NCBI RefSeq assembly: GCF_000012945.1
Contig: NC_007511.1
Span: 2,232,001-2,296,000, forward strand
Length of the DNA: 64,000 bases
Reading direction: 5' to 3'
Origin: Burkholderia lata
Lineage (GTDB): Bacteria > Pseudomonadota > Gammaproteobacteria > Burkholderiales > Burkholderiaceae
Program-made: the position numbers and the translations under genes
Part shown: piece after piece, positions 1 through 64,000 of the stretch
Position numbering within the stretch: the first letter of the stretch is position 1
Layout: the number at the start of each line of letters is the position of its first letter
The notes under the pieces: model-generated
Seen by the model: the letters and a program-made list of their open reading frames with translations, nothing else
The model's database searches: none
What the model was told of the DNA's origin: nothing

Positions 1-373
1 CGATGCCCGCGTCGTTCAGCGCGCGCACGACCTCGAGCCCGCCGAGCACGCCGTAGATGCCGTCGTAGCGGCCGCCCGTCGGCTGCGAATCGGCGTGCGA
101 GCCGGTCATGACCGGCGCGGCGTCGGGATTGCGCCCCGCGCGGCGCGCGAACACGTTGCCCATCTGGTCCACGCGCACCGTGCAGCCGGCGTCTTGCGCC
201 CATTGCACGAACAGGTCGCGCGATTCGCGATCGAGATCGGTCAGCGCAAGGCGGCAGACGCCGCCCTTCGGCGTCGCACCGATCTGCGCCATCCGGTCGA
301 GCGACGCCCACAGGCGATCGCCGTCGACGCGCGGCGCGCTCACGCGCTCAACCACTACGTTGTCGTCACGCAT
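1..373 (-). CDS. Zn-dependent N-carbamoyl-L-amino-acid hydrolase (M20 family), partial
   Basis: Only the N-terminal 124 residues lie in the window; the gene runs off the left edge. The motif TGSHADSQPTGGRYDG (residues 91-105) is the metal-binding signature of the carbamoylase/AmaB branch of M20 amidohydrolases; by family analogy H93 and D104 would bind zinc. Such enzymes hydrolyse N-carbamoyl amino acids to the free amino acid, CO2 and ammonia. The ATG overlaps the upstream gene's stop by 8 bp, so the two are probably translationally coupled. Because that partner belongs to the ATC hydrolase family, N-carbamoyl-L-cysteine is a plausible substrate (inference). A generic hydantoin or ureidopropionate role remains possible. 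Confidence 0.88.
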   Translation of the reverse strand, partial: MRDDNVVVERVSAPRVDGDRLWASLDRMAQIGATPKGGVCRLALTDLDRESRDLFVQWAQDAGCTVRVDQMGNVFARRAGRNPDAAPVMTGSHADSQPTGGRYDGIYGVLGGLEVVRALNDAGI

Positions 374-890
374 CGCCGTTCTCCGGCGCGGCTTGCCGCG
401 CGTAGCGGAAATCGCAGCGCTTGCCGCCCTGCATGATCGTGCTCGTCCGCGTGAGCGCGATGTCCGGCGCATAGCCCTGGATGAAATAGCTGTCGCGCGC
501 GCAGCTCAGCAGGTGCCCGATCTCGCCGAGCCCCATCGCGTGATACATCTCCGCGTAGCTGCAGCGATGCACGTCGTAGTCGTAGTGCGCGTCGTCCGCG
601 CGCTGCACCTCGACATCGAGCGCATCGTCCTTCTCCCACAGCACCTGCAGCGCGATGAACGATTTCACGCTCGTGCCGCCAGGCTCCTGCGCCGCGAACG
701 TGCGGCCGGCGTCGACCGCCGCGCCGCGCACGGCTTCCGCGATCACGGCCTGCGCGCGCTCGGCGCCGAACTCGCGCTTCATGATCTCGTAGATCGGCTT
801 GATGATTTCCGCTTCGATGCGGCGCCGCGCGAGGATCCCGAGGCGCGTGTCCTCGGGGGCGGCGGCGGATGTCTGGGTGGCTTCGGTCAT
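366..890 (-). CDS. L-2-amino-thiazoline-4-carboxylate (ATC) hydrolase-family protein
   Basis: This 174-residue soluble protein resembles the ATC hydrolase family (Pfam ATC_hydrolase), whose Pseudomonas founder AtcB opens the thiazoline ring of L-ATC to give N-carbamoyl-L-cysteine. The recognisable core is the C-terminal half, with Cys and His residues around YDVHRCSYAEMYHAMG and LSCARDSYFIQGY. The start was placed at the ATG giving MTEATQT; an upstream in-frame extension is Arg-rich and overlaps the preceding gene, so it was rejected. The next gene downstream is a carbamoylase, matching the AtcB-AtcC order. Several members of this family act on unknown substrates, so the specific reaction is inference. 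Confidence 0.8.
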   Translation of the reverse strand: MTEATQTSAAAPEDTRLGILARRRIEAEIIKPIYEIMKREFGAERAQAVIAEAVRGAAVDAGRTFAAQEPGGTSVKSFIALQVLWEKDDALDVEVQRADDAHYDYDVHRCSYAEMYHAMGLGEIGHLLSCARDSYFIQGYAPDIALTRTSTIMQGGKRCDFRYARQAAPENGDA

Positions 891-934
891 GGGGATCGTC
901 TTGGTCGTTTTATCGCTGTGTCGCGCTATGTCGT

Positions 935-2101
935 TTACTTGGTCGCGGTGCGCGAGCCGCCGAGCACGTCGACGACGGTCCACTTGCCGCCGCGCACCTG
1001 GTAGATCGTGAAGGCCGGATCCTTCAGGTTGCCTTCGGCGTCGAACGCGATCCGCCCTGTCACGCCGGGCCGGTCAATCGCACGCACCGCCGCGACCAGC
1101 TTCGCCGGCTGCGTCGTGCCGGCCTTCTGCGCGGCTGCGATCAGCGTGGCCGCCGCGTCGTACGCGAACGGCGCATGCAGCTCGATCGGGGCGCGGAAGC
1201 GCGCCTGGTATTGCGTGTCGAACGCCTTGCCACCCGGCATCCGGTCGAGCGGCAGGCCCGGTTCGAGCGCCGTCACGCCGTCGCCGTCCTTGCCGGCAAG
1301 CGACAGGAAGGTCTGGCTCACGAAGCCGCCCGCGCCGAGCAGCGGCGCGTTCACGCCGAGCTGACGCATCCGGCGCGAGATCGGCGCGGCCTGCGCATCG
1401 AGGCCGCCGAAGAACACGAGATCCGCGCGCTTGCCCTTGATCGCGGTCAGCACGCCGCTGAAGTCGGTCGTCTTGTCGTTCACGTACTGGCGATCGACGA
1501 TCGCGCCGCCGTTCGCCTGCACGCCCTTGATGAACTGGTCAGCGAGCCCCGAGCCGAACGACGTGCGATCGTCGATCACCGCGATGCGCTTCGCCTTCAG
1601 CGTCTTCACCGCATACGCGCCGGTGAAATTGCCGCCCGCATCGTCGTGACCCATGATGCGGAAGGCCGTCGCATAACCCTGCTGCGTGTATTGATGGCCG
1701 GTGGACGCCGGCGCGATCTGCGGGATGCCCGCATCGCGATAGACGCGCGACGCCGGCACGCTGCAGCCTGTGTTCCAGTGGCCGACGACGCCGATCACAT
1801 GCTTGTCGACGAGCTGCTGCGCAACCGCGACGGCCGTGCGCGGATCAGACTGGTCGTCAGCCGCGACGAGCTTGTAGACGACCGGCTTGCCGCCGATGGT
1901 CGGATGCTTCGCGTTCGCATCGTCGATCGCGAGTTGCGCGCCGTTCTGCAGGTCCTTGCCGATCCGCGCGGACGGGCCGGTGAGCGGCGCGGCGAGACCG
2001 ATCAGGATCGTCTGCGGCGCGGATTGCGCGAACGCGGGAACGGAGGCGACCAGAGCGGCCGCCGAGAATGCGAGGCTGGCGTGGAGAAAAGCGATTTTCA
2101 T
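935..2101 (-). CDS. Branched-chain amino-acid type ABC transporter substrate-binding protein
   Basis: This 388-residue protein has a Sec signal peptide (about residues 1-25, ending VPAFAQ) followed by a type I periplasmic binding fold of the LivK family: IGLAAPLTGPSARIGKD near the N-terminus, then VVGHWNTGCSVPAS and IAPASTGHQYT, which usually line the ligand cleft. It would capture an amino acid or related compound in the periplasm. No permease or ATPase is adjacent, so it must use components encoded elsewhere. It is first in a minus-strand operon with the ATC hydrolase-like and carbamoylase genes (44-bp gap, then overlap), which suggests a ligand such as an ATC- or hydantoin-like compound (inference). 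Confidence 0.9.
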   Translation of the reverse strand: MKIAFLHASLAFSAAALVASVPAFAQSAPQTILIGLAAPLTGPSARIGKDLQNGAQLAIDDANAKHPTIGGKPVVYKLVAADDQSDPRTAVAVAQQLVDKHVIGVVGHWNTGCSVPASRVYRDAGIPQIAPASTGHQYTQQGYATAFRIMGHDDAGGNFTGAYAVKTLKAKRIAVIDDRTSFGSGLADQFIKGVQANGGAIVDRQYVNDKTTDFSGVLTAIKGKRADLVFFGGLDAQAAPISRRMRQLGVNAPLLGAGGFVSQTFLSLAGKDGDGVTALEPGLPLDRMPGGKAFDTQYQARFRAPIELHAPFAYDAAATLIAAAQKAGTTQPAKLVAAVRAIDRPGVTGRIAFDAEGNLKDPAFTIYQVRGGKWTVVDVLGGSRTATK

Positions 2102-2278
2102 GTGCGGGGATCGGTGAATCGGATCAAAACATGAAAAATATTAAATATTCAGCACCCAAACCCCAAATACCCAATTGTTGGATGCTTATACCGTTCCCGA
2201 CACATTAACCTACACCACTGTAAATACAGGATATTTTCATGTTGTCGGTTACCCTGACTTTTCGATAAAATTCGACAC
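2102..2278. promoter_or_regulatory. Divergent control region with repeated ATGAAAA(A)TAT elements
   Basis: This AT-rich spacer separates the binding-protein operon from the divergent LysR gene. ATGAAAAATAT occurs at 2131-2141, nearly again in inverted orientation at 2231-2240 (ATATTTTCAT), and once more at the LysR start (2279). AATATTAAATATT (2137-2149) and TTCGATAAAATTCGA (2261-2275) are further symmetric AT-rich elements. The arrangement fits LysR-type autoregulation with DNA looping, but no protein-binding evidence is visible. Confidence 0.45.
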
Positions 2279-3175
2279 ATGAAAAATATCGAACAATTGC
2301 CTCACGATCCACCGCTGCGCGCGGTGCGTGCGTTCGAAGCGTTTGCGCGTCTCGGGTCGGTCACCGCGGCGGCGGGCGAGCTCGACATCACGCCGTCGGC
2401 GGTCAGCCATCAGCTGCAACTGCTCGAAGCGTTCATCCAGACGCCGCTGACCGTGCGCGAGGGCCGGCTGCTCGCGCTCACCGACGAAGGCCGCGACTAC
2501 TACCGCTCGATCAGCGCCGCGTTCTCGGTGCTGCGCAGCGCGACGCGTTTCGTGCGCGACCGCTCGTCGCTGCGGCAGATCACCGTCAGCCTGATTCCGC
2601 TGCTCGGCATCGGCTGGTTCATTCCGCGGCTGCACGCATTCCTGGCCGACAACACGGACGTCGACGTGACCGTGCTGTACGCGCATCACCGCAACTACCG
2701 CAGCGATGCATCGGACCTGTCGATCCGCTTCGGCACCGGCGACTGGCCCGGCTACCGCTGCGAGCGGCTGCTGCCGGGCGCGATGGTGCCGATGTGCAGC
2801 CCGTCGTTCCTGAAGCGCCACGGGCCGTTCCGCACGCCGGCCGATCTCGCGCGCGCGCCGCTCGTGCACGACGAGGATCGCAGCACGTGGGTCAACTGGC
2901 TGCAGGGCGCGGGCGTCAAGCATGTGTCGCATGCGGTGGGGCCGATGTTCGAGGACGGCCAGCTCACGCTGAGCGCCGCGCGCGCGGATCTCGGCGCGGC
3001 GTTGCTGCGCGCGCCGCTGGTCGAGCGCGAGCTGGCGAATGGCGAGCTCGTGAAGCTGTTCGATCACGCGCTCGACGACGGGCGCGATTACTACCTGTGC
3101 ACGCGCGAGGATGCGGACATGCCGGACGGGGCGCGGAGGCTGGCTGAGTGGTTGAGGAAGATGGCGGGAATTTGA
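2279..3175 (+). CDS. LysR-family transcriptional regulator (GcvA-like)
   Basis: This 298-residue LysR regulator has an N-terminal winged helix-turn-helix (roughly residues 15-75; AFEAFARLGSVTAAAGELDI and SAVSHQLQLLE) and a C-terminal co-inducer domain of the GcvA subgroup. It is divergent to the binding protein/ATC hydrolase/carbamoylase operon and shares its control region, so it most likely controls that operon in response to the imported compound or a product. The ATG follows an AT-rich spacer without a strong Shine-Dalgarno sequence. Family assignment is firm; the ligand is unknown. Confidence 0.92.
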   Translation: MKNIEQLPHDPPLRAVRAFEAFARLGSVTAAAGELDITPSAVSHQLQLLEAFIQTPLTVREGRLLALTDEGRDYYRSISAAFSVLRSATRFVRDRSSLRQITVSLIPLLGIGWFIPRLHAFLADNTDVDVTVLYAHHRNYRSDASDLSIRFGTGDWPGYRCERLLPGAMVPMCSPSFLKRHGPFRTPADLARAPLVHDEDRSTWVNWLQGAGVKHVSHAVGPMFEDGQLTLSAARADLGAALLRAPLVERELANGELVKLFDHALDDGRDYYLCTREDADMPDGARRLAEWLRKMAGI

Positions 3176-3303
3176 GCGGGGCAGAACGATACCGCTCCGA
3201 CAGTCAGCCGATTCGGGAAGCCGCATTCGCATCGGACGCGCCGCGCACTTGCACTTGCCCGGCCGGATCGTCACGATGGCCGCGTCCCGTCACGGAGGTT
3301 GCA

Positions 3304-3513
3304 ATGATCAGAATTCCGGTCGATCTATCAAATGACCAGCATGCGGCGTTGACCCGCATCGCCACGCGCCAGAGCAGTTCCCCCGCCGAGATCATCCGGG
3401 ACGCGATCGATGCCTACATCGCGCAGCAGGACCGGACACTTGCTGACAATGTGTTCGGCCTCTGGAAGGGGCGCGACGTCGTCGACCAGGAAGACTTGCG
3501 CTCGGAGTGGTGA
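3304..3513 (+). CDS. Ribbon-helix-helix (CopG-type) antitoxin-like protein, orphan
   Basis: This 69-residue protein begins MIRIPVDLSNDQHAALTRIA and contains SPAEIIRDAIDAYIAQ, a ribbon-helix-helix DNA-binding fold. Its C-terminus (NVFGLWKGRDVVDQEDLRSEW) resembles the toxin-binding tail of antitoxins paired with PIN-domain toxins. A good ribosome-binding site (GGAGGT) sits 5-6 bases before the ATG; longer in-frame starts run back into the LysR gene. The expected downstream toxin is missing: the coupled start just after the stop reads only four codons before a stop. It may be a relic of a toxin-antitoxin pair or an independent small repressor. Confidence 0.7.
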   Translation: MIRIPVDLSNDQHAALTRIATRQSSSPAEIIRDAIDAYIAQQDRTLADNVFGLWKGRDVVDQEDLRSEW

Positions 3514-3800
3514 ACGCGCCCTAGCATCCGCCTACCGAACAAACTTCGGCGCCGCCTCGAGTCGCTCCACCTGCTGCTTTTTACTTTCAACGCAATCCCT
3601 CTCGCCGCATCTCCGCCCGGCTGCCGCTCGTCCACACACCCACGCTTCAATGACCTCCCCGCACACCCCGCGCCAATCAAGGGCCGGAAGCAGATAGAAA
3701 TTCCTGATGCCCCGGATTGAAACAAGCAATTTCACAAACTCAGGGTGAACCCGGATACTGGCAACACTCCACTCACCACTGAAGCAAAGGAATTCTCCAG
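3514..3800. other. Intergenic region before ahpC
   Basis: This 287-bp stretch has no convincing gene. A 67-codon reading frame on the minus strand (3532-3735) has no recognisable family. TTGAAA at 3718-3723 could be a -35 element for ahpC, but no clear -10 or four-part OxyR motif was found by eye. It may include degraded remains of a toxin partner for the preceding antitoxin-like gene. Confidence 0.4.
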
Positions 3801-4364
3801 ATGCCGATCATCAACACCCAAATCAAGCCGTTCAAGGCAACCGCTTACCACAATGGCGATTTCGTGCCCGTCTCGGAAGAGAACTTCAAGGGCAAGTGGT
3901 CCGTCGTCGTGTTCTACCCGGCCGACTTCACGTTCGTCTGCCCGACCGAGCTGGGCGACCTCGCCGACCGTTACGCGGAATTCCAGAAGCTGGGTGTCGA
4001 AATCTACGGCGTGTCGACCGACACGCACTTCACGCACAAGGCATGGCACGACACGTCGGACACGATCGGCAAGATCAAGTACCCGATGATCGGCGACCCG
4101 ACGCTCACGCTGTCGCGCAACTTCGACGTGCTGATCGAGGAAGAAGGGATGGCCCTGCGCGGCACGTTCGTGATCAACCCGGAAGGCGAGATCAAGCTGT
4201 GCGAAATCCACGACAACGGCATCGGCCGCGACGCAGGCGAACTGCTGCGCAAGGTGCAGGCTGCGCAATACATCGCGGCGCACCCGGGTGAAGTGTGCCC
4301 GGCCAAGTGGACGCCGGGTGCGGAAACGCTGACCCCGTCGCTCGACCTGATCGGCAAGATCTGA
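3801..4364 (+). CDS. ahpC: Alkyl hydroperoxide reductase subunit C (2-Cys peroxiredoxin)
   Basis: AhpC reduces hydrogen peroxide, organic peroxides and peroxynitrite in the cytoplasm. The 187-residue length is typical. The peroxidatic cysteine is C47 in [13 protein letters not shown] and the resolving cysteine is C166 in GEVCPAKW, matching the E. coli C46/C165 pair. An AAGGA ribosome-binding site precedes the ATG. ahpF, its dedicated reductase, follows after a 125-bp spacer with two strong hairpins, so the two probably share a transcript with ahpC more abundant. OxyR control is usual for the family but no operator is obvious here. Confidence 0.98.
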
Positions 4365-4374
4365 CGATCGCGCC

Positions 4375-4431
4375 GCGCGCCTCGCACGAGGCGCGCGAGA
4401 CACACTACGGGCCGCTGCGGCATGCGGCCCG
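4375..4431 (+). terminator. Tandem hairpins between ahpC and ahpF
   Basis: Two GC-rich hairpins lie 11 bases after the ahpC stop: a 10-bp stem (4375-4384 with 4387-4396; tight loop, so the tip probably opens) and an 8-bp stem (4408-4415 with 4424-4431). No U-tract follows either. They more likely attenuate or stabilise the ahpC part of an ahpCF transcript than end it completely. Confidence 0.55.
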
Positions 4432-4489
4432 CGCCCTCCTCCGGCACGACGTGCCCGACCAGAATCATTAATACGGAATCCGAAACGCC

Positions 4490-6088
4490 ATGCTCGACGC
4501 CAATCTCAAGAACCAACTCAAAGCGTACCTCGAAAAGATCACGCGCCCGATCGAACTCGTCGCCTCGCTCGACGACAGCGCGAAATCGCAGGAACTGCTG
4601 GCGCTGCTGAACGAGATTGCGTCGCTGACGGATCGCGTGACCGTAACCGAACGCCGCGACGACGCCGAGCGCAAGCCGTCGTTCTCGATCGGCGAGCCCG
4701 GCAAGCCGGCCGGCATCCGCTTCGCCGGCATCCCGATGGGCCATGAATTCACGTCGCTCGTGCTCGCGCTGCTGCAAACGGGCGGCCACCCGATCAAGCT
4801 CGACGACGACGTGATCGAACAGATCCGCGCGCTCGACGGCGAGTACGCGTTCGAGACGTATTTCTCGCTGTCGTGCCAGAACTGCCCGGAAGTCGTGCAG
4901 GCACTGAACGTGATGTCGCTGATCAACCCGTGCATCCGTCACGTCGCGATCGACGGCGCGCTGTTCCAGAGCGAAGTCGAGTCGCGCCAGATCATGGCCG
5001 TGCCGACGATGTTCCTGAACGGTGCCTCGTTCGGCCAGGGCCGCAGCAGCGTGAAGGAAATCCTCGCGAAGCTCGATACGGGCGCCAGCGCACGTGCCGC
5101 GAAGTCGCTCGAGAACAAGCCGGTGTTCGATACGCTGATCGTCGGCGGCGGCCCGGCAGGCGCGGCCGCTGCGATCTACTCGGCACGCAAGGGCATTGCG
5201 ACGGGCGTCGTCGCCGAACGTTTCGGCGGCCAGGTGCTCGACACGATGGCGATCGAGAACTTCGTGTCGGTGCAGGAAACCGAAGGGCCGAAGTTCGCGA
5301 CCGCGCTCGAACAGCACGTGAAGCAGTACGACGTCGACATCATGGACGTGCAGCGCGCCGACGCGCTGATTCCGGGCGACGTGCACCAGATCCGCCTCGC
5401 GAACGGCGCGGTGCTGAAGGCGAAGACGATCGTCCTCGCGACCGGCGCGCGCTGGCGCGAAATCAACGTGCCGGGCGAGCGCGAATACCGCAACCGCGGT
5501 GTCGCGTACTGCCCGCACTGCGACGGCCCGCTGTTCAAGGGCAAGCGCGTCGCGGTGGTCGGCGGCGGCAACTCGGGCGTCGAGGCCGCGATCGACCTCG
5601 CCGGTATCGTGAAGGCCGTCACGCTGATCGAATACGGCGCGCAACTGCGCGCGGACGAAGTGCTGCAACGCAAGCTGCGCAGCCTGCCGAACGTGACGAT
5701 CGTCACGCAGGCGCAAACGACCGAGCTGACCGGCGACGGCAGCAAGCTGAACGGGCTCGTCTACAAGGATCTGCGCTCGGGTGACACGCAGCGCATCGAT
5801 CTCGAAGGCGTGTTCGTGCAGATCGGCCTCGTGCCGAACACCGAATGGCTGAAAGGCACGGTCGAACTGTCGAAGCACGGCGAGATCGTCGTCGATGCTC
5901 GCGGTGCGACGTCGGTGCCGGGCGTGTTTGCCGCCGGCGACGTAACGACGGTGCCGTTCAAGCAGATCGTGATCGCCGTGGGTGAAGGCGCGAAGGCATC
6001 GCTCGGCGCGTTCGACCACCTGATCCGGCAGGACGTTGCACCGGTTGCCGCCGCGCAGCCGCAAGCCGAGGAAGCGGTCACCGCGTAA
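4490..6088 (+). CDS. ahpF: Alkyl hydroperoxide reductase subunit F (NADH-dependent AhpC reductase)
   Basis: This 532-residue flavoprotein passes electrons from NADH through FAD and two disulfide centres to AhpC. The N-terminal double thioredoxin-like domain has its redox pair at C129/C132 (SCQNCPE), the same positions as in E. coli. The FAD-binding glycine motif is [10 protein letters not shown] near residue 219, the second redox centre is C341/C344 in CPHCDGP, and the NADH-binding motif [10 protein letters not shown] lies near residue 358. All expected parts are intact. It follows ahpC on the same strand and ends just before an intrinsic terminator. Confidence 0.98.
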
Positions 6089-6126
6089 CGCGCGTCAGCC
6101 CGTCGGCACAACGGTTTGTCTCTCTT

Positions 6127-6165
6127 GGCCCCGCATGCTTTGGTCGGCGTGCGGGGTCCTTTTTA
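6127..6165 (+). terminator. Intrinsic terminator after ahpF
   Basis: A 12-bp stem with two G-U pairs (6127-6138 with 6147-6158, 8-base loop; core CCCCGCA/TGCGGGG) is followed directly by CTTTTT. It lies about 40 bases beyond the ahpF stop and should end ahpCF transcription. Confidence 0.9.
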
Positions 6166-6183
6166 TTCCGGAAGCGATCGCGG

Positions 6184-6963
6184 TTACTTGGTCGTGGTCG
6201 GGCCGCTGTTTGCCGGTACCGGTGACGGTGCCGAGTTGAAATTGCTCGACTGCCTGACCAGTTGCTCGGTCATCGCAGCAGCCACCGGATTCGCGCCCGA
6301 CGACGAACTGCCCTGCCGGTACGAACCGCTGCTCGATGGCGTCGACGTCATCGACGGCGGCGGCAACGACGGGTCGAGCTTCGCCGATTCCCTGACAAGG
6401 GCGGCGGTCTCCGGCGTTTCGGATTTCGTTGCAGCGGGGGCGGCGGCCGCGTGGCGTTCGAGGCCATCGCGCTTGCGCGGCGCGCGCTGCGTGACCTGCG
6501 CGGGTGCGGGTGCAGGTGCGGCCTGCTGCACAGGTTTGGCTGCCGGCGGCGGTGCCGGCGGGGTCGAATCCTGCGCATCGACGGTCACGACGTTGACCTT
6601 CGGCGGCGGTGCGCTCGGCTTAGTTACCGGCTGCGGTTTGTCGCTGACAACCGGCACGGCAGGCGCTGCGCTGACGCGCGCGGTTTCGGCCGGCGCAGAA
6701 GGCGCCGGTGCCGGTGCCGGTGGTGGCGGCGCGACAGCCGCCTGCTTCGGTGCCATCGCGGCGGCCGGGGCCGGCGGCGCGATGGTGCCCTGCACTGCGT
6801 GATCGTTGCCCGCGGGCGCTGCGGCAACAGGCGCGGCCGAATCGCCGATGCCGGAATCTTCGATCGCGCGGTGGTCCGCACGCAGGAGCATCACGTAGGC
6901 AGTGCCGGCCGCGGCTACCAGGAGCCCACCGGCGATCATCAAGGTCTTGCGGGTACTCGTCAT
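6184..6963 (-). CDS. Pro/Ala-rich single-pass membrane protein of unknown function
   Basis: This 259-residue protein starts MTSTRKTLMIAGGLLVAAAG, a short basic N-terminus followed by one membrane segment (about residues 8-27). The rest is low-complexity Ala/Pro sequence, predicted to be extended and to lie in the periplasm, ending with a Ser-rich portion. No enzymatic domain is recognisable. A GTGAG ribosome-binding site precedes the ATG. It is convergent with ahpCF and appears monocistronic. Architecture resembles TonB-like or envelope-spanning spacer proteins, but there is no TonB C-terminal domain, so no function is assigned. Confidence 0.7.
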   Translation of the reverse strand: MTSTRKTLMIAGGLLVAAAGTAYVMLLRADHRAIEDSGIGDSAAPVAAAPAGNDHAVQGTIAPPAPAAAMAPKQAAVAPPPPAPAPAPSAPAETARVSAAPAVPVVSDKPQPVTKPSAPPPKVNVVTVDAQDSTPPAPPPAAKPVQQAAPAPAPAQVTQRAPRKRDGLERHAAAAPAATKSETPETAALVRESAKLDPSLPPPSMTSTPSSSGSYRQGSSSSGANPVAAAMTEQLVRQSSNFNSAPSPVPANSGPTTTK

Positions 6964-7123
6964 GCTTGCTCACCGCTCATATCGACGTGAACAAGCCATC
7001 ATACACGGCGATCGGCCGTCGATCCCGCATGAATACATTTGGTTGCATTGTGCCGGAGCAGGCCGGCAACACGTTCGTCAGACGTATCGCCTCCGCTGCT
7101 CCAGCCGGATCAACGCGCGGGCG

Positions 7124-7678
7124 TCACTCCGGAAACGGCAATTCGGTCTGCCCTTCCGCGCGCATGCCGAACGTGTTCAGCGTCATCGCGACGAGCGCGT
7201 AGTAGCCGAGCAACGCAACGAGATTCACGACGGTTGCGTGGCCGAAGCGCGCTTCCGCCCGCGCAAACGTCGCGTCGCTCACGCGCCGCGTGTCGTACAG
7301 CTCGCTCGCGAATGCATGGATCAGCGCATCGTCGTCCGACTCGAATGCGGGTGCGACACCGCGCCGGATCGCGTCGGCCGTCGCGGCCGGCACGCCCGCC
7401 TCGAGCGCGATCGGATGGTGGATGTGCCACTCGGCCTGCGAGCGCCAGCGCGCGGCCGTCACGAGAATCGCGAGTTCCGACAGGCGCAGCGGCAGGCCCG
7501 TGCGATAGCGGCAGAACGCGCCGAGTTTCTGCGCGTGCTGAGCGAGCTCGGGGCTCGCGATCCAGCCGAGAAACGGCCCGTTCAGGTTGCCGCGCGGGCC
7601 GCTGAGAATGTCGGCCAGCACGGCTTTCTGCTCATCGGTGGCCGATGCGGGATCGAACGGAGGCAATCTGTTGGTCAT
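7124..7678 (-). CDS. Carboxymuconolactone decarboxylase (AhpD-like fold) family protein
   Basis: This 184-residue all-alpha protein carries the family core LPLRLSELAILVTAARWRSQAEWHIHHPIALEAGV. It lacks the CxxC pair of true AhpD peroxidases, so a peroxidase role is unlikely; relatives include decarboxylases and proteins of unknown activity. The ATG at MTNRLPP was chosen because homologues begin this way; an alternative GTG 12 codons upstream overlaps the previous stop by 4 bp (GTGA) and could be used for coupling. It is last in the ABC importer/C45/aminotransferase operon and probably acts on a metabolite of that pathway (inference). Confidence 0.82.
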   Translation of the reverse strand: MTNRLPPFDPASATDEQKAVLADILSGPRGNLNGPFLGWIASPELAQHAQKLGAFCRYRTGLPLRLSELAILVTAARWRSQAEWHIHHPIALEAGVPAATADAIRRGVAPAFESDDDALIHAFASELYDTRRVSDATFARAEARFGHATVVNLVALLGYYALVAMTLNTFGMRAEGQTELPFPE

Positions 7679-7710
7679 GGCGAGGTCCGGACAGGGTTCG
7701 ATGAATGCGG

Positions 7711-9057
7711 TCACGCGCCGGCCGACGCAAGCGCAGCGCCGATCGCGCCCGACAGCCGCTCGACGATCGTATCGATCTGCTGCGCGGTACAGATGAACGG
7801 CGGTGCGACCAGGATGTGATCGCCGTGAACGCCATCGATCGTCCCGCCCATCGGATACACCATCAGGCCGCGCTGCATCGCTTCGCGCTTGACCGCCGCG
7901 TGCAGCTTCAGCGCCGGATCGAACGTCGCCTTGCTGTCGCGATCGCGCACGAGTTCGACGCCGACGAACAGCCCGCGGCCGCGCACGTCGCCGATATGCG
8001 GATGCGCGCCGTAATGATCGCGCAACGACGCGCGCAGTTGCTCGCCGCGTGCCTTCACGTTGTCGAGCAGCTTCTCTTCGGCGATCACACGTTGTACTTC
8101 AAGCGCGGCCGCGCAGGCGGTCGCATGGCCGAGGTACGTGTGGCCGTGCTGGAAGAAACCCGAGCCGTCGACGATCGTCCGGTAGATGCGGTCGCTGACG
8201 AGCGTCGCGCCGATCGGCTGGTAGCCCGCGCCGAGCCCTTTCGCGATCGTCAGCAGATCGGGCGCGACACCGTCTTCATCGCACGCGTACAAATAGCCGG
8301 TGCGGCCCATCCCCGACATGATTTCGTCGAGGATCAGCAGCACGCCGTACTTGTCACACACCGCGCGAATCTTCTTCAGGTACGTGCGCACCGGCGGCAC
8401 CGCGCCGGCCGTTGCGCCCACCACCGTCTCCGCGACAAACGCCGCGACGTTGTCCGCACCGAGTTCGACGATCTTCTGCTCGAGCTCGTCCGCGAGGCGC
8501 TGCGCATAGGCCTCGTCGGTTTCGCCGGCCTGCTGGTCGCGATACGCGAAGCACGGGCTCACGTGGTGCGCCTCGATCAGCAGCGGCAGGAACGGCTCGC
8601 GCCGCCATGCATTGCCGCCGATCGCGAGCGCGCCGAGGGTGTTGCCGTGATAGCTCTGGCGTCGTGCGATGAAATGGCGGCGCTGCGGCTCGCCCTTCTC
8701 GACAAAGTACTGGCGTGCGAGCTTCAGCGCGGCCTCGACCGCCTCGGAGCCGCCCGACACGAAATACACGTGTTCGAGGCCGGCCGGTGCGGCTGCGACG
8801 AGCCGGTCGGCCAGTTCCTCGGCCACGTCGGTCGTGAAGAACGACGTATGGGCATACGCCAGTTGCTGCGCCTGCCGCTTGATCGCGTCGATCACGCGCT
8901 GGTTGCTGTGGCCGAGGCACGAAACGGCCGCGCCGCCGCACGCGTCGATATAGCGTTTGCCGGTCGAGTCGATGATCTCGATGCCGTCGCCTGCGACGGC
9001 AACGGGCAAGGTGGCGCGCGGAGCGCGATGGAAAACGGTCGTCATGCGTTGCCTCAT
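7711..9057 (-). CDS. Class III PLP-dependent aminotransferase
   Basis: This 448-residue fold-type I aminotransferase has its Schiff-base lysine at K273 (LTIAKGLGAGYQPIGA) and the conserved upstream motifs FVSGGSEAVEAALKLARQY and ILDEIMSGMGRTG. Class III members transfer amino groups from the omega end of amino acids, amines or pyruvate-type partners. It lies 3 bp downstream of the C45-family gene, on the same strand as a polar amino-acid importer, so it most likely deaminates the imported compound or a hydrolysis product. Substrate cannot be named from sequence. Confidence 0.9.
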   Translation of the reverse strand: MRQRMTTVFHRAPRATLPVAVAGDGIEIIDSTGKRYIDACGGAAVSCLGHSNQRVIDAIKRQAQQLAYAHTSFFTTDVAEELADRLVAAAPAGLEHVYFVSGGSEAVEAALKLARQYFVEKGEPQRRHFIARRQSYHGNTLGALAIGGNAWRREPFLPLLIEAHHVSPCFAYRDQQAGETDEAYAQRLADELEQKIVELGADNVAAFVAETVVGATAGAVPPVRTYLKKIRAVCDKYGVLLILDEIMSGMGRTGYLYACDEDGVAPDLLTIAKGLGAGYQPIGATLVSDRIYRTIVDGSGFFQHGHTYLGHATACAAALEVQRVIAEEKLLDNVKARGEQLRASLRDHYGAHPHIGDVRGRGLFVGVELVRDRDSKATFDPALKLHAAVKREAMQRGLMVYPMGGTIDGVHGDHILVAPPFICTAQQIDTIVERLSGAIGAALASAGA

Positions 9058-9060
9058 GGA

Positions 9061-10110
9061 TCAGGATGCGTCGTGCGCGCGTCCGGACGGCACGATGCGC
9101 GTCGCGAAACACTGCGCGCCCTGTTGGTGAATGGTGAAATCGATCGATGCCGCGCCGATCGCGAACACGCCGGTGGCCAGTGTGTTCTCGTCGTCGGGGT
9201 CGGCCGGATCGTCGCGGTAGATCGGCAGCCCTTCCGGCGCGCGATCGCCGAGCACGCGCAGCAGCGCGGCTTCGTCGATCGCGTCGATGGCGGGCGTCAG
9301 CGCGTCGACGCGGCGCTGGCGGTCGGCCGACGATTGCGTGACGATCTGCGCTTCCGCGTCGCAGCCGGGATGCACGAGATGGTTCGCATGCCCCGCGAGC
9401 CGCGCGACGTCGATCACCGAACAGCGCGCGACGCTCGCCTCGATGCTCAGCAGCCGCGCATCGCCGGTCGCGCCCAGCGTGTGATGAAAGCCGCTTGCAC
9501 GCGCATGACCGCGCAGCACGTCGGCTGCCGCGTCGAGCGACGTCGCGTCGAGCACGGCGCGCGCGAGGATCATCCGCGGCACGCCCGCTGCCGGCGTGCG
9601 GATCCGCAGGTTGTTGATCGCCTGCGCGATACCCGCGCGGTTCGCGGCAAAGGTATGGCCCGGCAGCGAACCGGGGTAATAGAAGCTGATGAAGCCCGGC
9701 TTGCCCTCTGGTTGCACGTCGACGAGCAGGCCGCGCTCGCGCAGGTACGGATCGCCGTCCTCGTTGTGCGCGATCCAGCGCGTGCCGGCCGCGTCGCGCG
9801 CGGCAAGCGTCGTGCAGCCGTCCGGCGCGTTGTGGATCAGCTCGCCGCGGCAGTTCCACAGAAAGATGTCCTCGGCCGGCCAGCCGACACCCGCCGCGAT
9901 CCCGTCCAGCTCCGCGACGAGATCCGGATACGCAGCCAGCGCAGCCTGCCGCAGCGCGGCGACGAACGGATGGCCGCGCCAGCGGCGCACGGCCTGCCAC
10001 GCGCTGCTCTGCTGCATGTATTCATCGAATACGGGGCGGGCGAGCTCGCCGAGGCGCACGCCGATGTCGAACGGCGTGCCGGCGATGACGGGAGAAAGGG
10101 AAAGCGGCAT
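9061..10110 (-). CDS. C45-family autoproteolytic acyltransferase/hydrolase
   Basis: This 349-residue protein resembles the peptidase C45 group (isopenicillin N acyltransferase/acyl-CoA:6-aminopenicillanate acyltransferase family). The likely nucleophile is C99 in NAPDGCTTLAARD, the place where these Ntn-hydrolases cleave themselves to expose an N-terminal Cys; GTRWIAHNEDGDPY and FYYPGSLPGHTFAANRAGIAQAINNL are further family motifs. Bacterial members are mostly uncharacterised amidases or acyltransferases. It sits between the importer ATPase and an aminotransferase gene, suggesting hydrolysis of an N-acylated or conjugated amino acid after uptake (inference). No signal peptide is visible. Confidence 0.8.
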   Translation of the reverse strand: MPLSLSPVIAGTPFDIGVRLGELARPVFDEYMQQSSAWQAVRRWRGHPFVAALRQAALAAYPDLVAELDGIAAGVGWPAEDIFLWNCRGELIHNAPDGCTTLAARDAAGTRWIAHNEDGDPYLRERGLLVDVQPEGKPGFISFYYPGSLPGHTFAANRAGIAQAINNLRIRTPAAGVPRMILARAVLDATSLDAAADVLRGHARASGFHHTLGATGDARLLSIEASVARCSVIDVARLAGHANHLVHPGCDAEAQIVTQSSADRQRRVDALTPAIDAIDEAALLRVLGDRAPEGLPIYRDDPADPDDENTLATGVFAIGAASIDFTIHQQGAQCFATRIVPSGRAHDAS

Positions 10111-10130
10111 GTCGGAGGGTTCGGTTTCGT

Positions 10131-10859
10131 TCAGGACACGTGTTTCAGGAATTCCTTCAGGCGCGGGGTCGGCGGCCGGTCGATCAGGTCGACCGGATGG
10201 CCGTCCTCGGCAATCCCGCCCTGATCCATGAACAGCAGGCGCGTGCCGACCCGTTTCGCAAAGCCGATCTCGTGCGTGACGACGATCATCGTCATCCCTT
10301 CGGTAGCGAGATCCTGCATCACTTTCAGCACTTCGTGGCGCAATTCCGGATCGAGCGCCGAGGTCGGTTCGTCGAACAGCATCAGCCGCGGCCGGATCGC
10401 GAGCGCGCGCGCAATCGCGACGCGCTGCTGCTGGCCGCCCGACAGCTCCGACGGGAAATGATTCGCGCGCGATTCGAGACCAACCTTGTCGAGCAGCGCC
10501 ATCGCCTGGTCGCGTGCATCGGCACGCGATGCGCCGCGCACCTGGATCGGCCCGAACATCACGTTCTCGAGCGCGGTCATCTGCGGAAACAGGTTGAACT
10601 GCTGGAACACCATGCCGGCTTCGAGCCGGATGTTGCGGATCGTCGTCGCGTTGCCGCGCACGCTCTGCCCGTCGACGAGCAGCTCGCCGCCGGTGATTTT
10701 CTCGAGCGCGTTGATACAGCGCAGCATCGTCGACTTGCCCGAGCCGGACGGGCCGATCACGACGACCACTTCGCCTGCGTCGATCTTCAGGTCGATATGC
10801 TTCAGCACCGGTACGTGGCCGAAGCTCTTCGACACGTTCTGGAATTCGATCATGCTCAT
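10131..10859 (-). CDS. Polar amino-acid ABC transporter ATP-binding protein (GlnQ/HisP-like)
   Basis: This 242-residue ATPase has Walker [10 protein letters not shown] (residues 36-44), a Q-loop near residue 86, the signature LSGGQQQR near residue 140 and Walker [13 protein letters not shown]. It energises uptake by the adjacent permease and binding protein. The ATG overlaps the permease stop by 4 bp (ATGA), so a longer upstream reading frame was rejected. It is followed 20 bp downstream by the C45-family gene in the same operon. Confidence 0.95.
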
Positions 10860-11512
10860 AGGATCCTCATCCGCTTTTCGACGAGCCGCAGCGTCAACGT
10901 CATGGCGCCGGTCAACAACAGGTAGATGACAGCCACCGCAGTCCAGATCTCGACCGCCTGGAAATTGCCCGCGATGATTTCCTGCCCCTTGCGCGTCAGT
11001 TCGCCGACGCCGATCACGATGAACAGCGACGTGTCCTTCAGGCTCACGATGCACTGGTTGCCGAGCGGCGGAATCAGGCGCCGGAACGCGAGCGGCCCGA
11101 CCACCTTCAGCAGCACCCGCGGCATCGACAAGCCCATCGCGAGCCCCGCTTCCGTCAGCCCCTTCGGGATTGACAGCAGCGCGCCGCGCACTACTTCCGC
11201 GAGATACGCGCCGGAATTCACCGTGATCGCGATGATCGCGGCCGTCAGGCCGTCGATGCGGATATGCGCGAGCAACGGCAGCGCGAAATACAGGAACATC
11301 ACCTGCACGACGATCGGCGTGCCGCGGATCAATTCAATATAAACCTGTGCAAGCACGTTCATCGCCTTCGGTCCGTAAGCGCGGAACATGCCCGCGATCA
11401 TCCCGACGATGAAGCCGCCCACCAGCCCGAAAAATGCGATGAACACCGTCAACCGGACCCCGTCCATCAGGTCCGGCAACGCCGCCCAGATCGCCGACCA
11501 ATCGAAATTCAC
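10856..11512 (-). CDS. Polar amino-acid ABC transporter permease (His/Glu/Gln/Arg family)
   Basis: This 218-residue inner-membrane permease begins [19 protein letters not shown] and has about five hydrophobic segments. The cytoplasmic EAA loop ([24 protein letters not shown]) contacts the ATPase. Only one permease gene is present, so it probably works as a homodimer. It is 66 bp downstream of the binding-protein gene and overlaps the ATPase gene. Confidence 0.95.
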
Positions 11513-11578
11513 TTGTCGCTCCCCGTTCGATTCAAGACCGGCGCGGCCACCCGGCCGCGCGCTGTTGCGGCGTCACGC

Positions 11579-12331
11579 TCACATCTTCGGCGGTTCGGCA
11601 CCGAACCACTTCTTGTAGATCTGCGCGTAGCGGCCATCGGCCCGGATCTTCACGAGCGACGCGTTGACCTTCGGCACGAGCGGGCTGCCCTTCGGGAAGC
11701 CGATCCCGTACTTGTCGCCGCTGACCGGCTGGCCCGCGACCTTCACCTTGCCCTTGCCTTCGTTGTTCACGAAGAACAGCACGTTCGGCGTGTCGTGCAT
11801 CGCCGCGTCGACCCGGCCGGCTTCGAGCGCGAGGTACGCCTGGTCGATGTTCGGGAACTGGCGGATCTCCTTCGGCTTCAGGTGCGCCTTGATCCAGTCG
11901 ATCGTCGCGGTGCCCGTTTTCGCGGCGATCACCTTGCCGTTCAGGTCGTCGATCGACTTGATCGTCGTGTTGTCGGCCTGGACCATCGCCGCGAGGCCGC
12001 TGTCGTAGTACGGCGCGGAGAAGTCGATCGCCTTCTTGCGCTCTTCCTTGATCGTCATGCCCGACAGCGCGACGTCGATGTTCTGCGTCTGCAGCGCCGG
12101 GATCAGGCCCGCGAAATCCATCGGCTGGATCGTGTATTTCCAGCCCTGGTCCTTCGCGATCTCCGCCCACAGGTCGAGATCGAAGCCGACGTACTTGTCG
12201 CCCTGCTTGAACTCGAACGGCATGAACGACGTGTCGGTCCCGACGACGAGCGTCTTGGTGTCCGCGTGCGCGAGGCTTGCGCCGAGCGCGGCAACGACCG
12301 CGACGGCTTTCAGGAAGGAACGGCGACTCAT
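11579..12331 (-). CDS. Amino-acid ABC transporter substrate-binding protein (GlnH-like)
   Basis: This 250-residue periplasmic binding protein has a leader with a twin-arginine consensus (SRRSFLK, residues 2-8) and a probable cleavage after AHA at residue 23. The mature part matches the family 3 fold: VVGTDTSFMPFEFKQGDKYVG, GLIPALQTQNIDVALSGMTIKEER, and the ligand-contacting KTGTATIDWI. Export through Tat rather than Sec is unusual for this family and should be tested. It is the first gene of the importer/C45/aminotransferase operon. The start was set at MSRRSF, because upstream in-frame methionines precede the leader without a ribosome-binding site. Confidence 0.93.
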   Translation of the reverse strand: MSRRSFLKAVAVVAALGASLAHADTKTLVVGTDTSFMPFEFKQGDKYVGFDLDLWAEIAKDQGWKYTIQPMDFAGLIPALQTQNIDVALSGMTIKEERKKAIDFSAPYYDSGLAAMVQADNTTIKSIDDLNGKVIAAKTGTATIDWIKAHLKPKEIRQFPNIDQAYLALEAGRVDAAMHDTPNVLFFVNNEGKGKVKVAGQPVSGDKYGIGFPKGSPLVPKVNASLVKIRADGRYAQIYKKWFGAEPPKM

Positions 12332-12420
12332 GGTTTCTCTCCGCATGATTGAGCGATGTGACCGGCCAGGGAGCCGGCGGAACGACGACATCAAGCCGCA
12401 CCGCAACATGCGATGTCGAA

Positions 12421-12450
12421 TTAGACCTTAGTGCAACAAGTGTTGTCAAT
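12421..12450 (-). promoter_or_regulatory. Sigma70-type promoter of the amino-acid importer operon with internal dyad
   Basis: Read on the minus strand, TTGACA (12450-12445) and TCTAAT (12426-12421) are separated by 18 bases and would start transcription about 80 bases before the binding-protein gene. The spacer and edge of the -35 contain the dyad CAACA-AG-TGTTG (12435-12446), a likely repressor or activator site. Confidence 0.75.
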
Positions 12451-12717
12451 GGCGATACTACGACAACAAAAAAGTCCGCAACGGGTAAATGCATCGAGAC
12501 AAACCCGGGGCGCACGGGGCCGATAAGTCGGAGGAAAGGGAGTGTGGCTCGCGGCGAAGCGGACGGGCCGGATCGTGCTGCGCCGGCGGGTGGCGGCGTC
12601 TGACGTGCAGTTGGCGGTGGCTGGTCGGGGCGGGCCAGATTGCCGTCCCGGGCATCACGCACGAGAGGATGATGGCGGCGCAATCGTTCGGCGTCGATCG
12701 CCGCCGCCCGCGCGTTT

Positions 12718-12810
12718 GTCAGTGCGTTTGTCAGTGCGTCTGTCAGCGCCTTTGTCAGCGCCTCTGTCAGCGCCTCTGTCAGCACCTTTGTCAGCGCCTC
12801 TGTCAGCACC
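12718..12810. repeat. 12-bp tandem repeat (minisatellite), about 7.75 copies
   Basis: Units follow GTCAGCGCCTCT with variants GTCAGTGCGTTT, GTCAGTGCGTCT, GTCAGCGCCTTT and GTCAGCACCTTT. The array ends partway through a unit where a perfect hairpin begins (AGCACCGA-TCT-TCGGTGCT, 12805-12823). Variants are clustered (the two GTG-type units come first), as expected of slippage-driven expansion. Copy number is likely to vary between strains. Confidence 0.9.
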
Positions 12811-12902
12811 GATCTTCGGTGCTTCGACACCCGGCGCCGTGCCGGGGCGGCTGCCCCGCGATGCCGGCAACCGCCGGCGCGGTTCAACACATGTTGCGGG
12901 AA

Positions 12903-12931
12903 GCGCGCGGCCCCGCCGGCCGGCCGCGCGC
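12903..12931 (-). terminator. GC-rich hairpin after the ABC exporter gene
   Basis: A perfect 10-bp stem (GCGCGCGGCC, 12903-12912, with 12922-12931) lies about 15 bases beyond the exporter stop on the minus strand. No U-tract follows, so termination efficiency is uncertain. Confidence 0.45.
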
Positions 12932-12945
12932 CGATGCAGCGTCGC

Positions 12946-15900
12946 TTACGCCGCCACCCCGCTCGCCTGATGCGACACGAGCCGCGCATACGCGCCCTGC
13001 CGCGCCATCAGGTCCGCATGCCGTCCGGCCTCGATCACGCCGCCGTGCTCCATCACGAGGATCAGGTCGGCATTGCGCACGGTCGACAGCCGGTGCGCGA
13101 TGATGATCGACGTACGCTGCGTCATCAGGTCTTCCAGGGCCGCGCGGATCTGCTGCTCGCTGATCGTGTCCAGATGGGACGTCGCTTCGTCGAGGATCAG
13201 CACCGGCGCATCCTTCAGGAACGCGCGCGCAATCGCGACACGCTGGCGCTGGCCGCCCGACAGCTGCACGCCACGCTCGCCGACACGCGTCGCGAGCCCG
13301 TCCGGCAGCCGCGCGACGAAGTCGCCGAGCGCCGCATGGTCGATCGCGCGCTGCACGTCCGCGTCGGACGCGTCGTTCGCGGCAAGCCGGATGTTCGCTT
13401 CGAGCGTGTCGTTGAACAGGTAGGTATCCTGCGCAACCAGCGCGATGTGTTGCCGCAAGTCGTCAAGCCGCAAGTCGCGCAGGTCGACGCCGCCGAGCGT
13501 CACACGGCCCTGCTGCGGATCCCAGAAGCGCAGCAGCAAGCTCGCGACCGTCGACTTGCCCGCCCCCGACGCACCGACCAGCGCGACCGTGCTGCCGCGC
13601 GGCACCTCGAAGCTCACGCGGTCGATCGCGGGCACGCTGCGGCCCGGGTAAGTGAAGGACGTCGCTTCGAAGCGCACGGCCGGATCGGCAGGCATCGCAT
13701 GCGAGCCGTCCGTCACCGGCACCGGCTCCTTCTCCAGCGCGCGCAAGCGGCGCGTCGACGCGATCGTGTCGGCGAGCTGGCGCGCGACCTGACCGATTTC
13801 GGCCACCGGCATGAAGGCGGCCACCGCCACCAGCACCAGCAGCGGCAACGACTCGCGCGGAAACCAGCCGCGTGCACACAGTAGCGCGCCGAGCGCCGCG
13901 ACGACCAGCCCGCCGAGCCCGCTCGCGACTTCCAGCGCGGCGCTCTGTGCCGACAGGTCGTCGAGCAGCCTTGCGCGTTGCTTTCGGTACGCATCGACTT
14001 CGGCCACGAACGCTTCACGCCGGCGCGCGACGGCCTGGAACGCGGTCAGCTCCGCAAGCCCCTGGATCGTTTCGGTCAGGTGCGCGCCGAGCTGGCCGAG
14101 CGCTTCGCGTGCGCCGGTGCCGAGCCGGTCGACATCGCGCCGCGCCAGCACCGGTGCGAGCCCGGCCCACAACAGGAACGGCAGCAGCACGAGCGCGAGC
14201 GGCCACGCGACCGACGCGAGCAGCACCAGCACAGCGGCCGGCACAAGCACCGCGACGAATGCGGGCGCCAGCGTGTGCGCATAGAAATACTCGACCGTCT
14301 CGACGTCCTGCGTCGCGAGCGACACGAGATCGCCGGACCGGCGGCGCAGCAGCCCGGCCGGCGCGAGGCGTTCGAGCGTCGCGAACAGCGCGATGCGCAT
14401 TTCCGCGAGCAGCCGGTACGCCATGTCGTGTGCGAGCCACGATTCGAGCCAGTGCAGCACGGCCGCCACCGGCGCGATCACGAGCAGCGCGGTGACGAGC
14501 GCCGGGCTCACCTGGCCGCCCGGCACCGCGCCGACCACCAGCGCGCCGATCACGCCGACGCCGATGAACGCGAGCACGCGGCCGATCCCGAACAGCACCG
14601 TCAGCACGACCTTGCCCGTCCACGGACGCACGAAGCGCAGCAGCGTCTGCAGGGTTTCCGGCCAGCCGATCTCGGCCGCATCGTCGTTCAGCGGCCGCAC
14701 CTGCGGGCCCGACGACGCGCGCGCGGTCGCGCCGGCCGTCGTCGCCGCGCCGACCGATTCGGCGACCGCTTCCAGTTGCGGCCCCATCAGCCGGCGATAC
14801 GGGCCGTCACGCGCGATCAGCGCCGCGTGCGTGCCCTCGTCGACCACCTGCCCCTGGTCGAGCACCAGGATGCGGTCGGCGCCGATCACGCTGGACAGCC
14901 GGTGCGCGAGCACGAGCGTGGTCCGCCCGCGCGTGAGCCGGTCGAGCGCCTGCTGGATCAGCGCTTCGTTCTCCGCATCGACCGACGACAGCGCCTCGTC
15001 GAGCAGCAGGATCGGCGCATCGCGCAGCAGCGCGCGGGCAATCGCGAGGCGCTGGCGCTGCCCGCCCGACAGCATGAGCCCGCGTTCGCCGATGCGCGTC
15101 GCGTAGCCGTCGGGCAGCGCCGAGATGAAATCGTGTGCGTTGGCGGCACGCGCGGCGGCGATCATGTCCGCGTCGCTCGCATCGGGGCGGCCGAGCCGCA
15201 GGTTGTCGGCCACGCTGCCGTCGAACAGCGTCGCATCCTGCGCGACGACCGCGATCATCTCGCGCACCTGGCCGGCATCGAGCGTGCGCACGTCGTGGCC
15301 GCCGATGCGGATCGCGCCGCCCTGCGCATCGTGCTGGCGCAGCAGCAGGCGCACGATGGTCGACTTGCCCGCGCCGCTCGGCCCGACGATCGCCACCGTC
15401 TCGCCTTCGCGTACCGAGAAACTCAGCGCCGCATGTGCGTCCGCGCGACGCCCCGGATACGCGAAGCTGACGGCGTCGAACGCGATCTCCGGACGCAGGC
15501 TTGCGACGCGCGGCGCGTCAGCGGCCGGCGCGTGACTATCCGCGTCGAGCAGCGCGTGAATCGCATTCGCCGCCGACTGGCCGATCATCCCCTGGTGCAG
15601 CACGGAACGCAGGTCGCGCAGCGGCCGGAAGATTTCGCTGCCGGCCATCAGCACGATCAGCAGCGCCTCGAGGCTCATGTCGCCGTGCCGCACGCGCCAC
15701 GCGCCGACCGCGATCGCGGCGGCCGCGCCGAGGCCGGTGCCGAGATCGGTGAAGAGCCGTGTCAGCAGGCCGAGCGCGAGCACCCAGAAGGTGCTGTCGG
15801 ACAGCGCGCGCGCCTTCGCGGCCAGCTTCGCGCCGAACGCCGTGCTTTGCCCGAACGCCTTCAGCGTCGGCAGGCCTTGCACCGCGTCGAGAAATTCCTC

Positions 15901-16485
15901 GCCGAATGCCTTGAACGCTTTCGAGCGCGCGAGCGCCGCGCGCTTGTCGGCGCGATGCACGAGCTGCGGCAGCGCGAGCGTGACGAGCGCCGCGACCAGC
16001 AGGATCGCGGCCGTCGGCACGTCCCACCACGCGAGCACCGCGAAGATCATCACCGGCGCGCACGCGGCGATCACGAGCTGCGGCAGGTAGGTGCCGAAAA
16101 ACGTCTGCAATTGCTCGACGCCATCGACGACGGCCAGCATCACGCCGCCCGTGCGTTCGCCGCTGAACCACGCGGGGCCGAGCGCGGCAATCCGGTCGAA
16201 CAGCCGCGCGCGCAGCGTGGCCTGCACGCGCCCGGCCGTGTGCTGCGCGAGCACCGTGCGGCGATGGTCGAGCCATGCGCGCAGCAGCACGCAGGCCGCC
16301 GTTGCAACGACGGCTTCGCCGATGCTGCGTGCCGGCGCGCCGGAAAAGACCAGCGCGAGCACGCGGCCGAGAAATACAAAGCGCAGGATGCCGACACCCA
16401 TCGCGAGCAGGCCGAGCGCGACGGCGGCAGCAACCCGCCAGCGCAGCCCAGCCATCATTGCCCATAGTCGTCGGTCGAAATACAT
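12946..16485 (-). CDS. Tandem-fused ABC exporter (CydDC-like, two permease-ATPase halves in one chain)
   Basis: This 1179-residue protein contains two complete half-transporters. The first half has a membrane domain, Walker A GPSGAGKST near residue 368 and LSGGQRQR near 471; the second repeats the order with GASGAGKST near 969 and LSGGQRQR near 1075. The first half resembles CydD (FLDAVQGLPTLKAFGQS), the second CydC (ELTAFQAVARRREAF). CydDC exports cysteine/glutathione and supports cytochrome bd assembly, but no cydAB genes are nearby, so a thiol-export role is only a hypothesis. The start MYFDRRLW was chosen for its strong GGAGG site; upstream codons lack one. A LysR gene is divergent. Confidence 0.88.
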   Translation of the reverse strand: MYFDRRLWAMMAGLRWRVAAAVALGLLAMGVGILRFVFLGRVLALVFSGAPARSIGEAVVATAACVLLRAWLDHRRTVLAQHTAGRVQATLRARLFDRIAALGPAWFSGERTGGVMLAVVDGVEQLQTFFGTYLPQLVIAACAPVMIFAVLAWWDVPTAAILLVAALVTLALPQLVHRADKRAALARSKAFKAFGEEFLDAVQGLPTLKAFGQSTAFGAKLAAKARALSDSTFWVLALGLLTRLFTDLGTGLGAAAAIAVGAWRVRHGDMSLEALLIVLMAGSEIFRPLRDLRSVLHQGMIGQSAANAIHALLDADSHAPAADAPRVASLRPEIAFDAVSFAYPGRRADAHAALSFSVREGETVAIVGPSGAGKSTIVRLLLRQHDAQGGAIRIGGHDVRTLDAGQVREMIAVVAQDATLFDGSVADNLRLGRPDASDADMIAAARAANAHDFISALPDGYATRIGERGLMLSGGQRQRLAIARALLRDAPILLLDEALSSVDAENEALIQQALDRLTRGRTTLVLAHRLSSVIGADRILVLDQGQVVDEGTHAALIARDGPYRRLMGPQLEAVAESVGAATTAGATARASSGPQVRPLNDDAAEIGWPETLQTLLRFVRPWTGKVVLTVLFGIGRVLAFIGVGVIGALVVGAVPGGQVSPALVTALLVIAPVAAVLHWLESWLAHDMAYRLLAEMRIALFATLERLAPAGLLRRRSGDLVSLATQDVETVEYFYAHTLAPAFVAVLVPAAVLVLLASVAWPLALVLLPFLLWAGLAPVLARRDVDRLGTGAREALGQLGAHLTETIQGLAELTAFQAVARRREAFVAEVDAYRKQRARLLDDLSAQSAALEVASGLGGLVVAALGALLCARGWFPRESLPLLVLVAVAAFMPVAEIGQVARQLADTIASTRRLRALEKEPVPVTDGSHAMPADPAVRFEATSFTYPGRSVPAIDRVSFEVPRGSTVALVGASGAGKSTVASLLLRFWDPQQGRVTLGGVDLRDLRLDDLRQHIALVAQDTYLFNDTLEANIRLAANDASDADVQRAIDHAALGDFVARLPDGLATRVGERGVQLSGGQRQRVAIARAFLKDAPVLILDEATSHLDTISEQQIRAALEDLMTQRTSIIIAHRLSTVRNADLILVMEHGGVIEAGRHADLMARQGAYARLVSHQASGVAA

Positions 16486-16568
16486 GAACCCCTCCGGTAG
16501 TGTCTGATGATGCTTTTTCTTGACCGGATCGAGGCTACCCGCGCGGCCCATGCGCGGCAAAAGATGAT

Positions 16569-16604
16569 TTTTCAACGGGTGTTGAGTCAACTACAATACC
16601 CCGC
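16569..16604 (+). promoter_or_regulatory. Promoter predicting a leaderless LysR mRNA
   Basis: TTTTCA (16569-16574) and TACAAT (16592-16597) are spaced 17 bases apart, with the LysR ATG only 7 bases after the -10 box. The spacer contains the palindrome GTTGA-G-TCAAC (16581-16591), possibly an operator. No ribosome-binding site fits between -10 and ATG. Confidence 0.6.
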
Positions 16605-17567
16605 ATGTCGCACCTCCCTCCCCTCAGCGCATTGCGAGCTTTCGAGGCGGCCGTCCGCCTCGGCGGGTTCGCGCGCGCGGCGGTCGAGCTAAACGTGTCG
16701 ACGAGTGCGGTCAGTCACCAGATTCGCGCGCTCGAGGAATCGCTCGGCGCGCGGCTGCTCGAACGCAGCACGGGGCTCGGCGGCATCAGCCTCACGCCGG
16801 CCGGCGCACGCCTGCTGCCGGCCGTCAGCGACGCGCTGTCGCGGCTGACCGATGCCTGTGCCGAGATTCGCGGCACCGCGCAACGGCTCACCGTCTCCGC
16901 CAACGCGCCGTTTTCGGCGATGTGGCTCGCACGCCGCCTCGCGGAATTCTCGTCGCTTCATCCCGACACGCCGCTGCATGCCGTCGTGCTCGACGACGAA
17001 CCGGATTACGCGCGCAGCGGCGTCGACCTGGCGATCGTGCACGTGCCCGCGCACCGGCTGCAGGCCGACGACGACGTGTTGATCCAGGAGACCGTGTTCC
17101 CGGTCTGCAGCCCCGAGCTGTTCCCGTACGCATCGGGGCATGTGTGCCGCTCACGGCTGCTGCAGGAGATGCACGAGAACAGCCCCGAGATCGACTGGCG
17201 CAACTGGGCATCGGAATTCGGCTTGCCGGGCGACTTCGAGACGAAGATCGTCCGGTACAGCAGCTTCAGCCAGGTGATCGGCGCGGCGGTCGGTGGTGCG
17301 GGCATCGCGCTCGGCCGCATGCCGCTGATCGAGCCCGAACTGCGCAGCGGACGCCTGGTGCCGTTGAAGCCGGGCATCGAACGCGCCGCGTCGTGGCGCT
17401 TCGTGCTGCGCCGCAACCCGTCGACGCGGCACCGGTTGCTCGATCCGCTGATCGAGTTCCTGCGCCGCGAAGCAGACGCGGAAGCCGCGCCGATCGCGGG
17501 CCCGATCGTTGCGCCCGCATCCAACGACAGTCTCGTGCGCGGTACGGGCGGCGCGACCGGCAAGTAA
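16605..17567 (+). CDS. LysR-family transcriptional regulator (GcvA-like)
   Basis: This 320-residue regulator starts MSHLPPLSALRAFEAAVRLGG with the LysR helix-turn-helix through STSAVSHQIRALEESLG (about residues 8-65), then a substrate-binding-like C-terminal domain. It is divergent to the fused ABC exporter gene, its most likely target. The promoter sits so close to the ATG that the mRNA may be leaderless. It is convergent with the MAPEG gene, 27 bp apart. Confidence 0.92.
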   Translation: MSHLPPLSALRAFEAAVRLGGFARAAVELNVSTSAVSHQIRALEESLGARLLERSTGLGGISLTPAGARLLPAVSDALSRLTDACAEIRGTAQRLTVSANAPFSAMWLARRLAEFSSLHPDTPLHAVVLDDEPDYARSGVDLAIVHVPAHRLQADDDVLIQETVFPVCSPELFPYASGHVCRSRLLQEMHENSPEIDWRNWASEFGLPGDFETKIVRYSSFSQVIGAAVGGAGIALGRMPLIEPELRSGRLVPLKPGIERAASWRFVLRRNPSTRHRLLDPLIEFLRREADAEAAPIAGPIVAPASNDSLVRGTGGATGK

Positions 17568-17594
17568 CGCGCCGGCCTCGCCCGCATGCGCCGC

Positions 17595-17966
17595 TTACGG
17601 CGCAGCGAAGAACAGCGCAACCACGCACGCCATCCCGCCGAACCACACGAGCGAACGCAGCGACGCCCAGTTCAGCAGGTACATCAGCATATAGACGATG
17701 CGGATCGCGACGAACGCCATCGCAAGCTGGTCGACGCGATGCACGTTCGCGCCGTTGTGCCACGCCACCACCAGCGCGGCCGTGAACAGCGCGAGCGCTT
17801 CCCACGCGTTCTGGTGCGCGGCCTGCGCACGGGCACGCCAGCCTTCGAGCTTCGCCAGGTAGTCGCGCGGCGCGCGGTTGTCGTAGCCCTTGCGGGCCTT
17901 TGCGAGAAACGTCATCGGGAACGGCAACAGCGCCACGATGAACAGGCACAGCTGGGACGTCGTCAT
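17595..17966 (-). CDS. MAPEG family membrane protein
   Basis: This 123-residue, four-helix integral membrane protein matches the MAPEG superfamily (membrane-associated proteins in eicosanoid and glutathione metabolism): PFPMTFLAKARKGYDNRAPRDYLAKLEGWRARAQAAHQNAWEA holds the conserved basic cytoplasmic loop and the N-x-x-E region that binds glutathione in characterised members. Bacterial members are mostly untested; glutathione transferase/peroxidase activity is possible. The start follows a perfect AGGAGG at proper spacing. A 12-bp palindrome (17991-18002) lies upstream. Confidence 0.85.
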   Translation of the reverse strand: MTTSQLCLFIVALLPFPMTFLAKARKGYDNRAPRDYLAKLEGWRARAQAAHQNAWEALALFTAALVVAWHNGANVHRVDQLAMAFVAIRIVYMLMYLLNWASLRSLVWFGGMACVVALFFAAP

Positions 17967-18267
17967 CAAAAGTCTCCTCCTTTATGATTACATTGATCAA
18001 TGACAAGATCGCCGAGAGCTTAGCATTGCGCCGTGCTGTTCGCGCACCGGTTTTCTAGACGGGAGACTCGGCTGCGAGGCCCGCCGGCAGCCGCGACAAG
18101 CCTGGTTCGACACCCAAATTTCCACCAAATCGTCGACAAAAACGTTAATTAAAACTGGTCGAACACCAATAAGATAGCGTTCAACACTGGTCCGGCGCAT
18201 TGTCGCGCCAGGCCGCCGAACCTGCGCCGCCGCGCGCACCAAACGACATCCGATCCGAGACATCGCC
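17967..18267. promoter_or_regulatory. Divergent region between MAPEG gene and alanine racemase
   Basis: CATTGATCAATG (17991-18002) is a perfect 12-bp palindrome 25 bases before the MAPEG start. Nearer the racemase, related blocks GGTTCGACACCC (from about 18103), GGTCGAACACCA (from about 18157) and GTTCAACACTGG (18179-18190) recur in an AT-rich stretch. TAAGAT (18170-18175) is a candidate -10. These may bind an Lrp-type or other regulator; nothing else is visible. Confidence 0.4.
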
Positions 18268-19389
18268 ATGCCCCGTCCCATCGTCGCCCATATCCGCCCT
18301 GACGCCGTTCGCCACAATCTCGACTTCATCCGCCGCACCGCCGCGCAATCGCGCGTGTGGGGCGTGGTCAAGGCCGATGCGTACGGTCACGGCATCGAGC
18401 GGATCTACCCGGGCCTCGCGGCCGCCGACGGCATCGCGCTGCTCGATCTCGACGAGGCGGTGCGCGTGCGCGAGCTCGGCTGGGACAAGCCGGTGCTGCT
18501 GCTCGAAGGGATCTTCGAGCCGGCCGACGTCGAGCTGGCCGATCGCCACCGCCTGACGGTGGCCGTGCACTGCGACGAGCAGCTCGACCTGCTGATCGCC
18601 GCCAGGCCGCAGCAGCCGATCGACATCCAGCTCAAGATGAACTCCGGGATGAACCGGCTCGGCTACCGCCCCGCCGCTTTCCGTGCCGCATGGGAACGCG
18701 CGGCGAGCGCGCCGTCGATCGGCAAGATCACGCTGATGATGCATTTCGCGAACGCCGACGAAGGCGAAGTCGACTGGCAGCTCGACCAGTTCGATGCGAC
18801 CACGGCGGGGATTCCGGGCGAGCGCTCGACGTCGAACTCGGCCGCCGTGCTGTGGCATCCGCGCGCGCACCGCGACTGGGTGCGGCCTGGCACGATCCTG
18901 TACGGTGCATCGCCGACCGGTGCGGCGCGGGATATCGCCGACACGCCGCTGATGGCCGCGATGACGCTGACGAGCAAGATCATCGGCGTGCAGACGCTGT
19001 CGCCGGAAGAAACCGTCGGCTACGGCCGCCGCTTCACGGCCGACCGGCCGATGCGGATCGGCGTCGTCGCGTGCGGCTATGCGGACGGCTATCCGCGCCA
19101 CGCACCGACCGGCACGCCGATCGCGGTGGACGGCGTGATGACGCGCGTCGTCGGCCGCGTGTCGATGGACATGCTGACCGTCGACCTGACGCCGTGCCCG
19201 AACGCGGGCATCGGGTCGAGCGTCGAGCTGTGGGGCGACCAGGTGAAGGTGGATGACGTGGCGGAAGCCAGCGGCACGATCGGCTACGAGCTGATGTGCG
19301 CGCTCGCGCGCCGCGTGCCGGTCGTGATCGTGCCGCCGGGTGCGTCGAGCGAACAGCCGACGCTGCGGACCGGGAGCTACGGGCGCTGA
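18268..19389 (+). CDS. alr: Alanine racemase
   Basis: This 373-residue PLP enzyme interconverts L- and D-alanine in the cytoplasm, for peptidoglycan or D-alanine catabolism. The PLP lysine is K35 ([10 protein letters not shown]) and the second catalytic base is Y252 (VGYGRRF), the positions expected of the DadX/Alr family; [10 protein letters not shown] and [10 protein letters not shown] are further signatures. No D-amino-acid dehydrogenase (dadA) is adjacent, so biosynthetic versus catabolic role is not decided. A strong terminator follows. Confidence 0.97.
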
Positions 19390-19448
19390 CCGGCGTCGAT
19401 GCGGCGGCGCACATGCTGTTGCGTCGCCTGACGTGCCGCTTCGGTTGC

Positions 19449-19494
19449 GGGCCGCCTTGGGGTGCAGTTCATTGGCGGCCCGTTTGCTTTTCCG
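19449..19494 (+). terminator. Intrinsic terminator after alanine racemase
   Basis: A perfect 9-bp stem (CGGGCCGCC, 19449-19457, with 19475-19483) and 17-base loop is followed by TTTGCTTTT. It lies 60 bases after the racemase stop. Confidence 0.85.
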
Positions 19495-19557
19495 TCCGAG
19501 CGAAAGGTGTGGGTTACGGCCCTTCTGCTTCGCTCGACACACTCCACCGGTGATGCA

Positions 19558-20352
19558 CTACGAATGCCACGTCGGCTTGCGCTTCTCGAGGAACGCGTCG
19601 ATGCCTTCGCCCGCATCCTCTTCCATCATGTTGCGCGCCATCACGTCGCCCGCATACGCGTAGGCTTCGTCGAGCGGCAACTCGCGCTGGCGATAGAACA
19701 TCTGCTTGCCATACCGCACCGCCGCCGGGCTCTTCGCGACGATCTCGGCGACCTTGCGCGCGACGGCCGCGTCGAGCGCATCTTCGGGTACGGCCTCGTT
19801 GACGAGCCCCCACGCGGCGGCCGTCGCCGCATCGACGAAGCGCCCGGTCACGAGCATGTCGAACGCGCGCTTCGCCGTGACGTTGCGGCTCAACGCCACG
19901 GCCGGCGTCGAGCAGAACAGCCCGACGTTGATGCCCGAAACCGCGAAGCGCGCGGTATCGGCCGCGATCGCCAGATCGCACGCGGCGACGAGCTGGCAGC
20001 CGGCCGCCGTCGCAATGCCGTGCACGCGCGCGATCACCGGCACCGGCAACGCGCGCATCGCGAGCATCACACGGCTGCATTGCGCGAACAGCGTGCGGTA
20101 GTAGTCGAGCTCGGGCTGGCTGCGCATCTGCCGCAGGTCGTGGCCTGCACAGAACGCCTTGCCTTCGGCGGCCAGCACGACGCAGCGCACATGCGGATCG
20201 GCCGCCAGCGACTCGAATGCATCGTGCAGGCTCGCGAGCATCGCCTCGGACAATGCGTTGAACTGCTGCGGACGATTCAGCCGCAGCGTGACGACGCCGT
20301 CGTGCGCGTCGCGCAACAGGATCGGCTCGGCAGTCTCTTGATCGGATGTCAT
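19558..20352 (-). CDS. Enoyl-CoA hydratase/isomerase-family protein (crotonase fold), catalytic glutamates replaced
   Basis: This 264-residue protein has the crotonase fold with oxyanion-hole segments FCAGHDL (near residue 68) and IATAAGCQLVAACD (near 115). The two glutamates of classical enoyl-CoA hydratase (rat E144 and E164) align here with Q120 and about G140, so ordinary hydration activity is doubtful; the pattern resembles the ECHDC3-like subgroup. It may use another CoA substrate. It is convergent with alr and not in an obvious operon. Confidence 0.85.
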   Translation of the reverse strand: MTSDQETAEPILLRDAHDGVVTLRLNRPQQFNALSEAMLASLHDAFESLAADPHVRCVVLAAEGKAFCAGHDLRQMRSQPELDYYRTLFAQCSRVMLAMRALPVPVIARVHGIATAAGCQLVAACDLAIAADTARFAVSGINVGLFCSTPAVALSRNVTAKRAFDMLVTGRFVDAATAAAWGLVNEAVPEDALDAAVARKVAEIVAKSPAAVRYGKQMFYRQRELPLDEAYAYAGDVMARNMMEEDAGEGIDAFLEKRKPTWHS

Positions 20353-20496
20353 GATGTTCCGCTCGATGGGGTTCGGCAGGATTCGATGCGGCGTGAACGC
20401 GCGGCGATGATGCGGGCCCGTTCACGGCACCGTGAGGATGAAATGGTCCTCCACATTCCGTGCGACGTCCAGACGTGGCGCAGCAGGCTCACGCGG

Positions 20497-20949
20497 TCAC
20501 GCGCGCTTGCGCCCGCTGCGCCACGCGCGCACGCCCGAGCGCAGTTGACTGACACCGACCAGGAAAAAGACGGCGCCCATCCCGCCGAAGGTCAGTACGC
20601 CTCCCCAGATCGCACCGAACGTGTTCATCCGCGCGGTCATATGGGGGGCGTCGGGTGCGTAGCGCACCTCGACAGTCGCGCCGTCCTCCACGCTGACCTC
20701 GCCGCCCTGCGGGTACTCGACGTGCTCACCCGCAAGTGTCGTGAATGCGATCTCCGGATGATGCGGGCCCGCATCCAGCTTGATGACCCGCCCCGGCACG
20801 ACGACCGACGTCCGCAGGAATTCGCGCGTCGACTGCGCGTACAGGGCAGCGCCGATCAGCAGGCAGGTACCCACGACGGTAAAAACGACGCCCTTCGCGA
20901 TCAGCGTTTCCGTCTGCGGCGCAGTCGTGCGGCCGGAATCGGACACCAT
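20497..20949 (-). CDS. DUF3592 family membrane protein
   Basis: This 150-residue protein has two membrane segments (about residues 20-40 and 110-135) flanking an extracytoplasmic beta-rich part (VVPGRVIKLDAGPHHPEIAFTT... YPQGGEVSVEDGATVEVRYAP), the DUF3592 layout. Function is unknown. The ATG after a GAGGTGGGCGGA stretch was preferred over a GTG three codons upstream. It starts 10 bp after a lipoprotein gene stop and is probably co-transcribed with it. Confidence 0.78.
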   Translation of the reverse strand: MVSDSGRTTAPQTETLIAKGVVFTVVGTCLLIGAALYAQSTREFLRTSVVVPGRVIKLDAGPHHPEIAFTTLAGEHVEYPQGGEVSVEDGATVEVRYAPDAPHMTARMNTFGAIWGGVLTFGGMGAVFFLVGVSQLRSGVRAWRSGRKRA

Positions 20950-20959
20950 TCCGCCCACC

Positions 20960-21547
20960 TCAAGGACGCGACTGATAGAACGACACGGCGATCTTCGACT
21001 GCGCGTTGCAGCGGTACATCACGCCGCGCCCCGTTTCGTCGGTCGTGCCTTCGTACGGGCCGTTGCAGCCGGTGACCTTGTACTTCGCGAACGGAATGCG
21101 CTTGCCGTCCTGCGGCCGGACCAGTACCGGGATACGCCCCGTCGGGCCGTCGCCGATCGTGCGGACGAGCACCATGCGCGCGGCATCGATCGCCGCGGCG
21201 GAACGCACGTAGGCCGTGCGCCCCTGCGCGTCGGTCGTGCCTTCGACTTCGAGTTCCTGGTTGTCCTGGGCCGCGCTCGTGTACAGCGCGAACGCATAGT
21301 GCGTGTTCGGCAGCGGCTGTTTTGTCTCGGGATCGTGCAGCACGAAATAGCACCCGTTGATGCCCGTCCCGGCCGTCACCAGCCCGTCGGCCGGCGTAGG
21401 GTTGCACGTGTACGACGAACCGCTGCCGGCAGCAGCCTGTTGTGCATTCTGCTGCCCGGTGGTGTTTGCGCACCCACCTGCCAGCGCAGCCATCAGCGCC
21501 ACGCATGCCCCGCGCACGAGCGCTGCCCGGTCGATTTTGATTGTCAT
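20960..21547 (-). CDS. Lipoprotein of unknown function
   Basis: This 195-residue protein has a lipoprotein signal ending in LAGGC, with lipidation at C26. The mature chain starts with a Gln/Ala linker then a beta-rich domain with four further cysteines (SSYTCNP, INGCYF, VTGCNG, MYRCNA) that could form two disulfides. Repeats of the type EGTTDAQGRTAYV and EGTTDETGRGVMY suggest two related Ig-like or transthyretin-like modules. It is 10 bp upstream of the DUF3592 gene. No known function. Confidence 0.8.
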   Translation of the reverse strand: MTIKIDRAALVRGACVALMAALAGGCANTTGQQNAQQAAAGSGSSYTCNPTPADGLVTAGTGINGCYFVLHDPETKQPLPNTHYAFALYTSAAQDNQELEVEGTTDAQGRTAYVRSAAAIDAARMVLVRTIGDGPTGRIPVLVRPQDGKRIPFAKYKVTGCNGPYEGTTDETGRGVMYRCNAQSKIAVSFYQSRP

Positions 21548-21726
21548 GGGAAGGTGTCCCGTTCCTGATTGTTTGTTGTGGATGCCGGGCGTGCTGCGCA
21601 GGTCGCACGGGCACACCGCCCTCGGCATCCGGCAGGATACGGACATTGCCGGGTGATGTAAATCGCCCACCCGGTGAACGTCGCACGGAAATCGAATGAT
21701 GGATGCGGCGACCGGAATCGTGTCGA

Positions 21727-22617
21727 CTACCCGAACAAATCGCCATGCGCCTTCTCTTTCCAGTATTCCTTACAAAAATCCAGATAGGCACGCACGACCG
21801 ACGACGGATGCCGATGAGACGGGTAAAGCAGGTTGAGTTCCTGTTCCGGCAACGGATGCTCGTCGAGCAAGGAAACGAGTCGCTGGGTACGCAGATCCTC
21901 CATGACCAGAAACGGCGGAAGCTCGGTCACGACGTCTCCGGCAAGCGCCCGACGGTGAAGATGCGCATAGTCGTTCGTGGCGAACAGCGGACGCGGATGA
22001 AATGGCGTCTCCCCCAGATTCCAGACCGGTTGCGCGTAGGCGCCAAGTCCCCAGGTTGCACACGGCAGCAGTTGCAAATCCTCCGGCGTGGCGGGACGGC
22101 CGTACTGTTCAAGCAACGCGGGGCTCGCGACCAGCCGATGCCGGTACTGCAGGATCTTGCGCGCCACCATCGACTCATGCTCGATCGCTCCCACGCGCAG
22201 CGCCACATCGATGCCGTCGACAATCAGGTCGACGCGCCGCTCCGTCGTATAGACAAAGAGCCGGATGCCCGGAAAACGCACCTGGAACGCCGCCAGTAAA
22301 TCCCACCAGATATCGAACGTCGGCGGCAACGACAAGCGCAGAAATCCCTTCAGCTGATGCTGGGCACTGACCACCGCCTCCTTCGCCTCGATCAGCGCCT
22401 CGATTCCACGACTCGCGTGTTCGTAAAGCCGGACGCCGGCATCCGTCAATTTGGTGCCGCGAACCGAACGCTCGAGCAACTGAACGCTGAGTTGCCTTTC
22501 AAGCTCCCGAACCCGGCGGCTCAAGGTTGGCAACGGCACACCGGTGCGCAATGCGGCAGCGGACAGGCTCCCGGCCTGCACCACAGTCACAAACATTTCG
22601 ACGGCATTGAGGTCCAT
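21727..22617 (-). CDS. LysR-family transcriptional regulator
   Basis: This 296-residue LysR protein begins MDLNAVEMFVTVVQAGSLSAAALRTGVPLPTLSRRVRELE (helix-turn-helix), with a C-terminal effector domain of the CrgA/YafC type. It is divergent from a nitroreductase/quinone reductase cluster across a 110-bp spacer and most likely regulates it, as is common for LysR proteins controlling quinone or electrophile detoxification genes. Confidence 0.93.
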   Translation of the reverse strand: MDLNAVEMFVTVVQAGSLSAAALRTGVPLPTLSRRVRELERQLSVQLLERSVRGTKLTDAGVRLYEHASRGIEALIEAKEAVVSAQHQLKGFLRLSLPPTFDIWWDLLAAFQVRFPGIRLFVYTTERRVDLIVDGIDVALRVGAIEHESMVARKILQYRHRLVASPALLEQYGRPATPEDLQLLPCATWGLGAYAQPVWNLGETPFHPRPLFATNDYAHLHRRALAGDVVTELPPFLVMEDLRTQRLVSLLDEHPLPEQELNLLYPSHRHPSSVVRAYLDFCKEYWKEKAHGDLFG

Positions 22618-22727
22618 ATCATCCTCTCAAATTTGATAGGCAGTGTATCGGATTCGGCGATTCCTGAATGTCATCCGAACCCGCATAGTGGCTACGCGTA
22701 CCTCACAACCGATCACCGGAGATAGCC

Positions 22728-23342
22728 ATGTCCACCTTGGAAACGCTTTTGAAATCGCGGGTTTCGACCAACAAGTACGATTCCGGCCGGGCGTTGACCG
22801 ACCATCAGATCGACGAACTGATTCAACTCGCAACGACTGCCCCGTCCGCCTTTAACCTCCAAAACTGGAAGTTTGTCGCCGTACGCAGCGCCGCCGGCAA
22901 GGCGAAGCTGCTGCCGCTGGCCTACGGACAGCAGAAGGTCGCCGACGCGGCCGTGACGTTCATCGTCTGCGGCACGCTCGAGCCGCACGTCACGCTGCCT
23001 GGCGCGCTGAAGCCGTCCGTCGAGCACGGCATTCTCGACAAGGGAATCTATGAAGGCTGGATCGGCGCCGCGAACAGCATGTATGGCGACAACCCCGCAT
23101 TTCAGCGCGACGAGGCCATCCGCTCGGCATCGCTCGCCGCCATGACATTGATGCTGGCCGCGCAGGATCGCGGGCTCGCGTCGGGGCCGATGATCGGCTT
23201 CGATCCGTCCGGTGTCGCCGCTGCATTCCACCTGCAACCCACCGACGTGCCGGTCATGCTCGTGACCGTCGGCCATGCCGCGCCCGGCAACTGGCCGCAG
23301 AAGCCGCGCAAGTCGACGTCCGACGTCCTGTCATTCGCGTAA
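22728..23342 (+). CDS. Nitroreductase-family FMN oxidoreductase
   Basis: This 204-residue protein matches the nitroreductase fold: N-terminal SRVSTNKYDSGRALTDHQIDELIQLATTAPSAFNLQNWKF carries the FMN phosphate-binding and Ser/Asn contacts, and the C-terminal third has the usual GFDPSGVAAAFHL helix region. Such enzymes reduce nitroaromatics, quinones or flavins with NAD(P)H. It is first in a cluster with a quinone oxidoreductase and a secreted NTF2-like protein, divergent from a LysR gene, suggesting an electrophile-response unit. Confidence 0.92.
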   Translation: MSTLETLLKSRVSTNKYDSGRALTDHQIDELIQLATTAPSAFNLQNWKFVAVRSAAGKAKLLPLAYGQQKVADAAVTFIVCGTLEPHVTLPGALKPSVEHGILDKGIYEGWIGAANSMYGDNPAFQRDEAIRSASLAAMTLMLAAQDRGLASGPMIGFDPSGVAAAFHLQPTDVPVMLVTVGHAAPGNWPQKPRKSTSDVLSFA

Positions 23343-23359
23343 CACGACACCGAAAACCG

Positions 23360-23390
23360 ATGCCGGCGTCCTGTCGACGTGCGCCGGCAT
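23360..23390 (+). terminator. Intercistronic hairpin after nitroreductase gene
   Basis: A perfect 9-bp stem (ATGCCGGCG, 23360-23368, with 23382-23390) lies 18 bases after the nitroreductase stop. No U-tract follows. It may stabilise the upstream message or reduce read-through into the quinone reductase gene. Confidence 0.5.
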
Positions 23391-23427
23391 GCCCTCCCCC
23401 AACATTCACATTCGACAAGGAAACACC

Positions 23428-24414
23428 ATGAAAGCCTATGTCATCGAGCAAGCCGGCGGCCCCGACGTCCTGCAAATCCGCGATATCCCGTCGGTCGCGC
23501 CGAAGGCCGACGAAGTCCGCATCCGCGTGCGCGCGTTCGGCCTCAACCGTGCCGAAACGTATCTGCGTGCGGGCAAGATGGGCCCGATCGACGGCCCCCG
23601 CGTGCCGGGTGTCGAAGCGGTCGGCGAAGTCGTCGAAGACCCGTCCGGCACGTTCCGGATCGGTCAGCGCGTCGCGACGGCGATGGGCGGATTGCAGTTC
23701 ACGCGCCCAGGCAGCTATGCCGAGGAGGTCACGGTATTGCGCACCAACGTGATCGATCTCGACGGCACCACGTTGTCGTGGGAAGAACTCGCGGCGTTGC
23801 CGCAGGCCTACCTGACAATCTGGGGCGCACTGAACAGGAGTCTCGGTATCGAAGCGGGCCAGACGCTGCTGGTGCGCGGCGCGACGTCCACGGTCGGCCT
23901 CGCCGCGATTACCTATGCGAAGGCGTCGGGCCTCCATGTCGTCGCAACGACGCGCTCCGCCAGGAACGAAAATCGCCTCTTCCTGGCCGGCGCGGACGAC
24001 GTGGTCGTCGACGGCGGCGAGATCGCGGACGATGTGCGGCGCCGCTTCCCCAACGGCATCGATGCAGCGCTCGAGGTCGTCGGCGCGGCGACGCTGCGCG
24101 ACACCGCGAATACCTTGCGGCCGTTTGGCGCTGTCGCCGTCGTCGGGTTGCTCGGCGGGCCGCCGGTGCTCGAGCATTTGAACCTGATGACCGACCTGCC
24201 GCCCGCGGTCAAGCTGAGTTTCTTCCCGAGCCAGTTGTTCGGCACGCCCTCGCTGCCGCTGGACGACGCACCGCTGCGAATGATCGTGGACGGCGTTGCC
24301 AACAAGCAGATTCCGTCATTGCTCGAACGTACCTTCGCATTCGACGAGATTCGACAGGCGCACGAATTGATCGAAAGCAACCGCGCGCTCGGCAAGCTCG
24401 TCGTCCTGGTGTGA
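23428..24414 (+). CDS. NAD(P)H:quinone oxidoreductase-like, zinc-independent MDR family
   Basis: This 328-residue medium-chain reductase begins MKAYVIEQAGGPDVLQIRDIP and has the nucleotide-binding stretch VRGATSTVGLAAITYAKASG near residue 150. The structural and catalytic zinc cysteines of alcohol dehydrogenases are absent, placing it with quinone oxidoreductase-like enzymes that reduce quinones or alpha,beta-unsaturated carbonyls. A CAAGGA ribosome-binding site precedes the ATG. Likely co-regulated with the nitroreductase. Confidence 0.9.
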   Translation: MKAYVIEQAGGPDVLQIRDIPSVAPKADEVRIRVRAFGLNRAETYLRAGKMGPIDGPRVPGVEAVGEVVEDPSGTFRIGQRVATAMGGLQFTRPGSYAEEVTVLRTNVIDLDGTTLSWEELAALPQAYLTIWGALNRSLGIEAGQTLLVRGATSTVGLAAITYAKASGLHVVATTRSARNENRLFLAGADDVVVDGGEIADDVRRRFPNGIDAALEVVGAATLRDTANTLRPFGAVAVVGLLGGPPVLEHLNLMTDLPPAVKLSFFPSQLFGTPSLPLDDAPLRMIVDGVANKQIPSLLERTFAFDEIRQAHELIESNRALGKLVVLV

Positions 24415-24425
24415 TCTTCGGGACC

Positions 24426-24452
24426 GCGCGGATCGCCTGTCGTGATCCGCGC
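24426..24452 (+). terminator. Hairpin after quinone reductase gene
   Basis: A perfect 9-bp stem (GCGCGGATC, 24426-24434, with 24444-24452) is followed by CGTCCATTTCCTT, a weak pyrimidine tract. It could be a partial terminator before the NTF2-like gene. Confidence 0.5.
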
Positions 24453-24491
24453 CGTCCATTTCCTTATGCGCTATCCCGTCCGGAGATTCCC

Positions 24492-24989
24492 ATGCACACA
24501 TTCCTGAGGGCATCGGTTGCTGCGCTTGCCATCCTGCCGGTGGCCGTGTCAGCGGCCCCGCCCGAAAACAATCGCGTCGCGACCGAAGCGATTGCCGGCC
24601 AGCTCCGGCGATATGAGAAGGCGCTCAATTCGTCGGATACGGACGAAGTGATGAAACTCTATGCCGACGACGCGGTTTTCATGCCGCAGAACTTTCCGAC
24701 GGTAATCGGCAAGGACAACGTTCGAAAGGCATACGAAACAATCTTCAGGACGATCAAACTGAACGTCACGTTCAGGATCGACGAGATCAAGCCGCTCTCG
24801 AACGACTGGGCCTTCGCCAGAACCCGTTCCAGCGGCACCCAGACGGTGCTGAGCAACCATCAGCAAAGCGCCGAAGGCAACCAGGAAATCTTCATCTTCC
24901 ATCGCGCCAAGGACGGCGTATGGCAGTTTGCTCGATACATTTTTTCGACAACCAATCGCCCGAAATCCGTCGAGACCTCCGGACCGTAA
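24492..24989 (+). CDS. Secreted NTF2-like (SgcJ/EcaC, DUF4440-type) protein
   Basis: This 165-residue protein has a signal peptide (MHTFLRASVAALAILPVAVSA, about 21 residues) and an NTF2-like cone fold: YEKALNSSDTDEVMKLYADDAVFMPQNFPTVIGKDNVRKAYETIF, then paired beta strands ending IFHRAKDGVWQFARYIF. Members bind small hydrophobic ligands or act as isomerases/hydrolases. Its periplasmic placement beside a nitroreductase and quinone reductase suggests handling of the same class of compound. Specific function unknown. Confidence 0.85.
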   Translation: MHTFLRASVAALAILPVAVSAAPPENNRVATEAIAGQLRRYEKALNSSDTDEVMKLYADDAVFMPQNFPTVIGKDNVRKAYETIFRTIKLNVTFRIDEIKPLSNDWAFARTRSSGTQTVLSNHQQSAEGNQEIFIFHRAKDGVWQFARYIFSTTNRPKSVETSGP

Positions 24990-25001
24990 CCAGGAGTCGA
25001 C

Positions 25002-25088
25002 ATGAAAACATTCATCGCCCTCGCTGTCCGCACCGAGTATGACGGCAGGCATCGGTCTCCCAGGGCTGCGATAAATCCTGCGGCGTAA
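25002..25088 (+). pseudogene. 28-codon remnant: start of a secreted-protein gene, then broken
   Basis: Directly after the NTF2-like gene, CAGGAG and an ATG begin MKTFIALAVRTEYDGRHRSP, which starts like a signal peptide (MKTFIALAV) but loses hydrophobicity after nine residues and stops at codon 29. The good ribosome-binding site and operon position suggest the head of a formerly intact gene joined to unrelated DNA by deletion. It could instead be a functional small ORF, but composition argues against this. Confidence 0.5.
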
Positions 25089-25139
25089 TCCGGCACCCGG
25101 CGCTGGATCAATCCATGCGTCGTTACCCGGCGCGTCGCC

Positions 25140-26048
25140 TCAGTACCCGCCGCTCGCGACGCGCGCGATCGTCTGCCGCAGCCAGATGTGCGCAGCGTCG
25201 CCGTGCCGGCGCGCGTGCCAGTGCTGCGCGAATTCGAACGAATCGATCGGGAACGGCGGCTCGAACACGCGCAGCCGCGCATCGTCGCGCACACGGTCGA
25301 GGTTGCGGCGCGCGACGGTCAGCACGAGGTCAGTGCCGGCGATCAGGTCGTTCGCGACACCCCAGAACGGCAGGATCACCGCGATGTGCCGCTCGCGCCT
25401 CAACCGCGCGAGCGCGCGATCGACCTCGTTGTCCATCCCGTCGCGCATCGCAACGAGCGCATGCGGCCGTGCGAGCCACGCGTCGAGCGCGAGTTCGCCA
25501 CGGCGCGGCAGCCGGCTCGCATCGGCCACGCACGCGAACGATTCGACGAACAGCGGTTGCGCATGCAGGTCGCGCTGCACCGCCGGCAGCACGCCGAGCG
25601 CGAGATCGACCTCGCCGTCCATCAGCTGCATCCGCATCGCTTCGCGCGTGGCCTGCGACACGATCAGCTCGATGCCCGGCGCGTCGGCGCGCAGCGTCTT
25701 CACGAGCGCCGGCAGCACGATCCGCGCGCCGTAGTCGGACATCGCAATGCGAAACACGCGTGTGGCCGCGGACGGATCGAACGCCGGCGGCTCGATCAGC
25801 GCGCCGAGCCGGCCGAGGACGTCGTTCAGCGGTTCGACCAGTTCGTTCGCGCGCGCAGTCAGCTCGAGCCGGCCCGCGCGCCGCACGAGCAACGGATCGC
25901 CGAAGATTTCGCGCAGCCGCGCGAGCGCATGGCTCACGGCCGGCTGGCTGCGGTGCAGCCGGACGGCGGTACGCGAGATGTGTTTTTCGCTCAGCAGCGC
26001 GTGCAGCGTCACGAGCAGGTTCAGGTCGATGCGGGCCAGGTTATTCAT
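25140..26048 (-). CDS. LysR-family transcriptional regulator (NodD/NahR-like)
   Basis: This 302-residue regulator begins MNNLARIDLNLLVTLHALLSEKHISRTAVRLHRSQPAVSHALARLR, the characteristic N-terminus of the NodD/NahR/LinR branch. An in-frame ATG six codons upstream is possible; neither has a strong ribosome-binding site. It is divergent to a YdcZ-type transporter gene and probably controls it. Confidence 0.92.
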   Translation of the reverse strand: MNNLARIDLNLLVTLHALLSEKHISRTAVRLHRSQPAVSHALARLREIFGDPLLVRRAGRLELTARANELVEPLNDVLGRLGALIEPPAFDPSAATRVFRIAMSDYGARIVLPALVKTLRADAPGIELIVSQATREAMRMQLMDGEVDLALGVLPAVQRDLHAQPLFVESFACVADASRLPRRGELALDAWLARPHALVAMRDGMDNEVDRALARLRRERHIAVILPFWGVANDLIAGTDLVLTVARRNLDRVRDDARLRVFEPPFPIDSFEFAQHWHARRHGDAAHIWLRQTIARVASGGY

Positions 26049-26138
26049 GAAAGGAATATGAAGCATCCGAAGAACGAATTTCCATTCGCCATCTTAATGG
26101 ATAACAATCATTTCGAATTCCTTTCACGACCGACCAAG

Positions 26139-26669
26139 ATGACGACTTCCCTTTCCTTCGCCACCCTTCCGCTCGCCGTCGCGGCCTTCGTCGCCGGCGC
26201 GCTCGTGCCGCTGCAAGGCGGCAGCAATGCCGCGCTCGGGCGTGCGCTCGGCCACCCGCTATGGGCGAGCGTCGCGTCGCTGACAGTCAGCCTGCTCGTG
26301 GTGCTGCCCGTGCTGCTGGCCACGCGTGCGCACGCGCCGCTGATCGGCGACGCGCTACAGCGCCCGCTGTGGACGTGGCTCGGCGGCCTCGCGGGCGTGA
26401 TCTACATCACGCTTGCGCTGATCCTGACGCCGCGGCTCGGCGCGACGACCTTCATCGTCTGCGTGGTGGCCGGGCAAACGCTCGCGTCGCTGCTGATCGA
26501 CCACTACGGGCTGATGGGGCTCGCGCAGCGGCTCGCGACACCCGGCCGCATCGCGGGCGTCGCGCTGATCTTCGCGGGGATGATCGTCGTGCAATGGCAA
26601 ACGCCCGCGCCACGCGTGCCGGCCGCACCCGGCGACGCGGCAGCCGTGCAACCCGAACCACAGCACTGA
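26139..26669 (+). CDS. DMT-superfamily transporter, YdcZ (DUF606) type
   Basis: This 176-residue protein has about five membrane helices and the family motifs LVPLQGGSNAALGRALGHPLWASVASLTVS and GGLAGVIYITLALILTPRLGATTFIVCVVAGQ. YdcZ-type proteins are half-size members of the drug/metabolite transporter superfamily thought to export small molecules as dimers. An in-frame ATG 14 codons upstream exists; MTTSLSF was preferred since the extension is polar. It is divergent from a LysR gene. Confidence 0.88.
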   Translation: MTTSLSFATLPLAVAAFVAGALVPLQGGSNAALGRALGHPLWASVASLTVSLLVVLPVLLATRAHAPLIGDALQRPLWTWLGGLAGVIYITLALILTPRLGATTFIVCVVAGQTLASLLIDHYGLMGLAQRLATPGRIAGVALIFAGMIVVQWQTPAPRVPAAPGDAAAVQPEPQH

Positions 26670-26715
26670 ACGCGCGGGCGGCAGCGGGCGCGCGGCTGCC
26701 GAAAGGCGATGTGTG

Positions 26716-27081
26716 TCAGCCCGCGAGCTTCTTCAGTGCATCGAGCACCGCGTCGCCCTTGAACGGCTTCACGATCCAGCCCTTCACACCGGCGGCCTTG
26801 CCGCGTTCCTTCATCGCCGGGCTGCTTTCGGTCGTCAGCATCACGACGTTGACCGTCGAGTTCGCCAGTTCGCCGCGGATCTTCTCGACCATCGTCAGGC
26901 CGTCCATGTTCGGCATGTTCACGTCGCTGATCACGAGGCGCACGCCGGGCGTCGCCTTGAGCTTCGCGAGGCCGTCCTTGCCGTCGACAGCCGTCGCGAC
27001 ATCAAGCCCGTGATTGCGCAGGAAGCCCGCGACCTCGTCGCGCACCGTGCCCGAATCGTCGACCACCAGAATCTTTGCCAT
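26716..27081 (-). CDS. CheY-like single-domain response regulator
   Basis: This 121-residue protein is a lone receiver domain: acidic pocket VDDS (residues 7-10), phosphoacceptor D53 in LVISDVNMPNMDG, switch threonine in VVMLTTES and the conserved lysine in WIVKPF. With no output domain it must act by binding a partner, as CheY does. It is the last gene of the chemosensory-like operon headed by a membrane Hpt/ATPase sensor and is the obvious phosphate acceptor. GGAAGGGGAA precedes the ATG. Target (flagellar motor, pilus, enzyme) is not encoded here. Confidence 0.95.
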   Translation of the reverse strand: MAKILVVDDSGTVRDEVAGFLRNHGLDVATAVDGKDGLAKLKATPGVRLVISDVNMPNMDGLTMVEKIRGELANSTVNVVMLTTESSPAMKERGKAAGVKGWIVKPFKGDAVLDALKKLAG

Positions 27082-27121
27082 GTCGTATTCCCCTTCCTTT
27101 CCTTGTTGCTGACTTCAGTAT

Positions 27122-28081
27122 TCAAAACAGTTCGAGTTCGCCCGATTCGACCATCGGCCCCACGTCCTGCACCGATTCGCGGAAATCCTCCGGCGACCAG
27201 CTCAGGCTGAACACGAAGCGCTGGTCGAGACAGACGGAGCGCCCCGATGCCGGATCGGTCATCCGGTACTTGAAGCAGAGCTGCGGGCAGTCGCCGCCGA
27301 ACGAGATGAATTTCTGCTTGTGATTGACGACGAGCGGCACCTGCACCGGATGGCGGGCCAGCGCCTCGGCGTCGCCGAGATAGCGGTTCTTGAACGCGCC
27401 CCACACGAGGTTGGTCAGTTCGCCGAGCACGCTGTTCACGTCGCGGAAATCCGGTGCGCGGCCGTCGTCGCGCGTGCCGCCGAGCATGTCGAGCAGCGGC
27501 TGCTCGCTCGTCTGCAGCAGCATGTAGCCGCGGCACCACGCGCTTTCGAGCGCGATCAGGCTGAACACTTCGCCGAAGATGATCTGGTCGCGCACGATGC
27601 ACGGCGTTTCGTGCTCGATCGTCATGCCCGGGAACAGGCTGTCGATACGCGCCTCGGTGATCTCCGAGATGCCGCGCACGAGTGCGTTCGGGTAGTCGCG
27701 GCCAAACAGGTACTCGTCGATCGCGCGCTTGAGCGGCGTCATGTCGTCCGCGACGTAGGCCGCGCATGCGACGCGCGCGAGTGCCTCCGGCAGCCCGTCG
27801 CGCGATGCGAGCGACTCGCGGCGCAGGATGATCGGCAGCTCGGGGCGCAGCGCATCGATCTGCGTCGCGATGATCGCGCTCTCGGCCGGCGAGCCGCCGT
27901 AATCCTCGGCCAGCAGGATCGCACCGAGGTCGATGTTCGAGCGCAGCACCTTCAGCAACCGGTTGCGCCGTACGGTCAGGCCGACCAGGTTGTGCTCGTC
28001 GCAGAAACGCTTGATCGCGTCGGCATGCGCGCGACTGTCATCGAGCACGAGCACCTTGCTGACGGGTTTGTCCAGGGTCAT
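27122..28081 (-). CDS. Degenerate receiver plus CheX-like phosphatase domain protein
   Basis: This 319-residue protein combines two domains. Residues 8-125 resemble a receiver (KVLVLDDSRAHAD...), but the usual Asp-Lys-Thr set is not clear, so it may not be phosphorylated. Residues 135-310 look like a CheX/CheC domain with the catalytic pattern ExxN at E221/N224 (GELTNLVWGAF), so phosphatase activity toward CheY-P is plausible. The chain ends SGELELF, matching the end of the preceding gene's product. It lies 40 bp before the CheY gene. Likely signal-ending component of this pathway (inference). Confidence 0.8.
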   Translation of the reverse strand: MTLDKPVSKVLVLDDSRAHADAIKRFCDEHNLVGLTVRRNRLLKVLRSNIDLGAILLAEDYGGSPAESAIIATQIDALRPELPIILRRESLASRDGLPEALARVACAAYVADDMTPLKRAIDEYLFGRDYPNALVRGISEITEARIDSLFPGMTIEHETPCIVRDQIIFGEVFSLIALESAWCRGYMLLQTSEQPLLDMLGGTRDDGRAPDFRDVNSVLGELTNLVWGAFKNRYLGDAEALARHPVQVPLVVNHKQKFISFGGDCPQLCFKYRMTDPASGRSVCLDQRFVFSLSWSPEDFRESVQDVGPMVESGELELF

Positions 28082-28123
28082 CTCAAGGGTTCCTAATGGT
28101 CGGTCTGGGTCGGTCGGAGTCGG

Positions 28124-28705
28124 TCAGAACAGTTCGAGCTCGCCGCCGGTATCCACCGTGGCCGTTGCCGGCACATGGAAATCGACCGGCGCGTTCGCGC
28201 ACACGCACAACGTCGCACCCACCCGCACGTCGCCGTCGAGCGTCAGGTCGTAGGCAGCCACGTGATCCGGCGAAAGTGCGGGCAGGTAGTCGATGCTCGA
28301 TCCGCTCAGCAGATACGGCGTCGACATCCCGAGGTCGGGAAACGGCGCGGTCAGCGCCTGGTTGATCGCGCCGCAGCACAGGTTCGCGACTTCCATGAAT
28401 GCTTCGGGCAGCGGCCGCTGGCTGCTCGTGCCCGCCGTCGCGCCGGCGAAATGGCGGCGCGTCGCATCGTCGTCGCTGAAGCGCAGCGCGAGCAGCAGGC
28501 GGAAATGCAGCGCCGAGATCGTCAGCACCGCGACATGCTCGGGCACCTTCGGCTTCGACCGCGACTTCGCGGGCGCGTGATCCTGCCCGTCGTGGGTGTG
28601 GCCGGCGGACGGCCGGATGTCGCACGCGCCGCCGGATGCGAGCCGCGTGCGCGCCGCGTCGAAGAAAATCCGCTCGAAGCCGGCTTTCGCCTGCGCGCTG
28701 ATCAC
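28124..28705 (-). CDS. CheX/CheC-like protein with ExxN motif
   Basis: This 193-residue protein starts at a GTG overlapping the upstream stop by 4 bp (GTGA). A variable N-terminal part (about residues 1-55, polar, His/Lys-rich) leads into a CheC/CheX-like domain with E105/N108 in FMEVANLCCGAINQAL, the residues that drive phospho-aspartate hydrolysis in CheX. The C-terminus reads GGELELF, the same six-residue end as the neighbouring receiver-CheX protein. It may be a second phosphatase or a scaffolding partner. No close named family was recognised. Confidence 0.75.
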   Translation of the reverse strand: MISAQAKAGFERIFFDAARTRLASGGACDIRPSAGHTHDGQDHAPAKSRSKPKVPEHVAVLTISALHFRLLLALRFSDDDATRRHFAGATAGTSSQRPLPEAFMEVANLCCGAINQALTAPFPDLGMSTPYLLSGSSIDYLPALSPDHVAAYDLTLDGDVRVGATLCVCANAPVDFHVPATATVDTGGELELF

Positions 28706-29445
28706 GCCGCGCCTCCGTCGATTCGCGCGTGCAGCTGCCCGGCGAGCGTCTCGACGGTCGCGAGCGCGGCCGTGATCATCTTGCCGCCGGCCTGGATGTC
28801 CTGGAACGTCGCGGCCGTCACGAGATCGTTGCGGTTCAGGCTGTCGCGATAACTGTTCGACAGTTGCTGCGAGCGCGCGGCCAGCCCGCGCACCTCGCTC
28901 GCGACGATCGAAAAGCCGCGCCCGGCCGTGCCGGCGCGTGCGGCCTCGATCGACGCGTTCAGCGACACGATCGACACGTGCGCGACGATCGCCGACAGCT
29001 CCTGGTTCTTCGTGCGCATGTCCTGGTTCTGCGTGGTCAGCGAGATCATCTGCTCGTGCCAGCGCTCGAAGGTGCCGGCGAGCCCGCGCAGGCGCGCGGC
29101 TTCGTCGGCGATCTTCATCGCGTGCTGCGCGAGCGCCGTTCGATCGGCCGACAGCGCCTGCATGGCGTCGCGCTGCGTGCCGGTCGCGGAGGTCTCGCGC
29201 GCCAGCGCATCCTCGAGCTGCGCCTCGCGCTGCGCCCATGCGTCGGCCGCCTCCGCGTGCACCGACGCGGCGTCGGCGACGCGCGCATCGGCTGCGTCGA
29301 GCGCGCCGCGCAACTGCGCCGTATCACGTTCAAGCGCCCCGACGAGCCGCTTGCGCGTCACACGAAACACGACCGCCGCCACGATTGCGACGACGGCACC
29401 GCCCGCCAGTGCGGCCGCCATCTGGATCATCCACGCCTGCACCAT
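28702..29445 (-). CDS. Miniature methyl-accepting chemotaxis-like protein
   Basis: This 247-residue protein has one N-terminal membrane helix (about residues 5-26), a long Ala/Glu-rich coiled coil, and a shortened MCP signalling region: VSLNASIEAARAGTAGRGFSIVASEVRGLAARSQQLS resembles the tip and one strand of the canonical four-helix hairpin. There is no periplasmic sensor domain, no HAMP domain and no obvious methylation helices. It starts 7 bp after the sensor kinase gene and overlaps the next. It may bridge or tune the kinase rather than sense ligands. Confidence 0.82.
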   Translation of the reverse strand: MVQAWMIQMAAALAGGAVVAIVAAVVFRVTRKRLVGALERDTAQLRGALDAADARVADAASVHAEAADAWAQREAQLEDALARETSATGTQRDAMQALSADRTALAQHAMKIADEAARLRGLAGTFERWHEQMISLTTQNQDMRTKNQELSAIVAHVSIVSLNASIEAARAGTAGRGFSIVASEVRGLAARSQQLSNSYRDSLNRNDLVTAATFQDIQAGGKMITAALATVETLAGQLHARIDGGAA

Positions 29446-29452
29446 CACGTCG

Positions 29453-31834
29453 TCACTCCACCGTGCCGATATCCGCGCTGCGCACACGTTCGTGCGCGAC
29501 GCCCTGGGCAGCACCGTCCGCCGCGAAGCGGGCCGGCAGCGACACGATCGTCTCGAACGCGCGATACGGTGCGCCGACGCGATCGTCGGTGAAACGCAGT
29601 GCGATATCGCCGCCGTCGCGCTTCAGGAAGTTGCGCACCGCGTCCATGCCGACGCCACGGCCCGACACTTCGGTCACAGCATTCGCGGTCGAGAAACCCG
29701 GCCGGAAGATCAGCTCGGCCACTGCGTCGTCGGACAGCGCCGCGTCGTGGTCGGCATCGATCCAGCCACGCTCGCGGGCAATGCCGCGAATCCGGTCGAG
29801 CGCGAGGCCGCGGCCGTCGTCGCTCAGCACGAACCACAGCTCGCCGCCGCCCACGCCGACTGCGATATCGATCGTGCCGGACGCTGCCTTGCCGGCCGCG
29901 CGCCGCTCGTCGGACGATTCGATCCCGTGGTCCATCGAGTTGCGCAGCAGGTGCATGAACACGTTCTTCAGCGTCGCGGCGATCTCGCTGCGCACACGGT
30001 GGCCGTGGCTGTCGATATGCACGACGGGCGCCGGCTTGCCGAGTTCGGCCGCGAGCGACGGCAGCGACTCGATCACGCCGCCGAGCGCATCGCCGATACC
30101 CTGCGTGCCGAGCTGGCTCAGCATGCGGCGCACGGCGTCGCGCGCCGCATGCCAATCGGCCGCGTTCGCCGGATCGGCGCCGTCGAGCACGCGCAGGCTC
30201 TCGCTGATGTGCGCGCGTTCGACCATCAGGAAGTCGGCGCCCTGCACCGCCTCGCCGCTGCGTCCGAGCGTGACCGCGTTGATCGTCGCGTAGTGCTCGA
30301 CCGCGTCGCGCACGCGGGCCAGGTCGTCCATCAGCGCGTCGCGGTTCCACTCGGGGCCGCCGTCCGCGCGGCGCAGCGAGTCGTACGCCTGCTCCGCTTC
30401 ATGGACGATGTTCGTCAGGTGCTGGAGGCTGTACGTGCGCGCATTGCCCTTGATCGTGTGCATGTTGCGGAACAGCGCCGCGACGATCGAGTGATCGGCG
30501 CGTTCGTGCTGGCGAATCATCCGCTCGTTCTCGCTCAAGAAGCCCTTCGCGCTGTGCACGAAGTCGTGGAACTTGTCCTGGCTGATCGACAAAATCTCGC
30601 CAATCATCTCGAGGCGGCGCTGCTGCTCGCCGGCCTGCGCGGTCAGCTCGCGAATCTCGGTCACGTCGCGCACGCACAGCATCAGGCGCACAACCGTATC
30701 GGTCTCGTCGGTGATCGCCGACCAGCTCAGGTCGAGCCACTTGTCGCGGCCGTCCGGCATCCGCTTCGCGACTTCGTTCACCAGCAGGTGCTCGTTGAAC
30801 TCGAAGTTCATGCTGTCTTCGCCGAGGCACGCATGCACGGCCGCATCGACCTGCGAGCGGGCGTCGGAACCGATGTTCGAGTCGTCGAACACGAGCGCCA
30901 TCAGGTCGCGGCCCGCGATGTCGCTCGTCTCGAAGATGGTTTCGAGGTACGCCGAATACTCCGCATGCACGACGCCGCCTTCGACGACGGTCAGGATCCC
31001 CTGCTGCATGTTCTGCAGCATCGCCTGGATGTCGGCCGTCTTCTGCTTGAGCTGCGCCGAGTTCTCCTGGATCTTCTCGATCATCCCGTTGAACGCGACG
31101 ATAGAATGGCCGATTTCGTCCATCCGGCCCACCGGCACGCGGCGCGTGAAATCCTGGCTCGTCGCGATCTCGCTCATCGCCGTCTGCATCCCGATCAGCG
31201 GACGCGTGATCTGGCGATACAGCAGCAGGCCGAGCGCGGTCAGCAGCACGATCACCGTGCCGGCGACGCCCGCGATCGCGGTCGCCGTCGTCGAGAGCAT
31301 CCCGTTCAGCGCGCTGATCGCGTCGTCCTTCTGGCGGTTCTTCTCGACGCGCAGCGTGTCGACGATGCTTTCGAGTTCATCGCGATACTGCGCGACGTTC
31401 GCGAACAGGTACGCCTGCGCCATCTCGGGCTTGCCGTCGGCTTTCATCTTCACGGTGTCGTCGATCGCCGCGAAATAGTTCGTGGCGCTCTCCTTCGCCT
31501 GCGAGACGAGCCCGACCTGCGCCTGGCCGACCGCCGACTTCGCCTGCACGTCGAGCGCGGCGCGCAGCGCGCCCTGCTTCGCCTTCAGCTCGTCGCGCGC
31601 CTGGGCGGCGGTGTTCGCGTCGGGCGCGTAGACGAGCGTCATCGTCGCGATCTGGATGTTCTTCACATCGGCGACGAGATCCGCCGACGCGAGCGCGCTC
31701 GGCACGATTCCCTGGGTGACCTGGCGTACCTCGGACGCGCTCTTGCGTGTCTGGTACACGGCATAGATGCCGATCGCGGACAGCGCGAAGAACGTCAGGA
31801 CGACTAGCAGCGTAATGCGATGACGAATGGTCAT
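29453..31834 (-). CDS. Membrane sensor with HAMP, PAS-like, Hpt and CheA-like ATPase domains
   Basis: This 793-residue protein begins with a membrane helix (residues 8-28), a four-helix-bundle periplasmic domain (about 30-185), a second helix (about 187-210), HAMP (about 211-265) and a PAS-like domain (about 275-400). An Hpt domain follows with H459 in FRNMHTIKGNARTYS, then a CheA-type ATPase (N632 in HLLRNSMDHGIE; DDGRGL; GRGVGMDAV). It thus fuses a chemoreceptor front to a CheA back, but lacks the CheY-binding P2 and CheW-like P5 domains. GGGAG precedes the ATG. It should autophosphorylate H459 and feed the operon's CheY. Confidence 0.9.
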   Translation of the reverse strand: MTIRHRITLLVVLTFFALSAIGIYAVYQTRKSASEVRQVTQGIVPSALASADLVADVKNIQIATMTLVYAPDANTAAQARDELKAKQGALRAALDVQAKSAVGQAQVGLVSQAKESATNYFAAIDDTVKMKADGKPEMAQAYLFANVAQYRDELESIVDTLRVEKNRQKDDAISALNGMLSTTATAIAGVAGTVIVLLTALGLLLYRQITRPLIGMQTAMSEIATSQDFTRRVPVGRMDEIGHSIVAFNGMIEKIQENSAQLKQKTADIQAMLQNMQQGILTVVEGGVVHAEYSAYLETIFETSDIAGRDLMALVFDDSNIGSDARSQVDAAVHACLGEDSMNFEFNEHLLVNEVAKRMPDGRDKWLDLSWSAITDETDTVVRLMLCVRDVTEIRELTAQAGEQQRRLEMIGEILSISQDKFHDFVHSAKGFLSENERMIRQHERADHSIVAALFRNMHTIKGNARTYSLQHLTNIVHEAEQAYDSLRRADGGPEWNRDALMDDLARVRDAVEHYATINAVTLGRSGEAVQGADFLMVERAHISESLRVLDGADPANAADWHAARDAVRRMLSQLGTQGIGDALGGVIESLPSLAAELGKPAPVVHIDSHGHRVRSEIAATLKNVFMHLLRNSMDHGIESSDERRAAGKAASGTIDIAVGVGGGELWFVLSDDGRGLALDRIRGIARERGWIDADHDAALSDDAVAELIFRPGFSTANAVTEVSGRGVGMDAVRNFLKRDGGDIALRFTDDRVGAPYRAFETIVSLPARFAADGAAQGVAHERVRSADIGTVE

Positions 31835-32217
31835 GAGTACAGCTCCCCGCAGCGATTCGGCTTCGATCGCCGTTTGGTCTATTGAAAGAATGTGAGCGCC
31901 GAATTATCGGGGATGGTGTATGACGCTCCGATGACCGGAAATCAATCATTCATTGATAAAAATGAAATGAATAATTGTGCCGAAAGAGCCCTAAAGTATC
32001 GCCGAAATCTGCCGTTAACCTCATGCCACAAGGCTTCACGCGGCGATCCTGCTCGGCCGGAAAATCCTAGATACGGATATTTGATTTTTATTTATTTAAT
32101 CCGCGGATTAACCGAAATCGGGCTTTCGTAAAACGTTTGCGCATTATCGACGAATTCGGTCGAATTCGCGATTTTTTATTTCCGAAGTGTGATTCGACGA
32201 ACGGATGAAAACGATAC
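31835..32217. other. AT-rich intergenic region upstream of the sensor operon
   Basis: This stretch is much lower in GC than its surroundings, especially 31930-32200, and contains no gene. It holds the dyad ATCAAT-N5-ATTGAT (31941-31957), about 110 bp before the sensor start, and a FliA-type promoter on the plus strand (31992-32018). It must also contain the minus-strand operon promoter, which I could not place with confidence. Confidence 0.6.
31992..32018 (+). promoter_or_regulatory. Sigma28 (FliA)-type promoter on the plus strand
   Basis: TAAAGTAT (31992-31999), exactly 11 bases, then GCCGTTAA (32011-32018) matches the FliA consensus TAAAGTTT-N11-GCCGATAA at 14 of 16 positions. It points away from the chemosensory operon, into an AT-rich stretch without a gene. 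Confidence 0.6.
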
Positions 32218-32272
32218 CGCCCGCCCTGGGGCCGACGATGCGATGCGCTGCATCGTCAGCCCCGGGCGGGCG
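32205..32272 (-). terminator. Intrinsic terminator of the yjcH-actP operon
   Basis: A very long hairpin spans 32218-32272: GACGATGC/GCATCGTC (8-base loop), GGGGC/GCCCC and CGCCCGCCC/GGGCGGGCG with single-base bulges. On the minus strand it is followed by GTATCGTTTTCA, a short U-run, about 20 bases after the actP stop. Confidence 0.85.
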
Positions 32273-32290
32273 TGACAGGCTAACGACCGG

Positions 32291-34021
32291 TCAGTGGCTG
32301 CTGGCGCGAGTCGCCCCCAGCCCCGTTTCCGAACGCACCTGCTGCGCGGCGAACGCGCCCTTCTCCGCCTTCGCGCGCAGGCTCGTGTCGAGTACCGAGA
32401 ACAGCCACACGCCGACGAAGCCGATCGTCATCGAGAACAGCGCGGGCGACGTGTACGGAAACCACGCCGAACCCTTCGGATAACCCAGCGTCGCTTCCCA
32501 CACCGACGGCGACACGATCGTCAGCCCCACCGACGAGACCAGCCCCAGAAAGCCGCCGATGACCGCGCCGCGCGTGGTGCAACCCTTCCACATCATCGAC
32601 AGGAACAGCACCGGGAAGTTGGCCGACGCGGCCACCGCAAACGCCAGCGACACCATGAACGCGACGTTCTGCTTCTCGAACGCGATGCCCAGCAGCACGG
32701 CGATCACGCCGAGCACCAGCGTCGTGATGCGCGACACCCTCAGCTCGTCGGCACTATTCGCGTTGCCGTTCTTGAAGACGGTGGCGTAGAGGTCGTGCGA
32801 CACCGCGGACGCGCCCGACAGCGTGAGCCCGGCGACCACCGCCAGAATCGTCGCGAACGCCACGGCCGAGATGAAGCCGTAGAACACGTCGCCGCCCACC
32901 GTCTTGGCCACCAGCACCGCCGCCATGTTGGCCGTGCCCGCGCCGCCCTTGATCACGCCCTTCGCGACGTCGGCCAGTTCCGGATTGGTCAGCACCAGCG
33001 TGATCGCACCGAAGCCGATGATGAAGATCAGCACGTAGAAGTAGCCGATCCACGTGGTCGCCCAGAACACGGACTTGCGCGCTTCCTTCGCATCCGGCAC
33101 CGTGAAGAAGCGCATCAGGATGTGCGGCAGGCCGGCGGTGCCGAACATCAGCGCCATGCCGAACGAGATCGCCGAGATCGGATCCTTGATGAACCCGCCC
33201 GGCGACATCACCGACAGCCCGATCCGGGTCGCGTCGTCCGGCGCTTTGCCGGCATTCGCGGCAATCGCGGTCTTGACTTCCACCGCATGGGCGAACAGCG
33301 CCTCCGGGCTGAAGCCGTACTGCGCGAGCACCATGATCGCCATGAACGTCACACCCGCGAGCAACATGCACGCCTTGATGATCTGCACCCAGGTGGTGGC
33401 CGTCATGCCGCCGAACAGCACGTAGACCATCATCAGCGCGCCGACGATGACCACCGCCACCCAGTAGTCGAGACCGAACAGCAGCTTGATGAGCTGCCCC
33501 GCGCCCACCATCTGCGCGATCAGGTAGAACGCCACCACCACCAGCGTACCGATTGCGGCGAAACTGCGGATCGGCCCTTGCTCGAAGCGGTAGCCCGCGA
33601 CGTCGGCGAAGGTGAACTTGCCGAGGTTGCGCAGCCGCTCGGCCATCAGGAACGTGATGATCGGCCAGCCGACCAGGAAGCCGATCGAGTAGATCAGGCC
33701 GTCGTAACCCGACGTCATCACCGCGGCGGAAATGCCGAGGAAGGATGCGGCCGACATGTAGTCGCCCGAGATCGCCAGACCGTTCTGAAATCCGGTAATG
33801 CCGCCGCCGGCGGTGTAGAAATCCGCGGCGGAACGCGTGCGCGAAGCCGCCCACTTGGTGATCCACAACGTCCCTGCGACGAACAGCGCGAACAGGACGA
33901 TGGCCGTGGTGTTGGTTGCCTGCTTGGCGGTCTGCCCGACATCGCCGCCGCCCGCGACGGCCATGCCGCACGCGCCTACTGCCAGCAGCGCGACCAGCGT
34001 CATCGAAAGAGTCTTCTTCAT
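32291..34021 (-). CDS. actP: Cation/acetate symporter
   Basis: ActP is a sodium:solute symporter-family permease that takes up acetate and other short monocarboxylates. The 576-residue protein has a cleaved-type leader ([23 protein letters not shown]) and about 13 membrane helices; [32 protein letters not shown] is the hallmark N-terminal SSS segment. Its ATG overlaps the stop of the DUF485 gene by 4 bp, the standard yjcH-actP order. No acs gene is adjacent. A strong terminator follows. Confidence 0.96.
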
Positions 34022-34326
34022 TGGGCGACGTCCTGCAGGATGTCCTGCGTCAGTTGATCGTATTCGTTGTTCGCGCGGCGCACGTAGATGCCGGTGATGA
34101 CGACGGTGAACACGATCACCGCCATGCCGACCGGTACGCCGACACTCGTCACGCCGGTGCTGACGGGCTTCGCGAGGAACGACTTGTCGAATGCGATCAG
34201 TGCGATGTAGCCGTAGTACACGATCAGCATCAGCACGGTCAGGAAGATGCCGAGCGTATTGCGCCGCCGCTTGAGCTGCGCATACTTCGGATGCGCTTCG
34301 ATTTTTTTCACCAACCCATCATGCAT
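34018..34326 (-). CDS. yjcH: DUF485 membrane protein (YjcH), partner of ActP
   Basis: This 102-residue protein has two membrane helices (about residues 27-48 and 64-86) and a basic N-terminus ([15 protein letters not shown]), typical of DUF485 proteins found upstream of acetate permeases; their precise role is unknown. An AGGAG ribosome-binding site precedes the ATG. Translational coupling to actP is likely from the ATGA overlap. Confidence 0.93.
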
Positions 34327-34982
34327 CGCCTGTCTCCTGGTTTGCTCTTGAATGAGTGCGGCGATTCTGAACAGCGAAGCTGACTGCGCGCTTACTCGAT
34401 CTTTCACGAGCGCACTATGGTTTTCCCTAGCGGTACCGGGTGCTGTGTCGCTGTCGCGCTTGATGCGTGTACGCGACCGTGCGCAAGGCGCGCTGTCACG
34501 TCGCCGCTGTTTCGGCGTAGCGATGCGGGTTAGTCGGGACGCAATTTTTCGATAGTCCTCAATAAACGGATACTTCCGCGCAAGGACGGTCACTCGCATC
34601 GATCGAGTTGGTGGAGGGGCATGCACGTATCCGGGAGTCGGCATCCGTGCGGCAACGACGAAGCCGAGACAACCATGTCGCACGCTCGCGGCGCCGAAAC
34701 GGCGACGGATTTTGTGAAACGACAATCAACCGAAAAAAGACTGCCGCCGTCAGTGAGTTTCCGACGCTCGTCGTGAAACTGCTTCAAACGACGGCCAGGT
34801 TCTGGATCCCGTCAACGCCCTTCGCCGGCGGCGGCATGGCTGTGGTTCAGGAGACGACGGCACGCCCGGCTCGCGGCACCGCATTCATTCCATTCAGGAA
34901 ACAATCAATCGCACACCGGCGATTCACGTCGCAGTCCGCACGCCCTAGACTGTCGCATCGCTCCCCCTTCCGGACCCACGCA
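34327..34982. other. 656-bp intergenic region, no gene recognised
   Basis: Between the acetate operon and the esterase gene no reading frame looks real; the longest simply extend the flanking genes. The region should hold divergent promoters (minus for yjcH-actP, plus for the esterase). An AT-richer patch at about 34540-34580 is a likely promoter zone, but I cannot assign boxes confidently. Confidence 0.45.
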
Positions 34983-35666
34983 ATGACCGACGTCCTGCCG
35001 CTGACCACCGATCCCGAGTCGGGCCTCCAGTACCGCCTGCGCCCGGCCACCGGCCGCCCCGCCGCCCGCCTGTTGCTGCTGCATGGCGTCGGCGGCAACG
35101 AAACCAACCTGCTGAACCTGGCCGACGTCATCGATCCGCGCATCGAGATCGCATTCCTGCGCGGCCCGCTCACGTTCGGGCCCAACCAGCACGCGTGGTT
35201 TCCGGTGCGTTTCGGCCCGAACGGCCCCGAAATCGACGCGGCCCGTGCAGACGCGAGCCGCACCAAGCTGATCACGCTGCTGCACGCCTTCCACGCCGGC
35301 AGTGACGCGGGCGCCGCGTTGCCGACGGTGATTGCCGGCTTCAGCCAGGGCGGCATCATGAGCGCGAGCGTCGGCCTCACGTCGCCGCAGGACGTCACCG
35401 CATTCGCGGTGTTGTGCGGGCGCATCCTGCCCGAAATCGATCCGCTGATCGCGCCGCGCGATGCACTCCGCCCGCTCCATGCGCTGATCGTGCACGGCCG
35501 CTACGACGACAAGCTGCCCGTCGCATGGGCCGACACCGCCGACGCGAAACTCACGGCGCTCGGCGTCGCGCACGATACGCGGCTGTACGCGGCCGGCCAC
35601 GAACTGACCGCGGAGATGGCGGGCGATTTCGGCCGCTGGGTCGGCGAGCGCACCGGGTTGAACTGA
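34983..35666 (+). CDS. Phospholipase/carboxylesterase-family alpha/beta hydrolase (YpfH-like)
   Basis: This 227-residue alpha/beta hydrolase has the oxyanion segment LLHGVGGNE, the nucleophile elbow GFSQGG with S121, an Asp region in VHGRYDDKLPV and a late His in AAGHELT, completing the Ser-Asp-His triad. The family hydrolyses short-chain esters. Start set at MTDVLPL; the reading frame extends upstream without similarity. It appears monocistronic and ends in a terminator overlapping the convergent permease gene's end. Confidence 0.9.
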   Translation: MTDVLPLTTDPESGLQYRLRPATGRPAARLLLLHGVGGNETNLLNLADVIDPRIEIAFLRGPLTFGPNQHAWFPVRFGPNGPEIDAARADASRTKLITLLHAFHAGSDAGAALPTVIAGFSQGGIMSASVGLTSPQDVTAFAVLCGRILPEIDPLIAPRDALRPLHALIVHGRYDDKLPVAWADTADAKLTALGVAHDTRLYAAGHELTAEMAGDFGRWVGERTGLN

Positions 35667-35681
35667 CTGTCACGGCACGCC

Positions 35682-35720
35682 GGGGCGCCGGCCGCGAACG
35701 ACCCGGCGCGCCCCTTCTTT
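35682..35720 (+). terminator. Terminator after the esterase gene
   Basis: GGGGCGCCGG (35682-35691) pairs with CCGGCG-CG-CCCC (35703-35714, 2-base bulge), followed by TTCTTT. The T-run touches the stop codon of the convergent permease gene. Confidence 0.7.
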
Positions 35721-37230
35721 AAGCGCCCCGCGCCGGATCGGCGACGGCGTGCGTGGCCGCGGACGCACGTGCATCCGCCACCTGCTCCCGCGCAGCACCG
35801 CGCTTCGCCAGCTTCCAGCCGACCACCAGCGCGAGCACGACGACCGGAATCGTCGCGATGGTCCACGTGCCGCCCGGATAGTCGAATGCCATCAGCACCA
35901 GCACGCCGACGAGGAAGGCCAGCGTGAGCCACGACGTGAACGGCGCGCCGGGCATCCGGAACGACACGGCCTTCAGCTCGCCGCGATCGACCGCGCGACG
36001 GAACAGGATCTGGCACATGACGATGAAGCCCCACGTCGTGATGATCCCGAGCGACGCCATGTTCAGCACGATCTCGAACGCCTGGGCCGGCACGATGTAG
36101 TTCAGCGGCACGCCGATCGCATTGATCGCGACCGTGATCAGGATCCCGCCGTACGGCGCGCCGCGTGCGTTCATCCGCGACACGAAGCGCGGCGCGGAAC
36201 CGCCCATCGCGAGCGAGCGCAGCACGCGCCCGGTCGAATAGAGGCCGGAGTTCAGGCTCGACAGCGCGGCGGTCAGCACCACGACGTTCATCACGGTGCC
36301 GACGTACGGCACGCCGAGCTTGCTGAAGAACGTCACGAACGGGCTTTCGTGCGCGCTGTACGCCGTCCACGGCAGCAGCATCGTCAACAGCACGACCGAG
36401 CCGACGTAGAACAGCGCAATGCGCCACATCACGCTGTTGATGGCTTTCGGCAAGACCTTGCGCGCATCGGCGGTCTCGCCCGCCGCGACGCCGACGAGCT
36501 CGATGCTCGCGTAAGCGAACACGACGCCCTGCACGATCAGCACGGCCGGCAGGATGCCGTGCGGAAAGATCCCGCCGTGATCCGCGACGAGATGCAGCCC
36601 CGGCATCTGGCCGGCGACCGGATGGCCGCTCGCGAGAAACACGGCGCCGACCGCGAGGAACACCGCGAGCGTGCCGACCTTGACGATCGAGAACCAGAAC
36701 TCCATCTCGCCGAACACCTTCACGCCGATCATGTTCATCACCGACACGATCCCGAGCGCGCCGAGCGCGAACACCCACTGCGGCACGTCCGTGAACACGG
36801 CCCAGTACTTCATGTAGATCGCGACCGCGGTGATGTCGACGATGCCGGTCGTCGCCCAGTTCAGGTAGTACATCCAGCCCGCGACGAACGACGCGCGCTC
36901 GCCCATGAACTCCCGTGCGTACGACACGAAGCTGCCGCTGGTCGGCCGGTGCATCACGAGCTCGCCGAGCGCGCGCATGATCAGGAACGCGAACACGCCG
37001 CACACGAGATACACGAGCGCGAGCGCGGGCCCCGCGTGCTGCAGGCGGCCGCCCGCCCCGAGAAACAGGCCGGTGCCGATCGCACCGCCCATCGCGATCA
37101 TCTGCACGTGCCGCGGCTTCAACTGCTTCGCGTAGCCGGCTTCGTGCGACGCGAACATCGCATCGGGGTCGGCATGACGGGAATCCGCGCCGCCGGCCGG
37201 ATCGGCCGGGCGCTCGCTGTTGTGGGTCAT
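35719..37230 (-). CDS. Amino-acid permease, APC family (AnsP/GABA permease type)
   Basis: This 503-residue protein has 12 predicted membrane helices and the amino-acid transporter signature [36 protein letters not shown]. It lies 107 bp downstream of aspA, with asparaginase nearby on the same strand, so L-asparagine (AnsP-like) or aspartate uptake is the best guess. A 20-bp perfect palindrome lies in the gap to aspA. Family certain, substrate inferred. Confidence 0.9.
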
Positions 37231-37258
37231 TGTGAGTCTCCAATGTTTCTTGATGTGT

Positions 37259-37278
37259 CGCGCCCCGCGCGGGGCGCG
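37259..37278. repeat. 20-bp perfect GC palindrome between aspA and permease gene
   Basis: CGCGCCCCGCGCGGGGCGCG reads the same on both strands. In RNA it forms a 10-bp stem with an impractically small loop unless the tip opens. With no U-tract, an mRNA-stabilising or attenuating role for the aspA-permease transcript is more likely than full termination. Confidence 0.6.
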
Positions 37279-37337
37279 CTTCTGGCTCTATCGCGCGCGG
37301 GCCGCCGGCGGCATGCGCCGGCGCCGCGCAGTCGGCG

Positions 37338-38744
37338 TCAAAGCACGCGCGGCCGGATCAGTGCTTCGGGCTGCAGCGCTTCTTCGACCTGCGCATCGGT
37401 CATCCACTCGCGCTCCAGCACGACCTCGCGGATCGACTTGCCGGTCGCATGCGCTTCGGCCGCCACGGCGGTCGCGCGCTTGTAACCGATGTACGGGTTC
37501 AGCGCGGTCGCGAGCGCGACCGAGCGCTCCATCGTTTCGCGCAGCCGCTCCGGGTTCGCGGTGATCCCGCTCACGCACCGCTGCGCGAGCGTCGTGCAGG
37601 CGGCCGTCAGGTGGCTGAAGCTGCGGAACAGCGCGCTGGCGATCACCGGCTCGAACGCGTTCAACTGAAGCTGCCCGGCCTCGGCGGCGAAGGTCACGGT
37701 CAGGTCGTTGCCGAACACCTCGAACGCGACCTGGTTGACGACTTCCGGGATCACCGGATTCACCTTGCCGGGCATGATCGACGAGCCGGCCTGCACGGGC
37801 GGCAGGTTGATTTCGCCGAACCCCGCGCGCGGGCCGCTCGACAGCAGCCGCAGGTCGTTGCAGATCTTCGACAGCTTCACGGCGATCCGCTTGAGCACAC
37901 CCGACACCTGGACGAACGCGCCGCAATCCTGCGTTGCTTCGATCAGGTTCGGCGCGGTGCTCAGGTCGAGCCCGGTGATGCGCCGCAGCGCCGCCAGCGC
38001 CTTCTCCGCGTACTGCGGATGCGCGGTGATCCCCGTGCCGATCGCGGTCGCGCCGAGGTTGATCTCGCGAATCAGCCAGCCGGCTTCCTGCAGGCGCGCG
38101 ATGTCTTCCGTCAGCATCACCGCGTAGGTCGAGAACTCCTGGCCGAGCGTCATCGGCACCGCGTCCTGCAGCTGCGTGCGGCCGAGCTTCAGCAAGCCGG
38201 CGAACGCGTCGGCCCGCTCGGCGAACGCATCGCGCAGGCGCGCCATCGCTTCGAGCAGGTGCTCGACCGCGAAGCAGGTCGCGACGCGGATCGCGGTCGG
38301 ATAGACGTCGTTGGTGCTCTGCGCAAGGTTCACGTGCTCGTTCGGATGCAGGTATTCGTACTGCCCGCGCGCGTGCCCCATGATTTCGAGCGCGCGGTTG
38401 CAGATCACCTCGTTCGCGTTCATGTTGGTCGACGTGCCGGCGCCGCCCTGGATGATGTCGACGACGAACTGGTCGTGCAGGCGCCCTTCGCGGATCTCGA
38501 CGCACGCGGCGGCGATCGCATCGCGGCACGGCTGCGGCAGCAGCCCGAGCTCGCAGTTGGCGTCGGCTGCGGCCTCCTTCACCGCGGCGAGCGCCATCAC
38601 GAGGTACGGCAGCGACGCAATGGTGCGGCCCGAAATGTCGAAATTCTCCTTCGCGCGCAGCGTATGGACGCCGTAGTACGCGTCGTCCGGAATACTTCGT
38701 TTACCTAAAAGATCCGCTTCGACGCGGAAGCCGTTTTCTGTCAT
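37338..38744 (-). CDS. aspA: Aspartate ammonia-lyase (aspartase)
   Basis: AspA deaminates L-aspartate to fumarate and ammonia. The 468-residue protein belongs to the fumarase/aspartase superfamily; GSSIMPGKVNP (residues 320-330) is the flexible active-site loop with the base serine in the pair S321/S322, and TSTNMNANEV, STNDVYPTA and GRTQLQDAVP are other active-site segments. AGGAGGG precedes the ATG, so the much longer upstream reading frame is not used. With the permease and asparaginase it makes an asparagine-to-fumarate route. Confidence 0.97.
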   Translation of the reverse strand: MTENGFRVEADLLGKRSIPDDAYYGVHTLRAKENFDISGRTIASLPYLVMALAAVKEAAADANCELGLLPQPCRDAIAAACVEIREGRLHDQFVVDIIQGGAGTSTNMNANEVICNRALEIMGHARGQYEYLHPNEHVNLAQSTNDVYPTAIRVATCFAVEHLLEAMARLRDAFAERADAFAGLLKLGRTQLQDAVPMTLGQEFSTYAVMLTEDIARLQEAGWLIREINLGATAIGTGITAHPQYAEKALAALRRITGLDLSTAPNLIEATQDCGAFVQVSGVLKRIAVKLSKICNDLRLLSSGPRAGFGEINLPPVQAGSSIMPGKVNPVIPEVVNQVAFEVFGNDLTVTFAAEAGQLQLNAFEPVIASALFRSFSHLTAACTTLAQRCVSGITANPERLRETMERSVALATALNPYIGYKRATAVAAEAHATGKSIREVVLEREWMTDAQVEEALQPEALIRPRVL

Positions 38745-38885
38745 CGTGCCCTCCTGGGTGTCTCGTGCCGCTCGTCGTTCGCCGCTTCCCGACGCGACGG
38801 GTTCGCATTCTATGCCTTTGCAAAAACAAGCTCGCTTCTGTATTATCGAAAGCGGTTTTGCGTGGGACGCAACAGCGAGAATCGA

Positions 38886-39854
38886 ATGAAAAAAGGCGCG
38901 AGAGAAACCGGCATCGATCACATGGGCGCGATGCGCGCGTTCGTCAGAGTGGTCGAAACGGGGAGTTTTTCGGCGGTCGCGAAGGAGATGCATGTGTCGA
39001 CGTCCACCGTCGCGCGCAAGGTCACGGCGATCGAGGAGGCCCTCGGCGTCGCGCTGCTGCACCGCTCGACGCACAGCGTGACGCTCACCGAAGCCGGCCA
39101 TATCTACCTGGAACGCGCCGTCACGCTGATCGCCGATCTCGACGACACCTTGCGCGTCGTCGCCGAGCTGAATGCGCAGCCGAGCGGCCCGCTGAAGCTC
39201 ACCGCGCCGGTGGCATTCGGCCGCCGCCATCTGGCGCCGCTGGTCGCACCGTTTCTCGCGCGCTACCCGACGATCCAACTCGACGTACGGCTCACCGACA
39301 ACCACAACGACCTCGTGGCCGGCGGCTTCGATCTCGACATTCACGAAGGCGAGAACTACCTGGACAACCTCGTCGTCCACCGCCTGTCGCGCAACGACAG
39401 CATCCTGTGCGCGACGCCCGGCTATCTCGACCGCTGCGGGCGCCCGTCCACGCCGGACGAGCTCAAGCAACACAACTGCCTGCGCTATGTGCATCCGGAA
39501 GGCGATCCGCGCTGGGATCTCGTGAACGGCGATGCGCATCACAGCCTGTTGCCGGCCGGCAACCTCGTCACCGACCACTCGGAGCTGCTGCTCGAAGCGA
39601 CCTGCGCGGGGCTCGGCATCGCGGAGTTCGAGATCTGGCTGGTGCGCGACCTGCTCGCGAGCGGCCGGCTCGAAGCCGTGCTGCCGCGCTACCGGCTGCA
39701 GAACCGGCTGACGGGCGAATACATCTACATCGCGTATCTCGCGAACCGGCGCAGCTCGGCGAAGCTGCGCGTGCTGAAGGACTTTCTCGCGGAACACCTC
39801 GCGCATGTCGGCGAGTTGTCGGCGCTGGAACTGACGAAGATTCGCGGCGCTTAG
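38886..39854 (+). CDS. LysR-family transcriptional regulator
   Basis: This 322-residue regulator has a CrgA/AaeR-type helix-turn-helix (MRAFVRVVETGSFSAVAKEMHVSTSTVARKVTAIEEALG). It is divergent from aspA and sits between aspA and asparaginase, so it probably governs asparagine/aspartate catabolism. The ATG at MKKGARE was chosen; a further ATG 12 codons in (MGAMRAF) is possible because the ribosome-binding signals of both are weak. Confidence 0.92.
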   Translation: MKKGARETGIDHMGAMRAFVRVVETGSFSAVAKEMHVSTSTVARKVTAIEEALGVALLHRSTHSVTLTEAGHIYLERAVTLIADLDDTLRVVAELNAQPSGPLKLTAPVAFGRRHLAPLVAPFLARYPTIQLDVRLTDNHNDLVAGGFDLDIHEGENYLDNLVVHRLSRNDSILCATPGYLDRCGRPSTPDELKQHNCLRYVHPEGDPRWDLVNGDAHHSLLPAGNLVTDHSELLLEATCAGLGIAEFEIWLVRDLLASGRLEAVLPRYRLQNRLTGEYIYIAYLANRRSSAKLRVLKDFLAEHLAHVGELSALELTKIRGA

Positions 39855-39968
39855 CGCGTAGCGCACGCGCTCGCCTTCACGCTCGCGCCGACCGACAGGC
39901 AGACGCGCGCGCACGCCGCCACGCACGGCCCGGGTCGCGGGCCGGCGGCGTCAGCGCATCCGCACCGT

Positions 39969-41033
39969 TCAGCCCGGCTGCAATTCGAACGGGAACGCGG
40001 CGTGCCCGATCTCGACGCCCTGTGTGTTGACCATCCGCGGCCGATGGAAGCCGGCCAGTGGCGCGCGCTGCGCGGCCGTGCCGATCTGCAGCCGCTCGAG
40101 GAGTTCGCTGACGACCATGTAGAGCACGTCGAGATTGCCGTCCTCGATCTTCACCGAGATGCCGAGCGCGCCGTCGGCACCCAGCGCCCGCGTGCGCTCG
40201 GACGCCCGCACGCCGATCCCGTAGCACGCATCGGCGCCGAGCTTGCCGACCACCTGCCCGTCGAACGCGTTCATCAGCACCGTGCAATAGCGCCCGTCGC
40301 CGGCAACCAGCTCCGGATAGGCGGTCATCGCACGATGAATCCGCGCCAGCGCACGCACGCGATCGGTGATCGCGTCACCGCCCGCCTCCACCGTATCCGC
40401 GCCGTCGGCCAGCGACGCGTAGAGCCGCGCGAGCCGGTCGAGCGAAAACGCCGGCGTCGGCAGGTTGCACCCGTCGATCGCCCAGCCCACTTCGTCGTCA
40501 CGCAGCCCGCACGCATCGGCCACCACGTGCTTCACGCGCACCTGCATCGGATGATCGGGCAGATGGTAATCGGCAATCGCGGCGCCGATCGCCTGCGCGC
40601 CGGCCAGCATCCCGACATGCTTGCCCGAACAGTTGCTGCACACGCCGGTCGGCGTGTAGTCGCGCTTGATCCATGAGCGGTACACCGCGTCGGACAACGG
40701 CGGATGGCCGCCGCAACGCAAGTCCGATTCGTGTGCAGCGACCTTCGCGAGCATCGCGCGCGCGCGCTCGATATGCCGGTCCTCGCTGCTGTGCGATGCG
40801 CACATCAACGCGATGTCCGCATCGTCGAAGCCGAAGCGTTCGGGCGCACCCGTCTCGATCACCGACAGCGCCTGCGCCGGCTTGGCCGCCGAGCGCGCCA
40901 GCGTCATCCGGAACGGATCGCCGAACCGGGCCAGCAACTTGCCGCGTGCATCGACCACCGCCACATGGGCGACGTGCGTGTTCTCGATCGCTTCGCCTCG
41001 GTACGTGACGACTGCTGCGCGTGGGGTGTCCAT
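39969..41033 (-). CDS. Asparaginase, rhizobial type II family
   Basis: This 354-residue enzyme belongs to the asparaginase family first described in Rhizobium etli (Pfam Asparaginase_II), unrelated to E. coli AnsA/AnsB. Landmarks are FRMTLARSAAKPAQALS, ALMCASHSSEDRH, GVCSNCSGKHVGMLAG and AIDGCNLPTPAFSL, which contain the Ser/Lys and Cys residues of the active site. It converts asparagine to aspartate, the substrate of AspA encoded nearby. AGGAGA-type site precedes the ATG; longer upstream codons cover the promoter and were excluded. Confidence 0.92.
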   Translation of the reverse strand: MDTPRAAVVTYRGEAIENTHVAHVAVVDARGKLLARFGDPFRMTLARSAAKPAQALSVIETGAPERFGFDDADIALMCASHSSEDRHIERARAMLAKVAAHESDLRCGGHPPLSDAVYRSWIKRDYTPTGVCSNCSGKHVGMLAGAQAIGAAIADYHLPDHPMQVRVKHVVADACGLRDDEVGWAIDGCNLPTPAFSLDRLARLYASLADGADTVEAGGDAITDRVRALARIHRAMTAYPELVAGDGRYCTVLMNAFDGQVVGKLGADACYGIGVRASERTRALGADGALGISVKIEDGNLDVLYMVVSELLERLQIGTAAQRAPLAGFHRPRMVNTQGVEIGHAAFPFELQPG

Positions 41034-41357
41034 CGTGTGTTGTCTCCTTGCTCGGGGCCTGCTTGCCGGGGCCCGTCCAACCGGTACGGCAGTGTATCGA
41101 GTCACTGCCGCCGCACGCACGGGCGGGCGATGGAAAGCCGTGTTGCACGCGACGCAAAGGCGATCCCGCCCCCACGAAGACCTGACCAAATTAGTACAAA
41201 ACCCATTCGATCGTTTACAGAATTGGTACCAATCCGTACAATTGCGACCGCAAACGCGAATCATACGCATTTACATTGACGTTTTCCGATGTTCGGCGCG
41301 GCCCGGCCGGTATCGAGAAGACGCACCTGCTCACCGAACCTTCTGCTGCCTCTCGAT
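41034..41357. promoter_or_regulatory. Divergent promoter region, asparaginase / TonB receptor
   Basis: On the plus strand TTTACA (41214-41219), 17 bases, TACAAT (41237-41242) forms a good promoter whose spacer holds the perfect palindrome ATTGGTACCAAT (41222-41233). On the minus strand TGTAAA-N17-TACTAA overlaps it and could drive asparaginase. A 19-base segment at 41256-41274 matches a Fur box at 12 positions by hand alignment, weak support for iron control. Confidence 0.65.
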
Positions 41358-43598
41358 ATGCCCGCCCAGTTCAAGACGAGGCCTCGCGCCCTCGTGTCGG
41401 CGCTGACCTGCTCCGTTTTCCTGACGCCGCTGCTCGCCTCCGCCGAAACCGCCCCTGCTTCCGCCCCCGCCGCCGACCAGCCTGCCCCGTCCGCCGACGT
41501 GCAAGCAACGCTGCCGACGATCAACGTCAAGTCGACCGCACCGTCGGACCTGCAGGTGAAGCGTTCGCCGTCGTACAAGTTCACCGCGCCGCTGCTCGAC
41601 ACGCCGCGTTCGATCACGGTGATCCCGGAGCAACTGATCAAGGAAAAGAACGTCACGTCGTTCGCCGACGCGCTGCGCTCGGTGCCGGGCATCACGTTCC
41701 TCGGCGGCGATGCAGCCGCGAACCCGTCGGCCGATCGCCCGGTGATCCGCGGCTTCGAATCGCGCAACTCGATCTTCGTCGACGGAATGCGCGACTCGGG
41801 GCTGCAGAACCGCGAAACGTTCGCGGTCGAGCAGATCAGCGTGATCAAGGGCCCCGATTCGGTCTATGCGGGCCGCGGCTCGGTGGGCGGCAGCATCGAC
41901 ATCGTCACGAAGACGCCGAAGAACGACGACTTCATCAACAGCAGCATCGGTTTCGGCACCGACGGCTACAAGCGCGCGACGGTCGACGCGAACCACAAGA
42001 TCAACGACACGACGGCCGTGCGCCTGAACGTGATGGGTCACGACGCGAACCAGGCCGGCCGCAACGACGTGTACAACAAGCGCTGGGGCGTCGCGCCGTC
42101 GATCGTGTTCGGGCTGAATACGCCGACCACGGTCACGGTCAGCTACTACCACATGAACTCGTACGACATGCCGGACTTCAGCGTGCCGTTCCGCGCGTCG
42201 GGCGGCACGCCGGTGCCGACCGATCGCGGGCAGTTCTTCGGGCTGAACACGCGCGACTACCGCTACGGGCAGACCGACACCGCCCAGGTGCGCGTCGAGC
42301 ACAAGCTCAACGACGACTGGAAGCTGAAGAACACGACGATGTTCGGCCGCTCGACACTCGACTACGTCGCGACGAACCCGCAGATCCTCGCGTCGAACCC
42401 GAACATGCTGAGCCTGCAGGCGAAGAGCGGCAAGTACGCGCTCAACGGCTTCTCGAACCAGACCGAAGTGACCGGCAGCGCGAGCCTGTTCGGCATGAAG
42501 CACACGATGACGGCCGGCGTCGAGTTCAGCCATGAACAGGCGCGCTACGAGGGCTACCTCGTGTCGGATTCGGCCGGCAACAACATCCGCTCGGGCGGCC
42601 CGTGCTCGGTGGCCGGCAACTGCACGCCGCTCGCGGGCGGCTGGAACCCGAACATGCCGTGGACCGGCAACATCGTGCTGAACGGCGACAAGGGCTTCCC
42701 CGGCCCGACGACGAACACGCGCACCGACACGGTGTCCGCGTACATCTTCGATACCGTGAAGCTGTCCGAGCGCTGGCAGTTCAACACCGGGCTGCGCTTC
42801 GACCGCTACGACACGACCGGCAAGCAGGCCGGCGTGGCCGACCTGTCGAACACGTCGAACCTGTTCAGCTACCAGTTCGGCCTCGTGTTCAAGCCGGTGA
42901 GCAACGTGAGCCTGTATGCGTCGTACGGCACGTCGTCGAACCCGCCGGGTTCGAACGGCGGCCTCGGCGGCGGCACCGACCAGATCACCGCGACGAACCA
43001 GGATCTCGCACCGGAGCGCTCGCGCAACATCGAGATCGGCGCGAAGTGGGACGTGCTGCAGGATCAGCTGTCGTTGACGTCGGCGCTGTTCCAGACCGAG
43101 AAGACCAATGCGCGCGTGAGCGACGGCCTCGGTCACACGGTCAATGCGGGCAAGCAACGCGTGCGCGGCGTCGAATTCGGCTTCGCGGGCAATGTGACGC
43201 CGAAGTGGCACGTGTTCGGCGGCTACTCGTACCTGAACGCGATCACGACCGATGCAGGCCCCGGCAGCCCGGGTGCGTCGGGCCTGCCGATGGTGATGGT
43301 GCCGAAGCACAACTTCACGCTGTGGACGAGCTACGACGTGATGCCGAAGCTCACGCTCGGCGCCGGTGCGACGGTGATGAGCCAGACCTACGCGTCGGTA
43401 TCCGCGACGACGAAGAAATGGACGCCCGGCTACGCACGCTTCGACGCGGCCGCAACCTGGCGCGTGAACAAGACGATGGACGTGCAGCTCAACGTGCAGA
43501 ACCTGTTCGACAAGAAGTATTACTCGAGCGCGTATCCGATCTACGCGACGTGGGCGCCGGGCCGTTCGGCGATGGTCACGCTCAACTTCTATCAGTAA
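41358..43598 (+). CDS. TonB-dependent siderophore receptor (catecholate, Fiu-like)
   Basis: This 746-residue outer-membrane receptor has a signal peptide (ending TPLLASAE), a TonB-box/plug region (PRSITVIPEQLIKEKNVTSFADALRSVPGITFLGG) and a C-terminal 22-strand barrel ending VTLNFYQ with the aromatic near the end expected for outer-membrane insertion. Plug motifs RPVIRGFESRNSIFVDGMRD and GPDSVYAGRGSVGGSIDIVTK are those of ferric-siderophore receptors. Start MPAQFKT fits the signal peptide; an ATG 23 codons upstream would put a basic, non-hydrophobic stretch before it. No siderophore biosynthesis genes are nearby. Confidence 0.93.
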   Translation: MPAQFKTRPRALVSALTCSVFLTPLLASAETAPASAPAADQPAPSADVQATLPTINVKSTAPSDLQVKRSPSYKFTAPLLDTPRSITVIPEQLIKEKNVTSFADALRSVPGITFLGGDAAANPSADRPVIRGFESRNSIFVDGMRDSGLQNRETFAVEQISVIKGPDSVYAGRGSVGGSIDIVTKTPKNDDFINSSIGFGTDGYKRATVDANHKINDTTAVRLNVMGHDANQAGRNDVYNKRWGVAPSIVFGLNTPTTVTVSYYHMNSYDMPDFSVPFRASGGTPVPTDRGQFFGLNTRDYRYGQTDTAQVRVEHKLNDDWKLKNTTMFGRSTLDYVATNPQILASNPNMLSLQAKSGKYALNGFSNQTEVTGSASLFGMKHTMTAGVEFSHEQARYEGYLVSDSAGNNIRSGGPCSVAGNCTPLAGGWNPNMPWTGNIVLNGDKGFPGPTTNTRTDTVSAYIFDTVKLSERWQFNTGLRFDRYDTTGKQAGVADLSNTSNLFSYQFGLVFKPVSNVSLYASYGTSSNPPGSNGGLGGGTDQITATNQDLAPERSRNIEIGAKWDVLQDQLSLTSALFQTEKTNARVSDGLGHTVNAGKQRVRGVEFGFAGNVTPKWHVFGGYSYLNAITTDAGPGSPGASGLPMVMVPKHNFTLWTSYDVMPKLTLGAGATVMSQTYASVSATTKKWTPGYARFDAAATWRVNKTMDVQLNVQNLFDKKYYSSAYPIYATWAPGRSAMVTLNFYQ

Positions 43599-43605
43599 TG
43601 CCGTT

Positions 43606-43639
43606 GGCGGCGGGAGGGCGCGGTACGCCCTTCCCCGCC
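43606..43639. terminator. Hairpin between convergent receptor and aldehyde dehydrogenase genes
   Basis: GGCGGCGGGAGGGCG (43606-43620) pairs imperfectly with CGCCCTTCCCCGCC (43626-43639) in the 45-bp gap. It may serve both strands, although U-tracts are lacking. Confidence 0.5.
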
Positions 43640-43643
43640 ACGC

Positions 43644-45098
43644 TCACCACGGCAGCGAGTACGTCTTCACGTTCGTGAAGCTCTTCATCGCTTCCTGCAC
43701 GCCTTCCTTGTAACCGAGCCCCGAATCCTTCACGCCGCCGAACGGTGTCAGCTCGAGCCGGTAGCCCGGCACTTCGCGCACGTTTACGCTGCCCACTTCC
43801 AGCTCGGTGATGAAGCGCGTGATGTGGTCGAAGCGGTTCGTGCAGACCGACGACGACAGCGCGTAGTCGGTGCTGTTCGACATCCGGATCGCTTCGTCGA
43901 TGTCGCTGAAGCGCATGATCGGCGATACGGGGCCGAAGGTTTCGTATTTCACCAGCGGCATGTCGGGCGTCACGCGATCGATCACCGTCGGCGAATACAG
44001 CGCGCCGTTGCGAACGTTGCCGACCAGCAGCCGCGCCCCGCGCGCGATCGCATCGTTCACCTGCTGCTCGCAGAACTTCGCGGCCGCCTCGTCGATCACC
44101 GTGCCCATGTCGACCGACGGATCGGCCGGATTGCCATACGACCACGCGCGCGTTTTCTCGACCACCAGCTCCGTGAAGCGGTCGGCTACCGACTCGTGCA
44201 CGAGCATCCGCTTGATCGCGGTACATCGCTGCCCCGAGTTCTTGTACGAACCCGACACCGCCAGCGTGCTCGCTTCGTCGAGATCGGCATCGTCCATCAC
44301 GATGATCGGATCGTTGCCGCCGAGTTCGAGCACCGCGCGCCGGTAGCCCATCCGCGACGCGATCGACTTGCCGATCGACACGCCGCCCGTGAACGTGATC
44401 AGGTCGATCGCCGGGTTCGTGATCAGCTCGTCGGCAATCTCCTTCGGGTCGCCGGTGAGCACTTGCAGCATCTGCGGCGGCAGGCCGGCTTCGTACAGGA
44501 TGTCCGCGAACAGGTAGCACGACAGCGGCACCTTCTCCGACGGCTTCACGACCATCCGGTTGTTGGTCGCGACCGACGGCACGATCTTGTGCGCGACCTG
44601 GTTCATCGGGTGGTTGAACGGCGTGATCGCGGAAATCACGCCGAGCAGCGGATCGCGCTGCGTGTACACGCGGCGTTTCTTGCCGTGCGGGGTCAGGTCG
44701 CACGAGAAGATCTGCCCGTCGTCCTTCAACACTTCACCCGCGCCGAACGTCAGTACATCGGCCACGCGGCCGGCTTCGTAGGTCGAATCCTTGACGCACA
44801 GGCCGGACTCGGCCGTGATCAGCCCGGCAATCTCGGCCGTACGCGCACGCACGATGTCGGCTGCACGACGCAGGATCGCCGAACGATCGTGGCGCGTAAG
44901 CGTTGGCCGGTAAGCGCGTGCGACCGCGAACGCGCGCCGGACGTCGTCCAGCGTCGCCTTCGGCACGGTGCCGACCAGCGAGCCGTCGTACGGGTTGCGC
45001 ACGTCGATGACTGCGTCGCGCCACACGCGCTGCCCGTCGATGCGCAACGCTTCGTAGCGCACGTCGGATGCGGGAATCGGCTTCAGGACCGTGCTCAT
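43644..45098 (-). CDS. phnY: Aldehyde dehydrogenase, phosphonoacetaldehyde dehydrogenase (PhnY)-like
   Basis: This 484-residue NAD(P)-dependent aldehyde dehydrogenase has the catalytic cysteine C292 (KNSGQRCTAIKRM) and the general-base Glu in VLELGGNDP. Length and overall pattern match PhnY, which oxidises phosphonoacetaldehyde to phosphonoacetate, but no phnW or phnA is adjacent. Since sulfoacetaldehyde is a close analogue and xsc lies about 6.5 kb away, a sulfoacetaldehyde role is possible (inference). It is 44 bp downstream of a GNAT gene and both are divergent from a MocR regulator. Confidence 0.82.
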   Translation of the reverse strand: MSTVLKPIPASDVRYEALRIDGQRVWRDAVIDVRNPYDGSLVGTVPKATLDDVRRAFAVARAYRPTLTRHDRSAILRRAADIVRARTAEIAGLITAESGLCVKDSTYEAGRVADVLTFGAGEVLKDDGQIFSCDLTPHGKKRRVYTQRDPLLGVISAITPFNHPMNQVAHKIVPSVATNNRMVVKPSEKVPLSCYLFADILYEAGLPPQMLQVLTGDPKEIADELITNPAIDLITFTGGVSIGKSIASRMGYRRAVLELGGNDPIIVMDDADLDEASTLAVSGSYKNSGQRCTAIKRMLVHESVADRFTELVVEKTRAWSYGNPADPSVDMGTVIDEAAAKFCEQQVNDAIARGARLLVGNVRNGALYSPTVIDRVTPDMPLVKYETFGPVSPIMRFSDIDEAIRMSNSTDYALSSSVCTNRFDHITRFITELEVGSVNVREVPGYRLELTPFGGVKDSGLGYKEGVQEAMKSFTNVKTYSLPW

Positions 45099-45142
45099 GT
45101 CGTCTCCGTCTTCGTGTAGCGTGATCGTGGCCACGCTTTCGG

Positions 45143-45490
45143 TTACCGCACCACCACCAGCCCTTCGTATTCGAGGCAGCGGCACAGCGTCGCCCATGCC
45201 GGCGTATCGGGCCATTCACGCGCGCGGGCATCGATGCGGATCGGCCGGCCGAATTCGCGCGACGCGCACGCCAGCAGCGTGTGCGCGATGCCGCTGCGCC
45301 GATACGCGGGTTCGACGAACAGCCGCGTGAGCGCCGGCGATCGCGCGGCACCGCCACCGCCATCGTCGTCGTCGATGCCAAGTTCGCCGATCGCCTCGTC
45401 GTCGCGATACGCGACCGCCGTCGCACGTGCGTCGTCGAACACGATGCGGATCACGCGCTCGCAGCGATCCCTGAACACGACGACGTGCAT
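45143..45490 (-). CDS. Small GNAT-family acetyltransferase
   Basis: This 115-residue protein has the GNAT core: ALTRLFVEPAYRRSGIAHTLLACA includes the V/I-x-P-x-x-R-x-x-G-x-A/G acetyl-CoA pyrophosphate loop. It is shorter than average (usual 140-180), lacking some C-terminal strands. The ATG follows GGAGAGGG, so a longer frame was dropped. It leads an operon with the PhnY-like dehydrogenase; amino-phosphonate acetylation (as in PhnO) is conceivable but unproven. Confidence 0.82.
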   Translation of the reverse strand: MHVVVFRDRCERVIRIVFDDARATAVAYRDDEAIGELGIDDDDGGGGAARSPALTRLFVEPAYRRSGIAHTLLACASREFGRPIRIDARAREWPDTPAWATLCRCLEYEGLVVVR

Positions 45491-45761
45491 GGCGTCCCTC
45501 TCCTTTGCATCACGCTGCAGGCGAACGCGATGCGCGCACGCCTCCCTGCGCCCGCGAACCGGGGACTTATCCGGATCGTCCAGGGGCGACGGTTTGAGTA
45601 TCGTCTTGCCACGTCGGCGCGCAGTAGTGCCAGACGACACATTTCATTGAGTCCACATCCGCGGCGCGACGCGCGTATTCTCGCGACACCGCGCCCCTCG
45701 CGGGCCGCGCGCGCACCACGCGCACCGCCTCGCGTTTCCCGCACCGATCACAGGAGGAAGC

Positions 45762-47288
45762 ATGCCGAGTCGTACCCCGACCGCCTTATGGGCCCAGCAG
45801 TTCCGGCGGTCGTCGGCGTCGAGCCTGCAGGACCAGATCCGGCGGATGCTCGTGGCCGCGATCCTCGACGGCCAGCTCGCGCCCGATGCCGCGCTGCCGT
45901 CGAGCCGCGAGCTCGCCGACCAGCTCGGCGTCGCGCGCAACACCGTCGTGCTTGCGTACCAGATGCTCGTCGAAGAGGGCTACCTGATCTCGCGCGAACG
46001 CAGCGGGCACTTCGTGAACCCGAAGATGCTCGAGGGCCTGCCCGGCTTCGCGGCCGCCAAGCCTGCTGCACAGCCCGGCGGCGGCGACGAAACGCCCGGC
46101 CGCCCCGCATGGGACAAGCGCATCGCGCATCCGCCGTCGAGGCAGCGCAACATCGTGAAGCCCGCGAACTGGCAGCACTACGAATTTCCGTTCATCTACG
46201 GGCAATTCGACCAGTCGCTGTTTCCGACCAACGACTGGCGCGAATGCTGCCTGAAGGCGCTGTCGGTGATGGAGATCCGCAACTGGGCGCCCGACCTGAT
46301 CGAACGCGACGACGAATCGCTGATCCAGCAGATCCGCACGCGCGTGCTGCCGCGGCGCGGCGTGTTCGCGATGCCCGACGAGATCGTCGTCACGAACGGC
46401 TGCCAGCAGGCGCTGTACCTGATCGCGGATCTGCTGTGCGGCAAGCACACGACGGTCGGTTTCGAGAATCCCGGCTATCCGGACGCGCGCAACATCTTCG
46501 AGAACCGCAACGCGCGGCTCTTGCCGCTGCCCGTCGACGGCCACGGGATCGCACCCGCCACGCTCGGCGATACGCTCTCGCGCTGCGACTACGTGTACGT
46601 GACGCCGAGCCACCAGTGCCCGACCACCGCGACGATGCCGGTCGAGCGGCGCCGCGTGCTGCTCGATTGCGCGCAGCAGCACGATTTCGTGATCATCGAG
46701 GACGACTACGAGAGCGAGAACACGTTTTCCGGCACACCGCATCCGGCGTTGAAGAGCCTCGACACGGCCGACCGCGTGATCTACGTCGGCAGCCTGTCGA
46801 AGACGTTCGCGCCGGGGCTGCGGCTCGGCTACGTGGTCGGGCCGCGCGAGCTGATCCGCGAGCTGCGTGCGCTGCGGCGGCTGATGGTGCGCCACCCGGT
46901 CGCGTATATCCAGCGCGCGTTCGCGACCTTTCTCGCGCTCGGCCATCACGACGCATTGCTGCGCCGGCTCGCGCATGCGTACAGCGAGCGCTCGCAGGCG
47001 TTGATGGCTGCGCTCGACGCGCATTTGCCGGAAGCGCGCTACGTGCAGGTGACGGGCGGCGCGTCGTGCTGGGTCGAAGGCCCGCCGTGGCTCGATGCGA
47101 CGCGCCTCGCCGCCGATGCGCAGGAAGCCGGCATCCTGATCGAGCCGGGCAGCGTGTTCTTCATGAACGACGAAGGCGATGCGCGACGCTGCTTCCGGAT
47201 GGGATTTTCCGCGATCCCGCTCGAGCGGATCGAGCCGGGTGTGCGTGCGCTCGCGCAATGTGTGCGCACGCAACGTCCGGGGGCCTGA
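45762..47288 (+). CDS. MocR-family regulator (GntR helix-turn-helix plus aminotransferase domain)
   Basis: This 508-residue protein fuses a GntR winged helix (about residues 20-90; LPSSRELADQLGVARNTVVLAYQMLVEEGYL) to a class I aminotransferase-like domain with PLP lysine K347 (VGSLSKTFAPGLRLG). MocR regulators sense PLP adducts of amino compounds; TauR of taurine metabolism is one example. It is divergent from the GNAT/PhnY-like operon, its likely target, and could respond to an amino-sulfonate or amino-phosphonate (inference). AGGAGGAA precedes the ATG. Confidence 0.93.
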   Translation: MPSRTPTALWAQQFRRSSASSLQDQIRRMLVAAILDGQLAPDAALPSSRELADQLGVARNTVVLAYQMLVEEGYLISRERSGHFVNPKMLEGLPGFAAAKPAAQPGGGDETPGRPAWDKRIAHPPSRQRNIVKPANWQHYEFPFIYGQFDQSLFPTNDWRECCLKALSVMEIRNWAPDLIERDDESLIQQIRTRVLPRRGVFAMPDEIVVTNGCQQALYLIADLLCGKHTTVGFENPGYPDARNIFENRNARLLPLPVDGHGIAPATLGDTLSRCDYVYVTPSHQCPTTATMPVERRRVLLDCAQQHDFVIIEDDYESENTFSGTPHPALKSLDTADRVIYVGSLSKTFAPGLRLGYVVGPRELIRELRALRRLMVRHPVAYIQRAFATFLALGHHDALLRRLAHAYSERSQALMAALDAHLPEARYVQVTGGASCWVEGPPWLDATRLAADAQEAGILIEPGSVFFMNDEGDARRCFRMGFSAIPLERIEPGVRALAQCVRTQRPGA

Positions 47289-47770
47289 CCTCAGGCGCAA
47301 AGGCGTCGTGCGCCGGCGCTGTGCAGTCAACCGGAAGCACGAACGTCGCGTGTGCGGCGGTCAGCCAACCCGTTTCGACGATCGGCCGTGTTCACCCTGC
47401 GGGGTGACTCACGGCCGCGCGCTCGCGGATCATCTTTTCGGGTATCGGTGAACGACAGGCGTGAACGCGAAATGCATCGATCCGACTGGCAGGTTATTTA
47501 CCTGCCGCCTCATTGGACACCACGTGCGTCGCTCGCTTTTGCACGTCGCTACCTTGCGATTTCGACACGACATCACCGGGATTCGTCTCGTTTCGATTCG
47601 TTTAGTAAATCCAATAAAAACATTACAACTCTCCAATTCCGGTTGACAACGGATTCGTCCAAATCCTAGTGTTACGACGCTGAAAGACGGCAACCCGCGA
47701 CGACGAATCAACGGTTCGATCGATTGGATTGCCAAAGAAAAAAGTGCGTGGACAACCGGAGGGGGCGATC
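47289..47770. other. Intergenic region with terminator, dyad and promoter before GH92 gene
   Basis: The 482-bp stretch has no gene. It carries a terminator-like hairpin for the MocR gene (47383-47417), a perfect dyad GGCAGGT-TATTT-ACCTGCC (47488-47506) and, in an AT-rich segment, TTGACA (47643-47648) with TAGTGT 18 bases on (47667-47672), which would start transcription about 90 bases before the GH92 gene. Confidence 0.6.
47383..47434 (+). terminator. Terminator-like hairpin after the MocR gene
   Basis: CGGCCGTG (47383-47390) pairs with CACGGCCG (47410-47417); inside, TCACCC (47392-47397) pairs with GGGTGA (47402-47407). ATCTTTTC follows some 12 bases later, so it is a modest terminator. Confidence 0.6.
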
Positions 47771-50656
47771 ATGATTCGATTCACGACGCTCGCGGCAATC
47801 CTGGCCGCGGCGTACGCGTTGAGCGGGTGCGGAGGCGGTGACGGCAGCGACGGAACTGCGGCGTCGGTATTGGCGACACGCCCGTCGGAAGCCGTGGCCG
47901 ACACAACTAATCTCGATGACAACCGCAACCTGTCGTTGACGCAGTACGTCGATCCGCTGATCGGCACGCTCGCGAGCAATTCGCCGAACCCGGTACCGGC
48001 GGGACAGGCCGGCAGCGTCGAACCGGCCGCCGGCCTGCCGTCGGGCATGGTGCAGTGGGCGCCCGACACCAACACCACGCCCGCGCCGAACAGCAGCCAG
48101 GAGCCGAACTCGCCCGCCGGCTACTACTACGACATCCACTCGATCCAGGGTTTCAGCCTGACCCACATGCCAGGCGCCGGCTGCAGCGGCAACAACGGCG
48201 AATTTCCGGTCATGCCGACCACCGACGCGACACAGCTCGTGCCGACCTTCAGTCATGCGAATGAAACGGCCAGGCCGGGTTACTATGCCGTGCTGCTCGA
48301 CTCGCAGATCAAGGTGGAGCTGACCGCCACCCTGCGCACCGGCTTCGGCCAGTTCGCGTACCCGGCCGGCAAACCGGCCCTGCTGGTACTCGACGCCACC
48401 CGCACCAACACCAAGACTTCGACCACCGGCGCCATCACGCAGGTTTCCGACAGCGCCATCTCGGGCAGCACGGTCGGCGGCGGTTTCTGCGGCAACTCGG
48501 TACCGGTGCCCGTCTACTTCTACGCCGCCTTCGACCAGGCCTTCACGTCGGCCTCGATTTCGCACGGCGTGGCCCAGCTTGGGTTCCGCTCCGGCCAGAC
48601 GGTCAGGATGAAGATCGGCATCTCCTACGTCAGCGTCGCGAACGCGAAAGCCAACCTCGACGCGGAAAATCGCGGCTGGGACTTCGCGGGCATGCGAACG
48701 CAGGCCGATCGCATCTGGAATGACCGCCTGAACAGCATCCGCGTGGCGGGCGGCACGCTCGACGCAAAGAAGAAGTTCTACACGGCGCTGTATCACGCGC
48801 TGTGGGCACCGAGCATCTTCAGCGACGTGAACGGCCAGTACATCGGCTTCGACAACACCGTGCATCAGGTCGCCAAGGGCCAGCAGGCCCAGTATTCGTC
48901 GTTCTCGGGCTGGGACATCTACCGCTCGCTGATCCAGCTGAAGTCGATCCTCAACCCGTCCGAAACCAGCGACATGATCCAGTCGCTGGTCAACGACGCG
49001 GATCAGTGCGGCGCGATTCCGCACTGGGTCAACGACAACGTCGAGGACGGCGTGATGCCGGGCGACGCCGGTTCGCTGATCGTCTCGAATGCCTATGCGT
49101 TCGGCGCGCGGCGCTTCGATACGCAATCCGCGCTGCAGCACATGGTGAAGATGGCGAACATCCCCGGCACGGCCTGCAACAACGTGACCACCAACGGCGG
49201 TCGCGCAAGCTACCTGCAGACCGGCTACATCACCAACGGCGAGTGGGGACAGGCTTCGTCCACGCTCGAATACACGAGCAGCGATTTCGCGATCTCGCGC
49301 TTCGCCGGGGCACTCGGCGATGCCGCCACGCAGCGCATGCTGCTGAGCCGCTCGGCCTACTGGCAGAACCTGCTCAACACCGCGCTGACGCCGCCGCTGA
49401 TCGCGGCACGCCAGTCGAACGGCGCGTGGATTCCCGAGACGCCGAGCAGCGGCGACAACTACGTGGAAGGCAATGCCGAGCAGTACACGTGGATGGTGCC
49501 GTACAACGGCGCCGGCCTGTTCGCGCAGTTGGGCGGCAATGCGGCGGTGACGTCGCGGCTCGACCAGTTCTTCACGGTGCTCAATGCCGGCCTGAGCCTG
49601 CCCAACTTCTACATGGGCAACGAACCGACCTTCGAGGTGCCCTGGCTCTACAACTGGGCCGGGCAGCCGTCGGGCACGCAGCGCGTGGTGCAGCAGATCC
49701 TCGCCAGCGCGTTCGGCACCGGCCCCGACGGCTTGCCCGGCAACGACGACCTCGGCGCCGTGTCGGGCTGGTATGTCTGGGGCGCGCTGGGCCTGTATCC
49801 GCAGATCCCCGGCGTGGCGGGCCTGGCGATCGGCAGTCCGCAGTTCCCGCAGATCGACGTACGGCTCGGCAACGGCCGCACGTGGCGGATTCGCGCCGAG
49901 GGTGCGCCCGCGTCCAGCTACGTGCAGTCGCTGTCGATCAACGGTCGCGCTCACGATGTGCCGTGGGTCGCGTACGACGACATCGCGAACGGCGCGACGC
50001 TGCACTTCGCGATGGGCAGCGCGCCGTCGCAATGGGGCAGCCGGAAGCAGCCGCCGTCGTTCGGCGTGCCGGTGGCGGTCAACGCGGTCGACAGCTACAA
50101 CAATCGCGGCTTCAGCGCGGACGGTGCAACCAATACCGACGGCCAGGGCGCGGACTTCGACGGCAGCCTGTTCAGCTACTCGCTGAATGCGCTGGCAGCG
50201 GCGGGCGTGCAGCCCGGCAAGCCGTTCGCGGTGGCCGGCGCCAGCGTGGCGGTGGCAGGCGGGCCGCTCTCGCTCGACAACACCGTGACCGTCGGCCAGA
50301 CCGTGATGCTGCCGCCGGGATCGGCCGGCACCGGCGTCGTGGTGCTCGGCTCGTCCAACAATGGCCCGAGCAGCGGCACCGCGCAGCTGAATTTCGCGGA
50401 TGGCTCGAGTCAGGCTGTCACGCTGGCGTTCGACGACTGGACGCTGAACGGCGGCAGCGCGCACGCCAGCGCGGCGATCACCGTCACGATGGCGTACCGC
50501 AACTCGGGTGGCGGCCAGCAGGACAACGTCAAGACCTACATCTTTGCGCAGAAGATTCCGGTGCCGCCCGGCAAGGTGGTGACGAGCATCGTGCTGCCGC
50601 GCCAGGTGAGCGCCGGGAAGATGCACGTGTTCGGCGTCGGGATGGCGGCGTCCTGA
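47771..50656 (+). CDS. GH92 family alpha-mannosidase-like lipoprotein with extra C-terminal domain
   Basis: This 961-residue protein has a lipoprotein signal (ALSGC, lipidated at C20). Residues about 60-740 match glycoside hydrolase family 92, calcium-dependent exo-alpha-mannosidases: FSLTHMPGAGCSGNNGEFPVMPTT, WDIYRSLIQL, VEGNAEQYTWMVPYN (probable acid Glu) and GNDDLGAVSGWYVW (probable base Asp). A further ~220-residue beta-rich domain (from about residue 740) looks like a carbohydrate-binding or NPCBM-type module. It would trim mannosides at the cell surface. It stands alone, with no glycan transporter nearby. Confidence 0.9.
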   Translation: MIRFTTLAAILAAAYALSGCGGGDGSDGTAASVLATRPSEAVADTTNLDDNRNLSLTQYVDPLIGTLASNSPNPVPAGQAGSVEPAAGLPSGMVQWAPDTNTTPAPNSSQEPNSPAGYYYDIHSIQGFSLTHMPGAGCSGNNGEFPVMPTTDATQLVPTFSHANETARPGYYAVLLDSQIKVELTATLRTGFGQFAYPAGKPALLVLDATRTNTKTSTTGAITQVSDSAISGSTVGGGFCGNSVPVPVYFYAAFDQAFTSASISHGVAQLGFRSGQTVRMKIGISYVSVANAKANLDAENRGWDFAGMRTQADRIWNDRLNSIRVAGGTLDAKKKFYTALYHALWAPSIFSDVNGQYIGFDNTVHQVAKGQQAQYSSFSGWDIYRSLIQLKSILNPSETSDMIQSLVNDADQCGAIPHWVNDNVEDGVMPGDAGSLIVSNAYAFGARRFDTQSALQHMVKMANIPGTACNNVTTNGGRASYLQTGYITNGEWGQASSTLEYTSSDFAISRFAGALGDAATQRMLLSRSAYWQNLLNTALTPPLIAARQSNGAWIPETPSSGDNYVEGNAEQYTWMVPYNGAGLFAQLGGNAAVTSRLDQFFTVLNAGLSLPNFYMGNEPTFEVPWLYNWAGQPSGTQRVVQQILASAFGTGPDGLPGNDDLGAVSGWYVWGALGLYPQIPGVAGLAIGSPQFPQIDVRLGNGRTWRIRAEGAPASSYVQSLSINGRAHDVPWVAYDDIANGATLHFAMGSAPSQWGSRKQPPSFGVPVAVNAVDSYNNRGFSADGATNTDGQGADFDGSLFSYSLNALAAAGVQPGKPFAVAGASVAVAGGPLSLDNTVTVGQTVMLPPGSAGTGVVVLGSSNNGPSSGTAQLNFADGSSQAVTLAFDDWTLNGGSAHASAAITVTMAYRNSGGGQQDNVKTYIFAQKIPVPPGKVVTSIVLPRQVSAGKMHVFGVGMAAS

Positions 50657-51030
50657 CGGCCACATGACCGGCGGGGGTGCATCGGGCCTTCCGATGCATC
50701 CCCTCGCCGGCCGGCATCGCTGCCGCGCGATCGGCGGCCACCGCGACTCATCGCGCCACTGCAACGGTTTCGCGATATTCCCCGCAGCAGATCATTTTGC
50801 TCATCGCTCCGCGTCGATGATTCCTGTCGATGCGCGTCAACGAACCCGCCGCCGGGAACCCACGGGGCGCCGATAGACAGGCGCGCCGGCCCGGCGTCTC
50901 CCCCTGGCCCAAGCGAAACCTCCCGACTGGCGCTACCGCCAAAAACGAGCGCTCACTAACGTGTCGATACCGCGTGCCGCATGCGCGCCAGCGCCTTGCG
51001 CACCGCCCACCATTCGACAGGAGACACGTT
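50657..51030. other. Intergenic region after GH92 gene
   Basis: The 374-bp stretch contains a long hairpin close to the GH92 stop (50668-50710) and otherwise no recognisable gene. Upstream of the next gene, GAGCGCTC and the ribosome-binding site ACAGGAGA are visible; no clear promoter boxes were found. Confidence 0.45.
50668..50710 (+). terminator. Long hairpin after GH92 gene
   Basis: CCGGCG (50668-50673) pairs with CGCCGG (50705-50710), and GGGTGCATCGG (from 50675) with CCGATGCATCCC (to 50702), leaving a 5-base loop. There is no U-tract, so it may act with Rho or protect the 3' end. Confidence 0.6.
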
Positions 51031-51429
51031 ATGGCAGACACGCTCACCGGCCCCGTCACGGCCGCCACGCTCGCGGCATTTTCCGACGCATTCAACCGGC
51101 ACGACGCCAACGCGCTGATGGGCTTCATGACCGAAGACTGCGTATTCGACGCGGCCGGCGGCCCCGACATCCACGGCACCCGCTTCGTCGGCCGCGACGC
51201 GGTGCGCGCTGCGTTCGAAGCCGTGTTCAAGACCTTCCCCGACGCGCACTGGGGTCGCGACCGCCATTACGTCGCCGGCGAGCGCGGCGTCTCCGAATGG
51301 GTGTTCACGGGCACGCACGCCGAAGGCTGGCGCATCGAAGCCGAAGGCTGCGACCTGTTCGAATTCCGCGACGGGCTGATCGCCGTCAAGCGCGCGTTCC
51401 GCAAGGAACGGCCGAAGCAGCCAGCCTGA
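51031..51429 (+). CDS. SnoaL/NTF2-like protein
   Basis: This 132-residue cytoplasmic protein has the NTF2-like fold: FSDAFNRHDANALMGFMTEDCVFDAAGGPDIHGTRFVGRDAVRAAFEAVFKTFPDAHWG, then strands ending CDLFEFRDGLIAVKRAFRK. Members include polyketide cyclases, isomerases and ligand-binding proteins. CAGGAGACACGTT precedes the ATG. It lies 160 bp upstream of xsc on the same strand, but xsc has its own promoter, so a link to sulfonate metabolism is uncertain. Confidence 0.85.
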   Translation: MADTLTGPVTAATLAAFSDAFNRHDANALMGFMTEDCVFDAAGGPDIHGTRFVGRDAVRAAFEAVFKTFPDAHWGRDRHYVAGERGVSEWVFTGTHAEGWRIEAEGCDLFEFRDGLIAVKRAFRKERPKQPA

Positions 51430-51518
51430 ACGGACCGCCCCGGCCACCGTGCCCCACGCGCATTTTGAAACGAATCATTTCATTTCATTCCACATTCCCC
51501 GGCAGCGGGCGGAATGAC

Positions 51519-51565
51519 TTGACCGGCTTTCCCCAGCAAATAGCATCTGGAACAAGACGTTCCGT
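51519..51565 (+). promoter_or_regulatory. xsc promoter with GGAAC-N5-GTTCC operator
   Basis: TTGACC (51519-51524) and TAGCAT (51541-51546) are 16 bases apart. The inverted repeat GGAAC-AAGAC-GTTCC (51549-51563) starts three bases after the -10 box and would cover the transcription start, a placement typical of repression. The same repeat occurs at 58106-58120 beside iclR. Confidence 0.7.
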
Positions 51566-51589
51566 TAATTGAACAATCGGAGACAACCC

Positions 51590-53407
51590 ATGAGCGAACA
51601 ATCCACTTCCCTGCGTGCATCGGCGAACGGTCCGCAGGACATGACGCCGTCCGAAGCCTTCGTCGAGACCCTCGCGGCCAACGGCGTGACCGACATGTTC
51701 GGCATCATGGGCTCCGCGTTCATGGATGCGATGGACATCTTCGCGCCGGCCGGCATCCGCCTGATCCCGGTCGTGCACGAACAGGGCGCGGGCCACATGG
51801 CCGACGGCTATGCGCGCGTATCGGGCCGCCACGGCGTCGTGATCGGCCAGAACGGCCCCGGCATCAGCAACTGCGTGACGGCAATCGCGGCCGCGTACTG
51901 GGCGCACAGCCCGGTCGTGATCGTCACGCCGGAAGCCGGCACGATGGGCATCGGCCTCGGCGGTTTCCAGGAAGCGAACCAGCTGCCGATGTTCCAGGAA
52001 TTCACGAAATACCAGGGCCATGTCACGCACCCGGCGCGGATGGCCGAATTCACCGCGCGCTGCTTCGACCGCGCGCAGGCCGAGATGGGCCCGACGCAGC
52101 TGAACATCCCGCGCGACTACTTCTACGGCAAGGTCAAGGTCGAGATTCCGCAACCGCGCCGGCTCGATCGCGGCGCCGGCGGCGAACAGAGCCTGGACGA
52201 TGCGGCCGCGCTGATCGCGCAGGCGAAGTTCCCGGTGATCATCTCGGGCGGCGGCGTCGTGATGGCCGATGCGATCGAGGAATGCAAGGCGCTCGCCGAA
52301 CGGCTCGGCGCGCCGGTCGTCAACAGCTACCTGCACAACGACTCGTTCCCGGCGAACCATCCGCTGTGGTGCGGCCCGCTCGGCTACCAGGGCTCGAAGG
52401 CGGCGATGAAGCTGCTGTCGCGCGCGGACGTCGTGATCGCGCTCGGCTCGCGCCTCGGGCCGTTCGGCACGCTGCCGCAGCACGGGATGGACTACTGGCC
52501 GAAGGACGCGAAGATCATCCAGATCGACGCGGATCACAAGATGCTCGGCCTCGTGAAGAAGATCTCGGTCGGCATCTGCGGCGACGCGAAGGCCGCGGCG
52601 GTCGCGCTCACGCAACGCCTCGAAGGCCGCACGCTCGCGTGCGACGGCTCGCGCGGCGATCGCGCCGACCAGATCGCGACCGAGAAGGCCGCGTGGGAAA
52701 AGGAACTCGACGACTGGACGCACGAGCGCGACGCGTACAGCCTCGACATGATCGAGGAGCAGAAGCACGAGAAGCCGTTCAGCGGCGGCCAGTACCTGCA
52801 TCCGCGCCAGGTGCTGCGCGAACTCGAGAAGGCGATGCCCGAGGACGTGATGGTGTCGACCGACATCGGCAACATCAACTCGGTCGCGAACAGCTACCTG
52901 CGCTTCAACAAGCCGCGCAGCTTCTTCGCGGCGATGAGCTGGGGCAACTGCGGCTATGCGTTCCCGACGATCATCGGCGCGAAGGTCGCGGCACCGCACC
53001 GCCCGGCCGTGTCGTATGCGGGCGATGGCGCGTGGGGCATGAGCCTGATGGAAACGATGACCTGCGTGCGCCACAACATCCCGGTCACGGCCGTCGTGTT
53101 CCACAACCGTCAATGGGGCGCGGAGAAGAAGAACCAGGTCGACTTCTACAACCGCCGCTTCGTCGCCGGCGAACTCGACAACCAGAGCTTCGCGGAAATC
53201 GCGCGTGCAATGGGTGCCGAAGGGATCACGGTCGACCGCCTCGAAGATGTGGGCCCGGCGCTCAAGCGTGCGATCGACATGCAGATGAACGAAGGCAAGA
53301 CGACGATCATCGAGATCATGTGCACGCGCGAACTCGGCGATCCGTTCCGCCGCGATGCGCTGTCGAAGCCTGTGCGCACGCTCGACAAGTACAAGGACTA
53401 CGTGTGA
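51590..53407 (+). CDS. xsc: Sulfoacetaldehyde acetyltransferase
   Basis: Xsc is a thiamine diphosphate enzyme that converts sulfoacetaldehyde and phosphate to acetyl phosphate and sulfite, the C-S bond-breaking step of taurine, isethionate and sulfoacetaldehyde catabolism. The 605-residue protein has the activating Glu in PVVHEQGAGHMADGYAR and the ThDP/Mg motif GDGAWGMSLMETMTCVRHNIPVTAVVFHN. The whole chain, including QLPMFQEFTKYQGHVT and YLHPRQVLREL, matches the Xsc subgroup rather than acetolactate synthase. CGGAGA precedes the ATG. pta follows after a terminator-like element. Confidence 0.95.
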   Translation: MSEQSTSLRASANGPQDMTPSEAFVETLAANGVTDMFGIMGSAFMDAMDIFAPAGIRLIPVVHEQGAGHMADGYARVSGRHGVVIGQNGPGISNCVTAIAAAYWAHSPVVIVTPEAGTMGIGLGGFQEANQLPMFQEFTKYQGHVTHPARMAEFTARCFDRAQAEMGPTQLNIPRDYFYGKVKVEIPQPRRLDRGAGGEQSLDDAAALIAQAKFPVIISGGGVVMADAIEECKALAERLGAPVVNSYLHNDSFPANHPLWCGPLGYQGSKAAMKLLSRADVVIALGSRLGPFGTLPQHGMDYWPKDAKIIQIDADHKMLGLVKKISVGICGDAKAAAVALTQRLEGRTLACDGSRGDRADQIATEKAAWEKELDDWTHERDAYSLDMIEEQKHEKPFSGGQYLHPRQVLRELEKAMPEDVMVSTDIGNINSVANSYLRFNKPRSFFAAMSWGNCGYAFPTIIGAKVAAPHRPAVSYAGDGAWGMSLMETMTCVRHNIPVTAVVFHNRQWGAEKKNQVDFYNRRFVAGELDNQSFAEIARAMGAEGITVDRLEDVGPALKRAIDMQMNEGKTTIIEIMCTRELGDPFRRDALSKPVRTLDKYKDYV

Positions 53408-53455
53408 TGCCGCGTCGCTGACGCAACCCGTTGCCGGTCGCGCGCCCCTCTCGCG

Positions 53456-53522
53456 CGGCCGGCCCTCCGGCCGGACGCCGTGCCCCGTGCGGGCCGCCGC
53501 ATCCGGCCGTTTTTTCTTTTTT
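53456..53522 (+). terminator. Tandem hairpins and T-tract between xsc and pta
   Basis: CGGCCGG-CCCT-CCGGCCG (53456-53473) is followed by a 5-bp stem (GGCCG 53492-53496 with CGGCC 53504-53508) and the run TTTTTTCTTTTTT (53510-53522). This looks like a real intrinsic terminator, only 13 bases before the pta ATG; it would lower pta expression relative to xsc. Confidence 0.7.
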
Positions 53523-53535
53523 ACCCGAGCGAACG

Positions 53536-54570
53536 ATGAAAGCCCTCGACCGCATTCTCGACGCCGCGCGCCGCCAGCCGATGCGCATCGCGCTGTGCGA
53601 AGCCGACGATCCGCGCGTGCTGCAGGCCGCCGCGCGCGCGACGCACGACGGCATCGCCCGCATCGTGCTCGTCGGCAACCGTGCGGCCATTCACGCCGCG
53701 GCTGCGCGCGACGCGATCGACCTCGACGGCATGACGCTCGTCGACCCGGCCACCGCCGCGCAACGCGATGCCTATGCCGACACGCTGCATGCGCTGCGCA
53801 AGAACAAGGGCATGACGGCCGATGCCGCGCGCGATGCGGTACTCGACCCGCTCTGCCACGCGAACCTGATGGTGCGGCTCGGCGACGCGGACGGCTCGGT
53901 CGCGGGCGCCGTGCATGCGACGGCCGACGTCGTGCGTGCAGCCATCCAGCTGATCGGCGTCGATCCGGCGTTCCGGATCGTGTCGAGCTTCTTCCTGATG
54001 ATGCTGTGCGAGCCGTTTCACACGATCAAGGGCGGGCTGATCTTCTCCGACTGCGCGCTGGTCGTCGATCCGGATGCCAACCAGCTCGCCGAGATCGCGA
54101 TGGCTGCCGCCGACAGCGCGCACGCGCTGCTCGGCGAGGCGCCGCGCGTCGCGATGCTGTCGTTCTCGACGAGCGGCAGCGCGCATCATGCGGCAGTCGA
54201 CAAGGTGACGGCCGCGACCGCGCACGTGCGCGAACGGCGCCCCACGCTCGCGATCGACGGCGACGTGCAGCTCGACGCGGCGATCGTCGCGGAAATCGCC
54301 GAGCGCAAGATCGCGCATTCGCAGGTGGGCGGCCACGCAAACGTGCTCGTGTTCCCGAGCCTCGAAGCCGGCAATATCGGCTACAAGCTCGCCGAGCGGA
54401 TCGGTCGCGCAAAGGCCGTCGGCCCGCTGCTGCAAGGCTTGCGCCGCCCCGCGAACGACCTGTCGCGCGGTTGCAGCGCCGACGACGTGTATCACGTGAT
54501 CGCGGCGACCACCGTGCAGGCGCAGGCGGCCGCGCAGCGCGCCGCGACCGGCGAGGCCGCACACGCATGA
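53536..54570 (+). CDS. pta: Phosphate acetyltransferase
   Basis: This 344-residue single-domain phosphotransacetylase converts the acetyl phosphate made by Xsc to acetyl-CoA. Recognisable PTA_PTB motifs are [45 protein letters not shown] and VGGHANVLVFPSLEAGNIGYKLAER. It lacks the N-terminal regulatory domains of E. coli Pta, as usual for xsc-linked copies. It starts at MKALDRIL; an in-frame upstream extension covers the terminator and was rejected. Its stop overlaps the exporter's ATG by 4 bp. Confidence 0.95.
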   Translation: MKALDRILDAARRQPMRIALCEADDPRVLQAAARATHDGIARIVLVGNRAAIHAAAARDAIDLDGMTLVDPATAAQRDAYADTLHALRKNKGMTADAARDAVLDPLCHANLMVRLGDADGSVAGAVHATADVVRAAIQLIGVDPAFRIVSSFFLMMLCEPFHTIKGGLIFSDCALVVDPDANQLAEIAMAAADSAHALLGEAPRVAMLSFSTSGSAHHAAVDKVTAATAHVRERRPTLAIDGDVQLDAAIVAEIAERKIAHSQVGGHANVLVFPSLEAGNIGYKLAERIGRAKAVGPLLQGLRRPANDLSRGCSADDVYHVIAATTVQAQAAAQRAATGEAAHA

Positions 54571-55334
54571 CAGCCGACAAACTGGCGATCCTGATCGCGG
54601 TGATCGGCGCCGGCAGCTATTTCCAGACCGTTACCGGCTTCGGGCTCGGGATGATCGTGATGGGCGCGACGAGCGGCTTCGGGCTCGCGCCACTCGCCAC
54701 CGTCGCCACGCTGATGAGCGTCGTGTCGCTCGCGAACGGCGCGACCGCGTTGCCCGGCCGGCTGCATCACATCGACTGGCGCGCGGTCGGCGCGGCGACG
54801 CTCGGCATCCTGCCGTCGGTCGTCGCGGGCGTGCTGCTGCTCGAATGCCTGAGCCGCTCGGCGGCCGACCTGCTGCAACTGATCCTCGGCGCGGTCGTGC
54901 TGTACGGCGGCCTGAGCGCCGCGCTGCGGCCGGCGCCGCTCACGGAGCGCTCGGACAATCGCAGCTTCTTCGTCAGCGGCCTGTTCGGCGGGTTGCTGAG
55001 CGGGATGTTCGGCGTATCGGGACCGCCGCTGATCTTCCAGTTCTACCGGCAGCCGCTGACGCTCGTGCAGATTCGCTGCGCGCTGATCGTGCTGTTCACG
55101 ACGACTTCGGCCACGCGCGTGCTGTACAGCGCATGTGAAGGCCAGCTCGATCGCGACATCTGGCTGCTGGCCGCGATCGCCACGCCGGTCGTGATGCTGA
55201 CGACGGTGGCCGCGCGCCACTACCCGCCGCCGTTGTCGCCGGTCGCGTTGCGCCGGCTTGCGTTCGGTGTGCTGATGGCGATCGGCATCGGGCTGATCGC
55301 GACGTCGCTGCCGCCGCTGCTGCATCGCGCTTGA
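54567..55334 (+). CDS. TauE/SafE-family membrane exporter (sulfite/sulfonate)
   Basis: This 255-residue protein has about eight membrane helices and two TauE-type repeats (VTGFGLGMIVMGATSGFGLAPLATVATLM and FGGLLSGMFGVSGPPLIFQFYRQPLTLVQIRCALI). TauE of Cupriavidus necator is thought to export sulfite from taurine breakdown. Translational coupling to pta (ATGA) supports a role in removing the sulfite made by Xsc. Its 3' end overlaps the convergent CobT-like frame by 115 bp. Confidence 0.88.
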   Translation: MTADKLAILIAVIGAGSYFQTVTGFGLGMIVMGATSGFGLAPLATVATLMSVVSLANGATALPGRLHHIDWRAVGAATLGILPSVVAGVLLLECLSRSAADLLQLILGAVVLYGGLSAALRPAPLTERSDNRSFFVSGLFGGLLSGMFGVSGPPLIFQFYRQPLTLVQIRCALIVLFTTTSATRVLYSACEGQLDRDIWLLAAIATPVVMLTTVAARHYPPPLSPVALRRLAFGVLMAIGIGLIATSLPPLLHRA

Positions 55335-57052
55335 CGTCGCGCGGCGGTGAAGCGGGCGATTTCGACGAGCCGCTTCATATCGGGCGCCGATGCAAGATCG
55401 ATCGCCAGCCGGTGCCGGTAATACGGGCCGAGATCGAGCCCGACGCCGAGCCCGAGGACTTCGACGCGGCCGGCCGCCTCCTGGCGCGCGACCACCTGCT
55501 TCAGGTGGTTGTCGAGGTAGAACGGATCGTTCGCGAGCGCCGTCGCACCATCCATCGGGCTGCCGTCCGAGATCACGACGAGGATCTTGCGCGCCTCCGG
55601 CCGTGCCGCGAGCCGCGCGCACGCCCATTCGACCGCTTCGCCGTCGACGCCCTCACGGAACAGGTCGGCCTTGAACAGTGCGGCAATGCCCGTGCGTGCA
55701 TGTCGCCAGCGGGTATCCGCGTCCTTGAACACCAGGTGGCCGGTTTCGTTGAGCCGGCCCGGATGGCGCGGCTTGCCGCGCGCAAGCCAGTCCTGCCGCG
55801 CGCGACCGCCGTTCCAGGCGAGCGTCGTGAAGCCGAGCACTTCGGTTGCGAGACCGGCGGCATCGCCCGCGCGGGCCAGCGTGTCGACCATCAGCGCGAC
55901 ACCGTCGATCCACGTCTTCATCGACCCGGAACAGTCGATCAGGAACGCGAGCGCGCAGTCGGCGTGCGGCCGCACGCGTTCGAGCCGGAACAGCCGCCGT
56001 TCGGCCGGCGAGCTGACCAGTTGCGCGAGCCGGCGGCCATCGAGGCGGCCGTGCTCCTCGCCGAACGACCAGCCGTCGGCCTGCGGCACGACCAGCGCCG
56101 CGCGCAGCACACGGGCGAGCCGCGTAACGTTGATCCGCTGTGCGGCGACCTGGCCGTCGAGCCGGTCGCGATACTCGCGCAACAGTGCCGCGCGGATCTG
56201 CGCCGCCGGCCGGAGCTCGCGATCGTAACGCGTCGTGTACGCACGGTAGACGGCGTCGCCGCCTTGCAGCACGACGCTGTCGCCCGTTTCCACGAGTGCC
56301 GGCAAATCGATGCCTGTCTCGTCGAAATCGACCCACAGCGAGAAATTCGTCAGTGCATCGTCCTGCTCGCGTGCGTCATCCGTCGCCGTTTCCACGACGG
56401 CCGCACGCGCGTCGCGGATCATCGACGCAATGTGCTTCGCAAGCGCGAGTGCATGTTCCGCGAATGCGCGCTGATCGTGCCGGCACCGCTTGAGCCCCGC
56501 GAGCTGCACACCGATCTCGGGCACGATCGCCGCGCGCGACGCTTCGATCAGGTCCTCCGTCTCCTCGAGCACCGGCCAGCCCGTCAGCCGCGACCATGCG
56601 ATCTGCGCGACCGTGTACACGAGAATCCCGACATGCGTATCGGCCTGCCCCGACCGGTGAAACGCGCGCGACCAGGTTTCGAAACGATGACGCAGGTTCT
56701 GCACGACACCACGCATGGCGGGCGGCGCGAGCGATTCGCAACGCAACTGCTCGAGCATTTCGAACAGCACGCGTTCGACCGGATCGTCGCCGGACAGCGC
56801 GCGATGCAGGTCGGCATCCGAATGCAGGATGCGCAGCGCGGCGCCGTCGGCCGCGCCGCGCCACGATGCGAGATCGTCGTCGGCGGCCTGGGCCCGCAGG
56901 TGCGGCGCATGGATCGGCAGCGGCCGCAGGTCGCGGCACACACGGCCCGCGCGGTAATGCAGCGCCGCGTCGCGTGTCAGCGCGCGTACCGTCGACGCGC
57001 CCAGCGCTTCGCGCGCCGACGCGCGGCGCGCGGCGTCGCGATCGGCGCTCAC
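55220..57052 (-). CDS. CobT-like protein with von Willebrand A domain
   Basis: This 610-residue protein has a CobT-like N-terminal part and a C-terminal VWA domain (about residues 390-575) with the metal-ion site DCSGS in CALAFLIDCSGSMKTW and VVISDGSPMDGA. CobT works with the AAA protein CobS to drive cobalt insertion by CobN in aerobic B12 synthesis; no cobN is here. It starts at a GTG overlapping the CobS-like stop (GTGA). The last ~37 residues are encoded antisense to the exporter gene and look non-native. Confidence 0.85.
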   Translation of the reverse strand: MSADRDAARRASAREALGASTVRALTRDAALHYRAGRVCRDLRPLPIHAPHLRAQAADDDLASWRGAADGAALRILHSDADLHRALSGDDPVERVLFEMLEQLRCESLAPPAMRGVVQNLRHRFETWSRAFHRSGQADTHVGILVYTVAQIAWSRLTGWPVLEETEDLIEASRAAIVPEIGVQLAGLKRCRHDQRAFAEHALALAKHIASMIRDARAAVVETATDDAREQDDALTNFSLWVDFDETGIDLPALVETGDSVVLQGGDAVYRAYTTRYDRELRPAAQIRAALLREYRDRLDGQVAAQRINVTRLARVLRAALVVPQADGWSFGEEHGRLDGRRLAQLVSSPAERRLFRLERVRPHADCALAFLIDCSGSMKTWIDGVALMVDTLARAGDAAGLATEVLGFTTLAWNGGRARQDWLARGKPRHPGRLNETGHLVFKDADTRWRHARTGIAALFKADLFREGVDGEAVEWACARLAARPEARKILVVISDGSPMDGATALANDPFYLDNHLKQVVARQEAAGRVEVLGLGVGLDLGPYYRHRLAIDLASAPDMKRLVEIARFTAARRQARCSSGGSDVAISPMPIAISTPNASRRNATGDNGGG

Positions 57053-58038
57053 CGCCCGGCTCCCGGCTCGACGCCGCCGACGCGCGACGCGACCGCCAGC
57101 TCGTCGCCGAAACAGCGCTGGTAATACTCGGCGACGACCGGCCGCTCGGCGTCGTCGCACTTGTTCAGGAACGTGAGCCGGAACGCGAGCGCCGGATCGC
57201 GGAAGATCTGGCAGTTCTCGGCCCAGTTGATCACCGTGCGCGGCGACATCAGCGTCGACAGGTCGCCGGTCGCGAAGCCGTTGCGCGTCAGTTCCGCGAG
57301 GCTCACCATCGATTCGAGCAGCGGGCGGCCGGCTTCATCCGCGAGTTCCGGCACGCGCGCGCGCACGATGCCGATCTCCTCGTCGCGCGGCAGGTAGTCG
57401 AGCGTCGCGACCACGTTCCAGCGGTCCATCTGCGCGTGGTTGAGCATCTGTGTGCCGTGGTAGAGCCCGTTCAGGTTGCCGAGCCCGACCGTGTTCGCGG
57501 TCGCAAACAGCCGGAACGACGGATGCGGATGGATCACGCGGTTCTGGTCGAGCAGCGTGAACTTGCCGTCGCGTTCGAGAATCCGCTGGATCACGAACAT
57601 CACGTCGGGCCGACCCGCATCGTATTCGTCGAAGATCAGCGCGACCGGCCGCTGCAGCGCCCACGGCACGATCCCTTCCTGGAACTCGGTCACCTGCACG
57701 TCGTCGCGCACGACGATCGCATCCTTGCCGACGAGATCGAGCCGGCTGATGTGGCCGTCGAGATTCACCCGCACGCACGGCCAGTTCAGCCGGGCCGCGA
57801 CCTGCTCGATATGCGTCGACTTGCCGGTGCCGTGCATCCCCTGCACGAGCACACGGCGGTTGCGCGCGAAACCGGCGAGGATCGCGAGCGTGACGTCCGG
57901 GTTGAAACGGTAGGCGTCGTCGATATCGGGCACGTGATCGTCGCGCGTGCTGAACGCGGGCACCATCAGGTCCGAATCGAACCCGAACCGTTCGCGGACC
58001 GACACCATGCAGTCCGGCTTGTTCGCTACCCCATCCAT
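57049..58038 (-). CDS. cobS: CobS-like MoxR-group AAA+ ATPase
   Basis: This 329-residue AAA+ protein closely follows CobS: VSVRERFGFDSDLMVPAFS, Walker A GMHGTGKST, Walker B ALIFDEYDAGRPDVMFVIQR and sensor FATANTVGLGNLNGLYHGTQ. CobS-CobT form a chaperone-like motor that remodels a large chelatase subunit. With no cobN nearby it may serve a distant CobN or mature another metalloenzyme, such as the molybdenum SoeABC encoded next door (inference). AGGAG precedes the ATG. It shares a control region with iclR. Confidence 0.88.
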   Translation of the reverse strand: MDGVANKPDCMVSVRERFGFDSDLMVPAFSTRDDHVPDIDDAYRFNPDVTLAILAGFARNRRVLVQGMHGTGKSTHIEQVAARLNWPCVRVNLDGHISRLDLVGKDAIVVRDDVQVTEFQEGIVPWALQRPVALIFDEYDAGRPDVMFVIQRILERDGKFTLLDQNRVIHPHPSFRLFATANTVGLGNLNGLYHGTQMLNHAQMDRWNVVATLDYLPRDEEIGIVRARVPELADEAGRPLLESMVSLAELTRNGFATGDLSTLMSPRTVINWAENCQIFRDPALAFRLTFLNKCDDAERPVVAEYYQRCFGDELAVASRVGGVEPGAGR

Positions 58039-58103
58039 TGCGTTGCGCTCCTGTCGTTGCGTCGTGCGCAGGCGTCGATCGTCGCGCCGCGCCTGTCTTG
58101 TTT

Positions 58104-58122
58104 ACGGAACGATTCGTTCCGT
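58104..58122. promoter_or_regulatory. Perfect 19-bp palindrome between cobS-like and iclR genes
   Basis: ACGGAACGATTCGTTCCGT has two perfect 9-base arms about a central T and contains GGAAC-N5-GTTCC, the same inverted repeat found over the xsc promoter. It lies 66 bp from the CobS-like start and 103 bp from iclR, and is the best candidate operator for the IclR protein. Confidence 0.75.
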
Positions 58123-58224
58123 TGCTGAAAATACGGTCCGGTTCAACGGCCCCGCCGCCCCGCGCGGCCGACCCGTCGGGCCGTTCGGTACAATGGCCGC
58201 AATCCAGTTTCCGGAACGCCTGCC

Positions 58225-58977
58225 ATGCTGCCCGCGGATACGCCCACGCTGCGCGCCTTCGCGCTGCTCGAACATCTCGTCCAGGCCGGCGATGCCGTAT
58301 CGCTCGCCGATCTCGTGCGCGAAGTCGATATCCCGAAGGCATCGCTGCACCGGATGCTCGCGTCGCTCGAAGCCGGCGGCCTCGTGATCCGCGAGCCGGG
58401 CCGCAAGAACGCATATGCGATCGGCCCGCGCCTCGCGCGTCTCGGCACCGGCGTGATGCTGCATGCGGGCGCGCGCCGGCTGCGCCACGCGATCCTCGAA
58501 CGGCTCGTCGCCGATCTCGGCGAAACCTGCAACCTGACCGCACTGCACGACACGGAAGTCGTCTATCTCGACCGCGTCGAGGCCGACTGGCCGCTGCGGC
58601 TCGACCTGAAACCCGGCTCGCGCGTGCCCGCGCATTGCAGCGCCAGCGGCAAGCTGCTGCTCGCGCTGCTGCCGCGCGACGAACGCGCCGCGCTGGTGCA
58701 CGCACTGGCGCTGCCGCGCTACACGCCGAACACGATCTCCGATCCCGAGCTGCTCGAAGCCGAACTCGACCGCACCGCGCACAAGGGCGTCGCGATCGAC
58801 AACGAGGAATTCGTCGCGGGCATCGTGTGCATCGCGGCACCGATCGTCGGCGACGACGGCGCGTGCATCGCCGCGGTCGCCGTGCATGCGCCCGTGTCGC
58901 GCGCACCGCTGTCGCGGCTGCTCGACCACGTGCCGCGTTTGCAGGAAGCGGCGCGCGCGCTCGCGGAAACGTTCTAG
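58225..58977 (+). CDS. IclR-family transcriptional regulator
   Basis: This 250-residue regulator has an N-terminal winged helix (about residues 8-70; LADLVREVDIPKASLHRMLASLEAGGLV) and an IclR effector domain ending LARTAHKGVAIDNEEFVAGIVCIAAPI-like sequence. It is divergent from the CobS/CobT-like pair and lies between xsc-pta-tauE and soeABC. A perfect palindrome upstream and a matching site at xsc suggest it controls itself, cobST and xsc, possibly sensing sulfoacetaldehyde, acetyl phosphate or a related acid (inference). Confidence 0.92.
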   Translation: MLPADTPTLRAFALLEHLVQAGDAVSLADLVREVDIPKASLHRMLASLEAGGLVIREPGRKNAYAIGPRLARLGTGVMLHAGARRLRHAILERLVADLGETCNLTALHDTEVVYLDRVEADWPLRLDLKPGSRVPAHCSASGKLLLALLPRDERAALVHALALPRYTPNTISDPELLEAELDRTAHKGVAIDNEEFVAGIVCIAAPIVGDDGACIAAVAVHAPVSRAPLSRLLDHVPRLQEAARALAETF

Positions 58978-59009
58978 TTCCCGCACGGCGTGGCGGCGCA
59001 CATGCAACG

Positions 59010-59963
59010 TCATGACGCGCGCTGGTAGTAGATGTTCTGCGGATGCCGCGCATCCGCGAAGAAGAACCAGCGTTCCGCGACCAGCCCCGCATACTGGATC
59101 ACGAATGCCGCGCCAAGTGCGACGGCTGCCGCGACCGACGTCGGCGAGAGCGCGAGCGCGCCCGCGCCGGTCAGCACGAACGGCACCGCGAATGCGCCGA
59201 TCAGGAAACCGGCCTTCACCGCACGCAGCGTGCCGTTGCCCTGCCCGTGAAAGAACTCCCGCGTATTGAACGCGCTGGCCGTGAAGCCGCGCGACTTCTG
59301 CTCGACCTTGTCGCTGCGGATCCCGGTCGCGCTCTGCACGGTCGACTTCGGCCGCAGCCGTGCATTGCGTGCGAGCGACGCGAGCCGTGCCACGCCGCCC
59401 GCGAGCGTCAGCACGCAGGCGGCCACCGCGAGCCGGCCGACCAGCGAAGGCGCGAGCCACGCGGCGCACGCCGTCGCCAGCGTGCAGCCCGACGCGCAGC
59501 CGAGCAGCACGAAGTTCACGAGCGTCAGCGGGCTCGCCCATTCCTGCAGGAAGCGCAGGCACGCGTAGATCATCGCGGTGCACACGAACAGCGCGACGCT
59601 CGCGAGCGCACCCACTGCGCCGATCAGCAACGTGCCGGGCCAGCCGAACAGGTGCGCCGCGCCATACGCGAACGCGCACGCGAGAAACACCGGCAGCGCG
59701 ATGCATTCGCGCGAAAGCCACGACGTGCGCCACATCGCGATCGCGCGCCATGCGCGTTCGGGGTGGCCGAGATGGAAGAACGACGCCAGCAGGCCGAGTG
59801 CGCCGAGTGCGACCGACAGCGCGGCACCCGTCACGTAGAACGCGGCGGCCACGTCGACGCCGGCCAGTCGCGCCAGCGCCTCGACGATCACGAGCGTCAG
59901 CAGCAGGCCCTGTGCGGCACCGCACAGCGTGGTGAGGAAAACGACCGAAAAGGCTGGACGCAT
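59010..59963 (-). CDS. soeC: Sulfite dehydrogenase membrane anchor subunit (DmsC/NrfD type)
   Basis: This 317-residue protein has about eight membrane helices and the DmsC-family pattern LASFFHLGHPERAWRAIAMWRTSWLSRE. It anchors the Mo/Fe-S subunits to the inner membrane and passes electrons to quinone. A ~50-residue cytoplasmic loop in the middle (around RLRPKSTVQSATGIRSDKVEQKSRGFTASAFNTREFFHG) is shared with SoeC-type proteins. It is the last gene of the soeA-soeB-soeC operon. DMSO reductase anchor is the alternative; xsc context favours sulfite. Confidence 0.85.
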   Translation of the reverse strand: MRPAFSVVFLTTLCGAAQGLLLTLVIVEALARLAGVDVAAAFYVTGAALSVALGALGLLASFFHLGHPERAWRAIAMWRTSWLSRECIALPVFLACAFAYGAAHLFGWPGTLLIGAVGALASVALFVCTAMIYACLRFLQEWASPLTLVNFVLLGCASGCTLATACAAWLAPSLVGRLAVAACVLTLAGGVARLASLARNARLRPKSTVQSATGIRSDKVEQKSRGFTASAFNTREFFHGQGNGTLRAVKAGFLIGAFAVPFVLTGAGALALSPTSVAAAVALGAAFVIQYAGLVAERWFFFADARHPQNIYYQRAS

Positions 59964-60002
59964 GGGGACTCCGTTTGTTCGTATGAGTGAAGGGCTTCGC
60001 GC

Positions 60003-60749
60003 TCAGCGCTGCGTCGCGAGCGACACGAGATCGATGTCGCCGCGCGCCGCGCGGGCCTCGAACGACGCGTCCTCGTCGCGGCCGTTCGACCCGCTGCCGC
60101 ACCCGCCGCTACTCCCGCACCCGCACGACGATTCGGTCTTCACGCGCGGCAGGTAATGGTTCGACGGCCGCGTGTCCCATTCCGGCATCAGCTGATAGCC
60201 GCCGCGTTCGCGGATCGCGCGCGACACCTCCGACTCCGGATCGTGCACGTCGCCGAACAGCCGCGCCGACGTCGGGCACGCGAGCACGCAAGCCGGCTTC
60301 CGGTCGCGTTCGGGCAACGCCTGGTTGTCGATGCGGTCCGCGCACAGCGTGCACTTCGTCATCTCCTTGCGGCCTTCGTCGAGCTCGCGAGCGCCGTACG
60401 GGCACGCCCACGCGCAGTACTTGCAGCCGATGCACTTGTCGTAGTCGACCAGCACGATCCCGTCCGACTTGCGCTTGTAGCTCGCGCCGGTCGGACAGAC
60501 GGGCACGCACGGCGGATCCTCGCAGTGCAGGCACGACTTCGGGAAGTGGATCGTGTCGGTCATCGGGAACACGCCCGCTTCGTAGGTCTGCACACGGTTG
60601 AAGAACGTGCCGGACGGGTCGTCGTCGTACGGGCGCATGTCCGCGAGACTGCCGGCTTCGCCCGACGTGTTCCATTCCTTGCAGCTCGTCACGCAGGCAT
60701 GGCAGCCGACGCACACGTTCAGGTCGATGACGAGGGCCATCTGGGTCAT
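60003..60749 (-). CDS. soeB: Sulfite dehydrogenase iron-sulfur subunit (four 4Fe-4S clusters)
   Basis: This 248-residue ferredoxin-type subunit has four Cys clusters: CVGCHACVTSCK, CLHCEDPPCVPVCP, CIGCKYCAWACP and CTLCADR with CVLACP, as in DmsB/SoeB. It relays electrons from the molybdenum subunit to the membrane anchor. AGGAG precedes the ATG; a longer frame reads back through soeA. The C-terminal tail is odd, with a Cys/Gly/Ser-rich patch (SSCGCGSSGGCGSG) after the last cluster. soeA lies 16 bp upstream, soeC 39 bp downstream. Confidence 0.9.
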   Translation of the reverse strand: MTQMALVIDLNVCVGCHACVTSCKEWNTSGEAGSLADMRPYDDDPSGTFFNRVQTYEAGVFPMTDTIHFPKSCLHCEDPPCVPVCPTGASYKRKSDGIVLVDYDKCIGCKYCAWACPYGARELDEGRKEMTKCTLCADRIDNQALPERDRKPACVLACPTSARLFGDVHDPESEVSRAIRERGGYQLMPEWDTRPSNHYLPRVKTESSCGCGSSGGCGSGSNGRDEDASFEARAARGDIDLVSLATQR

Positions 60750-60765
60750 GGTGGTGCTCCTTCGA

Positions 60766-63702
60766 TCAGCGATCTTCAGACTTCGGGCCGGCCGACGTCG
60801 CGCGCCGCAGCCGCGCGGCGAATGCGCCGGTTCCCGCGAAATACGCCTGCACGCGCTGCAGCACGCGCGGCGTGCCCGGCAGCGCCGGCATCGGCGCGAA
60901 CTGCGGCAAGGTCGTCGCCGCATCGGCTTCGGCCGGATAGATCCGCACCTGCACGTCGTACCAGCCGGCCTGCCCCGTCACCGGATCGGAGTTCGACATC
61001 CGCGCCCCGCCGCGTGCCGCATCCGGCAGTTCGTCGGTGATCACGTGGTTCAACAGGAAGCCGCGCTGCGACTCGCCCGCTTGCGGCCCGAGATTCCACG
61101 CGCCGGCCGCCTTGCCGATCGCGTTCCAGGTCCACACGGTGCCGGGCTCGACCGCTTCGCTGTAGCGCGCGCGGCAACGCACCTTGCCCCAGGGTGATTC
61201 GACGTAGATCCACGCGCCGTCTTCGATCTGCTGCGCGGCGGCCGTCACCGGGTTCACGAACAGGTGGTTCTCGCCGTGGATCTGCCGCAGCCACGCGTTC
61301 TGCGAATCCCACGAGTGATACATCGCCATCGGCCGCTGCGTGATCGCCGCGAGCGGATAGCGGTTCGCATCGGTCAGCCCGCTTTCGAGCGAGCGATGCC
61401 AGAACGGCAGCGGATCGAAATAGCGCGCGATGCGCTCGCGCAGATGGTCGGGCGGCTGGCGGCCCGACGTGCGGCCCTGCGCGGCGAGCCGGAATTTCTG
61501 CATCACGTCCGAGTAGAGCTGGATCACGATCGGCACGCCGAACTTGCGCATCCCGTTGTCGACCGCCCACTGCATGTACGGGCCGTTGCAGTTGCGCATG
61601 TATTGCAGCGGTTCCGGCAGCCGATGGTGGTACACGCAGTTGTTCTCCGCATAGCGCTTCCACTGGTCGGGGTTCGGCTCGCCGACGACGGCCTTGTCGC
61701 CGTCCTTGCCGCGCCAGCCGATCAGGAAGCCGGTGCCCGAATTCGGCGCGGTCTGGAAGTTGATGACGAAATCCGGATAGTCGCGGTACTTGCGCTGCCC
61801 GTCCGCGGTCGTGAAGGCCGGAAACTTCAGCCGGCTCGCGAGCTCGATCAGCACTTCCTGGAACGGCTTGCATTCGCCGGTCGGCGGCACCACGGGCACG
61901 CGCACCGAGTCGACCGGCCCGTCGAATTCGGAAATCGGCCGGTCGAGCACCGACATCACGTCATGCCGTTCGAGGTAAGTCGTGTCGGGCAGGATCAGGT
62001 CGGCGAACGCCGTCATCTCCGACGCGAACGCATCGCACACGACGAGGAACGGGATCCGGTATTCGCCGTCGTCGCGCTTGTCGACCAGCATCTTGCGCAC
62101 TTCCGTCGTGTTCATCGACGAATTCCACGCCATGTTGGCCATGAAGATCAGCAGCGTGTCGATCGGATAGGGATCGCCGCGCCACGCATTGGTGATCACC
62201 GAATGCATGAGCCCGTGCACCGCAAGCGGGTATTCCCACGAGAACGCCTTGTCGAGCCGCGCGGGCGTGCCGTCCGGATGGACGAACAGGTCCTCGGGGC
62301 CGGCGGGCCAGCCGAGCGGGCCGGTGGCGAGCGGCGTGTTCGGCTTGATCTGGGCCGGGTCGTTCGGCGGTTTCGCCGACGGCGGCACCGCGCGCGGATA
62401 CGGCGCCTTGTGCCGAAAGCCCCCTGGCCGGTCGATCGTGCCGAGCAGCGACATCAGCACGGCGAGCGCGCGGATCGTCTGGAAGCCGTTCGAATGCGCG
62501 GCGAGCCCGCGCATCGCATGGAACGCGATCGGCACGCCCTTCACCGATTCGTGCTCCTTGCCCCACGAATCGGTCCAGCGCACCGGCAGCTCGATCGCGT
62601 GGTCGCGCGCAACCGTCTCCATCTCGCGCGCCAGGCGGCGAATCGTGTCGGCCGCGATACCGGTGATGTCGGCCGCCCATTCGGGCGTGCATTCGGCCAC
62701 CTGTTCGCGCAGCAGCGTAAACGACGGCGCGACGGGCGTGCCGTCGTCGAGCGTATAGCGGCCGTCGAGCGCAGGCTCCGCGCCTTCCGTGTGATGCAGC
62801 ACCGCGCGGTTCGTCTTCGTGTCCCACCACATCCGGTTTTGCGGATACAGCGCATTGACCTCCGGCGCGCCGGCGTCGCGCACGAACAGCCCGAACGTGT
62901 CGGCGCCGTCGCGCTGGTCGACCAGCTCGGCCGCGTTCGTGAAGCGCGACACGAATTCGAGGTCGAACGCGTTGCGCGCGATCAGCTCGTGCATCAGCGC
63001 CATGAACAGCGCGCCGTCGGTGCCGGGGCGAATCGGGATCCATTCGTCGGCAATCGCCGCGTAGCCGGTGCGCACCGGATTGATCGCGATGAAGCGGCCG
63101 CCCGCGCGCTTGAACTTGCCGAGCGCGATCTTCAGCGGGTTCGAATGGTGGTCTTCCGCGGTGCCGATCATGAAGAACAGCTTCGCGTTGTCGAGATCGG
63201 GGCCGCCGAATTCCCAGAACGAGCCGCCGATCGTGTAGATCATCCCGGCCGCCATGTTCGCCGAGCAGAACCCGCCATGCGCCGCATAGTTCGGCGTACC
63301 GAACTGTTTCGCGAACAGGCCGGTGAGCGCCTGCATCTGGTCGCGGCCGGTGAACAGCGCGAAGCGCTTCGGATCGGTGGCGCGCAGGTGCGCGAGGCGC
63401 TTTTCGAGCACGTCGAACGCGACCTCCCACGACACCGGCTCGAACTGCGCGTCGCCACGCTCGGCGCCCGGCTTGCGCATCAGCGGCTGCGTGAGCCGCG
63501 CGGGCGAATACTGCTTCATGATTCCCGACGAACCTTTCGCGCAGATGACGCCCTGGTTCAGCGGATGCTCGGGATTGCCGTCGATATAGCGCACCTCGCC
63601 GTCGCGCAGGTGCACGCGGATGCCGCAGCGGCACGCGCACATGTAGCACGTCGTCGTCTTGATCTCGGCCTGCTCGTCCCGCTCGCGTGCCCGATGTTCC
63701 AT
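60766..63702 (-). CDS. soeA: Sulfite dehydrogenase molybdopterin subunit
   Basis: This 978-residue molybdopterin oxidoreductase has an N-terminal 4Fe-4S motif (C19, C22, C26, C54) and a probable Mo-ligand cysteine at about C146 (HGGFCSANMAAG). No signal peptide or twin-arginine motif is present, so it is cytoplasmic, unlike DmsA but like SoeA of cytoplasmic sulfite oxidation in Allochromatium. With soeB and soeC it would oxidise the sulfite released by Xsc to sulfate. AGGAC precedes the ATG; a 23-codon upstream extension is Arg-rich and less likely. A dyad lies 121 bp upstream. Confidence 0.88.
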   Translation of the reverse strand: MEHRARERDEQAEIKTTTCYMCACRCGIRVHLRDGEVRYIDGNPEHPLNQGVICAKGSSGIMKQYSPARLTQPLMRKPGAERGDAQFEPVSWEVAFDVLEKRLAHLRATDPKRFALFTGRDQMQALTGLFAKQFGTPNYAAHGGFCSANMAAGMIYTIGGSFWEFGGPDLDNAKLFFMIGTAEDHHSNPLKIALGKFKRAGGRFIAINPVRTGYAAIADEWIPIRPGTDGALFMALMHELIARNAFDLEFVSRFTNAAELVDQRDGADTFGLFVRDAGAPEVNALYPQNRMWWDTKTNRAVLHHTEGAEPALDGRYTLDDGTPVAPSFTLLREQVAECTPEWAADITGIAADTIRRLAREMETVARDHAIELPVRWTDSWGKEHESVKGVPIAFHAMRGLAAHSNGFQTIRALAVLMSLLGTIDRPGGFRHKAPYPRAVPPSAKPPNDPAQIKPNTPLATGPLGWPAGPEDLFVHPDGTPARLDKAFSWEYPLAVHGLMHSVITNAWRGDPYPIDTLLIFMANMAWNSSMNTTEVRKMLVDKRDDGEYRIPFLVVCDAFASEMTAFADLILPDTTYLERHDVMSVLDRPISEFDGPVDSVRVPVVPPTGECKPFQEVLIELASRLKFPAFTTADGQRKYRDYPDFVINFQTAPNSGTGFLIGWRGKDGDKAVVGEPNPDQWKRYAENNCVYHHRLPEPLQYMRNCNGPYMQWAVDNGMRKFGVPIVIQLYSDVMQKFRLAAQGRTSGRQPPDHLRERIARYFDPLPFWHRSLESGLTDANRYPLAAITQRPMAMYHSWDSQNAWLRQIHGENHLFVNPVTAAAQQIEDGAWIYVESPWGKVRCRARYSEAVEPGTVWTWNAIGKAAGAWNLGPQAGESQRGFLLNHVITDELPDAARGGARMSNSDPVTGQAGWYDVQVRIYPAEADAATTLPQFAPMPALPGTPRVLQRVQAYFAGTGAFAARLRRATSAGPKSEDR

Positions 63703-63822
63703 CGTCTGTCCTCGTTCGCGGATTCGCGGATGAGGGCGCGCCCGCCGGGGCGCACCCGTGAATCGGTTCATCCATGCTATGCCGGCACGCGGCCGACATA
63801 AAGTCGCATCCTCTGATCGGTG

Positions 63823-63841
63823 CTATCGGTCGACCCGATAG
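63823..63841. promoter_or_regulatory. Dyad upstream of soeA
   Basis: CTATCGG-TCGAC-CCGATAG (perfect 7-base arms) lies 121 bp before the soeA start. It differs from the GGAAC-N5-GTTCC sites, so soeABC may answer to a separate regulator. The remaining 63703-63943 region shows no gene. Confidence 0.5.
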
Positions 63842-63884
63842 TTGCCCCGGCCATCCATCGGCTCGGGCCGGAAACCGCATGCGC

Positions 63885-63912
63885 GAAGGCCCGGCTTGCG
63901 GGCCGGGCCTTC
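63885..63912 (-). terminator. Terminator for the incoming minus-strand gene
   Basis: A perfect 11-bp stem (GAAGGCCCGGC, 63885-63895, with 63902-63912; 6-base loop) lies 32 bases beyond the stop of the partial right-edge gene. On the minus strand it is followed by GCGCATGCGGTTTCC, a weak U-run. Confidence 0.65.
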
Positions 63913-63943
63913 TGCGTCATGCATTACCGCGCATTACCATGCA

Positions 63944-64000
63944 TCACCGCGGCGGATAGGCGAGCAGTTCGCTGTCGTCGAGATGCTCGCGGCGGCTGCG
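63944..64000 (-). CDS. C-terminal end of an unidentified gene
   Basis: The last 18 codons and stop of a minus-strand gene enter from the right edge, ending RSRREHLDDSELLAYPPR. The following hairpin supports this as a real 3' end. Too little is visible to name a family. Confidence 0.5.
   Translation of the reverse strand, partial: RSRREHLDDSELLAYPPR

Follow-up and report, generated by a model that had tools for sequence, protein, structure and literature searches.

A five-gene chemosensory-like cassette without CheW in Burkholderia lata and its relatives

In chemosensory systems, the CheW domain of the kinase CheA couples kinase activity to receptor arrays. The C-terminus of CheZ docks CheY, and NWETF is a receptor C-terminal pentapeptide. 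Among surveyed CheA sequences, more than half lack the P2 domain, and 100% contain a CheW domain (Berry et al. 2023, PMC10782961). CheX phosphatases have been described from Thermotoga (1squ, 1xko) and Borrelia (CheX-CheY, 3hzh). Vibrio cholerae CheY4, for which the structure 4H60 is named, reportedly failed to bind FliM in a pull-down (PMC3774744).

The window analyzed here is a 64,000-nt stretch of the B. lata genome. It contains a set of five genes for which no description was found in the open-access literature, in agreement with an earlier note on this DNA, which knew of no described system of the same composition.

Gene content of the cassette

The same note had proposed a five-gene chemosensory-like operon at 26716..31834. 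This is confirmed: genes for a sensor kinase (SK), a mini-MCP (mMCP), two CheX-like proteins (X1 and X2), and a response regulator (Y) are present in that order, all on the minus strand.

29453..31834, minus strand: SK, sensor kinase, 793 aa, 4HB-HAMP-PAS-Hpt-(reduced P3-like)-CheA-type P4, without P2 and without CheW/P5
31352..31834, minus strand: SK residues 1-161, 4HB_MCP_1 sensing bundle (Pfam 38.8 bits)
31064..31225, minus strand: SK residues 204-257, HAMP (Pfam 35.4 bits)
30656..31033, minus strand: SK residues ~268-393, PAS-like (Pfam PAS 18.1 bits, under the cut-off of 22.6)
30269..30580, minus strand: SK residues ~419-522, Hpt (P1-like) helical region with phospho-acceptor H459 (Pfam Hpt 29.8 bits at 447-510; model helices)
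29534..30025, minus strand: SK residues ~604-767, CheA-type HATPase (P4) with N632, D672-G676 and G725-G729 (profile and structure matches)
28702..29445, minus strand: mMCP, one N-terminal TM-like stretch, coiled coil, MCP signalling tip (Pfam MCPsignal 56.1 bits)
28124..28705, minus strand: X1, CheX-fold, 193 aa, GTG start, active-site-like E105xxN108, C-terminal GELELF
27122..28081, minus strand: X2, receiver-like N-terminal stretch plus CheX domain, E221xxN224, C-terminal GELELF (Pfam CheX 36.5 bits)
26716..27081, minus strand: Y, CheY-like single-domain response regulator with D8, D9, D53, T83, W102 and K105 (Pfam Response_reg 84.3 bits)

An alternative start for mMCP, a GTG at 29448, lies one codon upstream, and the GTG start of X1 overlaps the mMCP stop by 4 bp.

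The proposal that SK joins a sensor and a CheA-type kinase in a single chain is borne out by its Pfam domain layout and by the matches of its P4 to CheA chains (phmmer E 6e-31; Foldseek TM ~0.8 to P4). As also proposed, SK lacks a CheW-like part: none is detected in Pfam at E<=1, while the classical CheA of the same genome, used as a control, scores 92.9 bits for this domain. In the structure model the chain ends ~25 residues past P4, and P2 is absent by both Pfam and the model. H459 and the P4 motifs N632, D672-G676 and G725-G729 are invariant in all 48 SK rows. A hydropathy scan places TM-like stretches at residues 3-29 and 179-209. The P3 region is not matched by Pfam H-kinase_dim and contains short model helices (540-552 and 558-574). 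The PAS-like domain belongs to a core common to relatives that carry other sensors, the tblastn alignments of L030-L033 beginning near residue 250. Because the CheW (P5) domain is missing, SK was rejected as a member of the CheA family, although it is probably CheA-like in its working.

In mMCP, the MCPsignal match spans residues 131-238, and most of the receptor tip is retained (LNASIEAARAG..GRGF..VA.EVR.LA). The tip residues E167 and R170 are invariant (47/47 rows), and FQDIQAGGKM is conserved. When mMCP is aligned by profile with E. coli receptor chains, seven residues are missing from its ascending arm, before the tip; the same gap is seen by eye against an MCP of the same genome. It falls at the G-I-A-F-Q-T stretch of canonical receptors, the same-genome receptor included, which we take to be trimer-contact residues. 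A Pfam search finds no ligand domain in mMCP, and its C-terminus has no NWETF-like pentapeptide.

X2 lies above the curated Pfam cut-off for CheX (36.5 versus 27 bits), and its E221 and N224 are invariant in 29 of 29 rows (L047 left out). X1 possesses the CheX fold and the E-x-x-N site. At 16.1 bits it falls below the same cut-off of 27; it was rejected as a Pfam CheX member and is therefore called a CheX-fold protein. GELELF or a close variant forms the C-terminal end of X1 in 47 of 47 rows and of X2 in 30 of 30, window included (29 of the X2 rows were scored by script and the last was read off the alignment). Genome-wide, a DNA pattern for GELELF has exactly two matches, at the ends of X1 and X2, and the reversed control has 0. 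This common C-terminal peptide is a new observation.

Y is the best conserved part of the cassette. Its receiver residues D8, D9, D53, T83, and K105 are invariant (45/45 rows), and it is 63-84% identical to its counterparts at L032, L033, L072, L073, L074 and L076, versus 30-50% for SK, X1, and mMCP and 42-51% for X2 at these six loci. The best solved-structure match of Y is 4h60/4hnr, at 115 bits; E. coli-type CheY comes next, at 84 bits or less.

Conservation and genomic setting

Of 150 genomes sampled from the family, 67 contain SK, and mMCP, X1, and Y lie beside it in all 35 that were fetched from these 67 (the window's own genome excluded). Thus, the system is widespread in a family that has been well studied. 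The flanks change between genera while the cassette stays together, and gene order is altered in some loci. The earlier note had called the five genes self-contained. SK, mMCP, X1, and Y occur together at 45 of the 49 SK loci outside the window, 30 of them with X2 as well. The description as self-contained needs amending, because in genome G388 two SKs stand alone (L030 and L031, both with 4HB-HAMP-GAF sensors) while mMCP-X1-X2-Y forms an operon at another place (L168); this is the one genome in which the module is fully separated from SK. These lone SKs are the exceptions to the retention of mMCP, which is kept in 47 of the 49 loci and also in the separate module; in the layout of this genome, mMCP goes with the output module and not with any particular sensor. 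At L072, two Hpt-HATPase sensor kinases are present beside one module.

As worded, the idea that signal ending relies on two phosphatases is unsupported by the comparison. X2 is absent from 15 of 36 Burkholderiaceae loci, with X1 kept, and is missing genome-wide in all 15 searched genomes with an X2-less locus; two phosphatases are therefore not obligatory.

Around the cassette no cheW, cheR, cheD, cheZ or full-length cheB was found, in line with what had been claimed for cheW, cheR, and cheB. When CheW, CheR, CheD, and CheZ of the same genome, their identities checked, are used as tblastn queries (E<=1e-6), there are 0 matches in 51 loci and the 64-kb window, although such a single-sequence search might overlook a very distant CheW. 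Across the same loci and window, CheB as query matches stretches of ~105 residues in two loci alone, none full length. The B. lata genome contains five CheW places, none within the window and the nearest ~335 kb past its end, and canonical CheW and FliM are present in 76 of 76 cassette genomes tested. In view of this last result, array independence is an inference: because every tested cassette genome has CheW, mMCP could still use the canonical protein.

A proposed circuit and its alternatives

The cassette appears to be a genuine variant form of chemosensory signalling. On balance, we think that it probably constitutes a CheW-less circuit with a fused sensor kinase, one CheY, tagged CheX phosphatases, and an mMCP scaffold, a view held with some reserve. 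A stimulus sensed by the 4HB domain would be relayed via HAMP and PAS to the CheA-type P4, which, given its intact motifs, would phosphorylate H459 of the Hpt domain. The phosphoryl group would then pass to D53 of Y. Resetting of Y~P by X1, and also by X2 where present, would use the CheX E-x-x-N site, as the identical residues and the fold suggest. By analogy with the CheZ C-terminus or NWETF, the GELELF tails may bring X1 and X2 to one common partner. mMCP is most likely the membrane scaffold at which SK, X1, X2, and Y meet, and the output probably takes some form other than direct, E. coli-style binding to FliM. More tentatively, and with the chances somewhat against it, several sensor kinases with exchangeable sensors may feed one mMCP-X1-X2-Y module, a CheW-free hub in which the hexapeptide is an address tag for CheX phosphatases. 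If so, a receptor tip would control or hold a CheA-type kinase with no CheW involved.

mMCP retains most of the receptor tip and every tested cassette genome has CheW and FliM, which would also suit an add-on to the flagellar chemotaxis array, with the mMCP tip entering CheW/CheA arrays and SK and Y tuning them. In the family draw, FliM is present in 67 of 67 genomes with SK versus 42 of 83 without (Fisher p 1e-13), but genome size is a confounder here: of the 41 FliM-free genomes, the 20 listed are all <=2.8 Mb in size. Such an add-on seems unlikely given an mMCP tip without the seven ascending-arm residues at the G-I-A-F-Q-T stretch, and without a Pfam ligand domain or NWETF-like C-terminus. 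Direct binding of FliM by Y, making the cassette a second motor input, is less probable again, even with FliM so consistently present and the alpha4-beta5-alpha5 face of Y almost invariant. A Lys occupies, in 45 of 45 rows, what we take from E. coli CheY numbering to be the I95 position. The best-matching solved CheY, VcCheY4, reportedly did not bind FliM (PMC3774744). Furthermore, 42 flagellated genomes of the family draw do without the cassette, and a sigma-28-like site upstream of SK beat 30 shuffles in just 1 of 47 sequences (L049). The sequence evidence on Y indirectly argues against the E. coli mode of FliM binding. However, the two residues of Y used in this argument, the beta-5 Trp and the Lys, are both found at the same places in one of the two CheYs of the flagellar cluster of the same genome, so that FliM binding by Y keeps some probability.

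Single-domain regulators often act through protein contact, and the cassette might be a two-component system of the ordinary kind, its regulator directed at a target outside motility (c-di-GMP, pili, surface polysaccharide) and its mMCP no more than a relic. In the compared flanks no gene is common to all genera, and no che-cluster enzyme of the same genome was found there, both of which fit this proposal. However, mMCP is unlikely to be a relic, since it is so widely kept, in the separate module too, with its tip residues invariant; we consider this explanation distinctly improbable.

The proposed CheW-less circuit matters for how receptor tips and kinases can be combined. A conserved CheA-type kinase with a receptor-tip partner and without CheW would show that other tip-kinase arrangements work, and the cassette is a small natural five-protein system for testing such an arrangement. 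The common tail of two different CheX-like proteins provides a specific docking hypothesis.

Comparison with known systems

SK resembles CheA (PMC10782961) in its Hpt domain and CheA-type HATPase (P4), and lacks P2 as many CheAs do. It differs in having no CheW domain, in carrying its own membrane sensor, HAMP, and PAS, and in its short P3-like helices with H-kinase_dim undetected. Kinases at L075 (Deltaproteobacteria), L083 (unclassified bacterium), and L089 (Bacteriovoracaceae) likewise combine Hpt and HATPase_c with no CheW match, the Hpt scores of L083 and L089 being under the cut-off; as in SK, HAMP is present in two of the three and 4HB_MCP in one. However, identity is ~25-27%, and mMCP, X1, and X2 are unmatched in the fetched stretches.

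mMCP shares the signalling tip of methyl-accepting chemotaxis proteins from LNASIEAARAG onward. Unlike them, it is without the seven pre-tip residues and a ligand-binding domain, has one or no TM-like stretch, and carries the conserved FQDIQAGGKM. V. cholerae CheY4 (4h60) is the closest solved CheY to Y, with a beta-5 Trp common to both. The CheY4 cluster, like the cassette of Y, is without cheZ; CheY4 belongs to che cluster III (PMC3774744), whereas Y is accompanied by an SK and CheX partners of its own. Finally, in contrast to the Thermotoga and Borrelia CheX phosphatases, here a single operon encodes two distinct CheX-like proteins, one of them, X2, with a receiver-like N-terminal stretch, and both with the common C-terminal GELELF.

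The cassette and its sensor kinase

The cassette occupies positions 31834-26716 of the window on the minus strand, and its five genes all run in the same direction:

SK, 793 aa, sensor kinase: 4HB_MCP bundle, HAMP, weak PAS, Hpt and CheA-type HATPase (P4)
mMCP, 247 aa, mini-MCP: N-terminal TM-like stretch, coiled coil, receptor tip
X1, 193 aa, CheX-like
X2, 319 aa, CheX-like
Y, 121 aa, CheY-like

The intergenic spacings claimed for this operon in an earlier note match the gene calls here. The sensor had also been described as lacking a CheW-like domain, and a domain search of SK at E<=1 bears this out, finding no CheW; the chain stops ~25 residues past P4. Both the Hpt phospho-acceptor, H459, and N632 in P4 are invariant (48/48 SK rows). 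Upstream of SK (window 31850-32050), 14 Burkholderia sequences, the window included, share conserved blocks (TTAACGGC, CTTTAG and CCCCGATAATTCG), possibly promoter or operator elements.

Motifs and gene company point to a likely chain in which SK H459 would pass its phosphoryl group to the phospho-Asp of Y (D53), and phosphorylated Y would be reset by X1 and X2. The five-gene operon is confirmed as an observation, and its interpretation as a self-contained, array-independent phosphorelay with two phosphatases survives only in part; independence from arrays is plausible.

The window belongs to contig C3 of an 8.68-Mb genome (3 contigs); among named database entries, proteins of the Burkholderia cepacia complex come closest to it. 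Contig C2 holds a classical che cluster encoding CheA (with P2, H-kinase_dim and CheW domains all found), CheW, MCP, CheR, CheD, CheB, CheZ and two CheYs with 38% and 43% identity to Y. A second cluster with CheW/Hpt lies on C3 near 2.63 Mb.

Composition of the cassette in relatives

At E<=1e-60, SK is present in 67/150 sampled genomes of the family (9/25 genera) and in 5/369 class-draw genomes, own genome counted. The 49 outside loci examined, all with an SK match, comprise a Burkholderiaceae set of 36 (35 of the 66 further SK-positive genomes in the family plus a Caballeronia megaplasmid, L012) and distant matches. SK, mMCP, X1 and Y occur together in 45 of them, including all 36 of the Burkholderiaceae set. 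The exceptions are two lone SKs of one genome, G388 (L030, L031); L034, where an SK match limited to the first 303 residues is followed by mMCP and X1 without Y; and an Ideonella megaplasmid (L011), which lacks X2 and matches Y in residues 1-55 alone. On that megaplasmid (L011:9381-16286) the cassette breaks off after the Y fragment; next come an integrase and a diversity-generating retroelement (avd, reverse transcriptase). Nine loci beyond the 36 contain all five genes (L032, L033, L070-L074, L076, L170); of these, L070 (Burkholderia) and L071 (Trinickia) come from another collection. X2 is found in 30 of the 45 loci. The gene order changes in some loci: mMCP-X1-X2-Y precedes SK in L072 and L073, and L076 reads SK-X2-Y-mMCP-X1. 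Flanking genes differ from genus to genus.

X2 is missing from 15/36 Burkholderiaceae loci, and L047 and L066 have lost most of its N-terminal part. A genome-wide search with X2 covered 22 genomes and gave a match in 6; there was none in any of the 15 genomes with X2-less loci, nor in genome G381. The two phosphatases that had been proposed are therefore not a fixed part of the system, since X2 is gone from those 15 genomes while X1 stays. With X2 optional and X1 kept in 45/45 loci, the conserved core reduces to SK, mMCP, a single CheX-like protein and Y. Genome G382 encodes a second X2-like protein (L169:8897-9871, minus strand; 30% identity) away from the cassette, adjoining a HAMP-HisKA-HATPase kinase and a REC-PAS protein.

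Apart from their tails, X1 and X2 have hardly any likeness. The last residues of X1 are GELELF, with at most one letter changed, in 47/47 rows; those of X2 are GELELF, with up to two letters changed, in 30/30 (window counted in both; for X2, 29 rows by script and the remaining one by reading). When the 8.68-Mb genome is scanned with a degenerate DNA pattern encoding this peptide, the only 2 matches are the X1 and X2 termini, and the reversed control gives 0. Docking C-termini are known in chemotaxis (the CheZ tail on CheY; NWETF on receptors), and by analogy the GELELF-type end may be read as a docking tag. The own CheZ ends in QVDDLLASLGF. The own classical CheA (L165:3201-5450, plus strand) ends in GAELAMF, somewhat resembling GELELF, and in the L033 mMCP (8084-8896, minus strand) the C-terminus is extended and finishes in DVDFELDF, which resembles the tails of the CheX-like proteins.

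The module mMCP-X1-X2-Y can be separated from its kinase. In G388, both SKs have a 4HB-HAMP-GAF layout, the 17-18 kb retrieved for each SK contains none of the module genes, and the module forms a four-gene operon without SK elsewhere (L168). In L072, two Hpt-HATPase sensor kinases lie beside one module. Full separation in one genome and side-by-side kinases in one more suggest that one output module can be fed by different kinases. Sensor layouts among relatives are 4HB-HAMP-PAS and 4HB-HAMP-GAF, with PAS only in L033 (in the frame read) and a 4HB/TarH-like domain below cut-off in L073; in L030-L033 likeness to SK starts near residue 250. An SBP_bac_3 solute-binding protein gene (L072:92-865, plus strand) lies directly ahead of mMCP, a possible sensory input.

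Arrays, flagella and the target of Y

A profile of 20 mMCP orthologues matches receptor tips, but 7 residues of the ascending arm are missing, at the place of DGIAFQT in the E. coli receptor chain and of EGIAFQT in the own MCP. These residues include trimer-of-dimers contacts, so mMCP may be unable to join the packing of a classical array. A simple hydropathy scan finds an N-terminal TM-like stretch in 40/47 mMCPs.

Cassette hosts are flagellated, CheW-bearing bacteria; many flagellated relatives have no cassette. A search of 76 genomes that carry the cassette found both FliM and CheW in every one. It comprised 77 rows, of which the final one is a plasmid record, and G106 and G887 appear to represent a single genome. 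In the family draw, FliM is found in 109/150 genomes, 67/67 with SK versus 42/83 without (Fisher p 1e-13), an association confounded because the 20 listed of the 41 FliM-free genomes are small (2.8 Mb or less).

Y is the best conserved cassette protein, with 63-84% identity to L032, L033, L072, L073, L074 and L076, versus 39-50% for SK, 33-48% for mMCP, 30-43% for X1 and 42-51% for X2. Its top solved matches are 4h60 and 4hnr (115 bits; the following match has 84); we take 4h60 to be CheY4, not CheY3, which its 120-residue length fits. Biswas et al. (PMC3774744) name 4H60 and report a pull-down in which V. cholerae CheY4 failed to bind FliM although it has a beta-5 Trp. This Trp is common to CheY4 and Y (W102). 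Y also has, in 45/45 rows, a Lys at the place of I95 in E. coli CheY numbering. The same Trp and Lys occur in one of the two CheYs encoded by the C2 cluster. Taken together, this makes contact of Y with FliM in the manner of E. coli CheY less likely.

Comparison with known kinases

CheW-less Hpt+HATPase sensor kinases with about 25-27% identity occur in L075, L083 and L089, from hosts that include a Deltaproteobacteria and a Bacteriovoracaceae MAG, so the architecture of SK alone is not unique. A Calditrichaeota MAG has an open frame (L077:4293-7541, plus strand) joining ROK to PAS, GAF, Hpt (below cut-off) and HATPase, with no match to CheW. No published description of the cassette was found among titles, abstract starts and selected passages of the open-access library searched; what looks new is the conserved gene company of SK, not the kinase architecture. 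Berry et al. 2023 (PMC10782961) define CheA by HATPase plus CheW and gathered archaeal CheAs by CheW, so SK-type kinases probably fall outside their set. Within it, 100% of the 13,673 CheA sequences contain a CheW domain, whereas SK combines its Hpt and CheA-type HATPase without one.
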